Below, in pieces: positions 1 through 64,000 of a DNA stretch of 64,000 bases (the stretch's first letter is position 1; every line of letters starts with the position of its first letter). Under the pieces are notes generated by a model that was not told where the DNA came from, made no database searches, and was given only the letters and a program-made list of their open reading frames with translations. The stretch lies in the NCBI GenBank assembly GCA_963575645.1, contig OY754465.1:2914001-2978000 (forward strand), read 5' to 3'. Made by a program: the position numbers and the translations under genes. The DNA comes from Xanthostigma xanthostigma (taxonomy: Eukaryota > Arthropoda > Insecta > Raphidioptera > Raphidiidae).

Positions 1-139
1 TCCATAAGACTACTAATTTTTAACTTTATAAATCTTCTAATGATTTTGGATTTTTACAGAAAATTTTGTCATAAAAAATCTATTAAAAAAACATTATTTC
101 AGATTTTTTTCATTATCTTCGTAAAACGGCTCAACCTCC
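1..139 (+). mobile_element. 3' end of a TTAA-flanked MITE
   Basis: The right end of the same repeat found whole at 6619-7317, including the closing motif AACGGCTCAACCTCC. The left part lies outside the window. The flanking site has decayed from TTAA to CTAA, so this is probably an old copy. It has no coding capacity. Confidence 0.85.
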
Positions 140-1194
140 CTAATAGGCGTGCGGTTTCACTTGCGTAAACGTCAATCCTCTGAAAAATAAGTTTTGAAAC
201 TAAAACCAGACTACTGAAAAGTATGAAACAAGAAAATATTCTCATCTGAGGATAGCCGTGGTCATATGCCACCTACCCTAACAAAGTATTACATTTTAAC
301 AGTAATAAGCGATCATAAGCTCATCATTTACAAGATTTTATTAGAATCTATTCAGTGGTTTCGGAGATAAGCGCGACTAAAATTGTGACACGAGAATTTT
401 ATAATATATAATATAGATTAGCATTTTTTTTTCACTAGTTTGATGTTATAATTGGACGCTAATGACCTTAGTTATCGAGTGTCTATAATATACATTAAAT
501 AAGTAATGGGTTAGATATATTTTCATGTTTTGGCGTCAGTAGACAGTATACCAAGTTGCATAAAAAAATCGGTTTAGCCATTTTTGAACGAAATCAATTT
601 TCAGTGCGCTATTATTATTGACGTCTTTAAATTAAGTTTTCTTACAAATTAAGAGTTTGCCGAAAATGTTTAAATATTCTAGGTTAGGTCTCCGATGAAA
701 AATGTCGAACGTCTATAATTTATAGTATTTTTCAACGAGAGTTTTATTAGTTTTTAAATAACTCCGTAAAACGGGTGACTGTTTATTATTATGCTGTTGA
801 AACTGAATGCAAATGAAATAAAAATGAAAATTATAATTGTGGTAACTTTAAATACATTTAGATATAATTGTGTTTTTCCGGAGTAAACAACTTTTAAGAG
901 AGTTTAAACTTTCTTAATGTTTATTAAGGTATATATATTTCAAATGAGAACATATTTAAGTACTTAAATGCCATCAGTATTTGAAGAGTTTTAACCATTT
1001 AAGTGGAAGAAGATGATTCAGAACAGCAAAAGAAAATATCAATGATTTTCTATAGTATTCTAGATACAAATATGCCTTGATATTATAATTGATGACTTTA
1101 TTCATTTCAAAATATTCATGATGTGATTTATCTATATTTATAAAATGCAAGTTTTGTCTGTCACCGAACATAGATAGAAGTTACTAATCTTGGA
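140..1194. other. AT-rich stretch, no gene seen
   Basis: No convincing coding region or RNA gene. About 348-415 there is a short decayed piece of the family L repeat (see 40065), recognisable from the phrase TTTCGGAGATAAGCGCG followed by GTGACACGAG. The rest looks like unique or very old AT-rich sequence. Confidence 0.5.
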
Positions 1195-1985
1195 ATAAAT
1201 TTATCGGTAAGAATTAAATTTGCTTTCAATTCACAAGCAAATTATCGGATAGTAAAGTTAGTTAAAGAACAAATACACACTGCACTATACTCCTTGCTCT
1301 TTTTGTTGAGTATTTTGACGTTCACCCAAAAATCCGACCGATGGCGTTAGTGTAAACGTCAAGAAGAAAAGTTTCACAAAATAATAATGTTTTGTTCTAA
1401 CCCAATTGCACACAAAACTTCCACTAACTTTAATGTTTTACAACAATCACCTGACTTGGCAGATATAACAAACAAAATTTTGAATCTGAAACCAGCCAAA
1501 ATAAAAATACTAATAAAACAATTTGTTTATAAAAGGCAACTTAATACTAACAATTTTCGTGCCTGTGTGTTAACCAACTAGATTTAATTTTTCTTCTTTT
1601 TGTAAATATGATTTTATAAAATTTCATGTACAGGGGCAGGAGGAAGATCAAACTCTAGTTTGATCCTGTCCCTATTGCCTAAATTTGTACATTTTGAGCA
1701 ATAAACATTTATTATTATTATTATTATTAACTTAAAGGTTAATAAAAAATACATAAATAAATTCATAAGAGCAAACTGTAGGTATAGTCCTCCACGTATT
1801 ATGAACTATTATTATATCATTTTACCAGGCGAATAAATATTTATACAGAATAGATTAATACCTGCAGTAAACATAAATATGGTTGGTGAATTGAATTATC
1901 GCTATTTATTCGGAGGATTAGTTACCTGAAGAACAAATGAACCGAATAAATAACTACTTACGTTTGATGAATATGGCCATCATAC
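1195..1985 (-). repeat. Dispersed repeat family D, interrupted
   Basis: Reverse-complement copy of the repeat at 45707-46270 (a third partial copy lies at 21155-21545). Shared blocks include a hairpin-forming segment that begins TTGACGTTTACACTAACGCC on the other strand, and a Y-rich end near 1900-1980 with ATTTATTCGG. The copy is split by a LINE 3' end at 1444-1729. I cannot place it in a superfamily; there is no clear terminal inverted repeat and no coding frame. Confidence 0.7.
1444..1729 (+). mobile_element. 5'-truncated LINE 3' end inserted in family D
   Basis: Comparison with the intact family D copy near 45987-46056 shows the repeat is continuous on both sides of this block, so the block is an insertion. 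It holds a short open frame ending ...NNFRACVLTN at 1581, a 3' UTR of about 150 bp, AATAAA and an (ATT)n tail at 1711-1729. That layout is typical of a non-LTR retrotransposon 3' end. The coding remnant (about 45 residues) is too short to name the clade. An ATG at 1387 belongs to family D, so the apparent 64-codon frame is a chimera. Confidence 0.65.
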
Positions 1986-2346
1986 TCAAGAGATTTACAT
2001 AATTTTCTTTTTTAATTGAGAATGGAAAAATAAGAAAATAATTACAAGAAACTCTTTTGTATTTATTTGTGTTTGAATTTTTGATTTTTAAAATACATGA
2101 CAAAACCTAAAATTAAGACTCTTCAAATTTCGATTTATTATTTAATAAGATTTTTAGCGTAATTGAAAAAAAGTAATTGGAAGTTTTCGTGTAACGAGTT
2201 TTGTTTAGAAAATATTTACTTTCATGAATTTAATATTTAAGTCACGTAATCCAAACGTGCTTTTGACTCTATACTCTCGTTTTCTTATGTAACGGAAAGC
2301 TCTAATAAATTAATTTCGATTATTTTAAACTCCCTTATATCTTTAA

Positions 2347-2635
2347 CTAGCGGTCCCGCCCGGTTTCACCCAGGTGCAAAAGAACATGAGTACGAACATT
2401 CATCATAGTTTACCGAGATGAAAGTTGTGTTCAAATTTCATGATGATCGGAGTTACCGTTAAAAAGTTTTTGTCTCCTATTGGTCGTAGCGTGATATTAA
2501 ATAGCCTATACCCTTCCTCGATAAAGGGGTATCCAACAAACAAAAAAATTTCAATTAGAACCAGTAGTTCCTGAGATTAGCGCATTCAACCAAACAAAAA
2601 AACAAACTCTTCAGCTTTATATATTAGTACAGATA
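2347..2635 (+). repeat. Composite repeat, form lacking the tRNA segment
   Basis: Starts CTAGCGGTCCCGCCCGG and ends TATATATTAGTACAGAT, the same ends as the ~620-760-bp repeats at 20360, 41859 and 51361. Here the two end blocks join directly near 2470 and the ~400-bp middle, which carries a tRNA-Lys-like sequence in the others, is missing. This is either the unfilled ancestral form or a deletion. Confidence 0.75.
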
Positions 2636-2907
2636 CATGATACACGGCACACGGCTTATGGCAGTAGTGATAGTGTTACAGTATATATTTGTAATTTGTT
2701 GTCAATAGTGTTTGAAAAAAGTTAATAATTAAAACATCATACACATGGATTTGATTCTTGTTACATGCTCACGATTGTAATTTTGATCAGAGGAGGGATT
2801 TGTTCGACTCAAATTACTGCTAATTGTTCCTCTTACGATATTTTGAAATGTTTTTTGTATATATTTTTGAACGAGAAATAACGCGAATTTTATTCGACTT
2901 GTAATTA

Positions 2908-3385
2908 TCATATATATTAATACGCTAAGGCTTAAGATGTTTGCCTTCCTTTTTAGAAAAAACCACACAATTTCTCCACATAAATTATATATCATTTTAC
3001 AGATAATTGCTTGCTCTACAGACATCGACAACTAAAAAATTTATTATTGCTATTGTTTTTGTAAATTAATTAAATTAATTAAACTCTGAACAACGTCTGC
3101 CTTCTGACGGCGTAACGTTAACACTTCGATCTGTCATCTGACCTTCATATTGTAAATACTGCATACTGCCATCTGACGGGCAACGCTGAACAACGCTTTT
3201 GCTACTTGCGCCTCTATATGACAATTTTAGTAAAATATTTCTTTTACAACAAAAAGAAGAACGTTATAAACAGTGTGCAAAATTAGAAACGAATTGAATA
3301 CCTGCAATCATATTTAAAAAATAATTTTGTAAAGTGATAATTATTATACTTATTTAGTGCGAATAATTCGCACAGGTCACGCTAG
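2908..3385 (+). mobile_element. Non-autonomous Helitron, copy 1
   Basis: Begins TCATATATATTAATACGC immediately after an A and ends GGTCACGCTAG immediately before a T. Eight bases before CTAG is the perfect short hairpin GTGCGAATAATTCGCAC. 5' TC, a 3' hairpin plus CTRR and insertion between A and T are the defining Helitron features. There is no Rep/helicase gene, so it depends on an autonomous partner. It is about 100 bp shorter than the copies at 13943 and 40916. Confidence 0.9.
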
Positions 3386-4003
3386 TATAACATTGTACGT
3401 TCATCTTTTCTCTATACAGACTCAATTCGAACATTTAACTGAACTTTTATAAGTACTTGCAACCTTTTATAAACTGTTTTGTGGGAAGAATATATGCAAA
3501 TACTTAAAAATTTTATTATTAGTTTAAAATTTGGATAACTCCGACGAAATTATTATTCGATATAAATGTGAAATGGAAAGAAAAAAAGCGTATTTTGTAT
3601 TGCTTTGTCGAGGAGTTTTGTTGTTATTAATATATCTACAGTAGAGCTTTTTTATATATTTTTTTTAAATCAGATTTAATTGGACATAAATGTATGGATT
3701 TGTTGAAGAATAAATGGATTTTTAATCCTCTACAAAATCCGTTACAGTTGAAGCAATCCATTATATTACTCAGCTCGAGAGAGAGAGAAAAATATTGTGG
3801 TTAATAGACGCTCGACAACTCATAAGCATCAAAACCTATTATGTAACATTAGAATTCTGAATGCATGTCGACTGACATTGGAAAAATGACAGGAAGAATT
3901 TTTATGTAAAGATCTTTTCTTCATGCCTTGATTGAAAGTACATACTTTCGGCATCAATTGTAAGGCAGAAAGTCTAACATTTACGCATTGATGCGGGAAG
4001 TAC
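3386..4003. other. No feature recognised
   Basis: AT-rich sequence between the Helitron and a hAT-type MITE. No repeat shared with the rest of the window and no coding signal seen. Confidence 0.4.
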
Positions 4004-4011
4004 GTACCTAC

Positions 4012-4539
4012 TAGTGATGTGCCGGATCGTTAAAAATGTATATTCGCGGATACGGATCTGAATACGGATTTTTTGTTTCTAGATCCGCGGATACGGATAC
4101 GGATTTTAACTTTCTTAGAGTACGCGGCGGTAAATATTGCACATCGACCTTTGGAAAGAGATTATCTGTTATGGGAAAAAGCTATTGACCTCTTTAAGAG
4201 TTAACTCTCATAACATATTGTCTCTTTTCAAAGATCGATGTGCAATATCTCATTATAAAGATAGTTTTTTAGTACCTTTGAGTTATGTACTATTGGTATG
4301 GTACTCACTACGATAAATGTTTGCAATATAAAGGTGCCAAATACGATTTAAAAAAATAAAAAATAATCTGAATGGAATTTAACAGTTTTTCATTATTACC
4401 TAATCACCTATATATATAAAAATTCATCTATGAATTGAAAATTAATAAGGTAAAAGATCCGCCAAAAACTAACGGATACGGATCTTTCTTCTCCCTCGGA
4501 TATCCGCGGATACGGATACGAATATCCGGCACATCACTA
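4012..4539 (+). mobile_element. hAT-type MITE family B, copy 1
   Basis: Terminal inverted repeats TAGTGATGTGCCGGAT / ATCCGGCACATCACTA flanked by a perfect 8-bp duplication GTACCTAC (4004-4011 and 4540-4547). An 8-bp duplication with this type of terminus is characteristic of hAT elements. The subterminal regions repeat the unit CGGATA. The centre (about 4130-4250) holds an imperfect inverted repeat of ~45 bp per arm. No transposase, so non-autonomous. The perfect duplication suggests it is among the younger of the four copies. Confidence 0.93.
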
Positions 4540-4711
4540 GTACCTACGTTCGGGCGGCAGTACAGAAAAAATAACCTATCAACTGTTATTTAGATGTCGT
4601 TTTCATAGCAACCGTATAACCTCAAAACTGCTTGCTTGGAATTTATCTGTGTTTTATGTAATTAATTAATTAATGTATTTAATAAGCGTACTTATGACCG
4701 AGGTATGATGG

Positions 4712-4832
4712 TATACACTACACTGGCCGAAAGTGTGATACCTTTGCCCTTCGCTTCACGATGCCCTCGGCTTCGCCTTGGGTATCATAGCGCGCAGTGC
4801 TAGAATATCCAACTATCGGCCCTTGCGGTGTA
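4712..4832. mobile_element. Small TA-flanked MITE, copy 1
   Basis: About 120 bp with inverted ends built on CTGGCCGAAAGTNTGATA. It matches the better-preserved copy at 15572-15683 and a fragment at 15481-15548. The middle contains an inverted GATGCCCTCGGC / GGGTATCAT stretch. Its right end is eroded here. Confidence 0.7.
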
Positions 4833-5169
4833 ATAAATAAAAATTATGAACTTTGCTTGTTTCGTGGGTTCTGTCGCTACCCACTTTTATTGAAAATATT
4901 TTTAAAATACGTATATTTCATTTTATTTATCGCGAAACTATAATAAACCTGAAATTTATAGAACGCGGTATCAAACAAACTTCGATACCATAGTACTTGA
5001 AAGAAAACTAAAGTTTTAGTTTGTAAAGCTATTCGCGTAGATTGTTTGTATAAAGAATGTATAGTGTATACTTTAGAGTTTATAGAAGATGAAGCAGTTT
5101 TTTTCTTCTAGTGTGTTGCCGTCGTAAACCAAAAGGTGCATGTCATTTTTGAAGTGAATACTTCTTTAA

Positions 5170-5749
5170 AAAAAGATTGGTTGTCTGTAAAGTCGGTTTA
5201 CGGACGATAGTTTTACGTGATAACGTATTCCGTAATACATAACCTAAATTTATATAATAATTCGAATCTATGATATTGCATCTTTCGCTTCAAATTTAGG
5301 TTAATTTTATTTATTTAAATTACTCACCATATAATGTAATTGTTTTTTTTAACTTTCTTTCTTTCGTATTTATTTTAAGTCTCAAAGATTAGCTGTCATA
5401 ATATTTATAAAACAATTGTTTCACTGTTTATATAGAATTCCAAAACCTACTTACAATATTTAAGTATTTTCATACGTCAAAAAATTGATTTTTATAATGA
5501 TAAAATTTGTAAGAAAAGGATTTTTTCGAGAGATGAGACCTAGCTAAAACGATTTTTTGCCCCCCAAAATCCCTTTTCAGTAAATTTCATCCAAATCGTT
5601 AGGGCTGTTTTCGAGAAAAGCACGCACAGGGTCAGGCGGAACGTTACGACCGTTAGGAACGTTACGAACGTTACGACCGTTAGGAACGTTACACTTTTTC
5701 GTGCATGCAGCCGGTGTTTTATCAATTTATAAGATGTTATCACGTCAAA
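5170..5749 (-). repeat. Dispersed repeat family I, copy 1
   Basis: Near-identical reverse complement of 49411-49990. One end is TTTTTGACGTGATAACGTC, the other AAAAATTGGTTGTCTGTAAA; both carry the internal word ACGTGATAACGT in inverted orientation. Other copies are at 25036-25458, 59064-59197 (partial) and 59732-59816 (partial). It has no coding capacity. The GTTAGGAACGTTACGA block near 5650 is a short internal tandem repeat. Superfamily not determined. Confidence 0.75.
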
Positions 5750-5835
5750 ACGGGGGTAAACCCGTTTCCCTATGTAACGTTTGTATCACGAAATTGTACT
5801 AGCACTAACCCTATATAAACAACAGTTCTCTGCAA

Positions 5836-6108
5836 GCATCCGTAGCTCAGTGGTAGAATCCCGGCCTGCCACGCGGCCGGCCCGAATTCGATTACCGTCA
5901 GATGCGAGTAACTATTTGTTTTTTGTTTTTTTTTTTTTGTTAGAGTTATAAATAATACGTTTAATTTTTGTTTAAGGAAGTACGAACACGGTACAAAAAA
6001 AACTTTTTTGTAAGTTGTGTGAGGGAAAGTTGAAAAACAGCATTTTTGCTGAACTCGTTTACACTTTTGATTTCATCAATAAACTAGTATTATTATTATT
6101 ACAATTAC

Positions 6109-6171
<63 letters not shown>
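5836..6171 (+). repeat. tRNA-Gly-like SINE candidate with (ATT)n tail
   Basis: Positions 5836-5906 resemble tRNA-Gly(GCC): the A-box region TAGCTCAGTGGTAGAAT and the anticodon loop CTGCCAC are clear. The T-arm is degenerate and the acceptor stem has a mismatch, so it is not a working tRNA. About 180 bp of unrelated body follow, then AATAAA and a long (ATT)n run at 6108-6171. The layout is that of a tRNA-derived SINE. I could not find a convincing target-site duplication, and there is no second copy in the window. Confidence 0.55.
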
Positions 6172-6614
6172 GTGAAGTTTAAATACGCCTAAACGAATTC
6201 TGAAAATTTGAGGAGGGTTAACCGATTATTTAAATAAATAATTGACTTTAAAAGTAAGCATATTTAACATTGGTCTTATGGCAAAGCGACGGATCCGCGG
6301 CATGTTTTAATAATTTTCACCCAAATTTGTCGAAGAAAATGACAAAAAAACTATCTAATAAAAAGTTAAGACATTAATAAAGAAATTAAAAAAATAAAAC
6401 ATCATAGTGCCCGACTAGATTAAAAGATAATTAATAAAAAATATCAGCTTTTCAGGGAAATTAGCTTGGCATATTTTTTTAAAATAACAAAACGCAGTTT
6501 TGACGAGAATTTGGTCCCTTTTTCACATTTATGTTTTTGGTGGGATAAAATTATAGGTACACTAGCTGACAAGTAGGGGCATCTACTGCGCATAATATTG
6601 TTCGCAGAACATAG
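6172..6614. other. No feature recognised
   Basis: AT-rich sequence between the (ATT)n run and a TTAA MITE. No shared repeat or coding signal seen. Confidence 0.4.
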
Positions 6615-6618
6615 TTAA

Positions 6619-7317
6619 GGAGGTTGATCCGTTACAGTCCCAATCAAAAGTAAGTCGAATTCTAAATGGGAACTTTTATAGTTTATAAGTCGATGATACC
6701 AATAAATTATTGTCATAAAGGCATAAATAAATATTTTTTTTAATATTAATTAATTATTTCAGTACCTACTTTATACTTAATGGACTAACTTTTGTATTTT
6801 TTGTACAAAGTTAGGTTAAAAAAAATACATTTATGTAAATCTCTGTATTTTACATATTTTTTGCAGTAAATAATTGAAAAAATAAATTAGAAGTAATAAA
6901 AATTAAAATAAAATCATTAAAAAGTTGAAAATTCAGTTAAAATTGTTAAATCTGTCAAGAATAAAAGTCCATAATCGAAAAGTGCTAAGGTTTAATAATT
7001 TTTTTTATTGATTAAAAGTCTCCTAATTAAATTGGAAAAAATATTAAAATATGCGCAAGACATCGATGCTTTACATAGATAGTTTTTTGAACTGCTGACA
7101 TTATTTGGTTATTTGCAAAAAATTAAAATGAACAGTTTGCATGCTAGCTTGACATATTTTCCATAAGACTACATGTAAAAGTTTTTTTTTAATTTTTAAC
7201 TTTATAAATCTCCTAATGATTTTGGATTTTTTACAGAAAATTTTGTCATAAAAAAATCTATTAAAAAAACTTTATTTCAGATTTTTTTCATTATCTTCGT
7301 AAAACGGCTCAACCTCC
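6619..7317 (+). mobile_element. TTAA-flanked MITE family A, complete copy
   Basis: Flanked by TTAA at 6615-6618 and 7318-7321, with inverted ends GGAGGTTGATCCGTT / AACGGCTCAACCTCC. About 699 bp, very AT-rich, with no open frame of note. TTAA target duplication is the hallmark of piggyBac-type transposition, although the termini do not begin with the CCC/GGG usual for piggyBac. Further copies are at 1, 28844, 48543 and 58133. Confidence 0.9.
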
Positions 7318-7748
7318 TTAAAATTGTCTGTTCTTGAGATAAGGCCTTTGGACTTAGGACGGCAGTGAATATAAAATATGTTTTTATTCAGCCCTGATGA
7401 ATGCAACGATCTGTTAAATACACACTTCATTCAGTTAATTTATAATTGGATTTAGCTTGTCAGCTAACAGGAGTACGTAATTAGACAAAGTCATAATGAA
7501 ACTAATTACAGAACGTGACATTTTTGAGACTATGTTCTCTCGAAAGTTTGTTTTATTGTATTTCGTGTACCCAAGGGTACTCGATATATACCTACTATTA
7601 TTTAAATCAAATTGTAGAGAATTTAATTTTATTTTGAAATTGACGTCATTTGTCCAATAAAATAGGGTAATAGCACCTGTTTCAGACCCTTTAAGGTTTC
7701 AACCACTCTTTAGAATGAAACTTGCGGATATATTTTCGTGGAGACCAA

Positions 7749-8188
7749 CCGAGCGGTGTGGCGATGCGGTGAGAGCACTAGACTCGCATTCGGGAGGTAC
7801 CGGGTTCGAATCCCGGCGGGGGCAGATGTGACTAGGACTTTTTCCTTTTGACTCTCGCCGAGAAACGGTAATTCCTGTACCGGTCATCTTGTTGAGGTTT
7901 TCTATGGTTTCCCTCAATAAGTCCAGATAAATATCGAGATGGTTTCTTATTCAAGGTCATGGCCGATTACCTGTCAAACTCCTGTGCTCAAAATTTGCCT
8001 ACCTTATCCTAATTTCCTAAAAATTCCTTCATTCGCCCATTGCTAATTGCTATTAATTAAATTGAAGTTTAAAAATTGTAGAAAATAACGGGGTGTGTAG
8101 TAGAAAAAAAATAGTAATGATGCGAATGGCGTCTGTTATGACATAAAGTCGAGAAACGGACGTTAAACGCATTATTATTATTATTTAT
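7749..8188 (+). mobile_element. tRNA-derived SINE, copy 1
   Basis: Flanked by an exact 18-bp duplication TATTTTCGTGGAGACCAA (7731-7748 and 8189-8206), the signature of LINE-mediated insertion. The head (7749-7830) has a pol III A-box-like TGGCGATGCGGTGAGAGC and a B-box GGTTCGAATCCCG. The body ends GAAACGGACGTTAAACGC followed by (ATT)n. It shares its whole structure with the copy at 10723. A 72-codon reverse-strand frame across the head is an artefact. The long perfect duplication implies recent insertion. Confidence 0.95.
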
Positions 8189-8218
8189 TATTTTCGTGGA
8201 GACCAATTTTGTAACGTA

Positions 8219-8647
8219 AAGGCCGCTTCACACGAGGCTAGAAACGCTGCTGGATTTGCCTACTAGTTTTCTAGCGCTGGTTTTCTTGATTGCTGTTATG
8301 TGCTCGCTTCACACCAGACGTCTTTTCAAGCTAGTTTTGTGTATAAATCTGGTGCGCGCGCAGTGACAGTTCAAATATAAACACAGAGCAAAACGTGTCT
8401 GTAGTCTGACTCCGAGCAGAATGACGCCGTGTTGGTTTGTGGGCGTTTGTTTAAGTCGCCCACGTGACAAAATACTGCTTCCTGATTGGTTCTTGCACAT
8501 ACCTAGCAACGGACGTAGCAAGGAAAATAGCCCCTGTTCTGATTTTAAAACCTATCTTTTGAGCTAGCAGGCGAGCCCGCAGTGACGTCATTTCCAGCTT
8601 CGCACCCAGTTTACCGGCCAGCAGAACTCCAAGCAGTGTTTCTAGCC
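8219..8647 (+). mobile_element. Harbinger-type MITE family C, right end missing
   Basis: Matches the complete copies at 43887-44326 and 60291-60725. The left end GGCCGCTTCACACGAGGC is present. The last ~18 bp are absent because the copy stops at TCTAGCC exactly where the TTAA-flanked element at 8652 begins. It carries CTAGAAACGCTGCT inverted ends and no transposase. Confidence 0.85.
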
Positions 8648-8651
8648 TTAA

Positions 8652-9531
8652 GGACGTAGTCTGGTGTTCGGGTTTTGAAAAAAATGAATTAATTTTTTTA
8701 CATTTTCAGTAAGTATAATATATTGAGAAAATACTGTAAAAATTTTAGATCGAAATATTAAATATTTACAAATCTATAGCATATAGTCGAGAACGGTCTT
8801 ACGGTAAGACTCTTACCTGCTCTTACCTCTCAATTGTTATCACGTTACCCTTATACTCTCGCAGAGTAGAGCAAACATATTTGCAGAAAACGATGCCTTT
8901 GAAGAAACGGAAGGTTTAATATACACCAGGCATAGCTGATTAGTGTAAATATTCATTTTTATTTTTTTGTAAGAAATCTGAAATTAAAACTTTAAACGCC
9001 TTTTTCTCAAAACTACGTTTTTCTAAGCTGCGCGGGTGATTGAAACAATTGTATACAACCGATTGCTTTCAATTTTGCACAGGGTATTCTACACAACAAT
9101 AGCTCCGTCCAGTACTAGAATTACTTAATTATAAAAATTATTTTTTTTTACCGATTTTCAACGAAAAAAACACGATTTTCTCGTTGTTTTTTTTCTAAAA
9201 CCCGCCATTTTGCTATTTATCAATAAAAATGTTTATTTCTAGTACGGGATAGAGTCACAAGCCTACGAAACAATAAGCAATTTAATTTTTATAATTCAGT
9301 TGACTCCAAGTGACGTTATCACCTGCGCTACCCACCTACCTCCATTTAAAGTTGTCTACTTTAGGTTAAAAAAACAATTATGAAATGGCGTAAAATTAAG
9401 CAAAAAAACATTTTTTTTTTTAGTTTACGATGTCAGTAAAAACATGTAACAAAACATCGTACATTATCTTGATATTAAAAAAAAATTCTGAAATAACGGT
9501 TGAAAACGAGCCTGAACTTAGGACTACGTCC
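8652..9531. mobile_element. Single TTAA-flanked element, about 880 bp
   Basis: TTAA at 8648-8651 and 9532-9535 flank inverted ends GGACGTAGTC / GACTACGTCC; the similarity extends about 20 bp (GTTCRGG follows on both arms). No other copy is in the window and no transposase frame is visible, so it looks like a separate non-autonomous TTAA family from family A. It directly abuts the broken Harbinger MITE on the left. Confidence 0.75.
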
Positions 9532-9535
9532 TTAA

Positions 9536-9997
9536 GTCGACGGAAAAACGGTGGCAATCTACAAATTCGGGCGAAGCCGGACCGGGCCGCTAGTTATTAA
9601 TAAAGATGTAGATTTTAACAACAACAATGTGGAACGAGCTCCATTCTTATTGTATAATTATTGTAGGTAATGCTTTTATCACGAACTTAATAATAAAGGC
9701 TTGTGTTTCTACATTTATTTTACAGACAGCATTTCTAGAAATGTTAGAAGCTATATAGTTGCCTCTTGGCGCCTATTAAAATGTTTTATAGCTATGAAGC
9801 TGCATACATGAAAACTGCATTTCACAGCTGCTTAGCGCTGAAAAGGAAACTTTAAAGCTGCTTTCAGAATAATATTTGATGTTTACCGACGGATGCCATT
9901 TCATATTTTAAGGAAAAAAAATGTAATCGGGTTCGCCAGCTGCAGATGTAAATTTTATGCTCACACGTTCGAAAATCTCTACAATCTAAATTATTTA
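9536..9997. other. No gene; traces of old repeats
   Basis: A short CGGGCGAAGCCGGACCGGGC piece near 9568-9590 resembles the end of the dispersed CCGCGACTTCG-type repeat. The remainder shows nothing I can assign. Overlapping frames on both strands near 9864-10100 run into family L and are not credible genes. Confidence 0.45.
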
Positions 9998-10320
9998 TCT
10001 TCACATAAATATCCCGCGTCAGGATGTTCGTCTGCGCTAATCTCCGAAACCACTGAACCGATTTTAATGAAATTTTGAAAACGTTTCTTGCTTGGTTCAA
10101 CTTACGCTATAGGATAGTTTTTATTAAATGTTTGTAAAAATAAACTGTTTTATTACCAAGCAGCGACATCTCATAGAATTCGCTCAAAGCTCTTAGTTCA
10201 GAAGCAAATCTGGTAGAATTTGCTCAAAGCTATTAGTTCAGACGCCGGCTCGCAAACCAAATACAAATAGCAGAATTATATCTATATCGCAGCCGGATGA
10301 AACCGGGACGGACCACAAGT
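9998..10320 (-). repeat. Dispersed repeat family L, copy 1
   Basis: Reverse-oriented relative of 40065-40497. It contains the internal near-duplicate AATTTGCTCAAAGCTATTAG twice (around 10170 and 10215) and ends near GATGAAACCGGGACGG. Other copies are at 19438-19770 and 19780-20030. No coding capacity; class unknown. Confidence 0.7.
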
Positions 10321-10708
10321 TTTATCAAATGTTAGTTAGTCTTTATTACCACAAGTTTGTACCTAATTATGATTTACACCCTGTATATTTAAGGCCATAT
10401 TTTTTGGTGGAAATTATTTTTATTTTAAAACTTACACTGAAATAAACTTTATTTCACGAAATATTCTTTGTATGTTTAATGAAGAGCTCTTAGAAAAGAA
10501 AAGAAGTAAAAATATAAAGTTAAAAGTCACTTGGAACACTGTATTAAAGGCATGGATTATAAAGTTTTTTTTGTCTTTTGTTTGTATAATATAAGCTTTG
10601 TATTTATAAATTCAAATATTTTAAATTTCTTTCTCTAGTGGAAAATATTTTTTTTTAAATTTACATAATAATATTCGGGGTTAAAATAAATCAGAAATAT
10701 TTTATTTC
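10321..10708. other. No feature recognised
   Basis: AT-rich interval before the second SINE. No repeat or coding signal identified. Confidence 0.4.
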
Positions 10709-10722
10709 ATTTTAGAAAAACC

Positions 10723-11116
10723 ACCAAGTGGGGTGGCGTAGCGGTGAGAGTACTAGACTCGCATTCGGAAGGTACTGGGTTCAAATCCCGGCGGGGGCAG
10801 ATGTGGCTGGGACTTTTTCCTGCTGTCTCTCGTCTTGAAACGGTAATTCCCGTACTGGCCATCTTGTTGTGGTTTTCCATGGTTTCACTCAATAATTCCA
10901 GATAAATATCGAGATGGTTTCAAACTCCTATGCTCAAAATTTGCCTACATTATCCTAATTTCCTAAAAATTCCATCATTCTCCCATTGCTATTAATTAAG
11001 TTGAAATTTAAAAATTGTAGAAAATAACGAAGTGTGGTAGAAAAAAAATTGTAATGGTGCGAATGGCGTCTGTTATGACATAAAGTCGAGAAACGGACGT
11101 TAAACGCATTATTATT
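10723..11116 (+). mobile_element. tRNA-derived SINE, copy 2
   Basis: Same SINE as 7749, with a 14-bp duplication ATTTTAGAAAAACC at 10709-10722 and 11117-11130. The B-box is GGTTCAAATCCCG. It is shorter than copy 1 because an internal block (about 7940-7975 of copy 1) is absent, and it has diverged more. It ends ...GTTAAACGC and (ATT)n. Confidence 0.93.
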
Positions 11117-11130
11117 ATTTTAGAAAAACC

Positions 11131-11798
11131 TTATTTATTAATATATATCTCCCTCTCAACTTCTGTAACGCCCGATCACACTTTTCGTAACGCTCTCGTC
11201 ACGCATTCACCAGCTTACTCTCCAAGTCAAGCGTGCGTAAAGAAGTTTTACTTCAATAATACTCTGACATTTATGCTATTAGAACTAGATGCGCTGTATT
11301 TGTGCACTATTTTTCTAAAATCAATATTCAGGTCAGAGTGCGTGCTATCTGAGGGATGAGAAGGAGTTGTTCCCACCTGCACTGTAAATGCAATAAAAAA
11401 AGTCCTGGGGGAAATGCCATTGAAAAATTATGCTTTTATGACCGTTTTTTATTGTGATCGGGAATAGGAACTGTTAGTTCAAATCATTTTCAAACGAGTC
11501 ACTTCCAATTAAGTATACAGACTGTTTTTTGATAATGAGATAATTGATGTGTAAAATTCGACAACCTCGCGAGTAGCCCAGCTCATGGGGACGCAATTGT
11601 TTAAATTGGCGTTTTCATCTTTCAGAAATTTGGTAAAAAATAAACTTTTCGTTTTTTCAATATCTTGTATTTTTTATGTGAGTTTTTAAGAAACGATTTT
11701 AAGTTATAAGGCCCGGTGTGGAAATTTTATGCGAAGTAAAATCAATTGGTGAGGCTTTACGCTCCACCGCTTCAAGTGTGGTGTTACGCTCGTCCGCT
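11131..11798. other. No feature recognised
   Basis: Contains a slightly GC-richer patch (11155-11240) but no frame or shared repeat that I can support. Confidence 0.4.
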
Positions 11799-12341
11799 TC
11801 AAAAGAGACAAACATATATATCTGTAGGATTTAACGAGCGAAAGAATGATATTATGGAATACAATAGAGATAAACATATATTATATCTGTAAGATTTGAC
11901 GTGCGAAAGAATGAGATGGAATACATTACACAGCGTATCTAAAGAGTAAGCTCCAGTCGTGAGTGTGACTATAGAAGTTCCCTTCAAAACTGTTTTTTGA
12001 AGTAAAATACCATAAAGTAATATATATCCTGAAACGATTCGTTGCGATGAAGATTTATTTTCAGTATACCTGCTTCTAATTATGAAAAACTGAAAGAGTA
12101 TGTTGAACATAATAACATTCGCAAAAGGGATACTCGTAAATAGTGACAAATAGTGGCTGTCGTGGAGAATAAATTCATGCGAGGGAGATGTCTCTAGATT
12201 ATTTAGTATATTGTACAAGTCGGCGGTGACATCATTGTATGCGGTGGAGGTAACGGGTATACCCGTACTCACACCGAGTGACTGTAGATCATCAATCAGC
12301 GAAAAAGAAACAGTCGCCTGCCAATATTTGGCTTGAAACAA
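11799..12341 (-). CDS. Unrecognised open frame, doubtful
   Basis: The second-longest open frame in the window (about 180 codons). The first codon used is TTG, not ATG, and the frame is open only back to a TAA near 12380; the first internal ATG is far inside. I recognise no family. The N-terminal half reads protein-like (SFSLIDDLQSLGVSTGIPVT) with several hydrophobic segments further on; the C-terminal ~40 codons lie in a tandem duplication. An overlapping reverse-strand frame (12380-12499) in another register ends in the same place across an A8 run, so one decayed gene with a frameshift is possible. It could equally be chance. Confidence 0.2.
   Translation of the reverse strand: MFQAKYWQATVSFSLIDDLQSLGVSTGIPVTSTAYNDVTADLYNILNNLETSPSHEFILHDSHYLSLFTSIPFANVIMFNILFQFFIIRSRYTENKSSSQRIVSGYILLYGILLQKTVLKGTSIVTLTTGAYSLDTLCNVFHLILSHVKSYRYNICLSLLYSIISFFRSLNPTDIYVCLF
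11805..11925. repeat. Imperfect tandem duplication, two ~59-bp units
   Basis: Units 11805-11863 and 11867-11925 share GATTTRACGWGCGAAAGAAT and the end GGAATACA. Divergence is about 15%. It overlaps the 3' end of the reverse-strand frame described at 11799-12341, whose last ~40 codons are therefore repeat sequence. Confidence 0.7.
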
Positions 12342-12548
12342 AGGAATATAAACAATAGATAGTTTTCCTGTCGATTTTTTTTATTTACTTTTACATTTAA
12401 ATGTCTACCGAAGAAAATATACGAATTGCTTCTTTCCTTACGAGATGCAACGACACAATATATCGAAAAGTTTAAATTTATTTTCCGAACATTTTTCAAA
12501 AGACGTATGTTTTGTTGAACTGTAGAATTTTAATTTTAAAAGTCAATA

Positions 12549-13040
12549 ATAAAATATTTTTAACAAAAAAATTGAACCGACTTCACACTAAAAAGTAAAA
12601 AATAATTGCGTATTGAAATGTTTTGGAGTCGGTGTCAGCCAAAATGAAATCTATTCCGAGAACTACACCGACTCCAAAACATTTCAATACTTACGCAATT
12701 ATTTTTTACTTTTTAGTGTGAAGTCGGTTCAATTTTTTTGTTAAAAATATTTTATTTTTCTCTTTTTAGTGTTAATCTAACACTAAAAATCGGTGAACAT
12801 ACATAAAAAACATTATGCGTTTCTTTGAAATTTGAGAGTTTCCCTCGATTTCTCCGGATTCCACCATCAGATCCTGACTTGGTTCCGATGGGACCACCTC
12901 TGAGGTGCACTCTTTCGAATAAAAAAAAAAATTGAAAATCGGTCCATAATTGACGGAGAAATCGGTGAATATACATAAAAAAAAAAAAATATACAGACGA
13001 ACACAGAACCTCCTCCTTTTTGTTGAAGTCGGTTAAAAAA
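12549..13040 (-). mobile_element. Foldback element with CCGACTTC tail, copy 1
   Basis: 12549-12635 and 12668-12756 form a near-perfect inverted repeat of ~85 bp (outer ends AATATTTTTAACAAAAAA, inner ends with GTTTTGGAGTCGGTGT). To its right lies ~280 bp ending in reverse complement of AACCGACTTCAAAAAAGGAGG. The same hairpin-plus-tail layout is present in opposite orientation at 47498-48028 and with a different stem at 50061-51020. No transposase; the 74-codon frame at 12752 is a shadow. Confidence 0.75.
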
Positions 13041-13314
13041 ATTACAACGAGCAGAAAATTGTTTTATGGAACGTATACAGAATATATAAAAAAACTCGAT
13101 TAGACAATTTTTTAATGACGTGATATTGTATATTTTTGAATGAAATTCACAATTTAACTAAAAAAATATTGGTCACATTGCCAAACCCTGCCGAAAAAAA
13201 TAATGTAGGTACATTCATAAATATGGGTTGTCGGGTTTTTAAACCTTTTGTAACTGGATTACTGTAATCCGACTTAAAGATACAGATAAGTGAACATTTT
13301 AATAGTTTGTTTAT
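13041..13314. other. No gene supported
   Basis: AT-rich. A 93-codon reverse frame (13147-13428) runs into the dispersed repeat H; I see no family resemblance and treat it as chance. Confidence 0.45.
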
Positions 13315-13575
13315 CGATAGGTAAGCAGCTGAGCGAAACATATGAAAAATAATCCCAACAAAAAAAAGAACGAATTTATTGGTTTCTTCGGTACGCATGA
13401 CGCCGACAACAAAGCAACAAAATAACAAACAAGTGATGACGTATTGTTGTCGTTATTTAGAGTGGGTGTGACGTTATTTAGAATGTATCATTGTATGAGC
13501 GACTAGGTAAACCAACTGGAGCTAAGTAATTTCGACGTTTTAAGGAGTTTGTCGTTATATCGAGTGACTAGTCAT
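13315..13575 (+). repeat. Dispersed repeat family H, copy 1
   Basis: About 260 bp shared with 56585-56846 at roughly 85-90% identity, including GACGCCGACAACAAAGCAAC and GTCGTTATATCGAGTGAC. It contains two GTCGTTATTTAGA words close together. No terminal repeats or coding frame found. Confidence 0.7.
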
Positions 13576-13882
13576 ATAATCATGTCGTTAGGAAATTTAA
13601 ATGGCTGAACATTGAGAGTATCGAAGCTAACCGTAAATGAAACATAAAAGCTATATAGAATACCAGAGTATAGAATAAGTATACAGGTAGGCAATATTTC
13701 TAACAGGTGTAATTAAGACATTTATTTAATGACTCGTTATAATATTATCGTTAAATTAGCATTGCATAGTAAGCGGTTTATGTCGGCGGTTATGACTCGG
13801 TTGTGATGAATTGTGAATATTATAACAGACAAGACGTTTGCGCTTGCTTCCTGCAAGAAGCAGTCACGAAAAGGGATGTGGA

Positions 13883-14720
13883 CCTAAAAAAAATTCCAGT
13901 CAATTGGGCGGCGGGACCATTCCAACTTTAAAAATGTTGGGATCATATATATTAATACGCTAAGGTTAAAGATGTGTGCCTCCCTTTTTAGAAAAAAACC
14001 TCACAATTTGTCCACATAAATTATATATCATTTTACAGATAATTGCTTGCTCTACTGACATCGGCAACTAAAAAATTTATTATTGCTTTTGTTTTTGTAA
14101 ATTAATTAAAATACAGCAACGCTGAACAATGTCTGCCATCTGACGTCTTTAATTTTGAAACAACGTCAACACTTCGATCTGTCATCTGACCTTCATATTG
14201 TAATACAACAGACACAATATTGCATACCGCCATCTAACGGCTTTAATTTTGAAACAGCGAGCAACACTGAACAACGTCACAGCAATGCTGCATGATGCCA
14301 TCTGACGGCTTAGCTCAACGCTATTGCTACTTGCGCCTCTATATGACAATTTTAGTAAAACATTTCTTCGATCTGTCATCTGAGCTTCATATTGTAATAC
14401 AACAAAAAGAAGAACGTTATAAGCAGTGTGCAAAATTAGAAACGAATTAAATACCTGCAATCATATTTAAAAAACAATGTTGTAAAGGGATAATTATTAT
14501 ACTTATTTAGTGCGAATAATTCGCACAGGTCACACTAGTTTGATTATAATAAAGAAAATAAAATTTCTGATATCGCGTGAGGTGACGCGGGTAATGGCTA
14601 GTATTCAATATGATATTTGCTATTCGTTGCCATGGTTACCTACATAATATGTTCCCCGTCATATAAAACCCTGCTTAACTAATATATTTCTGACAGATCT
14701 ACAAAACAAAAAAAAGAAAG
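13883..14720 (-). repeat. Dispersed repeat family E, split by a Helitron
   Basis: Left piece 13883-13942 and right piece 14539-14720 are contiguous in the uninterrupted relative at 38545-38955. The phrase AAAATGTTG is separated from TTTGATTATAATAAAG by exactly the Helitron at 13943-14538. Other members are at 27118-27650, 44430-44990 and a LINE-interrupted copy at 36390-37320. No coding frame. Confidence 0.8.
13943..14538 (+). mobile_element. Non-autonomous Helitron, copy 2
   Basis: Starts TCATATATATTAATACGC after an A, ends GGTCACACTAG before a T, with the hairpin GTGCGAATAATTCGCAC upstream of the end. 596 bp. Inserted in repeat family E; the empty site is visible at 38600-38618. Its middle carries several variants of GTCATCTGACCTTC / GCCATCTGACGGCTT. 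A 92-codon frame on the opposite strand (14182-14460) is conserved with copy 3 only because the elements are homologous. Confidence 0.95.
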
Positions 14721-15480
14721 AAGGGCCCCCCGACCCTTCTTTTAAAATTGGAAAAATTTTGTGATACTTATAGAAAAAGTCATTCTGAATTTTAACTGTT
14801 TAAATTTTAATTAACTTTAAACCGTCATAGCGTCTAAACTAATCGAGATACGACTTTGTGCTTGGGCGTACTTTTTTTCATAAGACGTCAATAATAAGCA
14901 TATCGGGAATTTTTATATATTTTTCCAAATATCATAAATCGTTTCATGTTTTTAGGGCAACCCGGTATCATTTTCAGTTTCGGAGATATGAGCGTTTATT
15001 TATTTCTCTGTAAACTTTTTTCATTACGTAATTCACCGTCCTGTTAGGAAATCTGGGCTTTATTATAACATTTCAACTATTTACTCCTGCTTTTTACAAT
15101 CTATAGTTCTGCAGTAATCGTCTTAAAATTGTTGTTTCCGAAACTTAAAACTTAGAACTTAATTATAAGCTTTCATAATAACCCTAGTTTCCATGTAGCA
15201 CATGTGTACGTTTGGTTTGATTGAAATAATTGGCTAAGTTATAACAGAGAAAAGGACAAAGCAAGTTTCCAACTCAGTATTATATTGTTTGTTGCGATTT
15301 ACTGCAGTTTCCGTTGTTCTCGAATCTCGATGTGTTGTTTCAAACCAGCTCGTAGTATTTGTCATTCAACTCATTGTTGTTGTCAAATAGAACTATTATA
15401 AGTCCAAAACGTCTGAAACAGATTTACAATATAGGCCAATAACCTTAGTTTCCACTGATTCTTTCTATTTATATTAATAG
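14721..15480. other. No feature recognised
   Basis: Includes a GGGCCCCCCGACCC patch near 14730 and otherwise AT-rich sequence. I see no shared repeat, tRNA or exon. Confidence 0.4.
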
Positions 15481-15548
15481 TATATTACACAAGGGCCGAA
15501 AGTTTGATATCCTTGCACTGCGCGTTATGATGCCCTCATCAGTATCAT
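15481..15548. mobile_element. Fragment of the small TA MITE
   Basis: One half of the 112-bp element that follows at 15572: it contains GGGCCGAAAGTTTGATAT and ATGATGCCCTCA, then breaks off. Confidence 0.65.
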
Positions 15549-15571
15549 CAAATTTTACGCTTATATAATTA

Positions 15572-15683
15572 TACATCACGCTGGCCGAAAGTTTGATATC
15601 TTTGCCCTTCACGTCATGATGCCCTCGCCTCAGGCATCATAGCACGCAGGGTAAGGTATCAAACTTTCGGTCAGTGTGGTGTA
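15572..15683. mobile_element. Small TA-flanked MITE, copy 2
   Basis: 112 bp, nearly palindromic. Left end TACATCACGCTGGCCGAAAG, right end CTTTCGGTCAGTGTGGTGTA; the TIRs run about 35 bp. The centre has TGATGCCCTCGCC / GGCATCATA. The ends begin and finish with TA, consistent with Tc1/mariner-type targeting. No coding capacity. Confidence 0.85.
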
Positions 15684-15707
15684 ATATACTATTTAAGTGC
15701 TCCAATA

Positions 15708-16258
15708 TAGTGATGTGCCGGATCGTTAAAAATGTATATCCGCGGATACGGATCTGAATACGGATTTTTGGTTTCAAGATCCGCGGATACGGATACGGAT
15801 ACGGATCTTAACTTTCTTTAAGTACGTGGCGGTAAATATTGCACATCGACCTTTGGAAAGAGACTATCTGTTATGGGAAAAAGTTATTGACCTCTTTAAG
15901 AGTTAACTCTCATAACAGATTGTCTCTTTCCAAAGATCGATCATGTGCAATATCTCATTAAAAAGATAGTTGATTTAGTACCTTTGAGTTATGTACTATT
16001 AGTAGGGTACTCACTACGATAAATGTTTGCAATATAAAGGTGCCAAATACGATTTAAAAAAATAAAAACTAATCTGAATGGAATTTAACAGGCTTTCATT
16101 ATTACCTAATCACTTATATATATAAAATTTCATCTATGAATTGAAAATTAATAAAGTAAAAGATTCGTAAAAAAACTAACTAATACGGATACGGATACGA
16201 ATCTTTTTTCTCCCTCGGATATCCGCGGATACGGATACGGATATCCGGCACATCACTA
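15708..16258 (+). mobile_element. hAT-type MITE family B, copy 2
   Basis: Inverted ends TAGTGATGTGCCGGAT / ATCCGGCACATCACTA with flanks CTCCAATA (15700-15707) and CTCCAAAA (16259-16266), a 7/8 match to an 8-bp duplication. Subterminal CGGATAC repeats and the central ~45-bp inverted repeat (about 15836-15960) are retained. Confidence 0.92.
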
Positions 16259-16290
16259 CTCCAAAATAAGTGAGGCACCTCAAAACGCGC

Positions 16291-16597
16291 GTATAATACG
16301 CTCAACGTATCTAAAAAGGTTCGGAACAGTGTCGCAAAGGCACATTTTAGAGCCGTTGAGATCCCCACCACCTCCCAGCTACCTGCACGGAACGTGCGCT
16401 CGTCGATGATTGGCCGTGATCGCTCGTTGACTCGCTTTCCTGCTTTAAAGTACAGTCGAGTACGCTATTGTCAAGTTGTTATTGTTATTTTAGTTTTGTT
16501 GATTTGCGTGTTTGTAGTTTTTCAGCAGACTGTACGAGCGCAAGCCCGCATTCGCATCTAACTTCCGAGTCTTTTAGATTCGTGGCGCGCATTATAC
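16291..16597. mobile_element. MITE family G, copy 1
   Basis: About 307 bp, matching 54405-54730. Ends are inverted: GTATAATACG on the left and ATTATAC on the right; in the second copy the TIR is about 36 bp and continues into ATCTAAAAGGYTCGGAAG. Relatively GC-rich in the middle. A 63-codon frame (16468-16659) recurs in the second copy for the same reason and is not a gene. Confidence 0.75.
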
Positions 16598-16837
16598 ATG
16601 AGTACACTCACTTATTGTTCTTCTTCGATTTTATTTTGACTTGTAATAGTTTCGTATAAAGCCAACTAACTGGAACATGTACGTAGTTTGGAAAATGGCA
16701 ATTAATTAATCGAAGGGCGTTATATAAGTCATAAAATATATTACGCGTTGTGTACTATTATTAAAAGTTAATGACTGGACGTATAAATAATAATATCTGT
16801 TTATTCGTACATGGTACGTTTTGTAATTGCTTGGCAC

Positions 16838-17803
16838 CAGTGGCGGACTTACCAGCAGGCTGAGTAGGCTGAAGCCTAGGGCGGTAGATTTTGGTTCACA
16901 AATTTTTTATTTCGATTTACAAAATTTTAAAAAATTATACACACAAAATATTTCTAAAATTGGAGACAAATTAAAATATTAAAAAAAATCGAAATATAGT
17001 CCTACATGCTAAATACTAAATATTTCAACATCTCTACTTGAACAATTATTGCTAAACGCTTTGTAAAATATACTTTAATAATTCAAATCTTTGATTAACG
17101 TCCAAATAGAACTCTTCAAGTAATGGTCTGAGAAAAATTGGTCGACAATTTTATTTACTTGAATACAGGCCCGCCACATGACCTTGCGGGGCCTGGGGCT
17201 AAAATATGATATGGGCCTCTGTAAGGAGATTGAAATTTCAAAAAATCTGCCACTAAAAAAGAGATGCTAACATTTACAGAGACTATTATCCATTATACAA
17301 TAGCTCTACTCTGCACTGTTCTGCTGTCTGTTTCAATCCAATTTTGGGGCTCCCTCAGCCCGGGGGCCCGGGGCAATTTGCCCCGGTTGCCCCCCCCCCC
17401 CTTGTGGCGGGCCTGCTTGAATACTTTAATAATCATTAATTTTTAGAATATCGCAATAGCGATTCGATATTATAATCGAAATGTAGTTATTTTTACATAT
17501 TTTCTTTACTGATAATTACTATAATTTTTTCTGCATGTACCTAATTATTATGAGATCTGCTTACACAATTCAATCTTGATATAATATCGATGGTCTAATC
17601 ATGATTGCTGCAGCAAATTGTCAAATTTAACTTCAGAAAATTATTTCTTTATGCGTAAAAAATACTGATACTAACCATACGGGAAAAGTTGATGTAATGA
17701 GGATGAAATCATAAAGTTGGAATTTTATTGATAGAAAATATAATTGATACCTATGATTGTGACTAAGGTATCAAAATTCAGAGGCGGCAAAAAATTGAAT
17801 AGC
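16838..17803 (+). mobile_element. Insertion starting CAGTGGCGGA with 11-bp flanking duplication
   Basis: The 11-mer TTGCTTGGCAC occurs at 16827-16837 and 17804-17814, immediately bordering this block. The left end CAGTGGCGGACTTACC resembles termini of some hAT elements, but the right end is not its inverse, and 11 bp is longer than the 8 bp expected for hAT. Inside lie a piece of the foldback/terminal repeat of 38181 (17085-17165) and a nested hAT MITE at 17166. The element type is uncertain. Confidence 0.45.
17166..17415. mobile_element. 250-bp hAT-type MITE, GC-rich
   Basis: Perfect 8-bp duplication CTTGAATA at 17158-17165 and 17416-17423. Inverted ends CAGGCCCGCCACA / TGTGGCGGGCCTG. The right part is unusually GC-rich, with a run of ten C at about 17391. 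It is nested inside a fragment related to the terminal repeat at 38181-38463. Its perfect duplication marks it as the youngest layer here. Confidence 0.92.
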
Positions 17804-17815
17804 TTGCTTGGCACG

Positions 17816-18159
17816 TTGTTAATTTTTTAACTTTCCGTTAATTTTCAAAATTGCAGGTTTCAACTTGATTAATCTATTTTTCATCTAATCTCGATGTTTT
17901 AGGATCCTAGGGGCTCTAATCTGATTATTTTTGGATGTGAACAATACATTTTATTTTATGATGCCTTTCGAGCGAATCAATCGATTGAGATCCGATTTGC
18001 GGCATTGTGGTTATTGAGCGTCTATAATCTACAATCTATAGCGGGAAGTTTTAGAGTTGGCCCATAGATCAACTAGTTTCCACATTTTTTTTTGACGTAG
18101 CGGTGTAAAATTCAAGCTATGATTTTGTTTAATAGAACTTTATTTTATATATTACTGAC
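17816..18159. other. No feature recognised
   Basis: AT-rich; no gene or shared repeat that I can support. Confidence 0.4.
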
Positions 18160-18650
18160 TGTTACCCGCGACTTCGCAAACGATTCAGACGAAACACGGA
18201 TGCATTCCCATTATTTGGCATAGTTACTCCTTTCTCGACGTAGACCCACTAATAAATTTCAAAATTGATGACATTCACGTGATCAACGTCCTGACAAACC
18301 TTGAAAATGACACCCATGTTGATTTTTAGACTATTTACCTCTTTTCATCCCCTGAAGGGGTTGTTTTTGAAAAAGCATGAAACACGTGTTTATTTATTAG
18401 TTGACAGGAGTAATCCTGCGCATTTTCGAATTGATATATCGGTCTTATATAATTTCTCCATGCAAATTTTGAACCCCCGTCACACCCATTCAGGGGTTGA
18501 ATTTTCAAAAATCCGTTCTTAGCGGATGCCTACGTCATAATAACTCTTTGTATGCTAAATTTCAGTCCAATCAGTCCAGTGGTTTGAGCTCTGCGTTGAC
18601 AGATCGATCAGTCAGTCAGTCAGTCACGGTTTCCTTTTATATATTTAGTT
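18160..18650 (+). repeat. Dispersed CCCGCGACTTCG repeat, long form
   Basis: Begins GTTACCCGCGACTTCGCAAA and ends with GTCAGTCAGTCAGTCA then TTTTATATATTTAG. Internal phrases such as AGGGGTTGAATTTTCAAAAA and TTAGCGGATGCCTACGTCAT are, to my recollection, very common in moth and butterfly genomic sequence. Two short frames (18301 and 18497) pass through it and are shadows. Confidence 0.65.
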
Positions 18651-19437
18651 TATACTTACCTTCTATTTTAATCGAAATCACAAATACAGTTTATCGAATG
18701 TTTTAAACCTGAACCCGCGATTTTTCAAATTCAATAAAAACTAGGCGTGGTTTTTGCATCAATTGTTTATTCTGTGCTAAAGTTATTCTTTTGCGTTCAC
18801 TTGTTGAACATAAAGAGTGTATGGTTTATTCTACATACTGTATGCAGCCATTGTTTGTACAATATTAATGACTGACAATGTCAATAACGAGGGAAAAGGG
18901 TTTTGACATAAAACATGAAATGCGTTATACACTCACATGCCAAATTATTTGAGGAAATTTTTCTCTCAGACGTTTGATTATAGAATAGATTTTTACCATT
19001 ACAACTCCACAAGTGAGGAAAAAGGCTAATTGAAGACGAAATTCACTTTTTATAATTTTACAATATTTTCTCTACATGAGCTACGGTGAAGGTTTGAATC
19101 TAAGTAAAACCTGGACACCAGCACTGTGCAATACCAACCCACTGAATGGAACGACCAATCACAGAAGAGCGTACTACGACCGAGTAGAGAACACGAGCAC
19201 GCTGACCATAAAAGGCGGAAGTACCACACTTACCTGTGAGCAGCCTAGAAGGACACTTCGCCCGCTACCACATCGACTTTGATAATGTCTACCGCAGTTG
19301 TAGACGAAACGTCAGGTAGTAATACCAATGGACCACGGCATACTAGCCCGGAAACCAAGAAGATTTGGAAATATTAATATATAAGCCCGGCTTCACTCGA
19401 GTACAAATTGTAGTGACTCAAAGTTGGGGAATGAGTG
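18651..19437. other. No gene supported
   Basis: A 68-codon frame at 19076-19282 lies in a slightly GC-richer patch; I see no family resemblance and no splice context that would make it an exon. Confidence 0.4.
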
Positions 19438-20030
19438 AATGTATTAAATCCAACTTACGCTATAGAATGGTTTTCATTGAATATTTTGTACAAAATGACG
19501 GTGTTTTCTCAAAAAAACTGTTTTAGTAACATGTAGCGACATCTGATACAATTTACTCAAAGCTATTCAGAAGCAAGCCAAAACTAAAAACTGTTTTAGT
19601 ACCAAGTAGGGACATCTGTTATACTTCGCTCAAAGCTATTAGTTCAGAAGCAAATCTGGTAGAATTTGCTCAAAGCTAATTAGTTCAGACGCCGCGGGTA
19701 GCGAACGAAATACATTTCGCAGAAATATATTTATCGCACTCGGATGAAACCGGGACTGAAAGCTAGTTATAACTAAAAATTAAGTACATTTTGTATAAAA
19801 TGACGGTGTTTTCTCAAAAAAACTGTTTTAGTAACATATAGCGACAACTGATACAATTTATTCAAAGCTATTCAGAAGAAAAAAAAAACTGTTTTAGTAC
19901 CAAGTAGCGACATCTGTTATAATTCGCGCAAAGCTATTAGTTCAGACACCGGGAGACGCAAACGAAATACATTTCGCAGAATTATATCTATCGCACCCGG
20001 ATGAAACCGGGACTGAAAGCTACTTATAAC
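19438..20030 (-). repeat. Repeat family L, tandemly duplicated
   Basis: Two adjacent copies (about 19438-19770 and 19780-20030) of the repeat at 40065. Each runs from TTGTACAAAATGACGGTG-like sequence through GTAGCGACATCTG and CAAAGCTATTAGTTCAGA to CGGATGAAACCGGGACTGAA. The second copy lacks the first ~60 bp. Probably a local segmental duplication. Confidence 0.7.
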
Positions 20031-20359
20031 AATAAATTAAATTTGCACCCGTCAAAGCGGGATCGCAAACCCGATCGGTTTCCCCGAGAGTCACTGTGAG
20101 TTTTGACCAGTCCATGGAGACTAACAAAATGTTGCGATCGTTATTGGCACAACGCATACGCGCGTAGCAATTGTTTGTTGTATTTCATGCTTGGCCAGCC
20201 ATTGCCACTTTATGTCTTTGCTTGTTTTCCAATTAACCATAAGTAACCGGGCTTAATTGATTTTATGCTCCATTAATTTTGCAGCCATAGCTGTAATGTT
20301 TCACTTTTGCAGTTTTTTTTTTGATAACGTAAATGTAATCATTAAACATTCATTAAACA
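20031..20359. other. No feature recognised
   Basis: Near 20050-20160 the sequence is less AT-rich but shows no frame or repeat that I recognise. Confidence 0.4.
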
Positions 20360-21043
20360 CTAGCGGTTCCGCCTGGTTTCACCCGGGTGCAAAAGAACGA
20401 ATGGGGAAGGGAGGGACATGAGTACGCACATACATCTTAGTTTACCGAGATGAATGTTGTGTTCAAACTTCATAATGATCGGAGTTACCGTTCAAAAGTT
20501 TTTGTCGTTATACTTTTTTTAAGTAATAAATTTCTTTTAATGTAATAAATATTTAATTGAAAAAACTAGGAAAATTATTTTTATATAGGTACCTACCTAT
20601 AGTTGTAACAGTTTTCAAATCAGCTATTAATTAGATTTTTTTACTTTTAATTAGTCGTAATAAAATTTTGAAAAATTGAAATGTAAGCCTTAGAAGAAAT
20701 CAATGTAGAAAATAAAAATATTTTCGCCGACTTGGGGCTTGAACCCAAGCCCCTGGCATTAAGAGTCTTACGCTCTACCGACTGAGTTATCCAGGCTTGT
20801 GAACGTGACGCGCTAATATTGCAATATATAGTTAAGGCATTTCACCTGATAATATTTGTCGGCCGGACTAATTTTGAGATACATCATGCAACATTTTTCC
20901 TTGATGTTCCACTCCAATTGGTCGTAGCGTGATATTATATAGCCTATAGCCTTCCTCGATAATTAATGGGCTATCCAAAAAAACATTTTTTTTTCAATTC
21001 GAACCAGTAGTTTCTGAGATTAGCGCGTTCAACCATACACACA
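20360..21043 (+). repeat. Composite repeat with tRNA-Lys-like segment, copy 1
   Basis: Ends as at 2347 (CTAGCGGTTCCGCCTGG at the left; CTGAGATTAGCGCGTTCAA near the right). Between them is a ~400-bp middle, with the tRNA-like sequence at 20725-20797 on the minus strand, an AT-rich body and the phrase TACATCATGCAACATTTTTC. The same organisation recurs at 41859 (reverse) and 51361. Confidence 0.75.
20725..20797 (-). pseudogene. tRNA-Lys(CTT)-like sequence in composite repeat
   Basis: On the minus strand: D-arm AACTCAGTCGGTAGAGC, anticodon loop CTCTTAA (anticodon CTT), B-box GGTTCAAGCCC. The acceptor ends do not pair fully, and three diverged versions sit in the same repeat, so I read it as a tRNA-derived part of a mobile repeat and not a host tRNA gene. 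Confidence 0.7.
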
Positions 21044-21154
21044 AGTGGTATTTCTCAGTGTATACGGAGTTCTTCACTTGTTTTGGGCACGTAGGATAAT
21101 CCATGCCATTTGTTTGTTTTTCTGCTCTTTGGAGTTTAATTTATTTTGTTGACT

Positions 21155-21545
21155 TTTATAACACCTGACCTATAAACGTGCATTATTATATCTACAGTTT
21201 GCTCTTGTGAATTTTTTTACGTGTTGTTTATTAACCTTTTGTGAAGTGTATAGCTGTAAAACATTAAAGTTAGTGGAAGTTTTGTGTGGAATTAGGTGAG
21301 GATAACGCATTATTATATTGTTAATTTTTTTTTTTTGACGTTTACACTAACGCCATCGGCCGGATTTTTGAGTGAACGTCAACATATTCAACAAAAAGAG
21401 CAAGGAGTATAGTGCAGTGTATATTTATACTTTAACTAACTTGTCCACTTGATATTTTGCTTGGTGAATTGAAAGTAAATTTTATTCTAACGACTAATTT
21501 GTTCCAAAATTGGTAATTTCTATCTTTAATATTATTCGGTGAATT
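21155..21545 (+). repeat. Dispersed repeat family D, partial
   Basis: Shares TTTGACGTTTACACTAACGCC and GAGCAAGGAGTATAGTGCAG with 45707-46270, same orientation. The left ~280 bp present at 45707 are missing. Confidence 0.7.
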
Positions 21546-22118
21546 TGGGCATAAGTAATAGCAAAAAACAATACTAGTAAATTATACCGAACGTATAAAA
21601 ATTATAAGCGTGTTAATGTTCGTCTATATAAATGTGTTTATTATTCGCTCATGTGTGTGTGTGTGTGTATGATCGTGTTGTCTCCCCTATTTAACTGTTT
21701 CCCTGTTTTATGTATTCCAGATAAATTAAATTGTCATTTAGTACAGCCGCTAAAATATTTAATTATTTCCGTGAAAATAAAATTATAATATTGAAATTTA
21801 AAATATATTTTGTTCTTTGTCTATATTCACTGATTCTTATTCACAACATTGTTAAAAAAGAAACTAATTGTTGACATGTCACGTGCCGACACATTTCTAT
21901 TGTTGTGCAACCACGCTCTAACTACTGAACCGATTTGACAAAATTCTTTCACTATTTGTAAGCCTACTTCTTCGCGAGTGAAATTAAAGAAGAACAGAAT
22001 GAAATACTGTTTTTCTTCATTTTACAATCACCTTCCCAGTGTGAAGCAGGTAGAGAAGGCAATTGTGTGAAGTTCGCGAAGGGGCAACTCCGCGAGTTGA
22101 CGTCACACTTTATAGTAT
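21546..22118. other. No gene; short (GT)n run
   Basis: A (TG)n microsatellite lies at about 21651-21668. The rest is AT-rich without a recognisable feature. Confidence 0.5.
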
Positions 22119-22200
22119 AAAGGCCGCTGCACTCGAGGCTGGTTTTGCCGCTAGATTCCTTGTGTTGACTGTCGCGCTGGCTACGAGGATGGAAATGACG
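22119..22200 (+). mobile_element. Fragment of Harbinger-type MITE family C
   Basis: Begins AAAGGCCGCTGCACTCGAGGC, then GCTAGATTCC, and ends at GGAAATGACGTCA, joining the two ends of the family with most of the interior deleted. It abuts the AGTGAA-rich element. Confidence 0.7.
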
Positions 22201-22203
22201 TCA

Positions 22204-23145
22204 CTACTTATGTAATATATAAGTGAATATAAAAGTTCACTAATTATATAAGTGAATATAAAATTTCACTAATTATATAAGTGAATATAAAAGTTCACTA
22301 ATTATATAAGTGAATATAAAATTTCACTAATTATATAAGTGAATATAAAAGTTCACTAATTATATAAGTGACCATTAAATGTCATCTGAAATCAATAATT
22401 TTTTGATTACATGTTTTTTAAAATCTTTAATCATTCGTTACTTTCACTAGTATAATAACCTTTTATATTTTTACAAGTCGATAAAAAATTTAAAACAAAA
22501 TAAAGAATTAGAGATTTCGCGTCAAAAAACATAACCTTAATTAATTGTTAGTTGCGATCCTATGTCATTGACTATAATTTAAAATCGGTTAAAAACAATA
22601 GTATAGACGCAATTCTGTACTCTGAATCTATGAAAATATAATTAAAATAATCTAATTAACTTACCTGATAAATTATATTACTTGTTTGTTTATTGCTTTA
22701 CAAGGAACTTGCTATAGAACGATCTGTATTCTACATGAATAATAATAAGTATCTATAGTAACCGTATGGAGGCGCCACAAGCGACACGTATAAACTCAGG
22801 GGTCACTATTCTGACAGTGAATTTTACTTGAATTCACTATTCCGGAAGTGAATCAGAAGTCACTATTTTAACATTTTACATGAATAATAATAAGTATCTA
22901 TAGTAACCGTATGGAGGCGCCACAAGCGACACGTATAAACTCAGGGGTCACTATTCTGACAGTGAATTTTACTTGAATTCACTATTCCGGAAGTGAATCA
23001 GAAGTCACTGTTTCAAATAGTGACATTTTCACTATTTCAGTGTTAGAGAGTAAATTTATTAGTGAATAATTTGTTGTGAAAATCACTGATTATTAAATTA
23101 ATACAGCTTCACTTACTCAATTAGTGAAAACACTAATTCATGTTT
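22204..23145 (-). mobile_element. AGTGAA-saturated element, copy 1
   Basis: Inverse relative of 32962-34061. From left to right: five 29-bp tandem units (22214-22358) alternating AAAAG and AAAAT before TTCACTA; a unique middle; two 145-bp units (from 22733 and 22878) holding GGAGGCGCCACAAGCGAC; and an end rich in TTCACTA/TAGTGAA words, closing with AACACTAATTCATG. No coding frame. Its left TIR is not visible, so this copy is probably truncated there. Confidence 0.75.
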
Positions 23146-23363
23146 CATGTTTTACTTCGACCACACGCGCCCTTTTTTCTAGTTTATAAATACAAAACCT
23201 ACTCTTCGTGTTCTTTATAATTATGTCTGTTTTTCGATTGCAGATTTCCGAGGTGTTCTTCTCCGGCGGCAGTTTGTCTTCAATACGGAAACAAAGCGGC
23301 ACGTACTAAGACGTTAAGGTAACGTCAATTGTGAATCATGTTTGCTTTACAATGTGTGTAATT

Positions 23364-23966
23364 TAGTGATGTGTCGCTCCTAAGCGAGTCGTTCATAATG
23401 AACGACTCCTTTCACGGAGCGGAGCGAGTCGCTCTTTTTTTTGTGAATGATTCACTCCGAGCGCTATTGCTCTGTGCTGAGCTATTCTGTACTGTTGCAT
23501 TCGCACATTTACAGAGCGCACACAGCACAGGCCACAGAGGCACTAGTGAATTTTGCACGTACGGAGTTATCTTTGCTGAGTCATTTAATGTTGAATGACA
23601 CACTGTAAGTGCAATAGTACTAAGCTTACAGTGACTTAAACCATTCACATTGACGTCGTTGACAAAGATATAATATTGTAACAATAAACATTATTATTGT
23701 TAAGCTTTTATTATACTTTATATAGTTTATTCGCAATGCGAATAAGATCAGAATCATATTAAAATGAGCTCGGAGCTGAGTGGGTGTATTGTGCTGTGCA
23801 ATGCTACGTGACTCCTGAGCATGTATGATGACAGTTCACACCTCTGCAGTCTGCACTTTTGTGTAGTGCGTACTGTCGTTTGAACGACTCGCTCTGAGCG
23901 ACTTTTTTTGGTGAGCGGAGCGCACGGAGCCAGTTCCCAATAAAGAGTCATGTGGACACATCACTA
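23364..23966 (+). mobile_element. hAT-type element family 2, copy 1
   Basis: Perfect 8-bp duplication GTGTAATT at 23356-23363 and 23967-23974. Ends TAGTGATGTGTCGCTC / GACACATCACTA are inverted. Internal palindrome GAGTCGTTCATAATGAACGACTC near 23389 (two arms of 10-11 bp). 603 bp, no transposase. Open frames on both strands (23371, 23412, 23754) overlap each other and are shadows. Confidence 0.92.
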
Positions 23967-23974
23967 GTGTAATT

Positions 23975-24298
23975 GGCTGGTTGAATGCATGTATTATTTT
24001 TAAATTTCAAATGCAAATATCTGCTGTAGAAGCGGCGGATATTATTTCGTCATTAAATAGACTGTCCTCCTTTCTTTTATAGTATAAACGCTTCATTTCA
24101 TAGTTGGTTTTTATTAAATTTTAAATTTATGTAAGAATATTTTTCTCGTTTGTGAATTATAACACTGCAATAATTTGAATATTTATTAATAAACTTTTAT
24201 TTTAAACTAAATTTGATAACATGTTACAAAGGACGTGTTTTAAAGAAATTTTATTGAATATTCAATTTTTTTAATTAACATTTTATCGAAAATATTTA
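23975..24298. other. No feature recognised
   Basis: AT-rich, no repeat or coding signal seen. Confidence 0.4.
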
Positions 24299-24560
24299 CA
24301 GTGTAACCTCTTTATAACGAGTCTCCAGCGACCGAGCATTTTTTTTCGTTATAAAGGGTTTTCGTTATATGGAGGGAACCGAATTTGGGTATAGACCGTA
24401 ACATATTACAAACTGGGGACGATCATCTGAAGTGGATAGAGTATTTAAAATCCAAAAAAAAAAATATAATGCGGCAAATTTTTAACTTACAATATAGGCA
24501 AACTTGTGGAATATTTAAAGGGCACAGAATATTGGCGTTATATGGGATAGCTTATATGAG
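24299..24560 (+). repeat. Possible Tigger/pogo-type MITE remnant
   Basis: CAGTGTAACCTCTTTATAAC at the left and GTTATATGG-type words at both ends recall Tigger/pogo termini. The right end is eroded and I see no clear TA duplication. Weak call. Confidence 0.35.
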
Positions 24561-24579
24561 ATAGCTTGTTAAAAATAAT

Positions 24580-24855
24580 ATGAACAATTTCAATAATCAT
24601 ACTGTGTTGCATAATCATGATACTAAGAAAAAGTTAAATCTTTGCCTACCATTACACAAATATGCTAAGACTACATATGGACCAAATTTCTATGGTGTAA
24701 ATTTTTTTAATAGATTGCCATTGGAAATAAGAACTTTAGAAACAAGATATTTTAAAAGAAATGTGAAGAAATTGTTATTAGAAAGGAATTCCTTGACTGT
24801 CAGCATGTGCATTAATTATGTAGGAATGACAATACATTATTATATATATTTTTGA
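24580..24855 (+). pseudogene. Non-LTR reverse transcriptase C-terminus, fragment A
   Basis: The frame reads ...LHNHDTKKKLNLCLPLHKYA, then YGPNFYGVNFFNRLPLEIR and FKRNVKKLLLE. This is the far C-terminal pattern of CR1/Jockey-group ORF2 (THDTR..., F-N-x-LP-x-EI-, FKxxLKxxLL). Only ~90 residues remain; the RT domain and 3' tail are missing. It ends where a second, different LINE remnant starts (24885). Confidence 0.75.
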
Positions 24856-24884
24856 ACTACTAAAGCATATGTACTCACTAAATT

Positions 24885-25613
24885 ATTTTGATCAAAGTAT
24901 AGATAAATATTACAATACAAGAAAAAACAGCAATACCATACCGCATAGAACAACGTTCTTTGAAAAAGGGTCGATTTACTTATATCGGCTTAAAAATATA
25001 TGAAAAATTACCAAACGACTTAAAAATTGAAAAAAAAAATTGGTTGTCTGTAAAGTCGGTTTACGGACGATAGTTTTACGTGATAACGTATATTCCGCTC
25101 GAATATCATATTTAATAATACATAACCTAAATTTTAGTAGCTGTCAAACTATATTTTTACCGACTAATAATTAGATCATCCAAAGCAAAATACATATTTT
25201 TAAGCAATTATAAAAGACATATAAAAGAATGTATATATATTATATATTTGTTAACAAACCGTATAATTTATCTGGCCATCTGTCAGATGTAGCTTTCGCT
25301 GGAACAGCCGAAAAAAATGTTGAACGCACACTACTCTCTGACGTCACGCGAGAAGAGAGAGACTATCCCTTATATCGCGCTCTCGCTAGCGGAACGTTAC
25401 TCTTTTTCGTGCGTGCAGCCGGTGTTTCATCAATTTATAAGACGTTATCACGTCAAAAATCCTATAAAGTTTAATGAAGAACTAAAAGAATATTTAATAT
25501 ATAAGGAATCTTACTCTTTACAGGAATTTTTTAACTAATTTTTTTTTCTTTTGTGACGTATTGTATCCCAAAATGGGCTCAGCAATGAATGTTTATTCTA
25601 TTCTATTCTATAT
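24885..25613 (+). pseudogene. Non-LTR RT C-terminus B, split by repeat family I
   Basis: The first piece (24885-25035) reads YYNTRKNSNTIPHRTTFFEK and, after one frameshift, GLKIYEKLPNDLKIEK. The second piece (25459-25538) continues FNEELKEYLIYKESYSLQEF and a stop, followed by a 3' UTR and a (TTCTA)n tail at about 25589-25612. Both are consecutive parts of the same C-terminal pattern seen at 35695 and 36730. The 420 bp between them are a copy of family I, so that repeat inserted into an already resident LINE. Confidence 0.8.
25036..25458 (-). repeat. Dispersed repeat family I, nested copy
   Basis: Runs from AATTGGTTGTCTGTAAAGTC to GACGTTATCACGTCAAAAA, the same two ends as 5170 and 49411 but with a different, shorter middle (GACGTCACGCGAGAAGAGAG region). 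It interrupts a LINE remnant. Frames at 25229 and 25317 are chimeras of the two. Confidence 0.8.
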
Positions 25614-26170
25614 ATTGCGTCTTGAATGAAGTTCACTTTATAATATGTAGTTGTCAATTTTGTTTAGCCCTGGTTGAGGACTGATCGGTGAAGTTATAAA
25701 ATTTTGGATACCCTGAAGGCATAATCTAAATGTATATCCATAAATCGTCGACTGTGAAAATACTGAACTAAAGTTGACAATTTATAATCCAATTAAAGAA
25801 GGGTTGGGGTTTCATTTATTTCTTTCAAACTAATTAACAATGGAATTTTCACGAAGAGTTTAACGTATTTTTAGTCAATGTTTTCTGTTTGTAAATAAAT
25901 TAGATTTCAGCTTGAAATAAAGTTCTTATTACATAGCAGCACTAAATTATACAACGTGCTATTAGCGAAGACGACTTTTGAAGACTGTAATTTACGATAA
26001 ACGAAATGGCGTGGTTCGCTTCAGTTATTTCAGTTAAAGAGAAGCATATTTCGTTACATTTCCCAAATTCTTTCGGTATACAGAGATATGCTATTTATAT
26101 TTAAAGAAAATATTTATTAACGTGAAATTTAAAGCGGGATTGTAGTCAAATATGGCAAAACATTTTTACT
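25614..26170. other. No feature recognised
   Basis: AT-rich, no repeat or coding signal seen. Confidence 0.4.
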
Positions 26171-26178
26171 GTTCCAAC

Positions 26179-26730
26179 TAGTAATGTGCCGGATCGTTAA
26201 AAATGTATATCCGCGGATACGGATCTGAATACAGATATTTGGTTACAAGATCCGCGGATACGGATACGGATCTTAACTTTCTTAGAGTACGCGGCGGTAA
26301 ATATTGCACATCGACCTTTGGAAAGAGACTATCTGTTATGGGAAAATGTTATTGACCTCTTTAAGAGTTAACTCTCATAACAGATTGTCTCTTTCCGAAG
26401 ATTGATGTGCAATATCTCACTATAAAGATAGTTTTTTAGTACCTTTGAGTTATGTACTATTGGTATGGTACTCACTACGATAAATGTTTGCAATATAAAG
26501 GTGCCAAATACGATTTTAAAAAATAAAAAATAATCTGAATGGAATTTAACAGTTTTTCATTATTACCTAATCACCTATAGGTATAATATATAAAATTTCA
26601 TCTATGAATTGAAAACTAATAAGGTAAAAATCCGCAAAAGTTCCGCTAGAAAACTAACGGATACAGATACGGATCTTTCTTCTCCCTCGGATATCCGCGG
26701 ATACGGATATGGATATCCGGCACATCACTA
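26179..26730 (+). mobile_element. hAT-type MITE family B, copy 3
   Basis: Flanks GTTCCAAC (26171-26178) and ATTCCAAC (26731-26738) match 7/8. The left end has one change (TAGTAATG). The central inverted repeat and CGGATAC subterminal repeats are present. Same length class (552 bp) as copy 2. Confidence 0.92.
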
Positions 26731-27011
26731 ATTCCAACCCACAAGTGAAGGGGTATGGTATAGTTAGAGTGCCCGTCGGCAAACATTTTATTGACACATA
26801 CTCTCCCCAAACTTTGTATATGGCTTCATTAGGCCTAGTCTGACACCTATTTCCTCTATAACTTTTCTTGATTTTGGAGCGTTTTCCCTCTAAATTTTGC
26901 GAAAGATGTCGTTTTGACGACATGTAAAAATTTATAGATAGTTTGTTTTTTTAATTAGATAGTTTAAAAACTTCAACCAAAACACTAAAATAATGTTCTC
27001 TGACAAATAAA

Positions 27012-27088
27012 ATGAATCATTTAAAATGTTTGGCACCTCGAATATGTTCGACATATTCGAGGTGTCAGACATTTTAAATGGTTCATAA
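27012..27088. repeat. Short perfect-type hairpin
   Basis: ATTTAAAATGT...GCACCTCGAATATGT and its inverse ACATATTCGAGGTGTCAGACATTTTAAAT face each other across TCG. Each arm is about 32 bp with two or three mismatches. It sits directly left of a family E copy. Could be a minimal foldback MITE. Confidence 0.6.
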
Positions 27089-27117
27089 TAAAATCTTTTT
27101 GTTTTGAGGTCCCTCGA

Positions 27118-27650
27118 ATCCAAAAAACATATTTTTGAAAAAAACTCTGTACGTCTGTTTGTCTGTGAGCACGATACAGGTCAAACGGATGAACGGATTG
27201 AAAGCAAATTTTGAGAGGATGATTGATACGCAAATATGAAAAGCTCTATTGTTTTTGGGGAAAAAGATTTATACTATAACGTTGTTTTTTATATAATAAT
27301 GGTATACTTTTCATAACGGCTTATGATTCTATTTATTTTTTCAAGAAAGTTTCTTTAAAAAAATTTTTCTAAACTTTATAGTTTCGAAAAAATTTTGAAA
27401 ATAAAAAAAATCAGCTGTTCTTTTGTTTTGTAAATCTGTCGGAAATAAACCAATTAAGCATGCTTTGATTAATTTTTACATCACGTGGAACATATTATGT
27501 AGGTAATCATGGCTAGCAAATATCATATTGAATACTAGCCATTACCAGTGTCACCTCATGTGATATATCAGAAATTTAATTTACTACACCATATCAAATG
27601 TCAACATTTTGAATTTGGAATGGTCCCGTCGCTGGGAATTTTGTATACAG
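27118..27650 (+). repeat. Dispersed repeat family E, copy
   Basis: Contains GTCTGTGAGCACGATACAGG, TTTTCATAACGGCTTATGAT, GGAACATATTATGTAGGTAA and GGAATGGTCCCGTCGC in the same order as 44430-44990. No TIR found and no coding frame; class not determined. Confidence 0.75.
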
Positions 27651-27654
27651 AGTG

Positions 27655-27785
27655 ATCGGTAATTGTTCGTATTCTTCTCGGGAGAAGAAACTATGACTAA
27701 TCTGGGAATGATTTAAGCTTTATCACTTGGGGGTCAGAAGTGCGTCATTTTCGAGTAAACACGAGTAATCTTTCTACATTCCCTG
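27655..27785 (+). repeat. Dispersed repeat family J, copy 1
   Basis: Shares GGTAATTGTTCGTATTC and CACTTGGGGGTCAGAAGTGC with the inverse of 30030-30137, and in weaker form with 29690-29810. A (GTAT)n run follows at about 27827-27846. Confidence 0.55.
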
Positions 27786-27918
27786 TATCAATTTTTACAC
27801 GCTTTATATTAACTTCACTTGTAAGTTTGTATGTATGTATGTATGTTTGTAACTGTCGTTTGGACTAAGCAAGTGGTTTATTACTGTTAGTATGTTATGC
27901 CACTACTGTAAGAACAAT

Positions 27919-28004
27919 CTTTGACCGAGCGGTCTAAAGCGCGGGTCTTCGCTGACGTCAACTCTCGGATTCACCGGTCGTGTGTTCTAATCCCGTCCAC
28001 GCCG
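27919..28004 (+). pseudogene. tRNA-Leu/Ser-like sequence
   Basis: TGACCGAGCGGTCTAAAGC is a good class II tRNA D-arm and A-box. GTGTTCTAATCCC is a weakened B-box, and the ~85-nt length fits a long variable arm. The anticodon stem is poor. It is followed by an A-rich stretch, so it may be a SINE head or a dead tRNA. Confidence 0.5.
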
Positions 28005-28066
28005 AAATAAAAAATTTGTTTTTTTCGGCAAATTTTTGACAATAAATCGAACTAAAAAGTGGAAAA

Positions 28067-28363
28067 TAAATATAGTTTAAAAAAAAACTAAATAACACGC
28101 TTTATATCGAACTAAAAAGTAAAAAATATTTTTTTTAAAATAAGCTTAAAACAATAATGAATAAAAAAGTATTATTGTGAAAAAAGCGTGGGGCGCTCGA
28201 TGTACGAAAATGTGAAACAAAGCGCCCAACGCTTTTTTCACAATAATACTAGTATTTTTTATTCATTATTGTTTTAAGCTTATTTTAAAAAAAATATTTT
28301 TTACTTTTTAGTTCGATATAAAGCGTGTTTTTTAGTTTTTTTTAAAACTATATTTATTCTTGT
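28067..28363. mobile_element. Foldback element, stem type 2, copy 1
   Basis: Arms 28067-28194 and 28218-28363 are near-perfect inverted repeats, with a ~25-bp loop centred near 28206. Outer sequence TTTAAAAAAAAACTAAA, then CTAAAAAGTAAAAAAT, then GAAAAAAGCGTGGGGCGC next to the loop. The outer words recur at 47111-47372 and CTAAAAAGTAAAAAATA also in the arms at 12549 and 47760. No coding capacity. Confidence 0.85.
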
Positions 28364-28839
28364 GTATAATAAACTTTGACTTCTGTTTAAGGTACGTGAA
28401 TTAATTGCATAAACTTTGAATTACGTGTTTATCGATGTAAAACCACTAACCTAACTGTTTTATCATATATAAACATCGGAAGCTATAGCTGTTCAAGTAA
28501 TGCTGAGAATGTTCGTTTTTGTTAGCTGTTACTTTATGGAACTCATAGAACTCTCTATCAACCTTCTTTAGAACGTTGCATAGTTTTGCTTTAACATTTT
28601 TACCCATTTGTATCCACTAGTACTTCTTCGGACATAATATTACCTTTTAGAGTTTGGAATCAATATATCGATCCCGTGAAAAAAGAGTATTAAATTTAAA
28701 AAAAAAACACTAACGTCGTCTGTTAATAATAAATTAGAAAGCATTGTTACATTAACTCTCTCTCTCTTTTTTAATATTGTCAAAATTAGTTTTCCTTAGC
28801 TACGCTGGAAAAATGAATGTTGTTATTTTTGGAAAAAAT
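28364..28839. other. No gene; short CT-rich run
   Basis: (CT)n at about 28756-28770. No other feature recognised. Confidence 0.45.
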
Positions 28840-28843
28840 TTAA

Positions 28844-29511
28844 GGAGGTTGATCCGTTACAGTCCCAATCAAAAGTAAGTCGAATTCTAAATGGGAACTT
28901 TTCCATAATAAATTTTTACAAAAGGGTGTAAGTCGATGATACCAATAAATTATTGTCATAATAAATAATTTTTTTTAATATTATTAATTATTTCAGTATT
29001 TTACTTAATTTGTACGAAGTTAGGTTAGAAAAATAAATTTATGTAAATATTTGTATTTTACATATTGTTTGCAGTAAATAATTTAAAAAAGAAATTAGAA
29101 ATAATAAAAATTAAAATTAAATCATTAAAAAGTTGAAAATTCAGTTAAAATTGTCAAGAATAAAAGTCCATAATTGAAAAGTGTTAAGGTTTAATAATTT
29201 TTTTGATTGATTAAAAGTCTCCTAATTAAATTGGAAAAAATATTATAATATGCGTAAGAGATCGATACTTTACATAGATAGTTTTCGGAACTGCTGACAT
29301 TATTTGGTTATTTGCAAAAAATTAAAATGTACCGTTTGCATGCTAGATTGACATATTTTCCATAAGACTACATGTAAAAGTTTTTTTTTTTTACTTTATA
29401 AATCTCCTAATGATTTTGGATTTTTTACAGAAAATTTTGTCATAAAAAAATCTATTAAAAAAACTTTATTTCAGAGTTTTTTCATTATCTTCGTAAAACG
29501 GCTCAACCTCC
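28844..29511 (+). mobile_element. TTAA-flanked MITE family A, copy
   Basis: TTAA at 28840-28843 and 29512-29515; ends GGAGGTTGATCCGTT / AACGGCTCAACCTCC. 668 bp, same orientation as 6619, with small deletions. Confidence 0.93.
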
Positions 29512-29515
29512 TTAA

Positions 29516-30137
29516 AGGGTTAATTACTTCTAATGAGAAAACATATTTTTACGAATTGTTATTAATTCAGTCAAAGTGTTTTATTTTTTTTGAAGTAAGA
29601 CCTTATTAGTGCTTACCATAATAATAATTTTGACAGCTGACTATGGAGGGTTTAAATCTGAAAATGCAATTTCATATCTCCTTAATTTCCTACTTCTGTG
29701 ACTTTTCACTGAGAAACTGACATCAAAATTCTCTTTTTAAAGTAACTACTATGGAATTATTTAACCTTTTCACTTAATGGTCGGAAATGCGTCATTTTTT
29801 TAATGACAATAACGCTTCTGTGAAGAATTTTTATTTATTTTATTTATTGTAAGTTTTAACACACAACTTAAAATCTAACAGCAAATTTCGTGGTTTTTAG
29901 CTTTAGGAAGGTTGACAAATTAGTAAGCTATCAGGTCATGGGAAAGTTCAGGCCAAAAGGTGAGATTTTTTTTCAATTTTTAACTCCCGAAATTCGGATT
30001 TTTGTAAAAATAAAACCGAAGTAGATTTCCTCGAAAATGACGCATTTCTGACCCCCAAGTGATAGAAGTTAAATCGTTCCAAATTAGTCAAAGTTTCTTC
30101 TCCTGAGAGAAATACGAGCAATTACCGGTCACCTGTA
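29516..30137. repeat. Inverted pair of family J
   Basis: 29690-29810 and 30030-30137 are imperfect inverse copies (CACTTAATGGTCGGAAATGC against GCATTTCTGACCCCCAAGTG). No gene in between. Confidence 0.45.
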
Positions 30138-30376
30138 TACTGCCGTAAAAAGGCAAAATGCAGTAAGTGACCAACTTATAAATTTGAGTAAATCAAGATT
30201 TACTAAAAATGTCTTGACCGTCCAGAATTTTAGATTATGGAAACCAAAACATGGGGGAAACATTTTTTAAAGACAATAAAATTATTGCTGCAGCACTTAC
30301 TGCTGTTGTTGGCTTCAGTATGAACTCATTTTGTCAACAAATGTCACTTACTGCTCTTTGCCTTTTTAGGGCAGTA
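30138..30376. mobile_element. 239-bp TA-flanked MITE
   Basis: Inverted ends TACTGCCGTAAAAAGGCAAA and TTTGCCTTTTTAGGGCAGTA; both arms continue to GCAGTAAGTGAC. TA flanks both sides. The interior has no frame. Consistent with a Tc1/mariner-type non-autonomous element. No second copy in the window. Confidence 0.8.
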
Positions 30377-30678
30377 TAAGTGTCACGTACAATGCGGTGG
30401 ATGTTAAAGGGTTAAGAGTCAATTTTGACTATGGTAACATAGTTAGATCAACTATGTTAGTACACCTTCGGTACGGAGGTAGTTTTCAGAAGCCTCTAAG
30501 TACACATATTGGCAACATCATTTTGGCTCCGGGAGATTAAGTACATACACACTATACACACACATACGATTGGTATGTATTGATTTCCACTAAGTACATC
30601 TCAAAGCTGGTGCACAGAATACAGTAAACATTATGTAAATTCGCGCGATAAATAGTAAACGCCCGATTATCCGTGTAT

Positions 30679-31257
30679 CGCCGATTCACACTATAGTTCG
30701 CTCTCGGTCCAGTCTCGGTTCGGTAAAATCTTACTGTATTCACACTATCATTCTGGGTTCGATCACGGTTCAATCTCGATTTGCAAGAAGTCTGATGTAT
30801 TTCCTTTGCAATACAATTTACTTTATTTCATAAGTACAATTTTTCTAGTTGTCTGATAATGTCGTTCGATTTTTCAATTGAAGAATTAGCTGTTCTTCTT
30901 GATGAAGATTCGGCAAATAAGAAAAGAGTGAAACGCAAGACAACGAAGAGAAGAATATGGGTGAATCCAAGCTTATTAGCGAGGAAAACGGAAGACGAAT
31001 ACTACACCCTGTACCGTCATTTAATAGACGAATACTGCATTTGAAACAAAAACCTATTCATAAGTCAGGCAAAGTCCGATCACGCTGCAGCAAAATATTC
31101 TTCTAAACGGATCGGTGCCGGAGCGTGATTGGATCCGAACTTGAGCGGTGCTGCGATAGTATGAATACGCTCATTGTTTCTTGTGTAAGAATCATTTACC
31201 GAACCGAGATTGGACCGAGAGCGAACCGTGACCGGCACTATAGTGTGAATCGGGCCT
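30679..31257 (+). mobile_element. Internally deleted PIF/Harbinger element
   Basis: Left end CGATTCACACTATAG...TTCGCTCTCGGTCCAGTC and right end its inverse, finishing GTGTGAATCGGGCC then TTAA. The left arm lacks 12 bp present in the right arm. Between them lies the first ~61 codons of a Harbinger transposase (30859-31044). PIF/Harbinger duplicates a 3-bp TTA/TAA target; the right flank fits (TTA/TAA), the left does not clearly. Not related by sequence to MITE family C. Confidence 0.8.
30859..31044 (+). pseudogene. Harbinger transposase N-terminal remnant
   Basis: Starts at a real ATG, MSFDFSIEELAVLLDEDSAN, then KRRIWVNPSLLARKTEDEYY and TLYRHLIDEY before an early stop. The W-V-N/H-P-L-L-x-R and Y-x-x-L/Y-x-x-L/H-L-x-D-x-x/E-Y pattern is the conserved start of insect PIF/Harbinger (DDE_Tnp_4, nuclease HARBI1-like) transposases. 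The DDE catalytic core is completely missing, so no activity is possible. The well-kept frame suggests a fairly recent deletion derivative. Confidence 0.8.
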
Positions 31258-32016
31258 TAAAGTGATACCTACTTCCGCGTTGACTCTTTTCACTATATAT
31301 AATTTACTATTAAAAAACTAGTGTTTAAAAGTCCGAATTTTGTGCAATCCATTTTAATACTTACTAAAAACCTCGATATTCATTGTTGAAATATAAAATT
31401 GTGGCGTTGGGACTATTTCGACGCGTCATCGGCGCTCTTTTTGATTCCAAATTTTTAAAACTGTATGACTTTTTGTGAGTTTTAAAAAGAAAATATAATG
31501 GTTCCTTCAATCGACTTAAAAATAAAATTATTGCACTGGATTTCAACCCAGTTGGCAGTTTGCGTAACTTTTGATTCAACGACCGTATTATCCCCCCTTA
31601 CCTGTCGGTGTAATTCATGTTGGATAGTCGAGGCTCTACTGTACAACCAGTAATCCAAACACGCCATCGCAAGGAGACGCTGGGTGATGTTCAAAAGCAG
31701 TCATTATTAAATCTAGTTAAGATTTTCAAAACGTTTGACACGAACTAGCATATACAAATAGTTGGCAAAACCAAAAGTGCACATCCCGCAAGTTTTCCAC
31801 TGTATGATAAAAAAATAACAATTAAAAAATATTTTTAATAAATTTAAAAAGATTTAAAAATTTAAAGAAATAAATAATTAAAAATTGAAAAAATATTTTT
31901 TTTTAAGTTTGCAAAAATAAAAAAAATTAAGAACTATACATAATATAATATATAATTAATATCAAGTGGAATAAAATAAAACAAAATAAAAAGAAAAAAA
32001 AAAGAAAAAAGTCAAT
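31258..32016. repeat. No gene; Tigger-type end at 31560-31641
   Basis: On the minus strand from 31641: CAGTAGAGCCTCGACTATCC, preceded by TA, a terminus typical of Tigger/pogo MITEs. The opposite end was not found. Overlapping reverse frames at 31364-31694 read through this terminus and begin at TTG, so they are not genes. The rest is AT-rich. Confidence 0.45.
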
Positions 32017-32089
32017 GATACCGTAAGGAATCGAACCCAGGACCTTGCCCTTGGGAATCCAACGGCATAACCATTACGCCACGGCTGCC
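32017..32089 (-). pseudogene. tRNA-like sequence, type uncertain
   Basis: Minus strand: A-box GTGGCGTAATGG and B-box GGTTCGATTCC are good. The 5' part is GGCAGCC and the loop region GGATTCCCAA. Acceptor pairing with the 3' end GGTATC is poor. Probably a tRNA-derived remnant (Gly/Glu-like), not functional. Confidence 0.45.
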
Positions 32090-32214
32090 TAATAGGGCAG
32101 TGGTGTTATCACGGTATACAAGTGTAGCACTTGTTTTATGGATTACACTATATTTTCATAGCAATTATTATATTGTTTTTAAACTATATTAGCTGTCAAA
32201 AATAATAAAAAATA

Positions 32215-32605
32215 AAACTGTTTATAAAAATTAAACTACTGAACACATTTTAGTGAATTTAAATAGGGTTCTGGTCTGATAGTAAACAAAGTGAATAAAA
32301 TATAACCCAAAGCAATCCGACCAAAATTGCGATCTGTAGAGTCGTGACGTACGTACATACGTACGTACATACGTACAGACCAACCGACAACTGCTGTTTG
32401 TGATTTTCAATTACAATTTTAATAGTATTTATGAACTCAAATTGATTTAAAAATTGTTCTATTTTATAGATTAGAATCTCCTCTTTTCAAAAAGCTTCAA
32501 TTTGAATGGATTTCGTGTGAAATTAACTTAGATATAACTTCTTATATGAACGAAAGTCAGCTCTGACGCACAAAGCGATAATAAAGCACATACCGCTAGT
32601 TTAGC
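32215..32605 (+). repeat. Dispersed repeat family K, left arm
   Basis: Inverse of 34537-34905. It contains a palindromic (ACGTACGTACAT)n run at 32348-32372, CTAGAACCC-type and GAAGCTTTTT-type words in the matching order, and ends at CACATACCGCTAG followed by its own inverse (TAGCGGTATGTG). No coding frame. Confidence 0.6.
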
Positions 32606-32662
32606 GGTATGTGCAATAAATAAATACAGTCAAAGCTCATCGCTTTAGCCTTTTTATATCAT

Positions 32663-32959
32663 ACTAGCTGCAACCCGCGACTCCGCCGCGGCCCGCGATT
32701 GAGATGAAGGGCGACAGCGACAACAGTTTTCAAATTTTTATATACCCGCACCTCCACCATAAAAATACTGTACTTCCACCATGTACTCAATATAGCCGGT
32801 GTTTTTAGGATTTTAATTATTTATCAAAATTAAATTGAGCCTATGTTACTCGGGAATAGTACAGCGTTTTATTAGTGAAAGAATTTTTACAATCGGTTCA
32901 GATGTTCTTGAGATTGCCCTCTGCATACAAACTAACAAACAAATACCTCTTTATAAAAT
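32663..32959 (+). repeat. Short CCCGCGACTTCG-type repeat
   Basis: Starts ACTAGCTGCAACCCGCGACT and contains GCCTATGTTACTCGG and AATCGGTTCAGATG, as in the common insect repeat also seen at 56032. It ends at the TA where the AGTGAA-rich element is inserted. Confidence 0.6.
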
Positions 32960-32961
32960 TA

Positions 32962-34061
32962 CTCTCTAAACATGAATAAGTGAAATTTTTTACTAATTGC
33001 GTAAGTGAATCTGTGTTCACTTGATAATCAGTGATTTTCACAACAAATTAGTGAATTTTCACTAATAATTTTACTCTTTAAAACTGAAAAAGTGAAAATG
33101 TCACTATTTGAAATAGATCATTTCCGGAATAGTGAATTCAAGTAAAATTCACTGTCAGAATAGTGATACCTCTGATTTTATACGTATCGCTTGTGGCGCC
33201 TCCATACGGTTACTATAAATACTTATTATTATTCATGTAGAATGTTGAAATAGTGACTTCTGATTCACTTCCGGAATAGTGAATTCATGTAAAATTCACT
33301 GTCAGAATAGTGATACCCTTAATTTTATACGTATCGCTTGTGGCGCCTCCATACGGTTACTATAAATACTTATTATTATTCATGTAGAATGTTGAAATAG
33401 TGACTTCTGATTCACTTCCGGAATAGTGAATTCATGTAAAATTCACTGTCAGAATAGTGATACCCTTAATTTTATACGTATCGCTTGTGGCGCCTCCATA
33501 CGGTTACTATAGATATTTATTATTATTCATGTAGAATGTAGATCGTTCTATAGCAAGTTCCTTGTAAAGTGATAAACAAACAAGTATATAATTTATCAGG
33601 TAAGTTAATTAGATTATTTTAATTATATTTTCATAGATTAAGAGTAAAGTATTGCGGGTGTGCTATTGTTTTTTACCGATTTTAAATCATAGTCAATGAC
33701 ATAGGATCATAACCAACAATGAATTAAGGTTATGTTTTTTTTGACGCGAATTCTCTAATTTTTTATTTTGTATTCAATTTTTAATCGAAAGTAACCAAAA
33801 AATAAAGATTTAAAAAAATCTGTAATCAAAAAATTGTTGATGTCAGATGGCTCTTAATGGTCCATTTATATAATTAGTGAATTTTTATATTCACTTATAT
33901 AATTAGTGCATTTTTATATTCACTTATATAATTAGTGAATTTTTATATTCACTAATTCATATTGTGAGTATTCACTAATTCTGCGTGGTACGATTTACCA
34001 TTGACAAATAGTGAATATGCACTTGTAATTAGTGAAAAATCACTGATTCATGATTAAAGAG
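32962..34061 (+). mobile_element. AGTGAA-saturated element, complete copy
   Basis: 1100 bp flanked by TA (32960-32961 and 34062-34063). Imperfect inverted ends CTCTCTAAACATGAATAAG / ATTCATGATTAAAGAG extend about 34 bp including AATTAGTGA. Inside are three 147-bp repeats (from about 33097, 33244 and 33391), a unique middle, and three ~30-bp units with TATAATTAGTGAATTTTTAT (33873-33960). The words AGTGAA and TTCACT occur throughout in both orientations. No transposase. TA flanks suggest Tc1/mariner-like targeting, but I know no such family. Confidence 0.8.
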
Positions 34062-34211
34062 TAGTATATTTTGTGTGTAGTGTTAATTAAACGGCAATCA
34101 GTTAATACTTATATTAGCGAATAAATTATATAATTACCCGAGACGGACCTGATGTGCCGACGAAACACTCAATATTTTGAAGGTCATGAACCTATCCGTA
34201 TAATTTATACT

Positions 34212-34460
34212 CTAGAATGGTAATTTCCTAAATACATAAAAATAAAATAAATCTGAATGAAAATTACTGAGTGGTACAGAAACCGGGAAACACGAGAAAC
34301 GAACAGTGATAAAAATGTTAAATTGCCGTTGATACATATAATGCGTAGAATATTTCCAAATACAATTCGCGGCCATATTTGTCAGATACATGTTTTGTAC
34401 ATGTATCACGTAGTTACAGTGTATCACAGAAGTAACCGCAACATAAGACTAGACTTATAG
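34212..34460. other. Overlapping frames, no gene supported
   Basis: Frames of ~70 codons overlap on both strands here. Neither resembles a known family; probably chance. Confidence 0.4.
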
Positions 34461-34536
34461 CCCCCTTTCATCCCGCGATTTCGTCCGTTTTTTTGATTCG
34501 GCGATAGATTTTTTTGCATCATATTGAAATCCACAC

Positions 34537-34905
34537 TAGCGGTATGTGTTCTATTATCCCGAGTTCGAACCGAGCTTCGTTCATACAAGAGGTTATATCT
34601 AGGTTAATTTCGCAGGCAATTCATTCAAATTGAAGCTTTTTGTAAAGGGGAGATTCTGTTCTATAAAACAGAACCATTTTTAGGTCGATTCGAGTTCATA
34701 ATCACTCCTAAAATTGTAATTGAAAATCTCGTACAGCAGTTGTTGGTTGGTCTATACGTACGTATGTACGCACGTACGTCCGAGCTCTATAGGTCGCAAT
34801 TTTGACCTGATCGCCTTGGTTTATATTTTATTCAGACTAGAACCCTATTTAAATTACTAAAAAGCGTTCAATAGTTTAATTTTTATACTGAACGTCTGTT
34901 TTTTC
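34537..34905 (-). repeat. Dispersed repeat family K, right arm
   Basis: Inverse copy of 32215-32605, starting CTAGCGGTATGTGTTCTATT and passing through a CGTACGTATGTACGCACGTA run. Together the two arms bracket the 32962-34061 element at 1.9 kb spacing. Confidence 0.6.
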
Positions 34906-35643
34906 ACTTTTCTTGAAAAACTTGTTCTGCAAGTTTTATTTGATTGTTCCATGTTCATAATTGAATTATTTGCTGACGGTTTGATCGATTTTGACAAAAT
35001 GTGGCACACTACACTCAAACATAAAGTATTGAGTAGTATTTGTATCATACTGTGTTGAGAAATCAACCCTGCCGAAGCAGCGGGTAATGGCTAGTGCTTA
35101 AAGAGATTCCGCGTAGATTTCAACATTACTGGATTTTTTTGTAATTTTTCAGTGAACACTTAAGCTTGGTACGTTATTTATGAAAGACACTGTATAAAAT
35201 ATATGCTGCATATTTCGGACCATTTTAGGAGTGAAATAAAAAGTATTTTTCATTTATAAAATGCGAATAACGTACGAATTCAATGGTTGGGTACAACATT
35301 ATGCTTGACCCTAATTAGACTGACTTTTTAAAAATTTTGTAATATAAGTTTATATATTTTTCGGCAGATTAGTTTTATTTCTAATTAATTAAAGTAGACT
35401 TTTTGTTTGTTTTTTTTTTTAATTTATGCCGTATATAATTCTGTACCTGGATAAAGAAATGTGAAAGAAATGACGCAATATCACAAGTTAATAAAATAAA
35501 CGGTTACATGTTTGCCTTTTAATATAAATAGATAGAAAAATATACAATAAATTTAATAAAAATAATATGTAACAAAATAATATTGTATGAAATTGTTCCG
35601 AAATGCTTCAAAAGTATAGTATATTTTTTACATTTTATAGAAT
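34906..35643. other. No feature recognised
   Basis: AT-rich with a short T-run. A GGGTAATGGCTAGTG phrase near 35085 recalls the CCCGCGACTTCG-type repeats. Nothing else seen. Confidence 0.4.
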
Positions 35644-35950
35644 AGAATAGTTCTTTATTTGTAGAGCCAAGTATGGATACCGTCGTCAAAACAATTAGAT
35701 AAAAAATAAAAATATATCTGAGATATTATAAGGCACAGTTCCTACAAGATGTGCTTTTAAATTTTTTTTAAACTGACTGCCTTTGAGACATTTTATTTCT
35801 TGCGGTAAGGAGTGAAACATTTTGAGCCCTGTATAAGAGACTGATTTCTCAAAGAAGGCTGTTTTATGTTTAAGAGTTATCTGTGTGTTGCGGGTATCAT
35901 AATTATTTGGCTCTTTAACGCCAAATGAGTCATACCTGGTCATTTCTTGT
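35644..35950 (-). pseudogene. Non-LTR RT C-terminus C
   Basis: Minus-strand frame 35943-35695: MTRYDSFGVKEPNNYDTRNT, FFEKSVSYTGLKMFHSLPQE, QFKKNLKAHLVGTVPYNISD and a stop. Same C-terminal pattern as at 36730 and 24885. It is followed by a short 3' UTR and a (TTCTA)n tail at 35638-35650 on the same strand. 5'-truncated; no RT core. Confidence 0.8.
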
Positions 35951-36195
35951 TACTTGATAAAAAATAACTCGAATAAAAGGACTGAAATTTTATAGTCGTG
36001 AGATTTAAATATTTATTAATACATAAAACTTAGACTGCGATAGAAGGATTCTTGACATTTCCAGACTAAATATTTGTAAATTGCGTTTTAGAGTGGATTT
36101 TTTTGCGATAGTGACATTACAAAAACTTCAAACGAAAATATGTTTCCTACCGAACTTTCTTTCTGTATTTTCTGTCATTATAATTTATGTGCCTA

Positions 36196-36370
36196 AATTT
36201 CTTATATGACAAAGATTTTCGAGGAGTATCTCTTTCCTATAAGGAGTGTCTTTTGATGTAACTTTTCCAGTATTTTATTATGTGTTGGTTCATTGCTTCT
36301 TCTAGCTGTTGTAAGGATTGAGAATAATCTTTTACCTAAAGAACGTCTTCTTATGGAACATCGGAACGGC
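36196..36370 (-). other. Unrecognised 56-codon open stretch
   Basis: The minus-strand frame reads RPFRCSIRRRSLGKRLFSIL, TTARRSNEPTHNKILEKLHQ, then KTLLIGKRYSSKIFVI and a stop. Composition is more protein-like than chance frames nearby, but there is no ATG at the start and no family that I recognise. May be a decayed transposon or exon piece. Confidence 0.2.
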
Positions 36371-36389
36371 CGATTTTTTTTAATTTCAA

Positions 36390-37320
36390 TTTAGTTCCGA
36401 AACTATAAAGTGTATAGATAAAAATGTTTGCAACAAAACTTTCTTGTAAAGATAAATATGATAATAAACCGTTTTGAAAAGGTTACCATTATTATTCAAA
36501 TCTTTGATTAACGTCTCATTACTCTTCAATAAATAAAATAATCGATAATTTCATTTATACCATTACTGTTTGGGGTGCTTCTATAGAACGAGATAGAGTT
36601 TTCATTATTCTAAAGAAAATTTTAAGAATAATATTTAACAAAGGAAGTAGAGAGTCATGTCGTCAACTATTTAAAGCAAACAAAATATTAACATACTACG
36701 GGATTTATGCTCTTGAACTGCTTACGCAGATGCATAACCTACATTATTTCAGTAAATTAAACGAAAAAAATAAATTTTATTTCACACGACCTACCAAAAC
36801 CTCTATTAAGCATAATACAACATTTTTTGAAAAAAGTCCTATATATATTGGCTATAAAATCTACTCAAATCTACCGGATGATATTAAATCTAGCAGTATC
36901 ACCATTAATTTTAAAAAACGTTTGAAAAAGTACTTTTTAGAATCTGTGCCTTATGATCTAAATGATCTTTTATTGTAATGTATTTTATATTTTTCGACGA
37001 TTTGTATCCAATTTGGCTACACAAATGTAATTAATAATAATACTATACACTTTTGCACATAATTGTGTATTTTACAATCAAAATTGTTCTATGTATAATG
37101 TAGATGCATATCTTAATATCTAATGTATATTTTTTTATCTGCGTATTTTCTTGCATTTTGACTTGTCATATTCAACTTGTATTGACAACATGACCAATAA
37201 AACATTATTATTATTATTATATAAAAAAACAACGTTATAGCATATATCCCGTCTGCGCATGAGCCGATTTTCCCCATAAACAATAGGGCTCTTTATATTA
37301 GCCATATACTTTTATTCTAT
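36390..37320 (-). repeat. Dispersed repeat family E, split by a retroelement
   Basis: 36390-36496 and 37222-37320 are adjacent in the uninterrupted copy at 38545-38955 (...ACCATTATTAT joined to ATAAACAACACCGTTATAGC). The insertion between them is 36497-37221. Confidence 0.75.
36497..37221 (+). pseudogene. 5'-truncated non-LTR retrotransposon D, chimeric 5' end
   Basis: Coding from about 36541 to 36978: NFIYTITVWGASIERDRVF, SCRQLFKANKILTYYGIYAL, FFEKSPIYIGYKIYSNLPDD, RLKKYFLESVPYDLNDLLL, stop. The W-G-x-S and S-C-R-x-L-F-K-x-x-K-I-L-T words mark the CR1/Jockey group. The 3' end is AATAAA plus (TTA)n at 37203. The first ~45 bp (36497-36540, CTTTGATTAACGTCT...) match the terminus of the foldback unit at 38345-38500, not a LINE. 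Confidence 0.8.
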
Positions 37321-38180
37321 ACTGAGCATAGGAATAAAATCGCAATCGAAATATTTGGGTGCAAACATATACTTCTGTCTTTTTTACGCCGTAAGCACTA
37401 GCGTATCCAGGAGTACAAAACAAGCACGGGGAACCCGGCTTAAGAAATTTCTAATTTGCCCCCTCCTGGGTCAAAAGCTGGGTACGCCCATGTTAACATC
37501 ATAGAAAAAGGCAAAGTTTTTGAAACAGAGATACTTTATTCAGATTGAGTGCAAGTACATCAACCAATCCTTTCATCGGAGAAATCAGGGAATTACATCG
37601 AAGAAAGAGACGCAGATATATTTTCGATACGCTTTGTTGCGTTCACTCACCGCACATTGAGTAGATAGGCAATGATTCATATAGTTAATTAATAGATATA
37701 TGATATTAGCCTATTAAACATCCTCCTAAAATTCGGTGTCAATCCGCTGATCCGTTTGATCTGTATCGTGTAACGAAAAAAAATATTGCAAAATTTTGTA
37801 AAATGAATTTTGACTTAATTTAATACCATTCCGATAGTTTTGAGTTTGGAATGAGACGAGCCCATTACATAACGTAATGAATTTCAATTGAGACAGAGTA
37901 CGGTTCTGGACGTGGTCAGTGACTGACAAGAATAAGAGCATCGAACAGTGCTGGCAGAGCGGAGCAGAAAAGCAGCATAAACTATTTTCTTTTTATTTGA
38001 AGTTGTGTCACGGTCTCATATAAAAATGACTAACATTACTCAAGATGAAATCCTTTCGGTTTGCCAAATTCGGGCTTGTATACTAGTGTTCGCGTACGGG
38101 GGACACTATGTCTTGTTCACTCAACCGTGCACTTCTTAATTTGAAACTTAAATACTTTTAAAAGCAAGTTATATACAGTG
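37321..38180. other. No gene; family E trace near 37730
   Basis: TCCGTTTGATCTGTATCGTG near 37753 is a decayed piece of family E. A 71-codon reverse frame over it (37726-37941) is a shadow. Otherwise nothing recognised. Confidence 0.45.
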
Positions 38181-38490
38181 TTCAAATAAATAAAATTGTC
38201 GACCAATTTTTCTCAGACCAATATATTGACAAATAACAAATCAATACAACATAAGATGACGTTTCGATCCGGCTTTCAAACATCATCATTCGTGTAATTA
38301 GATAATAATTAATAATTTAATGCTAATTAATTTTTATATTTTTCTGAAGAAGTTTCAAAGCCGGATCGAAACGTCATCTTATGTTGTATTGATTTGTTAT
38401 TTTTTATTTTGTCAATATATTATTGGTCTGAGAAAAATTGGTCGACAATTTTATTTATTTGAAGAATTCTATTCAGACGTTAATCAAAGA
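38181..38490. repeat. Long inverted repeat, GAAACGTC-type
   Basis: Arms 38181-38287 and 38345-38463 pair almost perfectly; each holds GTCGACCAATTTTTCTCAGA and GACGTTTCGATCCGGCTTT or the inverse. The right arm continues to GACGTTAATCAAAG (38474-38487). Fragments occur at 17085-17165 and 36497-36540. Paired termini with GGATCGAAACGTC recall Penelope-like element terminal sequences, but no RT is present. Confidence 0.65.
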
Positions 38491-38544
38491 TTTTAATTAT
38501 ATACAGTGTGTTACTGGTAACAGTGAATTATTGTATTCTACTAG

Positions 38545-38955
38545 CTACAAAAAAAAATTCCAGACAATTGGGCGACGGGACCATTCCAACTTCAAAAATG
38601 TTGACATTTGATTATAATAAAGAAAAGAAAATTTCTGATATCGTGTGAGGTGACGCGGGTAATGGCTAGTATTCAATATGATATTTGCTATTCGTTGCCA
38701 TGGTAACCTACATAATATGTTCCACGTCATGTAAAAATTAATCAAAGCATGCCGAACTAGTTTATTTCTGACAGATCCATAAAACAAAAGAGCAAGTGAT
38801 TTTTTTTTATTTTCAAAATATTTCCGAAACTATCAAGTTTAGAAAAAAATATTTTTAACGAAACTTTCTTGAAAAAATAAATAGAATAATAAGCCGTTAT
38901 GAAAAGTATACCATTATTATATAAACAACACCGTTATAGCATATATCTAAAACTA
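38545..38955 (-). repeat. Dispersed repeat family E, uninterrupted copy
   Basis: Reference copy for the Helitron empty site (TGTTGACATTTGATTATAAT at 38599-38618) and for the retroelement insertion site (38925-38945). An 80-codon reverse frame is a shadow. Confidence 0.8.
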
Positions 38956-39556
38956 ATCCCGATTTTAATTTTAAATGCAATTAGTTTTCAAATTAGTAAG
39001 TGAATAATTTTTTTATTATAAATATAATATTAGTGTTCCCCGTATAAACACAATGTTTATATTTTATATAGGACGTATATTTGTAAAGACAGGTATATAT
39101 CGTTACATATACATGATATTATACAGAATAAATGCATCTACAGGATGAAAAAGTTTGTTTTTACCAGACTTACCAATGCACGCTTTGTTGTTTAAAGTAA
39201 TTTCTGGATTGTTGCAGTATACAAACCCTTTTAAATATATTTCTATATTGTTTGAAAGCAATATTTGGCGTATATATTTTATCATTTAGCTACTCTAAAT
39301 GTTTATTCCACTATGATTTTTTACAAACGGTTTTACTAAAAAAAAAACGTTAAAAACCACATTTTTTTAGATCTTTTTAAAATTCCTCTTAATATCTCTT
39401 TTATTATAGAAGCTATGGAGTATGGGTGTTCCAAGATATTTTAAAGTTGTGAGAAACGCGCGTATATCAATTTTCAAAAAGTCCGAGAGATTACAGAATT
39501 TGATCAAAAATCGTATTTTTATGCCTTAAAAAACTAGGAAAATCGAAATCTTTTAT
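38956..39556. other. No feature recognised
   Basis: AT-rich; a 60-codon reverse frame at 39103 has no family resemblance. Confidence 0.4.
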
Positions 39557-39865
39557 TGTAACACCACGTCGGCACTGGTGTACCCTGGTAGTCATGTAGA
39601 GAAACAGAGGCAAGATGGCAGCGGAGCGTATGAACTAGGAAGTAGTGTTCATGTTAAAAAACTTAAATTAATAAACGTGTTCAATTAAATAATATTCATG
39701 TTACAAACTTACTTTAATAAATATGTTGAATTAAATAATATTCATGTTACAAACTTACTTTAATAAATATTTGAATTAAATAATATTCATGTTACAAACT
39801 TACGTTAATAAATATGTTGAATAAAATAATAATAATTGTTACAAATTGGCTCCCAACGTGGGGCC
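39557..39865 (+). mobile_element. LTR plus primer-binding site of an LTR retrotransposon
   Basis: TGTAACACCACG...ATAATTGTTACA (39557-39843, 287 bp) has the TG...CA boundaries of an LTR with inverted TGTAACA / TGTTACA ends. It is followed after 3 bp by TGGCTCCCAACGTGGGGCC, which looks like a tRNA primer-binding site as in Gypsy or BEL elements. Inside the LTR, 39650-39840 is a ~47-bp tandem array (TTAAATAATATTCATGTTAC in each unit). No gag-pol and no second LTR are present, so only the 5' end survives. Confidence 0.75.
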
Positions 39866-40064
39866 CAGTTTGTTTTTCAAGTTGAGAGCGTTTATAGAAA
39901 AAAAACTACACCGATTTCAATGAAATTAAAATAACATAAGTTGCGTTTCTTTAGTTATACACCTTCGATTTAATCCCACATTCTGTATAAATCCAAGTAC
40001 ACGAGTTTTAGAAGAGTGCAAATGGTATTGAAAGCAGTGCAATCCATTTCATCTTATATGCACA

Positions 40065-40497
40065 CTAGCGGCCCGCTCCGGTTCGTCCGAATTTGTAAAC
40101 TGCTTCTTAAAGACGATAGATATAATTCTGCAGAATGTATTTCGTTTGCGGCCCGGCGTCTGAACTACTAGCTTTGAGCAAATTCTACCAGCTTTGCTTC
40201 TGAACTAATAGCTTTGAGCGAATTCTATCAGATGTCGCCACTTGGTGCTAAAACAGTTTTTTTTTGTTTGCTTCTGAACTTATAGCTTTGATTAAATCCT
40301 ACGAGATGTCGCTACATGTTACTAAAACAGTTTATTTTCACAAAACACCGTAATTTTGTACAAAATATTTAATAAAATCTATCGTATAGCGTAAGATGGA
40401 CCAAGCGAGACACATTTACAAAATGTCATTAAAATCGGTTCAGTAGTTTCGGAGATTAGCGCGGACGAACATCGTGACACGAGATTTTTATGTATAT
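40065..40497 (+). repeat. Dispersed repeat family L, longest copy
   Basis: Starts CTAGCGGCCCGCTCCGGTT and ends near GAGATTAGCGCGGACGAAC plus ATCGTGACACGAG. The middle repeats TAGCTTTGAGCRAATTCTA two or three times. It abuts the palindromic element at 40494. Confidence 0.7.
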
Positions 40498-40640
40498 ATC
40501 GCCGGGATATTGTCAAACCCGTGATATTATAATTTCACTTAGTGAAATTATAATATCACGAATCTTTGTCAATCGTGATATTGTAATTTCACTAGTGAAA
40601 TTACAAAATCACGGATTTGACAATATCCCGGCGATATATA
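40494..40640. repeat. Nested double palindrome, about 147 bp
   Basis: Outer arms ATATATCGCCGGGATATTGT and inverse enclose two further palindromes: GTGATATTATAATTTCACTT with its inverse (40521-40559), and GTGATATTGTAATTTCACTA with its inverse (about 40574-40613). Almost every base can pair. Looks like a small MITE made of stacked inverted repeats. TA-rich ends hide any target duplication. Confidence 0.8.
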
Positions 40641-40915
40641 TAAAGATAGATATATGTAGGTGATTTTGCTCCTTATCGGAGAATCTCGTTAGAGATTCTC
40701 TTCTGTGCTAAATTCCGCACATCTCTAACAGATTCTTATACATTGATTTTGTCTCTCTCTCATATAACGCCGTGTATAAAAGGCCACTTCTGAGTTTTAT
40801 AGTTCTGTGACCACGTGACTTTCGTCTTACCAAATTTTCGTATCACCCATATAGTACTTCTATACGACAATAAGAGCGATATACTGTGACCGCCCGGTAG
40901 CCGAATAAAATTATA

Positions 40916-41492
40916 CTAGTGTGACCTGTGCGAATTATTCGCACTAAATAAGTATAATAATAATCACTTTACAAAATTATTTTTTAAATATGATTGCAGG
41001 TATTCAATTCGTTTCTAATTTTGCACACTGCTTATAACGTTCTTCTTTTTGTTGTATTACAATATGAAGCTCAGATGACAAATCGAAGAAATATTTTACT
41101 AAAATTGTCATACAGAGGCGCAAGTAGCAAAAGCGTTGAGCTAAGCCGTCAGATGGCATCATGCAGCATTGCTGTGACGTTGTTCAGCGTTGCTCGCTGT
41201 TTCAAAATTATAGCCGTCAGATGGCAGTATGCAGTATTTACAATATGAAGGTCAGATGACAGATCGAAGTGTTGACGTTGTTTCAAAATTAAAGCCGTCA
41301 GATGGCAGACGTTGTTCAGCGTTGCTGTATTTTAATTAATTTACAAAAACAAAAGCAATAATAAATTTTTTAGTTGTCGATGTCAGTAGAGCAAGCAATT
41401 ATCTGTAAAATGATATATAATTTACGTGGAGAAATTGTGTGGTTTTTTCTAAAAAGGGAGGCAAACATCTTAACCTTAACGTATATATATGA
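40916..41492 (-). mobile_element. Non-autonomous Helitron, copy 3
   Basis: On the minus strand it begins TCATATATATACGTTAAGG after an A, and ends GGTCACACTAG before a T, with the GTGCGAATAATTCGCAC hairpin. 577 bp. The 84-codon plus-strand frame at 40994-41248 is the counterpart of the one in copy 2 and is antisense to the element. Confidence 0.93.
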
Positions 41493-41858
41493 TACGTTAC
41501 GTTTCTTTGCTTTTGCTAGTAGATCGTCGATACAGTCTGTATAAATAACAAACAACTGTGTACGTAGCTGAGAAGCAAGCAAATGGCGTAGAATGCAGTG
41601 CTTAGATAAACTTTATCTTGTATAATATAACGCTACTATGTGTACCTTCCGTATATATTATAGTCAAGACACGCAGATATTTGTGTATGACTGTTGACTT
41701 GTTTCGGTGGCACCGCAAACGTTCGTTTTGTACAACGCCGGTATAACCTAACATAAACCACACGCAGACAATCCGCCAAACACAACACACACTTTACAGA
41801 GTGTCTATAAGACAAGGTCGGCCTTAAACTCTGGTTTCCTAAGATATTGGTACTGTAA
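41493..41858. other. No gene supported
   Basis: Two short reverse frames (41370, 41602) have no family resemblance. No repeat recognised. Confidence 0.4.
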
Positions 41859-42477
41859 TCTATACTAATATATAAAGCAGAAGAGTTTGTTTGTTTGTTT
41901 GTTTGAACGCGCTAATCTCAGGAACTGCTGGTTCAAATTGAAAAAAAAAATTTTTGTTGGATAGCCTATTTATCGAGTAAGGCTATAGGCTATATAATAT
42001 CACGCTACGACCATTAGGAGCGGAGCATTAATGAAAAATGTTGCAAAATGTATCTCAAAAATAAGCTTTTATTCAGGTGAAATGTACTAACTAAATATAC
42101 TCATATTAGCGGTATGCGTACACAACGTCGGATGGCTCAATCGGTAGAGCATGCGACTGTCGATATCAGGGTCGTGGGTTCAAGCCCCACGTTGGGCGTA
42201 AAAATTTTTATTTTTTTTTATCTTCTACATTGCTTTCTTCTAAGGCTTACATTTAAATTTATTTTAATTTTAAATTAATTAATAAAAAAAAAATATTAGT
42301 TTAAAAGAGTATAAATACTGCTTTTTATCGACAAAAGCTTTTGAACGGTAACTCTGATCATCATGAAATTTGGACACAACATTCATCTCGGTAAACTAAG
42401 ATGAATGTGTATACTCATATTCCTCCCTTCCTCATTCGTTCTTTTACATCCGGGTGAAACCGGACGGGACCGCTAGT
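41859..42477 (-). repeat. Composite repeat with tRNA-Lys-like segment, copy 2
   Basis: Reverse orientation: begins TCTATACTAATATATAAAGC, contains TGAACGCGCTAATCTCAGGA and ends CGGGACCGCTAGTA. The tRNA-like part is at 42127-42198 on the plus strand, so it keeps the same orientation relative to the repeat as in copies 1 and 3. Confidence 0.75.
42127..42198 (+). pseudogene. tRNA-Lys-derived sequence, degenerate
   Basis: GGCTCAATCGGTAGAGC (D-arm) and GTGGGTTCAAGCCCCAC (T-arm) are intact. The anticodon arm (GACTGTCGATATC) has an extra base and has lost CTT. Not functional. Confidence 0.7.
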
Positions 42478-43323
42478 ATTACCTATAGATAGATAGATGG
42501 ATACTTGATTTACATTTTACCAAAATTGGTATGTAAAAAGTCAAGTAAAACTTTTAACGTTATAGTATAGATTTTAGATATAGGAATATCCATTGAATTC
42601 GTAATCTTAAAAAATCCTAAACTCTTGAAAATGTTTTCCAGTGCGCTGAATCCGAATATGACAATATTATTTTATACAGGGTGACACCATTACCGAGTTT
42701 TATCTTTTTTTTCTATTTCTAAAAAAAAGCACACAAGTTGAACATGGAACATGTTTGTGAATTCAATGGATATCCCTATATCTAAAATCTCGCTAAACAC
42801 ATTTGTAGCTAAAAATCTATTGGTTTTTAGGCTATGCGCCCATGGACACTTATTCTTGGTGACTTATAAACTATAAAATAAAACCATTTTCGATCAATTT
42901 AACCGCGAACCAAATCCCATAAGGTTTGTGCAGGATCCTTCAATACTTTCGTAACAAAATAACTTTGATTTTGAAACGAACTGCGACAGACCGTTTGTAC
43001 GGAACTCTCGGTGCGCGGGTCCGGCTCGCACTTGACCATAGTTTTAAAAGCTCGATGGTTTAAATATAAACTGACTTTCTGAACACGCTGTCATTTAAAT
43101 ACTGATTTTACGAACAATAATGAAGTAATTAAGTTCGTTTTTGATCGATACCTGTAATTTGATATTTAAACCTGTAATAAATGTTGCATGATTCTTAACA
43201 TTGCTTTTGTCTGTTATATTCCATTCTTCGAACACAACTTTATTCTTATTAGGTTTTAGATTATGAAGCCGTACTGCAAATTTAATTATCAAATATATCT
43301 ACGTGGGTGAACTGTACATAGAT
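42478..43323. repeat. No gene; inverted repeat and a common short motif
   Basis: 42567-42602 and 42763-42795 are inverse copies of TAGATATAGGAATATCCATT-type sequence (about 32 bp each). TGTACGGAACTCTCGGTGCG at about 42989 recurs at 61060 and is, as I recall, frequent in lepidopteran DNA. No exon seen. Confidence 0.5.
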
Positions 43324-43331
43324 GTAGATAC

Positions 43332-43864
43332 TAGTGATGTGCCGGATATCCGTATCCGCGGATATCCGAGGGAGAAGAAAGATCCGTATCCGGATCCGTT
43401 AGTTTTTGGCGGATCTGTTACCTTATTAATTTTCAATTCACAGATAAAATTTTATATACATATATAGGTGATTAGGGTAATAATGAAAAACTGTTAAATT
43501 CCATTCAGATTATTTTTTATTTTTTAAAATCGTATTTGGCACCTTTATATTGCAAACATTTATCTTAGTGAGTACCATACTAATAATACATAACTCAAAG
43601 GTACTAAAAAACTATCTTTATAATGAGATATTGCACATCGATCTTTGGAAAGAGACAATCTGTTTTGAGAGTTAACTCTTAAAGAGGTCAATAACTTTTT
43701 CCCATAGCAGATAGTCTCTTTCCAAAGGTCGATGTGCAATATTTACCGCCGTGTTCTCTAAAAAAGTTAAGATCCGTATCCGTATTCGCGGAACTTGAAA
43801 CCAAATATCCGTATTTAGATCCGTATCGTCGGATATACATTTTTAACGATCCGGCACATCACTA
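43332..43864 (-). mobile_element. hAT-type MITE family B, copy 4
   Basis: Reverse orientation; flanks GTAGATAC (43324-43331) and ATAGATAC (43865-43872), 7/8. The central inverted repeat is present but one arm is shortened (AGACAATCTGTTTTGAGAG). Confidence 0.92.
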
Positions 43865-43886
43865 ATAGATACTCATCATTACATTA

Positions 43887-44326
43887 GGGCCACTGCACAC
43901 GAGGCTAGAAACGCTACTAGATTCCTTGCTAGATTTGCCTACTAGTTTTCTAGCGCTAGTTTTCTTGATTGCTGTTAAGTGCTCGCTTTACACGAGACTA
44001 TTTTTCAAGCTTGTTTTGTGGATAGATCTGATGCGCGCGCAGTGACAGTTCGAATATAAACACAGAGCAAAACGTGTCTGTTGTCTGATTTTGAGCAGAA
44101 TCACGCCGTGTTGGTTTGTGGGCGACGACAAGATATTGCTTACTGATTGGTTCTTGCTCATACCTAGCAGCGGACCTATAGCAAGGAAAATAGCCCCTGT
44201 TCTAATTTTAAAACGTATCTTGTGAGCTAGCAGGCGAGCCCGCAGTGATGTCATTTCCAGCTTCGTGCCTAGTCTACTGGCCAGCAGAACTCCAAGCAGT
44301 GTTTTTAGCCTCGTGTGCAGCGGCCT
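43887..44326 (+). mobile_element. Harbinger-type MITE family C, complete
   Basis: TTA at 43884-43886 and 44327-44329. Inverted ends GGGCCACTGCACACGAGGC / GCCTCGTGTGCAGCGGCCT. 440 bp, no transposase. The TTA duplication and GGCC ends fit PIF/Harbinger. The 88-codon reverse frame is repeated in the other copies and is not a gene. Confidence 0.9.
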
Positions 44327-44429
44327 TTATTAACATTGTTGGTGAATATTGTAGTTTTACCATATACTAAGTATTTTATAGACCGGTTACGTCGATGGTG
44401 TTCTATCGGACGATCTCGTAATGATTTCT

Positions 44430-44990
44430 GGTACATATTTTTGAAAAAACTCTGTGCGTGAGTTTATCTGTTTGTCTGTGAGCACGATACAGGTCAAACG
44501 GATGAACGGATTGAAACCAAATTTTGGGAAAATGTTTGATAAGCAAATATGAAAAGCCCCATTTTTTTAGGGAGAAAATCAGCGTATGCCCAAAAGAGAT
44601 ATATGCTATAACGGTGTTTTTTTATATACTTTTCATAACGACTTATTATTCTATTTATGTTTTCAAGAAAGTTTCGTTAAAGAAATGTTTTTCTAATCTT
44701 TATAGTTTCGGATATATTGTGAAAATAAAAAAAAATCAGCTGTTCTTTAATTTTGTAGATCTGTCAGAAATAAACTAGTTAAGCATGCTTTGATTAATTT
44801 TTACGTGACGTGGAACATATTATGTAGATAACCATGGCAATGAATAGCAAATATCATATTGAATACTAGCCATTACCTGCGTCTGGCGATATCAGAAATT
44901 TTATTATCTTTATTTTACTATATCAAATGTCAATATTTTTTATGTTGGAATGGTCCCGTCGCCCAATTGGCTAGAATTTTCTTTTATTAC
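44430..44990 (+). repeat. Dispersed repeat family E, copy
   Basis: Same order of words as 27118-27650, ending GGAATGGTCCCGTCGCCCAA. No coding frame. Confidence 0.75.
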
Positions 44991-45706
44991 AACAAAATAC
45001 GAACGCAATTTTTACTAAGATAGTAACCTTAAGACCTCCATAAATTGGAGTTTTCTAGACAAAATGATTAAATACAAACATAGTCAAGCAACATCTTTTA
45101 CTAACAACATCAATTTTGCTCTGTAATTTAATATTCTTTATGCACAAAGCGTGTTTTGTAATACTATTATGAGAGCGATAAAAATTACTTATGAAGCTAT
45201 TGTTTGTAGAAATAAATTGGACCTTTGAAGAAATGTCAAAAGTGTAAATTAGTACGCTGCTTAAATAATCTCTTGTGGCAAGAAGAAGTAATTAAAAAGA
45301 ATTTTTCATCGTCTTATGATCAGTCATGCGATAAAGAAAATTTTAAAAGTCAATTTTCTGTTTAGCTAGCCTCCGTTACGTAAGTAGCTACCGACTGAAA
45401 AACATTGGTCGTAGTGCCAATCCGTTATGCAAAATAGTTTTTTTGCTAACGCATGAACAGAAATTCGCTTTTGGACAAAATTAAATGATTAATAAATATT
45501 TCTTGTTTCAAAATTCCGCTTGCTTTTTTTGAAAATTATATTTTCTACTTTTCACAAACTAGTTTTCATAAAGTCTTCATAAAGTTTGACCCTGTTTAGT
45601 GAAAAACTTAAAACATTTAAATCTTTACTAGAAGATCAAGTTTACTTTTTTTGAACAATTCCTGTATTTTTTTCGGGACCTCTATCTGTAATTTAGTTTG
45701 GCCATA
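44991..45706. other. No feature recognised
   Basis: AT-rich, no repeat shared with the window, no coding signal. Confidence 0.4.
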
Positions 45707-46270
45707 TTCACCGAACGTAGATTATTTATTCGGTTCATTTGTTCTTCAGGTAGCTATTCCTCCGAATAAATAGCGATAATTCAATTCACCAACCATAATT
45801 ATGTTGATTGTAAGTATAAATCTATTCTGTCTTACTTCCAGGATATAAATATTAATTCGCCTGATAAAAAAATGATGGCCGCCACATAGATCATAATACC
45901 TAACCTATAAATTCGAAGTATTATATTCACAGTTTGCTCTTATGAATTTATTTACATGTTGCTTATTAACCTTTTGTGAAGTGTATAATTGTAAAACATT
46001 AAAGCTAGTGGAAGTTTTGTGTGCAATTGGGTTAGGATAAAACATTATTTTGTGAAACTTTTTTTGACGTTTACACTAACGCCATCGGTCAGATTTTTGG
46101 GTGAACGTCAAAATATTCAACAAAAAGAGCAAGGAGTATAGTGCAGTGTATATTTATTTTTTAACTAACTTTTCTTCCTGATAGTTTGCTTGGTGAATTG
46201 AAAGTAAATTTTATTCTAACGAATAAATTTGTTCCGAGATTAGTAATTACAATCTTTAATAATGTTCGGT
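45707..46270 (+). repeat. Dispersed repeat family D, longest copy
   Basis: Reference copy showing the undisturbed sequence across the LINE insertion at 1444. It includes ATTTATTCGGTTCATTTG, the TTGACGTTTACACTAACGCC / GTGAACGTCAA hairpin and GAGCAAGGAGTATAGTGCAG. Confidence 0.7.
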
Positions 46271-47110
46271 GTATATGGGCATTAGTAAGTGAAACAAAAA
46301 AAATATATCCGTGTCATCTAAAATTTGAACTATGGTACCTATGTAGAAAATGCTGAAGTGTTGCCAACTTGTTTATACTAATCTATAAAATTTCTCTGAT
46401 ATACTTATATAAACAAAAACAGTTTTTTCTATTTGCTACATTATGATTATTGCTTGTTACAAAACAGAATATATTATTTTTTTAAATACAAAAGAATTGG
46501 CGCATTTACAAATATTTTGCGTTCGCTGGTATATTATGTTGCCGAATTTTATTATTCATTTATAACTAGTTGATGCCAACGGTGGAACATGAAATAAATT
46601 ATTACTGCTGCATCCGCTCCAAAAGCACTAAACATCTTTATGCATATGTGTATATATGGACATTTTGCTTTTATGCCTCATGGGCAAATTGATAGCTATT
46701 TTACAATCACAAACATAATTATTTCAGAGTTGGTATTTTAATGTTCAATTAAGTGACGATGGGACCAAAGAGATATTACATATTATGGAGTGCTAGTGTT
46801 GGTACTACTGTAAAAAATTTACATTTTTGAGCGCTTTTCTTAGATAAAGTATGGTAAAAATGCAATTTAAGAAAAAAAATTACTTGCGTTTGGGGAAGTC
46901 ACTAATTTTTAACACTCTTATATTAGCTTGACCTGTATGTATGGATGTATGTAAAGGAATTTTTCAAGAAGTCTGATTAACTTGAAAATTTGCACACGTG
47001 TCAAGGGCCGATGACAAAACAATTATTTAATAAAAATAAATTTGAATTTAAAAATATTGAAAAAACTTACTTTTGATGTCTTTTTGAGACCAAAAACTTA
47101 AGAAAATAAA
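46271..47110. other. No feature recognised
   Basis: AT-rich; no coding signal or shared repeat. Confidence 0.4.
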
Positions 47111-47372
47111 TTATAGTTTAAAAAAAACTAAAAAAACACTAAAAAGTAGAAAATAATTATTAACAAAATAATTCAATTATAGTAAAAAAGCGTGGGGTGC
47201 CAATATTTTCATTATAACTCTAATTTATAATTAATAGCTACTAATAAATTGTGACATTTAATATCAAGCACCCCACGCTTTTTTACTATAATTGAATTAT
47301 TTTGTTAACAATTATTTTCTACTTTATAGTTCGGTTTGTTATTAAAGCGTTTTTTTTACTTACTATAATTTT
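47111..47372. mobile_element. Foldback element, stem type 2, copy 2
   Basis: Arms 47138-47200 and 47266-47327 are inverse, ending at GCGTGGGGTGC / GCACCCCACGC beside a ~65-bp loop. The outer words TTTAAAAAAAACTAAA and CACTAAAAAGTA match 28067. The inner part of the stem differs from that copy. Confidence 0.8.
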
Positions 47373-47497
47373 TCTAACTAAACTAGCATAGAGGTACCTT
47401 TAAAAATACTAAATAGCATATAATTTTTAATCAAGATTTTCTTGATGATGTTTTTTGACGACAATCTTAAAACTTTTTTCTTCCACTTTTCATTTTT

Positions 47498-48028
47498 AAC
47501 CGACTTCAAAAAAGGAGGAGGTTCTATGTTCGACTTTATATATATTTTTTTTTATGTATGTTCACCGATTTCTCCGTCAATTATGGACCGATTTTCAAAA
47601 ATTTTTTTAATTCGAAAGAGTGCACTTCCGAGGTGGTCCCATCGGAATCAAGTCAGGATCTGATGGTGGAATCCGGAGAAATCGAGGGAAACTCTCAAAT
47701 TTCAAAGGCACGCATACTTGGCCTATACCCATTGCAATACTTTATCTAACACTAAAAAGAGAAAAATAAAATATTTTTAACAAAAAAATTGAACCGACTT
47801 CAAAATATGCACTAAAAAGTAAAAAATAATTGCGTATTAAAATGTTTTGGAGTCGATGTCAGCCAAAATGAAATCTATTCCGAGAACTAGAGACATGTAA
47901 GATTTAAATTGCTACTTTCGAATTCCGATGTGACACCGACTCCAAAACATTTCAATACGCAATTATTTTTTATTTTTTAGTGCATATTTTGAAGTCGGTT
48001 TAATTTTTTTGTTAAAAATATTTTATTT
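47498..48028 (+). mobile_element. Foldback element with CCGACTTC tail, copy 2
   Basis: Tail first: AACCGACTTCAAAAAAGGAG at 47498, through GTTCACCGATTTCTCCGTCA and GGATCTGATGGTGGAATCCG. Then a hairpin 47760-48028 whose arms match 12549-12756 (GTTTTGGAGTCG, ACTAAAAAGTAAAAAATAAT) with a longer loop. Same design as copy 1 in the opposite orientation. Confidence 0.75.
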
Positions 48029-48542
48029 AAATCACCCTTAGGTAACACCTAAGAGTGATTTAAAAAATGGTCTATTGGACCTAAGTTAGGTTCAAACGAG
48101 CCAATAGATCAAGGGACTGTAAATTCCAGGAAGTGTCAAAATTTAAAAGTGTGGTACCTACTGTTTTATGTTTCAGGAATAAATACATTCGGTTATATCT
48201 ACGTTTTGTTTTGACCTTGAACAACTGACATTTTATATAGTTGGCAAGTCTATAACTAATTTATATTACTGTTTGGAATGTGATATATTTTCGAATATTG
48301 TTTGTGCTTTCCCGAAATATGCCGCCTATGTCTCTAAAGAGGAATGAAATATTTCGCTTTCAATAAAAAGCAGGAGCATAGAAGGGACAACAAAAAATAT
48401 TTCAATAAATATATCATGTAAGGCAGCGTGCACTGTGTTTTTGGAAGTGTGAAAAAAGACGGTTTCATTATTTACGTTCGTGAACTTATTGTCAATATTA
48501 TTTGGTCGACTGCACATGTTTTACAATGTGTTCCACTTTTAA
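48029..48542. other. No gene; short inverted repeat near 48033
   Basis: AAATCACCCTTAGGTAA / TTACCTAAGGGTG-type inversion around 48030-48065 (ATCACCCTTAGGTAACACCT, AAGAGTGAT). Otherwise nothing recognised. Confidence 0.4.
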
Positions 48543-49225
48543 GGAGGTTGCGCCGTTTTACGAAGATAATGAAAAAAAATTAAATAAAGTTTATTTAATA
48601 GATTTTTTTATGACAAAATTTTCTGTAAAAAATCCAAAATCATTAGGATATTTATCAAGTTAAAAATTAAAAAAAACTTTTACATGTAGTCTTATGGGAA
48701 ATATGTCAACCTAGCATGCAAACGGTGCATTTTAATTTTTTGCAAATAACCAAATAATGTCAGCAGTTCCGAATACTATGTAAAGCATCGATGTCTTACG
48801 CATATTTTAATATTTTTTCCAATTTAATTAGGACACTTTTAATCGATAAAAAAAATTATTAAACCTTAGCACTTTTCGATTATGGTTTTTATTCTTGTCA
48901 ATTTTCACTGAATTTTCAACTTTTTAATGATTTAATTATAATTTTTGTTAATTCTAATTTCTTTTTTAAATTATTTACTGCAAAAAATATGTAAAATACA
49001 GATATTTACACAAATTTATTTTTTCTAACCTAACTTTGTACAAAAAATTTAAAAGTTCGTCCATTAAGTAAAATACTGAAATAAAAAAAATATTTATGCC
49101 TTTATGACAATAATTTATTAGTGTCATAACTTATAACCTTTTGTAAAAATTTGTTATGGAAAAATTCCCATTTAGAATTCGACTTACTTTTGATTGGGAT
49201 TTGGGACTGTAACGCATCAACCTCC
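48543..49225 (-). mobile_element. TTAA-flanked MITE family A, reverse copy
   Basis: TTAA at 48539-48542 and 49226-49229. Begins GGAGGTTGCGCCGTTTTACG (the family's right end inverted) and ends GTAACGCATCAACCTCC. 683 bp. Confidence 0.92.
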
Positions 49226-49410
49226 TTAATATAGTCCTTTATTTGTGATGTTAAAACCAATTCTGATCAATTATAAGTTGCAGATTATTATTGACGCTTA
49301 ACCATTGGCGTAACAAGAAGGGAGGAGTCAAAAACTACTGAGCTAATTTTGATCGAACTGTCACTATAATGTTTGTTACCTATACACCAGGGAACAAAAT
49401 AGTAATACAT

Positions 49411-49990
49411 GTTTTTTTGACGTGATAACGTCTTATAAATTGATGAATCACCAATCTTATAAATTGATAAAACACCGGCTGCATGCACGAAAAAGTGTAA
49501 CGTTCCTAACGGTCGTAACGTTCCGCCTGACCCTGTGCGTGCTTTTCTCGAAAACGGCCCTAACGATTTGGATGAAATTTACTGAAGAGGGATTTTGGGG
49601 GGCAAAAAATCGTTTTAGCTAGGTCTCATCTCTCGAAAAGATCGTTTTCTTACAAATTTTATCATTATAAAAATCAATTTTCTGACGTATGAAAATACTT
49701 AAATATTGTAAGTAGGTTTTTGAATTTTATATAAACAGTGAAACAATTGTTTTATAAATATTATGACAGCTAATCTTTGAGACTTAAAATAAATACGAAA
49801 GAAAGAAAGTTAAAAAAACAATTATATTATATGGTGAGTAATTTAAATAAATAAAATTAACCTAAATTTGAAGCGAAAGATGCAATATCATAGATTCGAA
49901 TTATTATATAAATTTAGGTTATGTATTACGGAATACGTTATCACGTAAAACTATCGTCCGTAAACCGACTTTACAGACAACCAATTTTTT
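49411..49990 (+). repeat. Dispersed repeat family I, reference copy
   Basis: TTTTTTTGACGTGATAACG to TTACAGACAACCAATTTTTT. It contains a duplicated ATCTTATAAATTGAT word, ACGGTCGTAACGTTCC and GGTTATGTATTACGGAATAC. Near-identical to the inverse of 5170-5749 over its full length. Confidence 0.75.
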
Positions 49991-50060
49991 CAAAAAACTA
50001 TCACTTATAACACAGCCTGTATTATAGAACGCTTTAATCCCAACAAGACTATTGAAAAAA

Positions 50061-51020
50061 CTTTTTAACAAAAAAATTAAACCGCCGAAAAACTGAAAAG
50101 CAAAAAATAATAGATCTTTTTATTTAATTAAGTTCTATCTAAGTAGTTGAACGTATGTGACAGTCTAGTATATCTAAGTAATTTTGAGTCGGCGTCAACA
50201 ATCCTTCGCCGGAAATTTCTGAGCGTTCACGAAGTTAATGTCAGCGACAGAGCAACCCTAACGGTAACACTGAGGGCACCGTCTTTGCGAGTGGTCGTGT
50301 GGAGAGCGCATGTTTGCAATGTTAATATTTATCGCTGGAGATTTCACGTATCATTATTAATTTGATTTGGTTATTTCTTTTAGTGATCTTTGTTCATTGA
50401 TTGTTTGACGCCGACTCAAAATTACTTAGATATACTAGACTGTCACATACGTTCAACTACTTAGATAGAACTTAATTAAATAAAAAGATCTATTATTTTT
50501 TGCTTTTCAGTTTTTCGGCGGTTTAATTTTTTTGTTAAAAAGTTTTTATTTTATAATTTTTTGTGGCTATATAATTTAAAATTGTAATACACAACTCAGC
50601 ATGAAAATCTGTGAGTGAACAATAAATCACCCCTATTTTCCCACCCTTAGGGTAGGAATTTTTTTTCCAAATTTATATGGGAACAACTTCGGGGTATACC
50701 CTTTCCAATAAAAAAAGAATTATCAAAATTGGACTACTCTGTAAAAAGTTATGTGTGGTCATACATTACAATCAGTGAGTGAACAATCAATCATCCCCCG
50801 TTTTCCTACCCTTAGGGTTGGAATTTTTTTACCAAATTTATATGGGACCAACTTCGGGGTATACCCTTTCAAACAAAAAAATAATTATCAAAATCGGACT
50901 ACTCTGTAAAAAGTTATGCGTGGTCATACATAAATAAAAAAAAAAAAAAAAATAATAAAAAAAAAAAAATATACGCGTCGACTTGAGAACCTCCTCCGTT
51001 TTTGTTTTTCGTCGGTTAAA
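50061..51020 (-). mobile_element. Foldback element with CCGACTTC-like tail, copy 3, different stem
   Basis: Arms 50061-50199 and 50406-50546 (~140 bp, near-perfect) share only the outermost words with copies 1 and 2 (TTTTTAACAAAAAAATTAAA). The rest of the stem (GATCTTTTTATTTAATTAAG, GTTGAACGTATGTGACAGTC) is unrelated. The loop is ~205 bp. The right tail carries two ~170-bp tandem units (CACCCTTAGGGTAGGAATTT and a near copy at 50810) and ends AACCTCCTCCG...CGGTTAAAAAG. Confidence 0.7.
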
Positions 51021-51360
51021 AAGAAACCCATACCGTGTTAGTAGCATTCACTAGCCGAAGGGGATCTTTCCAGAGAATTGTTGAGTCACATTGAAATTAT
51101 TATATAAATATATTTGCTAGTACGTTTCAATTCAATATTTGTAGTGCTTTGTGTATTTAAGGACTTGTTTCAAAGATTTATGTATACTTTGAGAGAAATT
51201 TACTTAGAAGGTAATTTCTCAAGCGTTCAAATTTTTCCCTCATATAATGTAGATTTTTAATTGAACTTTTGAAATTGAATGTCTCGACAAATAAATGTTA
51301 ATTGACTTATAGATAGATAGATAAATTAGTAGAAGTAGGCGTTCACTACCATATTATTGA
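51021..51360. other. No feature recognised
   Basis: AT-rich; a short (GATA)n run at about 51312. Confidence 0.4.
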
Positions 51361-52119
51361 TAGCGGTCCCGCCCGGTTTCCCCCGGGTGCAAAAGAACAA
51401 ATGGGGATGGGGGGAGGGACATGAGTACGCACATTCAAGTTAGTTAACCGAGATGAATTTTGAGTCCAAATTTCATAATGATTGGAGTTACCGTTCAAAA
51501 GTTTTTGTCGTTAAAAAACAGTAGGTAGGTATTTATATTCTTTTTAAGTAATAAATTTATTTTAAAACAATTACTGTAATTAATAAAATATAATAAATAT
51601 ATAATTGAAAACATTGTAGGAAAATTATTTTTATATAGGTACCTACCTATAAAATTTTCAAATGAGCTATTACTTAATTGGATTTTTTTAATTTTAATTA
51701 GTCGTAATAAAATTTTAAAAAATTGAAATGTAAATAAAATGTAAATAAAAAAAAATAAAAATATATTCGCCGACGTGGGGCTTGAACCCACGACCCTGAC
51801 ATTAAGAGTCTCATGCTCTACCGACTGAGCTAGCCGGGCTTGTGAATGTGAGGCGCTAATATTCCAATATTTAGTTAGGGCATTTCACCTGATATAATAT
51901 TTGTCGGACGGACACATTTTCAGATACATCTTGCAACATTTTTCATCGATGCTCCGCTCCAATTGGTCGTAACGTGATATTATATAGCCTATAGCCTTCC
52001 TCGATAAATGGGCTATCCAACAAAAAAAATTTTTTTCAATTCTAACTAGTAGTTTCTGAGATTAGCGCGTTCAATCAAACAAACAAACAAACTCTTCAGC
52101 TTTATATATTAGTATAGAT
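51361..52119 (+). repeat. Composite repeat with tRNA-Lys-like segment, copy 3
   Basis: The most complete copy: TAGCGGTCCCGCCCGG at the left, the AT-rich body, tRNA at 51768-51840 (minus), ACATCTTGCAACATTTTTCA, GGTCGTAACGTGATATTATA, and the end TATATATTAGTATAGAT. About 760 bp. Confidence 0.8.
51768..51840 (-). pseudogene. tRNA-Lys(CTT)-like sequence, best preserved
   Basis: Minus strand: GCCCGGCTAGCTCAGTCGG, anticodon CTT in loop CTCTTAA, T-arm GTGGGTTCAAGCCCCAC. Only two acceptor pairs (3' end GTCGGCG in place of GTTGGGC) and one anticodon-stem pair are broken. Of the three it could most plausibly still be transcribed by pol III. Functional decoding is unlikely. Confidence 0.7.
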
Positions 52120-52524
52120 GACGTGTCTGGCTTCAACTCTAACTGCGGGCACTACACTAAAAGCCACTGACATAAAGAGAAGCAACTTTAAAACGAAACT
52201 GAAGAGTTCTGCGAAAGCTTCATATCTACCTACCTTTAAAATGATCCTTAGCAATAATTGCACGTCGAAGGAGCCTCTATCGGTATTCTTACAGTACATT
52301 GAACATGGTTAATTGATGTTTGAACTGTCTACCACCGTACTTTGTATGCACGCTGTATGCCCCACAGTCTGCCATTACACAAAGTGTATAACAACGCTCG
52401 GTTACATGTACACGGACTGGATATTAACCTCCACTTGAATTGTATACCTTTTATCTGCAGACGATATCCATATACAGGTTGATTCTGTGGAATTTGTCGA
52501 ACGTTGAATAGTTTATTTATATTA
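52120..52524. other. No gene supported
   Basis: Frames on both strands (52102-52312, 52329-52550) overlap and have no family resemblance. The segment is not an obvious repeat. Confidence 0.4.
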
Positions 52525-53118
52525 GGGAAGGGAGGGGGAATGGCGCTCACTGGGCAATGGCGCTCACCTCTGTAACTCTGTCAAAAAGGAACGTAGCAAC
52601 ACGTCACGTCGCGTGAAGCGCGAGGGGAGGGGGCCTCTAATAGACAGCGATGCAAACGGACAGTCAGCACGCGTCATGCGACCTTGAAAAGCGTTTCTTT
52701 GTTTGCGGCCGCGCTGATCTAATTTTTAATTAGGTGCTGAACAAGTTAAGTTGCTGGGCTCGCTATACTATGGACTCAGTGTTGCCGATTTGCGTAAACT
52801 TGTTTATAAATTTGCTGAGCGCAACAATATCAAAAACAATTATGATCAAAGCAGTAAAACAGCCGGATTGGATTGGGGACACTACTTTATGAGACCCTGA
52901 GCGGCATTACCCAAAGTCAGGGGCAATGCCGATCAAACATGTTTTTTTAATAATGTTTTCCTACTACTAGTAGGTGAAAGATATATGCTTTTGTTGTTAA
53001 ATTGTTGATTAGTCGATAATTAAAGACTTTGTTACTCTTCTTAATTTTGATTTATAATAAATAATTTAAAAAATACACCATGTTTTCCTTAAGTGAACGC
53101 CATTCCCCCGTCCTACCC
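52525..53118 (+). mobile_element. Internally deleted pogo-like element
   Basis: TA flanks at 52523-52524 and 53119-53120. Inverted ends GGGAAGGGAGGGGGAATGGC / GCCATTCCCCCGTCCTACCC agree in about 22 of 26 positions. Contains a transposase remnant (52733-52900). TA duplication with a CENP-B/pogo-type protein fits the Tc1/mariner superfamily, pogo branch. 594 bp. Confidence 0.85.
52733..52900 (+). pseudogene. pogo-type transposase fragment
   Basis: 55 codons: GAEQVKLLGSLYYGLSVADL, RKLVYKFAERNNIKNNYDQS, SKTAGLDWGHYFMRP then TGA. It follows the pattern of pogo/Jerky-like proteins at the end of the first HTH and the start of the CENP-B DNA-binding domain (GxE-L, F-GLT-xDLRxLA, AERNNIKHPF, AGxDW-xxF-xRHP). 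The segment starts just after TTTTTAATTAG, which looks like a splice acceptor. The next residues expected (L-S-L-R-x-P-E) are replaced by a frame break. The DDE domain is missing. Confidence 0.75.
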
Positions 53119-53176
53119 TACACCACAAGGGCCAAAAGTGCGTTATCCATGATGAAGCCATAGAAATATTAAGCGC

Positions 53177-53505
53177 GGGTCACACTAGGCTGGCTGCCAG
53201 TCGCGAGTTGTGGAAGCCGCTACTGTCAGCCATCAATCAGCTTGGTGTGAGCATAAAATTCGCCGCTGGCGCCACCAGCCGGCGAGTATTTATCAGGGGC
53301 TGGTGAAATTGGACATGTTCTGTTTTGGTAGCCAGGCAGCGGCGACTAGCAGGTCACGTGACTCACTCGCACCCGCTACCACTAGCGAGCAGCGCAGTCT
53401 GACCGAAGCAGTGCGTCATAGGCGAGTAAACCATCACGTATTCGATGATGTAGTGACCGGATTGGCAGCCACTACTCGCGGTAGACTAGCGAGTAGTGTG
53501 ACCGG
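53177..53505. mobile_element. GC-rich MITE with GGTCACACTA ends
   Basis: CGGGTCACACTAGGC at the left and TAGTGTGACCGGG at the right are inverse. The interior is far more GC-rich than its surroundings and repeats words like CACTAGCGAG and GGCTGGC. No clear target duplication. The 104-codon frame here starts at GTG and reflects base composition. Confidence 0.55.
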
Positions 53506-53607
53506 GCTGCCCGCCGCTGCTTGATGCTGGTGCTACTGTCCGCCGCTGATCAGCCTGATCATAATTTTCGGTGAAAGAGGACTGGAATTCATCAAAAAGG
53601 AACATAA

Positions 53608-54391
53608 TATGATCTAGAATCTAGATTATTGTCTCCCATTGCGATCAAAAACTTCAAAAGGCTACTACTTCCGCGGAAAATGCATTTGTTAGGTTCAGAA
53701 GTATCATTGACTAATTATGTAAAATTTTTAGGGATAAATATTGACTGTGACTTAAATTGGAAGTCACATAGCGAACAATTACAATCAAAATTATGCAGAT
53801 CAATATATTTAATAAGATATCTAAAAAGAGTTGTAAATTTTGATGCACTTCTCAGCATCTACTATGCGTATTTTCATTCAAACTTACAGTTTGCCATAAT
53901 ATTTTGGGGCAATTCCACGCTTTCAAAAAAAGTATTCTTACTTCAAAAGAAATGTATCCGAATCATAGCGAGTGTGGCACCTAGACATAGCTGTAGAGAG
54001 CTATTTAAAAAATTTAAAATTCTTACCGTTTACGACATTTTTATTCTAGAATGCGCACTATTTGTAAACAATAATCCTTCTCTTTTTATCGAGAATAATT
54101 TTGAGCATAGCTACTCGACAAGAAATAAAAATAATTTTAAAACGTTAGCATCTTTGCTAACTGTAATTCAGAGAGGTGTCCGCAACGCTATGATTCGGAT
54201 ACATTATAAAGTACCTGCACATATAAAAGCTGGGGTTAACCTGAAAAAAAATCTAAAAGAATTTTTATTTACAGAAACAAATTACGATTTAAAAAATTAT
54301 CTTTGACAATGATATCTATTATGACAAGCCTGACGCTATTAATACATGTGTACATGTACCATTAATAAAGTATATTTATTATTATTATTAT
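53608..54391 (+). pseudogene. 5'-truncated non-LTR retrotransposon, largest RT remnant
   Basis: An open frame of ~230 codons without an internal stop to 54306 (no ATG start; open from about 53608). Order: YVKFLGINIDCDLNWKSHSE (start of the post-RT thumb region), KLCRSIYLIRYLKRVVNFDA, ANLQF-type SNLQFAIIFWGNSTLSKKVF, LQKKCIRIIASVAPRHSCRE, LFKKFKILTVYDIFILECAL, and the terminal LKKNLKEFLFTETNYDLKNY. This is the C-terminal third of ORF2 in CR1/Jockey-group LINEs. The 3' UTR is ~60 bp, then AATAAA and (TTA)n at 54376-54391. The intact frame suggests a young insertion. Confidence 0.9.
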
Positions 54392-54404
54392 GTAGCGTTT
54401 TTTT

Positions 54405-54730
54405 GTATAATACGCCACGGATCTAAAAGGTTCGGAAGTTAGTCACAAAAGCGTCTCACAGGCACATTTTAAAGCCGTTGATACTCCCATCACCTCCCAG
54501 CTACCTGCACTGAACGTGCGCTCGTCGGTGATTGGCCGTGATCGCTCGTTGCTTTTGTCACTTGTCGCTTTCCTGCTTTAAAGTACAGTCGAGTACGCTA
54601 TTGTCAAGTTGTTATTGTTATTTTAGTTTCGTTGAGTTGCGAGTTTGTAGTTCTTCAACAGACTGTACAAGCGCAAGCCCGCATTTGCATCTAACTTCCG
54701 AGCCTTTTAGATTCGTGGCGCGTATTATAC
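54405..54730. mobile_element. MITE family G, copy 2
   Basis: Inverted ends of ~36 bp: GTATAATACGCCACGGATCT at the left and AGATTCGTGGCGCGTATTATAC-type sequence at the right (54709-54730), continuing into AAAAGG / CCTTTT and CGGAAG / CTTCCG. 326 bp. It starts 13 bp after the LINE tail. Confidence 0.8.
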
Positions 54731-54972
54731 ACTCAATATTTTTGACTCATTGAATGTCCGAGCGTTGTATTCAAAGTATTAGCGACAACAACAGCGAAAT
54801 AACTGTGTACTTAGAGTTGAGCATCAATGAACCCAAAAGGCACTTTACTAATTGCGAGGGACACCTTAAATATATACACGTATATAAGTGTTTACACAGC
54901 ATATTATAGTACAACCGAGTCGATTACTAAACCTATTATTGACCAGAAAGCAGAAACCGCCGCACTACTTTA

Positions 54973-55797
54973 TAGTGATGTGCCGCTCCTGACCGAGTCG
55001 TTCATAATGAACGACTCCTTTCACGGAGCGGAGCGAGTTGCTCTTTTTTTGTGAATGACTCACTACGAGCGCTATTGCTCTGTGCTGAGCTATTCTGTAC
55101 TGTTGCATTCGCACATTTACAGAGCGCACACAGCACAGGCCACAGAGGCACTAGTGAATTTTGCACGTATCTTTGCTGAGTCATTTAATGTTGAATGACA
55201 CACTGTAAGTTGAATAGTTCTAAACTTACAGTGACTTAAACCATTCACATTGACGTTGTTGACAAAGATATAATATATTGTAACAATAAATTATTATTAA
55301 GCTTTTATTATACTTTGTAACTTTATAGGAAATGCGAATAATATAAGATCAGAATCATATTAAAATGAGCTCAGAGCTGAGTGTATCTTTGCTGGGTCAT
55401 TTAATGTTGAATGACACACTGTAAGTGTAATAGTACTAAGCTTAACAGTGACTTAAACCATTCACATTGACGTCGTTGACAAAGATATAATATTGTAACA
55501 ATAAACATTATTATTGTTAAGCTTTTATTGTACTTTATAGTTTATCCGAAATGCGAATAATATAAGATCAGAGTCATATTAAAATGAGCTCGAAGCTGAG
55601 TGTGTGTATTGTGCTGTGCAATGCTACGTGACTCCTGAGCATGTATGATGAAAATTCACACTTCTGCAGTCTGCACTCTTGTGTAGTGCGTAGTGTCTAG
55701 TGTCGCTCCTTTGAACGACTCGCTCTGAGCGACTCTTTTTAGTGAGCGGAGCGCACGGAGCCAGCTCCCAATAAAGAGTCATGTGGACACATCACTA
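54973..55797 (+). mobile_element. hAT-type element family 2, copy 2, with internal duplication
   Basis: Ends as at 23364; flanks CTACTTTA (54965-54972) and CTAGTCTA (55798-55805) match 6/8. It is ~220 bp longer than copy 1 because a 215-bp segment is present twice in tandem (from 55169 and 55384, each starting TATCTTTGCTG). The internal palindrome TTCATAATGAA is kept. No transposase. Confidence 0.88.
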
Positions 55798-55922
55798 CTA
55801 GTCTAACAATTAATTAAATTTGTAGTTTTCGTATTTACCAGTCTGCGTTTATCGTTAACATTGTACAACGATCAAAGTATATTTGAAATACTTGTTAACG
55901 TTGTTGTAATAGAAAATCTCAG

Positions 55923-56007
55923 TACGCCATAGACCGCCGGACTCGAACCTAGAACTTTACAAGTTTACGAGGCGAGAGCTGTACCACGACGCCATCTGAG
56001 CTCGATG
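55923..56007 (-). pseudogene. tRNA-Thr-like sequence
   Basis: Minus strand: A-box GATGGCGTCGTGGTACAGC, loop region CTCGTAAAC (CGT anticodon position), B-box GGTTCGAGTCC. There is extra sequence between anticodon arm and T-arm and the stems pair poorly. Probably tRNA-derived and dead. Confidence 0.45.
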
Positions 56008-56031
56008 TTGTACGTCCGAGTTTTATAGTAT

Positions 56032-56222
56032 ACTAGCTGTAATCCGCGACTTCGTTCGCGTGGAATTTATTTTTTTTGCGCGGAGCTCATTTTTTTCTGA
56101 AACAAAAGTAGCCTAAGTTAACATCAGCTATATGTCAGTGAAAGTCCCGTTAAAATCGGCCCAGTCGTTTCGAAAATTAGCCGGAACAAACAGACAGACA
56201 TTTTATTTATATGTAGAGGTAG
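56032..56222 (+). repeat. CCGCGACTTCG-type repeat, short form
   Basis: TACTAGCTGTAATCCGCGAC at the start; GTAGCCTAAGTTA and AATCGGCCCAGTCGTTTCG in the middle; ends with GAACAAACAGACAGACA and TATTTATATGTAGA. One of the commonest dispersed insect repeats as I recall it. Confidence 0.7.
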
Positions 56223-56584
56223 ATAGGTACAAAAACATAAACAGAAAAAAATTATGATAACTGAAAATTCGCTCTAGGAATCTTTAAAACTGTTCAATTA
56301 CAGGCTAATTTACGATTTTATTTATTTGTATTGATTGAGCTAACGTCTGTATAATTCATTTAAAAAACTGCTCTCGCAGTATGTGGATTTTGTACTCCGT
56401 TACTATATATACAAGTCACAGGAGAATTCTAGTATATTATATGAGTGTAAACTCAATATAGCCACACTGTGCACTTTGTGGCGTTATTGAAAGATGTCGT
56501 TAAACGGAGAGAAGAAATAATCTATTAATATCGTTTTAACTATAATATACATTTACTCATTTATAAAATTTATAACTGATCAAC
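56223..56584. other. No feature recognised
   Basis: AT-rich, no coding signal or shared repeat. Confidence 0.4.
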
Positions 56585-56846
56585 AAATAGCTGAGCTAAA
56601 CATATAAAACAATCCCAACAAACAAAAGAACAAATTTCTTAAAATCTTCGGTACGCGTGATGCCGACAACAAAGCAACAAAATAACAAACAAGTACTGTT
56701 TATTGCTTAATGACGACGTATTGTTGTCGTTATTTAGAATGGGTGTGTCGTTATTTAGAGTGTATCATTTGTATGAGCAACAAGGTAAACCGACTAGAGT
56801 TAAGTAATTTCGACGTTTTAAGGAGTTTGTCGTTATATCGAGTGAC
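56585..56846 (+). repeat. Dispersed repeat family H, copy 2
   Basis: Matches 13315-13575, with a ~24-bp insertion (ACTGTTTATTGCTTAATGAC near 56694). The 63-codon frame at 56710 is a shadow. Confidence 0.7.
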
Positions 56847-57052
56847 GTTAAATGGAGTTTACACTGCATTACAAACAGACACTTCAATTTTATTTGTTTA
56901 ATACGTTCATTGCAATGACTTCCGTTACATTTTCAATCAAAAGAATTAAATTCACTCCATCGCGTAATAGTTATATTGGCGTAACTAGTAGTCTAAGTCA
57001 TTCATGGCGCTGACAGGTCATGATTTAGCCTACAAGTTACGCCCATAATTTT

Positions 57053-57450
57053 ATTCAACAATTGCGCGTTATTCATGTTTTATTTATTGTTATTAATGAG
57101 ATGTTGTAAATATCTATTTATTTCTTTATAAAAGAAACTGTCAATACTAACAGCACCAAACAGCACGATTCAATGTTTTGGTTTGAGGTTAGCCGGTTAT
57201 GAATAAACTCCATGTCGAAAACATTCGGCCTCTCAATTTTAGCCTCAATGGGTAACAACAGGGAGTTGTTGTTACCTACTATTTCGTTACGACTCAGAAA
57301 ATAGTTACGTTTATTTTCATTACTCCACAATGGCCGAGCTAGTAGGAATCTTCATTGAGTTATGACAAGTAATTGTCACCAGTCGGTAAATGGCTATTTA
57401 GGGTTCGGTTTTTAGGCATGATAAAACATGAATAACGCGCATGAGTTGAA
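57053..57450. repeat. Inverted-repeat-bounded segment
   Basis: GCGCGTTATTCATGTTTTAT at 57063-57082 and its inverse ATAAAACATGAATAACGCGC at 57420-57439, with further partial matches outside (ATTCAAC). Inside is a ~78-codon reverse frame (57118-57353; VGNNNSLLLPIEAKIERPNV) that I cannot assign and that starts at no ATG. Possible MITE or deleted transposon. Confidence 0.45.
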
Positions 57451-58128
57451 TAAACAAGTTTTACTTCAAAAATACACATTTAATTGTAAAAACACTAAAA
57501 CTTTTCGTTTACATTATATATCTTGGGTGTAATAAGCCCCATTACGTCACTAGATATATAATGTTAAAGTGATTGATTAATCTGAAGAAAGTCTTTACAA
57601 GATGTGAAATATATAAGACTACTTTCAGAGATATGGTTTCCGAGTTGTTTATTTTGGACACTTTATATCTCATAGTAGATAGGCCCTTTGAATACGTACT
57701 ACGTAGTGAAACACGACGGTTAATCTTTGGTGGCATTTATTTAGTCACGAACTGTAAACAGAATTTGTTTAATGGTACACCCTTCTTTTAGTGTAAATAT
57801 TTGTAGAAAAAATTTATTAGAACAAATTTTATTTTGAGACTTTTTAAAATAATGCATTTAAAATGCTTTTATTTTAATTAATCTATGTAAAATGTGTTTC
57901 ATCAAAAACGACTGATGCGATTTTTTTAAAAATTTGCTTAGTTTTGAAGTAGAAACTCCGAAAAGTGATATGCATTTATTAAATGTTGAATATTTATCTT
58001 TGAATTATTTGAACAATTGGCATTCGAAACTTTTGCTATTTTCCGCTGCACTGCTGCCATCTGTGTAAGGTACATGGAAATGTTTTAGAGGTCAGCATTC
58101 ATCACGTTTTTGCGTGAACTGTTTTTGT
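57451..58128. other. No gene supported
   Basis: Overlapping frames on both strands at 57542-57791 cancel each other as evidence. No repeat seen. Confidence 0.4.
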
Positions 58129-58132
58129 TTAA

Positions 58133-59003
58133 GTGGGTTGATGCGTTACAGTCCCAATCAAAAGTAAGTCGAATTCTAAATGGGAACTTTTCCATAATAA
58201 ATATTTACAAAAGGTTATAAGTCGATGATACTGATAAATTATTGTCATAAAGGCATAAATAAATATTTTCTTTTAACAGGTGTAGCCACCGTTCGCTACA
58301 TTGTTAAGAAACACCCATTGTTACAATTGCATATTAGAAAAATTTATTTCTCAAACAATGTCACCATCGGGATACGAACCCCGAATCTTTCCACTATCGC
58401 GGCGGACTGAGTTACATTACTCAATATTTTCTTTTAATATTAATTAATTATTTCAGTATTTTACTTAATAGACTAACTCTTGAATCTTTTGTACAAAGTT
58501 AGGTTAAAAAAAAATAAATTTATGTAAATATCTGTATTTTACATATTTTTTGCAGTAAATAATTAAAAAAAGAAATTAACAGTAATAAAAATTAAAATTA
58601 AATCATTACAAAGTGGAAAATTCAGTTAAAATTGTTAAAATTGTCAAGAATAATAATCTAAAAGTGCTAAGGTTTAATAATTTTTTTTAATGATTAAAAT
58701 AAGTCTCCTAATTAAATTGGAAAAATTATTAAAATATGCTTAAGACATCGATACTTTACATAGTTAGTTTTTGGAACTCCTGTCATTATTTGGTTATTTG
58801 CAAAAAATTAAAAGGTATCGTTTGCATGCTAGGTTGACATATTTTCCATAAGACTACATGTAAAAGTTTTTTTTAATTTTTAACTTTATAAATCTCCTAA
58901 TGATTTTGGAGTTTTTACTGAAAATTTTGTCATAAAAAAATCTATTAAAAAAACTTTATTTCAGATTTTTTTTTCATTATCTTCGTAAAACGGCTCAACC
59001 TCC
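58133..59003 (+). mobile_element. TTAA-flanked MITE family A, with nested SINE
   Basis: TTAA at 58129-58132 and 59004-59007; the left end is slightly eroded (GTGGGTTGATGCGTTAC). Removing the 146-bp insertion at 58277 and one 15-bp duplication gives ~710 bp, the normal family length. Confidence 0.92.
58277..58422 (-). mobile_element. Small tRNA-derived SINE inside the MITE
   Basis: Perfect 15-bp duplication AATATTTTCTTTTAA at 58262-58276 and 58423-58437. On the minus strand it begins GAGTAATGTAACTCAGTCCG and has a B-box GGGTTCGTATCCCG within the first 55 bp, followed by ~90 bp of body. Different from the SINE at 7749. No other copy in the window. The 61-codon frame crossing it is an artefact. 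Confidence 0.88.
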
Positions 59004-59063
59004 TTAAGCATCTGTAATTTCGTTTTTGCGAATTTTGGGGCATATGTAAACGATTTTAAAAAT

Positions 59064-59197
59064 GTTTTTGACGTGATAACGTCTTATAAATTGATGAATC
59101 ACCAATCTTATAAATTGATAAAACACCGGCTGCATGCACGAAAAAGTGTAACGTTCGTAACGCGTAACGTTCCGCCTGACCCTGTGCGTGCTTTTTG
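59064..59197 (+). repeat. Family I repeat, left-end fragment
   Basis: TTTTTGACGTGATAACGTC through ATGCACGAAAAAGTGTAACG to CTGACCCTGTGCGTGC, then broken off. A matching right-end fragment lies 535 bp further on. Confidence 0.7.
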
Positions 59198-59731
59198 CTA
59201 ATTTCTCGCTCAATTTAAATCAGATCGGTTTGAAACCAGTCTTAAACGAAAGAGGAGAACATTTTACATAGATTTCGTATAACAGAATTTGCCTAAACAG
59301 TTTTTTTATACAAATTTATATAGAAAAATAGCTGTATAAATGCAATGTTGTCTAATGCATGGCGCGACGCGGTCGGTCGTCTTTGTTTGCCGTACATGGA
59401 AATTAGAAGATAACGTATGTCTTGTCTTAACATGAAAACGGCTGCATTTCTAATGTTTAATTTATACTTATTACTTACCATATTATGTATTTGTTTTTGC
59501 GATAATGGCCTTAGTTGCTGATTCGCTTATTTTGTTTTTAAAATAAAAAAAAAAAAAAAAAATTCAATTTTTTGACATTAGTATTTTGTGAAATGCAACG
59601 CCTTCTAAGTTAACTATTGGAATAACTAATTATTATTTGAACATAATACTTTGACAGTTGCAAACGTCACTTTTGACATTTCTTATTATTCCGATACCAA
59701 GGATAAGCGGATTGAAACCAAATTTTGAGAG
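59198..59731. other. Sequence between two family I ends
   Basis: No gene or known repeat. It may be an insertion that separated the two ends of one family I copy, or a different internal sequence of that family. Confidence 0.35.
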
Positions 59732-59816
59732 GTTTAGGTTATGTATTACGGAATACGTTATCACGTAAAACTATCGTCCGTAAACCGACTTTACAGACAA
59801 CCAATTTTTTTTTTCA
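59732..59816 (+). repeat. Family I repeat, right-end fragment
   Basis: GGTTATGTATTACGGAATAC to TTTACAGACAACCAATTTTT, same orientation as the fragment at 59064. Confidence 0.7.
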
Positions 59817-60287
59817 ATTTTTGTGTTCATTCAATTTTTAAATAATCTCTCTTTTAAAAATCGAAATACTTAGAGATAAAAAATAAAAGTGCTGAACTAA
59901 ATTAAAAAAAAATCTTTTTTGTGTCCATTCTGTTTTCATGTTATTAGAAGTGTAGCAGTTATTTTAATAATTTAAATACTGAAAAACATTTCAACAGTTG
60001 TACGTACGAAATTAAAATGATATATTTTATGTATTCTTTCACGAAAAGCTTATTTCGGTTGGTTTTTTATGTTTATGTACCGGTTTATTTAAAATGAACA
60101 TCTGGTGTGGAAGCACCGTGTTTTGTTATAGTGTAGGTACATTAATTAGCGTAGGTGACGCCAGAAGGCACTAATGTCGCAACAGAAGCCATATCGCATC
60201 TACTTGGATTATTGTACTATATATTTTGTTGATATTAAAAATGCCTCGGGTCATACCTACTGATGTTAGTAGATAAAACTTCCTAAC
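59817..60287. other. No feature recognised
   Basis: AT-rich, no coding signal. Confidence 0.4.
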
Positions 60288-60290
60288 TTA

Positions 60291-60725
60291 AGGCCACTGC
60301 ACACGAGGCTAGAAACCCTGCTAGATTCCTTGCTAGATTTGTCTACTAGTTTTCTAGCGCTGATTTTCTTGATTGCTGTTAAGTGCTCGCTTCACACGAG
60401 ATTATTTTTAAAGCGTGTTTTGTGGATAGATCTGGTGCGCGCGCAGTGACAGTTCGAATATAAACACAGAGCAAAAACGTGTCTGTTGTCTGGCAGAATG
60501 ATGCCATGTGGGTGTTCAAGTGCCCACGTGAAAATACTGTTTCCTGATTGGTTCTTGCTCACACCTAGCAACAAATCTAGCAGGGAAAATAGCCCCTGTT
60601 CTAATTTTAAAACCTATCTTCTGAGCTAGCAAGGCAGCCCGCAGTGACGTCATTTCCAGCTTCGTACCCAACCTACCGGCTAGCAGAACTTCTAGCAGCG
60701 TTTCTAGCCTCGTGTGCAGCGGCCT
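60291..60725 (+). mobile_element. Harbinger-type MITE family C, complete
   Basis: TTA at 60288-60290 and 60726-60728; ends AGGCCACTGCACACGAGGC / GCCTCGTGTGCAGCGGCCT. 435 bp. Confidence 0.92.
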
Positions 60726-61238
60726 TTAATAATTTGTATCATTTTGTTTATACCGTGTGTGTGTATGCGTGAGAAAGATTACAGATGCTCGACAACTCAG
60801 GTAATTAACTTTGTGGTGTGAATGTATCGATTTTCTCGCATACAACACGGTACAACAATTAGGCTATCAGATATAGCCACGAGGTACAATACAGTTCAGC
60901 AGTCCATCTGAACTTATTGTTGCAATTACATGCTTAGTTGGCAAACTGACCGCGACGTTTGTCGATGTATGGGGACAACAGTTTTGCAACGGCTGAGCGG
61001 GGTAAATCTTCGAGACTCGATTCCCGTGATGGACGAACTATTTACATACCTACAAGTTTGTACGGAACCCTCGGTGCGCGAGTACGACTCGCACTTGTCC
61101 ATCTTTTTTTTATTGTTGAATCCATATAAGGACTGCGACCCGTTATCCAGGTTTAGTCACAACTTGGATTAATCGAAAATATTTATTGATATCAGATCTA
61201 GATAACTTTGACAATTAGCAGAACGTAATAATAAATCA
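60726..61238. other. No gene; common short motif at 61060
   Basis: TTGTACGGAACCCTCGGTGC and CGACTCGCACTTG at 61059-61100 repeat the phrase at 42989. The 80-codon frame at 60930 includes this repeat and is not credible. Confidence 0.5.
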
Positions 61239-61480
61239 ATTCAGAACCCAAAGGAATGGTGAGACCTCTGGTGAGAAATGCGCCGAACTGTCCTAAGAGG
61301 GGTTTTCGACAGGTAAACTATGGAGGCATAAGGTAAACATTGATTTAGAAAAGCATGATGGAGGCTAGGTTAGCTTCCATCATGCTTTTCTAAATCAATG
61401 ATTACCTGTCAAAAACCTCCCTTAGGACAGTTCGGCGCATTTCTCACCAGAGGTCTCACCATTCCTTTGGGTTCCGAACA
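61239..61480. mobile_element. Foldback MITE with ~100-bp arms
   Basis: Arms 61239-61357 and 61376-61480 pair almost perfectly (CCCAAAGGAATGGTGAGACC, AATGCGCCGAACTGTCCTAA, TTTAGAAAAGCATGATGGA). The left arm has an extra ~18 bp (TATGGAGGCATAAGGTAA). The loop is ~18 bp. No coding; no other copy in the window. Confidence 0.85.
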
Positions 61481-61600
61481 GTCATTTCGACAATTAGGCT
61501 TTTGAATGAAATTTTTTTTTGTCATAAATGGAAAGATCGTATATAAGTTTTATAACAAAACTATTTTTCTTTTTTTTATTTTCGTTATAATTCAAAAATA

Positions 61601-62301
61601 TTCACACTCCGCCGACCTGCTCAACCCAGAAACATTACAATAAACGGGCGAGAAATAAATTGGAATGCACCGGATCAAGCAGTAAAATATCTAGGCCTTC
61701 ACTTAGACAGAAAATTAAATTGGGGTTATCATATAAATAAGAAGTTAAATGAAAGTTACGCAAGACTCTCAATGCTGTATCCGATTATCAACAGAAAATC
61801 ACCATTAAAAATCCAATTCTCCAAATTAATATACTTAACGATATTGAGACCGGTTTTAACTTATGGGTGCGTAATCTGGGGTACAGCAACTAAAACTCAC
61901 ATCAACAAAACCCAAATTTACCAAAACAAAGTCCTACGCCTAATTGTTGACGCTCCCTGGTTCGTCCGTAATAACCAGATCCACAAAGAACTAGGTATTC
62001 TAAAAATTGACCAATATATAAAAAACTGTGCGCTAAATTTTTTCAATAAAATCAAATCTTGTTCTGGGGCAGTTTACTACAATTTGTCAAATAACCCAAC
62101 CCCTAGAAGGCTTAAACGAAAGTTATCAATCGATCTAGTGACATAAACTACTATAAACCTATAAACCCATAAAACCTAGTGACAAGGAAACCTACCGGTT
62201 GACCTATAAAGTTATTAATTAGTAACAAAATATCATTGTGAACAATGCTATGTATAGCCCCTGTGTGCTGAGCTAGCATAAATCTCAACAAAAAAAAAAA
62301 A
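61601..62301 (+). pseudogene. 5'-truncated Jockey-type LINE
   Basis: Frame 61601-62146: FTLRRPAQPRNITINGREIN, KYLGLHLDRKLNWGYHINKK, LRPVLTYGCVIWGTATKTHI, QNKVLRLIVDAPWFVRNNQI, HKELGILKIDQYIKN, ending ...RRLKRKLSIDLVT. The words Y-L-G-x-x-L-D-R-x-L-N-W, T-Y-G-x-x-x-W-G-T-A and A-P-W-F/Y-V-R-N are diagnostic of the Jockey clade. The ATG at 61772 is internal. The 3' UTR runs to a poly-A of ~12 at 62290-62301. The RT catalytic core is missing; the remaining frame has no stop, so it is probably young. Confidence 0.92.
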
Positions 62302-63055
62302 GTTATATCAAATTAAAAATAAATTTTTGTACCCAGTTCCCAGAACGCGCCGACGTTTCCTGAACATAATGTGACGCCATAATGTTTTAGTCAATACACA
62401 TGTAGAAGCCATTGATAGTATACTGCGTATAGGACATTTTACCATTATGACGTCACAACTGTCAAAAACAATTTTAGTGCGTTTGCAGTCACGTGATTTT
62501 TTTTTAATATTTTGTCATTTTTAAATTGCTTATAATTAATTTTAAAAAAGTTTTTTGAAAGTTTTTCGCATCGATTATCAATATTATTTATAATAAAGTT
62601 TTAAAATACAATAAAAAAATCGATAATTATTTTTTTTTCAAAAGCCTAATTCTTAAGGAGGGCTGAGCAGTAACCAAAAAACCGACCTTAATGCGAACTA
62701 CGCCGCTGGTAAAGGTTAGTAATAAGGTTTGAGGTTATGTCAACAAAAGGTCTGATATCGAATACTTTCAAGCACCGCCTCTGAATCTTACAAAAAGTCA
62801 AAAGTGCCACTGCTTCTACCCTTTTATGTACAGGAAAGACACCTCTCTCTCGTATAAAGTCAAGGTACGATGGGAAAAGTTATAATAATAAATGAAAACA
62901 AAACTAAGTGGTTTAACTTAATTAGAATTGTTCTTTCCTGTGGGGTCGTCCAGTGTCGCGCTGGGATCACGATTTCACTATTTCGGGAATAAGTGTAATT
63001 AGCAGTATTTTAATTAATAATATTTACCCGGTTATAGTTATTAACTATAATCCTA
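62302..63055. other. No gene; AT-rich
   Basis: TTCAAAAGCCTAATT at 62637 is the inverse of a word at 61492, bracketing the Jockey fragment. No exon or other repeat recognised. Confidence 0.4.
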
Positions 63056-63491
63056 ACACACGAGACTAGAAACACTGTTAGATTTGCCTACTACTTTTCT
63101 AGCGCTGGTTTTCTTGATTCCTGTTAAGTGCTCGCTTCACACGAGACTATTTTTCAAGCTTGATTTGTAGATAGATCTGGTGCGCGCGCATTGACAGTTC
63201 GAATATAAACACAGAGCAAAACGTGTCTGTTGTCTGAGTCTGAACAGAATGCGACACCATGTTGGTTTGTGGGTGTTTGTTCAAGTGCCCACGTGACACA
63301 ATACTGCTTCCTGATTGGTTCTTGCTTATACCTAGCAGCAAATCTCGCAGGCAAAATAGTCCTTGTTCTAATTTTAAAACCTATCTTGTGAGCTAGCACG
63401 CCAGCCCGCAGTGACGTTATTTATAGCTTAGTACCCAGCCTACCGGCTAGCAGAACTCCTAGCAGCGTTTCTAGCCTCGTGTGCAGCGGTC
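63056..63491 (+). mobile_element. Harbinger-type MITE family C, left end eroded
   Basis: Begins at CACACGAGACTAGAAAC (the first ~10 bp of the family missing) and ends CTCGTGTGCAGCGGTCT before TAA. It directly joins a composite-repeat fragment. Confidence 0.88.
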
Positions 63492-63570
63492 TTAAGATGA
63501 ATGTGCGTACTCATGTCCCTCCCCCCATTTGTTCTTTTGCACCAGGGCGTAACCGGGCGGGACTGCTAGT
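63492..63570 (-). repeat. Composite-repeat end fragment
   Basis: AAGATGAATGTGCGTACTCA to GGGCGGGACTGCTAG, the inverse of the left end seen at 51361. Only ~80 bp remain. Confidence 0.75.
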
Positions 63571-64000
63571 TTAATTATAATCATTTCACTCAGAGCTTTG
63601 GAAGATTATTTAACGAGGCACCTCTGATAAAACTGTGATCTTAAGAAACATTTTGCTATGCACCTTCGTGTACAATAGTTCTCGCGAAGTTTTTACGAGG
63701 TCGTTAAAATTCATCTTTTATAGTTTTGAGTTGCTTAAAATGTATGTAGAATTTGTACAAAAAAAGCTATGCAGCACTGAAAATACAATAAACTTACAGC
63801 TACATTTAATTTTACATGTTATTCTGAAGGAACAGTTTAAACGAAATTAATGTTTGATATAAAAAAAAATTGTTTAAAGCACATTGTTTGAAGTTTACTT
63901 TAGTATCTCGTTCTCCTAAACTGAATATAAATTAAAATAAAAAATATGTACGTTTGAAATAAAAAGGAAATTTGCTTCAATAGGTTGTAAATTTTAAGAA
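63571..64000. other. No feature recognised
   Basis: AT-rich; the 71-codon frame at 63635 shows no family resemblance. Confidence 0.4.

Follow-up and report, generated by a model that had tools for sequence, protein, structure and literature searches.

A TA-flanked, non-autonomous transposon family with AGTGA-rich arms in Xanthostigma xanthostigma

Short motifs repeated near the ends of DNA transposons have been described in several superfamilies. In the maize hAT element Ac/Ds, a short word recurs within the terminal ~200 bp, where it is bound by the transposase, and is kept by gene-less copies (PMC3260210). En/Spm and other CACTA elements carry asymmetric subterminal motif arrays that are bound by an element protein (PMC2613891), and the mosquito hAT element Herves has a subterminal word bound by its transposase (PMC3143072). 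Tandem repeats near the ends provide extra binding sites in Galileo, of the P superfamily (PMC3688188), and give rise to satellite arrays in Tetris (PMC4079207). Sleeping Beauty, a Tc1/mariner element of the IR/DR type, inserts at TA and carries outer and inner copies of its end that act as binding sites (PMC7827188). Finally, MITEs, typically about 400 bp long, include gene-less elements with internal tandem units, such as a Xenopus tropicalis Tc1-mariner MITE with miDNA4 and lepidopteran (GTCY)n elements, in which the units form satellite or microsatellite DNA (PMC9659126).

Here we describe a 1.1-kb element located in a 64,000-bp stretch of contig OY754465.1 (hereafter the window). Like Ac/Ds, it belongs to a set of gene-less copies that keep a subterminal word, but the word and the ends differ and TA is duplicated instead of 8 bp (PMC3260210). 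Its motif arrays recall those of En/Spm, which differs by its CACTA ends and, in the soybean element, by a three-base duplication (PMC2613891), and its subterminal word recalls Herves, which belongs to another superfamily, uses the word CG/AATTCAT and encodes its own transposase (PMC3143072). It shares tandem repeats near the ends with Galileo (PMC3688188) and Tetris (PMC4079207), both of which have long inverted ends, with an 8-10-bp duplication in Tetris. It departs from Sleeping Beauty (PMC7827188) in that an inner copy of the end is clear in the left arm alone, the window copy has 31 short AGTGA sites and no transposase was found. The family median of 779 bp exceeds the typical MITE length and, in contrast to the tandem-repeat MITEs, at most five 147-bp units were found in any of 40 copies (PMC9659126). 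TE-LNCR of Spodoptera (PMC3184123) was also considered, from its published description. The first-pass annotation of the element knew of no described family with this design; Ac, En/Spm, Herves and Galileo are precedents for it.

Structure of the window copy

The element has terminal inverted repeats that can be aligned over 49 and 45 bp, somewhat beyond the ~34 bp proposed initially, with a score of 46 that none of 4904 random 50-mers from the window reached (best score 31). The element starts with CTCT and finishes with AGAG, and the longest stop-free frame in the stretch 32901-34120 has 49 codons. TA lies on both sides, as had been noted, and is all that the two flanks have in common. Joined without the element, the flanks read CTTTATAAAAT-TA-GTATA, and a homologue of this site lacking the element, found elsewhere in the window (Table 1), contains a single TA. 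Therefore, the flanking TA is best read as a target-site duplication. We take the homologous stretch to resemble the tail of an RTE-type retrotransposon.

Table 1. Features of the element and related stretches, in window coordinates.
Feature	Position	Strand	Evidence
Non-autonomous DNA transposon, entire copy	32962..34061	+	Ends, words, frames
Left terminal inverted repeat, start CTCTCTAAACATGAATAAGTGAAA	32962..32997	+	End alignment, copy consensus
Right terminal inverted repeat, CTCTTTAATCATGAATCAGTGATT	34026..34061	-	End alignment, copy consensus
Inner copy of left end (CTCTTTAAAACTGAAAAAGTGA), 112 bp inside	33074..33110	+	End-likeness score; recurrence in copies
Possible inner copy of right end, weak	33914..33970	-	Score 15 before AGTGA
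Three 147-bp tandem units	33118..33558	+	Repeat comparison; usual copies have one unit
Three 29-bp units in tandem, based on inverted AGTGA...TCACT pairs	33866..33953	+	Repeat comparison
Middle without AGTGAA, absent from some other copies	33574..33875	+	Word map, copy comparison
Left cluster of AGTGA/TCACT words, often inverted pairs	32979..33573	.	Word map
Right cluster of AGTGA/TCACT words	33876..34044	.	Word map
Left TA target-site duplication	32960..32961	.	Flank reading; empty-site homologue with one TA
Right TA target-site duplication	34062..34063	.	Flank reading; empty-site homologue with one TA
Homologue of insertion site, element absent	41861..41925	-	74% over 66 columns across junction
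Second, end-damaged copy: two 145-bp units, 5.4 29-bp units	22214..23145	-	87-88% identical
Self-complementary stretches	28065-28358, 38181-38463, 12538-12766, 47764-48028, 47108-47371, 61240-61478, 40493-40640		

The inner copy of the left end outscored all 131 AGTGA sites in the remainder of the window and is also carried by the second window copy. The score of the right inner candidate was reached at 2 of these 131 sites and in 184 of 9686 random stretches, and two other sites within the element reached 16. Both sets of internal repeats reported by the first-pass annotation were recovered, the 147-bp units with 97% and 86% identity to the reference copy, and the ~30-bp repeats as three units of 29 bp.

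We counted 22 AGTGAA words in the 1100 bp of the element, 11 on each strand, compared to 0.78 ± 0.85 in 1000 dinucleotide shuffles (maximum 4). This density, to which the tandem units contribute part of the words, is far above the control and agrees with the dense scatter in both orientations noted at first. The words do not, however, extend over the whole length: a spread of the motif through the entire element is ruled out by a middle of ~300 bp lying between two clusters (33559-33865, 307 bp), which contains no AGTGAA and one AGTGA. In each arm, and likewise in the 147-bp units and in the 29-bp array, AGTGA words are above the window background.

Seven stretches of the window, about 150-300 bp long, match their own reverse complement at 77-90%, like snap-back elements (Table 1). 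An 82-aa frame at 30796-31044 (+), which we take to resemble a Harbinger-type accessory protein, had no Pfam match.

A dispersed family in the host genome

The host assembly (623 Mb, 28 contigs) was searched by homology and by pattern. The homology search gave 69 matches from the best 40 of 779 candidates, and the exact 24-bp end TACTCTYTAAWCATGAATNAGTGA had 161 matches compared to none for its reversed control, showing that the ends (CTCTYTAAWCATGAAT; terminal consensus CTCTYTAA) are shared among copies. Elements with both ends at no more than 3 mismatches and 300-2500 bp apart were collected by script; 40 were listed, one of which is a second reading of another (L025), leaving 39 copies of 443-1862 bp (median 779 bp) with a longest stop-free frame of 106 codons. 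Eight of the 39 are longer than listed because the inner repeat was taken as the end, the outer one being more damaged. Among loci retrieved by homology, 28 of 43 ends have TA on their outer side and 15 lack it; among those retrieved by pattern, TA lies beside 5 of 7 partner ends. It flanks both ends in 26 of the 39 copies and at least one end in 36, some of these having been fetched with TA in the pattern.

The median AGTGAA density of the 39 copies was 16.7 per kb inside versus 1.24 in the flanks. All but one of the copies were denser than their own flank (38/39), the sole exception (L024:2603-3299) being possibly a false pairing. The shared ends, the TA duplication with its empty site and these word-rich bodies bear out the first-pass reading of a mobile element with repeated subterminal sites. 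Furthermore, the best pairwise identities between copies over more than 300 bp were 90-93%, so that the family looks old. Pattern scans of prokaryotic genome contigs and of phages gave no match, and those of viral contigs a single 18-mer match of 20 bp, taken as chance.

The left consensus (30 copies) begins CTCTCTAAACATGAATTAGTGAAATTTTCACTAATT and the right consensus (39 copies) begins CTCTCTAAACATGAATCAGTGATTTTTCACTAATT. The end repeat contains an inverted AGTGA/TCACT pair of its own and recurs about 81-117 bp inside many copies; by a looser count, an end-like stretch lies 75-125 bp inside one end in 26 of 39 copies. A single 147-bp unit is present in 30 of the 40 listed copies, three to five units in 5, and no unit of at least 110 bp in the other 5. 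Since the usual copy has one unit, the three-unit array of the window copy represents an expansion. At C4:3792273-3792900, the inner left arm (query 85-155) is repeated about four times at a spacing of 158 bp, compared to 147 bp for the unit.

Retention along one 779-bp copy (L028) was assessed in 37 copies, which were picked by ends or homology, a selection that favours the arms. It reached 95-97% at positions 126-250 (inner left arm) and 97-100% in the right arm (93% in the last bin), and was 65-81% in the middle. At positions 26-100 retention was only 74-81%, not exceeding that of the outer middle; the cutting of eight of the 39 copies at the inner repeat accounts for part of this. Copies of 443, 449 and 462 bp consist of the left ~290 bp and the right ~155-175 bp, the middle being lost.

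With inverted ends, a target duplication, many copies and no coding capacity, these elements are a real non-autonomous, MITE-like family of terminal-inverted-repeat transposons. It appears to be a new family of a known type, no published description having been recognised in the literature searched. The superfamily is likely nearest to Tc1/mariner: the TA duplication is that of Tc1/mariner, and the inner end copy per arm (IR/DR), a trait of some members, is clear on the left and weak on the right. TA duplication is shared by the fungal PHISTA and ESTA elements (PMC12730594). A hAT element was rejected, as it needs an 8-bp target duplication and the flanks have only TA in common, and so was a CACTA/EnSpm element, which needs CACTA-like termini and a 3-bp duplication instead of CTCTYTAA ends and TA. 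Helitrons and Helentrons are not known to have terminal inverted repeats with target duplication and are ruled out by the presence of both here.

Search for a partner transposase

A longer autonomous copy between the shared ends, which the first-pass annotation proposed to look for, was sought in the host genome and none was found. Matches to the DDE_3 (95), Transposase_1 (19) and DDE_1 (150 scored of 317 candidates) profiles lie at least 15 kb from the ends that were listed, 148 of the 161; of the 150 DDE_1 rows, 70 were checked by script and the others visually. By visual count, contig C10 holds 83 of the 150 scored DDE_1 (pogo/Tigger-type) matches at 7.87-16.36 Mb; none of the 148 listed family ends falls in 7.5-16.5 Mb of this contig.

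Of three long pairs of exact ends that were retrieved, one (L062) turned out to consist of two short neighbouring copies, while L063 and L064 are copies with stretches absent from the other listed copies and with no frame of at least 70 codons inside the element. A 4.9-kb pair (L090) was rejected as an autonomous element because it is an ordinary copy interrupted by an LTR retrotransposon. This insert (L090:377-4806; C1, near 50.09 Mb) is bounded by identical 145-bp LTRs and accompanied by a GTAAT duplication; its reverse transcriptase and RNase H matches are above the Pfam cut-off and its integrase matches below it, and the domain order is that of Ty3/gypsy elements.

Ten representative transposase loci were read (six DDE_1, three DDE_3 and one mariner). 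Within 4 mismatches, the family end was absent from all ten; at 5 mismatches, seven matches were spread over four of them. Their best end-alignment scores were 19-26; for 200 random window pieces the median was 21 and the highest score 24. The locus that scored 26 (L086), slightly above chance, has inverted ends of its own; such ends were clear in 7 of the 10 loci and none were clear in L081, L088 and L089. Since the best 40 candidates were scored per DNA search and ends were paired at 300-2500 bp, a partner that is rare or long could have escaped detection. The partner may have been lost, or may be too diverged or too long for the searches made.

Possible roles of the AGTGA words

The ends, the duplication and the lack of genes point to cut-and-paste insertion at TA by a trans-acting transposase. 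We consider it probable that this is an old, multi-copy, non-autonomous family whose transposase also binds the AGTGA sites of the arms. A transposase made elsewhere would recognise the terminal 16 bp for cleavage and would bind, in both arms, AGTGA sites that often form inverted AGTGA...TCACT pairs; several molecules per arm could then bring the two ends into proximity. The 147-bp and 29-bp units would be arm pieces whose duplication in some copies yields more sites. A role of the words as extra transposase sites is plausible by analogy with the Ac hexamers, the TNPA motifs, the Herves word and the tandem repeats of Galileo. The retention of word-rich arms in the shortest copies speaks for this reading; the negative partner search, the equal conservation of word and other columns, the uneven retention along the left arm and the 15 ends without TA speak against it.

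Alternatively, in the same TA transposon, binding might be confined to the terminal repeats and the inner copy on the left, the other AGTGA words being passive remains of old arm duplications. We regard this as rather unlikely, yet several observations fit it. The word sits inside the terminal repeat, so that duplication of an arm piece copies the word too, and many words are carried by tandem units. Furthermore, conservation is not higher in word columns than in the rest, either between the two window copies (3 of 56 differing versus 52 of 550 others, p = 0.46) or in the arm alignments (p = 0.36 and 0.40). The comparison thus gives no evidence of selection on single sites between copies, or of a function for each word, a result to be anticipated where copies evolve neutrally once inserted. 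Conversely, copies with a single 147-bp unit are still word-rich (16 words in the 779 bp of L028), and word orientation alternates above shuffled order. The 31 AGTGA sites of the window copy show 21 strand alternations versus 15.1 ± 2.6, a value reached by 1.9% of 10,000 order shuffles; this figure is generous and the alternation inflated, since repeated units make the sites non-independent. This alternation makes the inverted pairs look like a feature.

There is little to recommend the idea that the words act by structure, with inverted AGTGA...TCACT pairs forming hairpins or cruciforms for a single-strand route or replication stalling. Single strands of the arms do fold better than shuffles (33866-34061, z -6.75; 32962-33264, z -3.75) and the middle does not (33559-33865, z -0.07). 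However, any dense inverted word folds, so this result is not independent support; strong folding of the arms is a consequence of the inverted pairs and cannot discriminate between models. In addition, a double-strand cut-and-paste route is indicated by the TA duplication and the inverted ends. A role as a host-protein binding array, or as the satellite seed suggested initially, is very improbable: the 147-bp and 29-bp units vary in number, but satellites form long arrays, 30 of the 40 listed copies hold a single 147-bp unit and none more than five, and dense words accompany transposon ends in 38 of 39 copies.

The preferred reading, a trans-acting transposase that also binds the arms, can be taken further, albeit tentatively and with doubt. 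A TA-targeting transposase might assemble on many palindromic AGTGA sites per arm, like TNPA on En/Spm, whereas Tc1/mariner enzymes use 1-2 sites per end. Copies that duplicate units would acquire additional sites and might have an advantage in competing for the enzyme, and the partner could be of an undescribed TA-targeting lineage.

A TA target site together with a dense site array seems to be an unusual pairing; in other respects the family is an ordinary one among the repeats of a repeat-rich animal genome. Its copies, which have one, three, four or five 147-bp units and keep or lack the middle, form a natural series in which to study whether a gene-less transposon benefits from additional subterminal sites when competing for a shared transposase.
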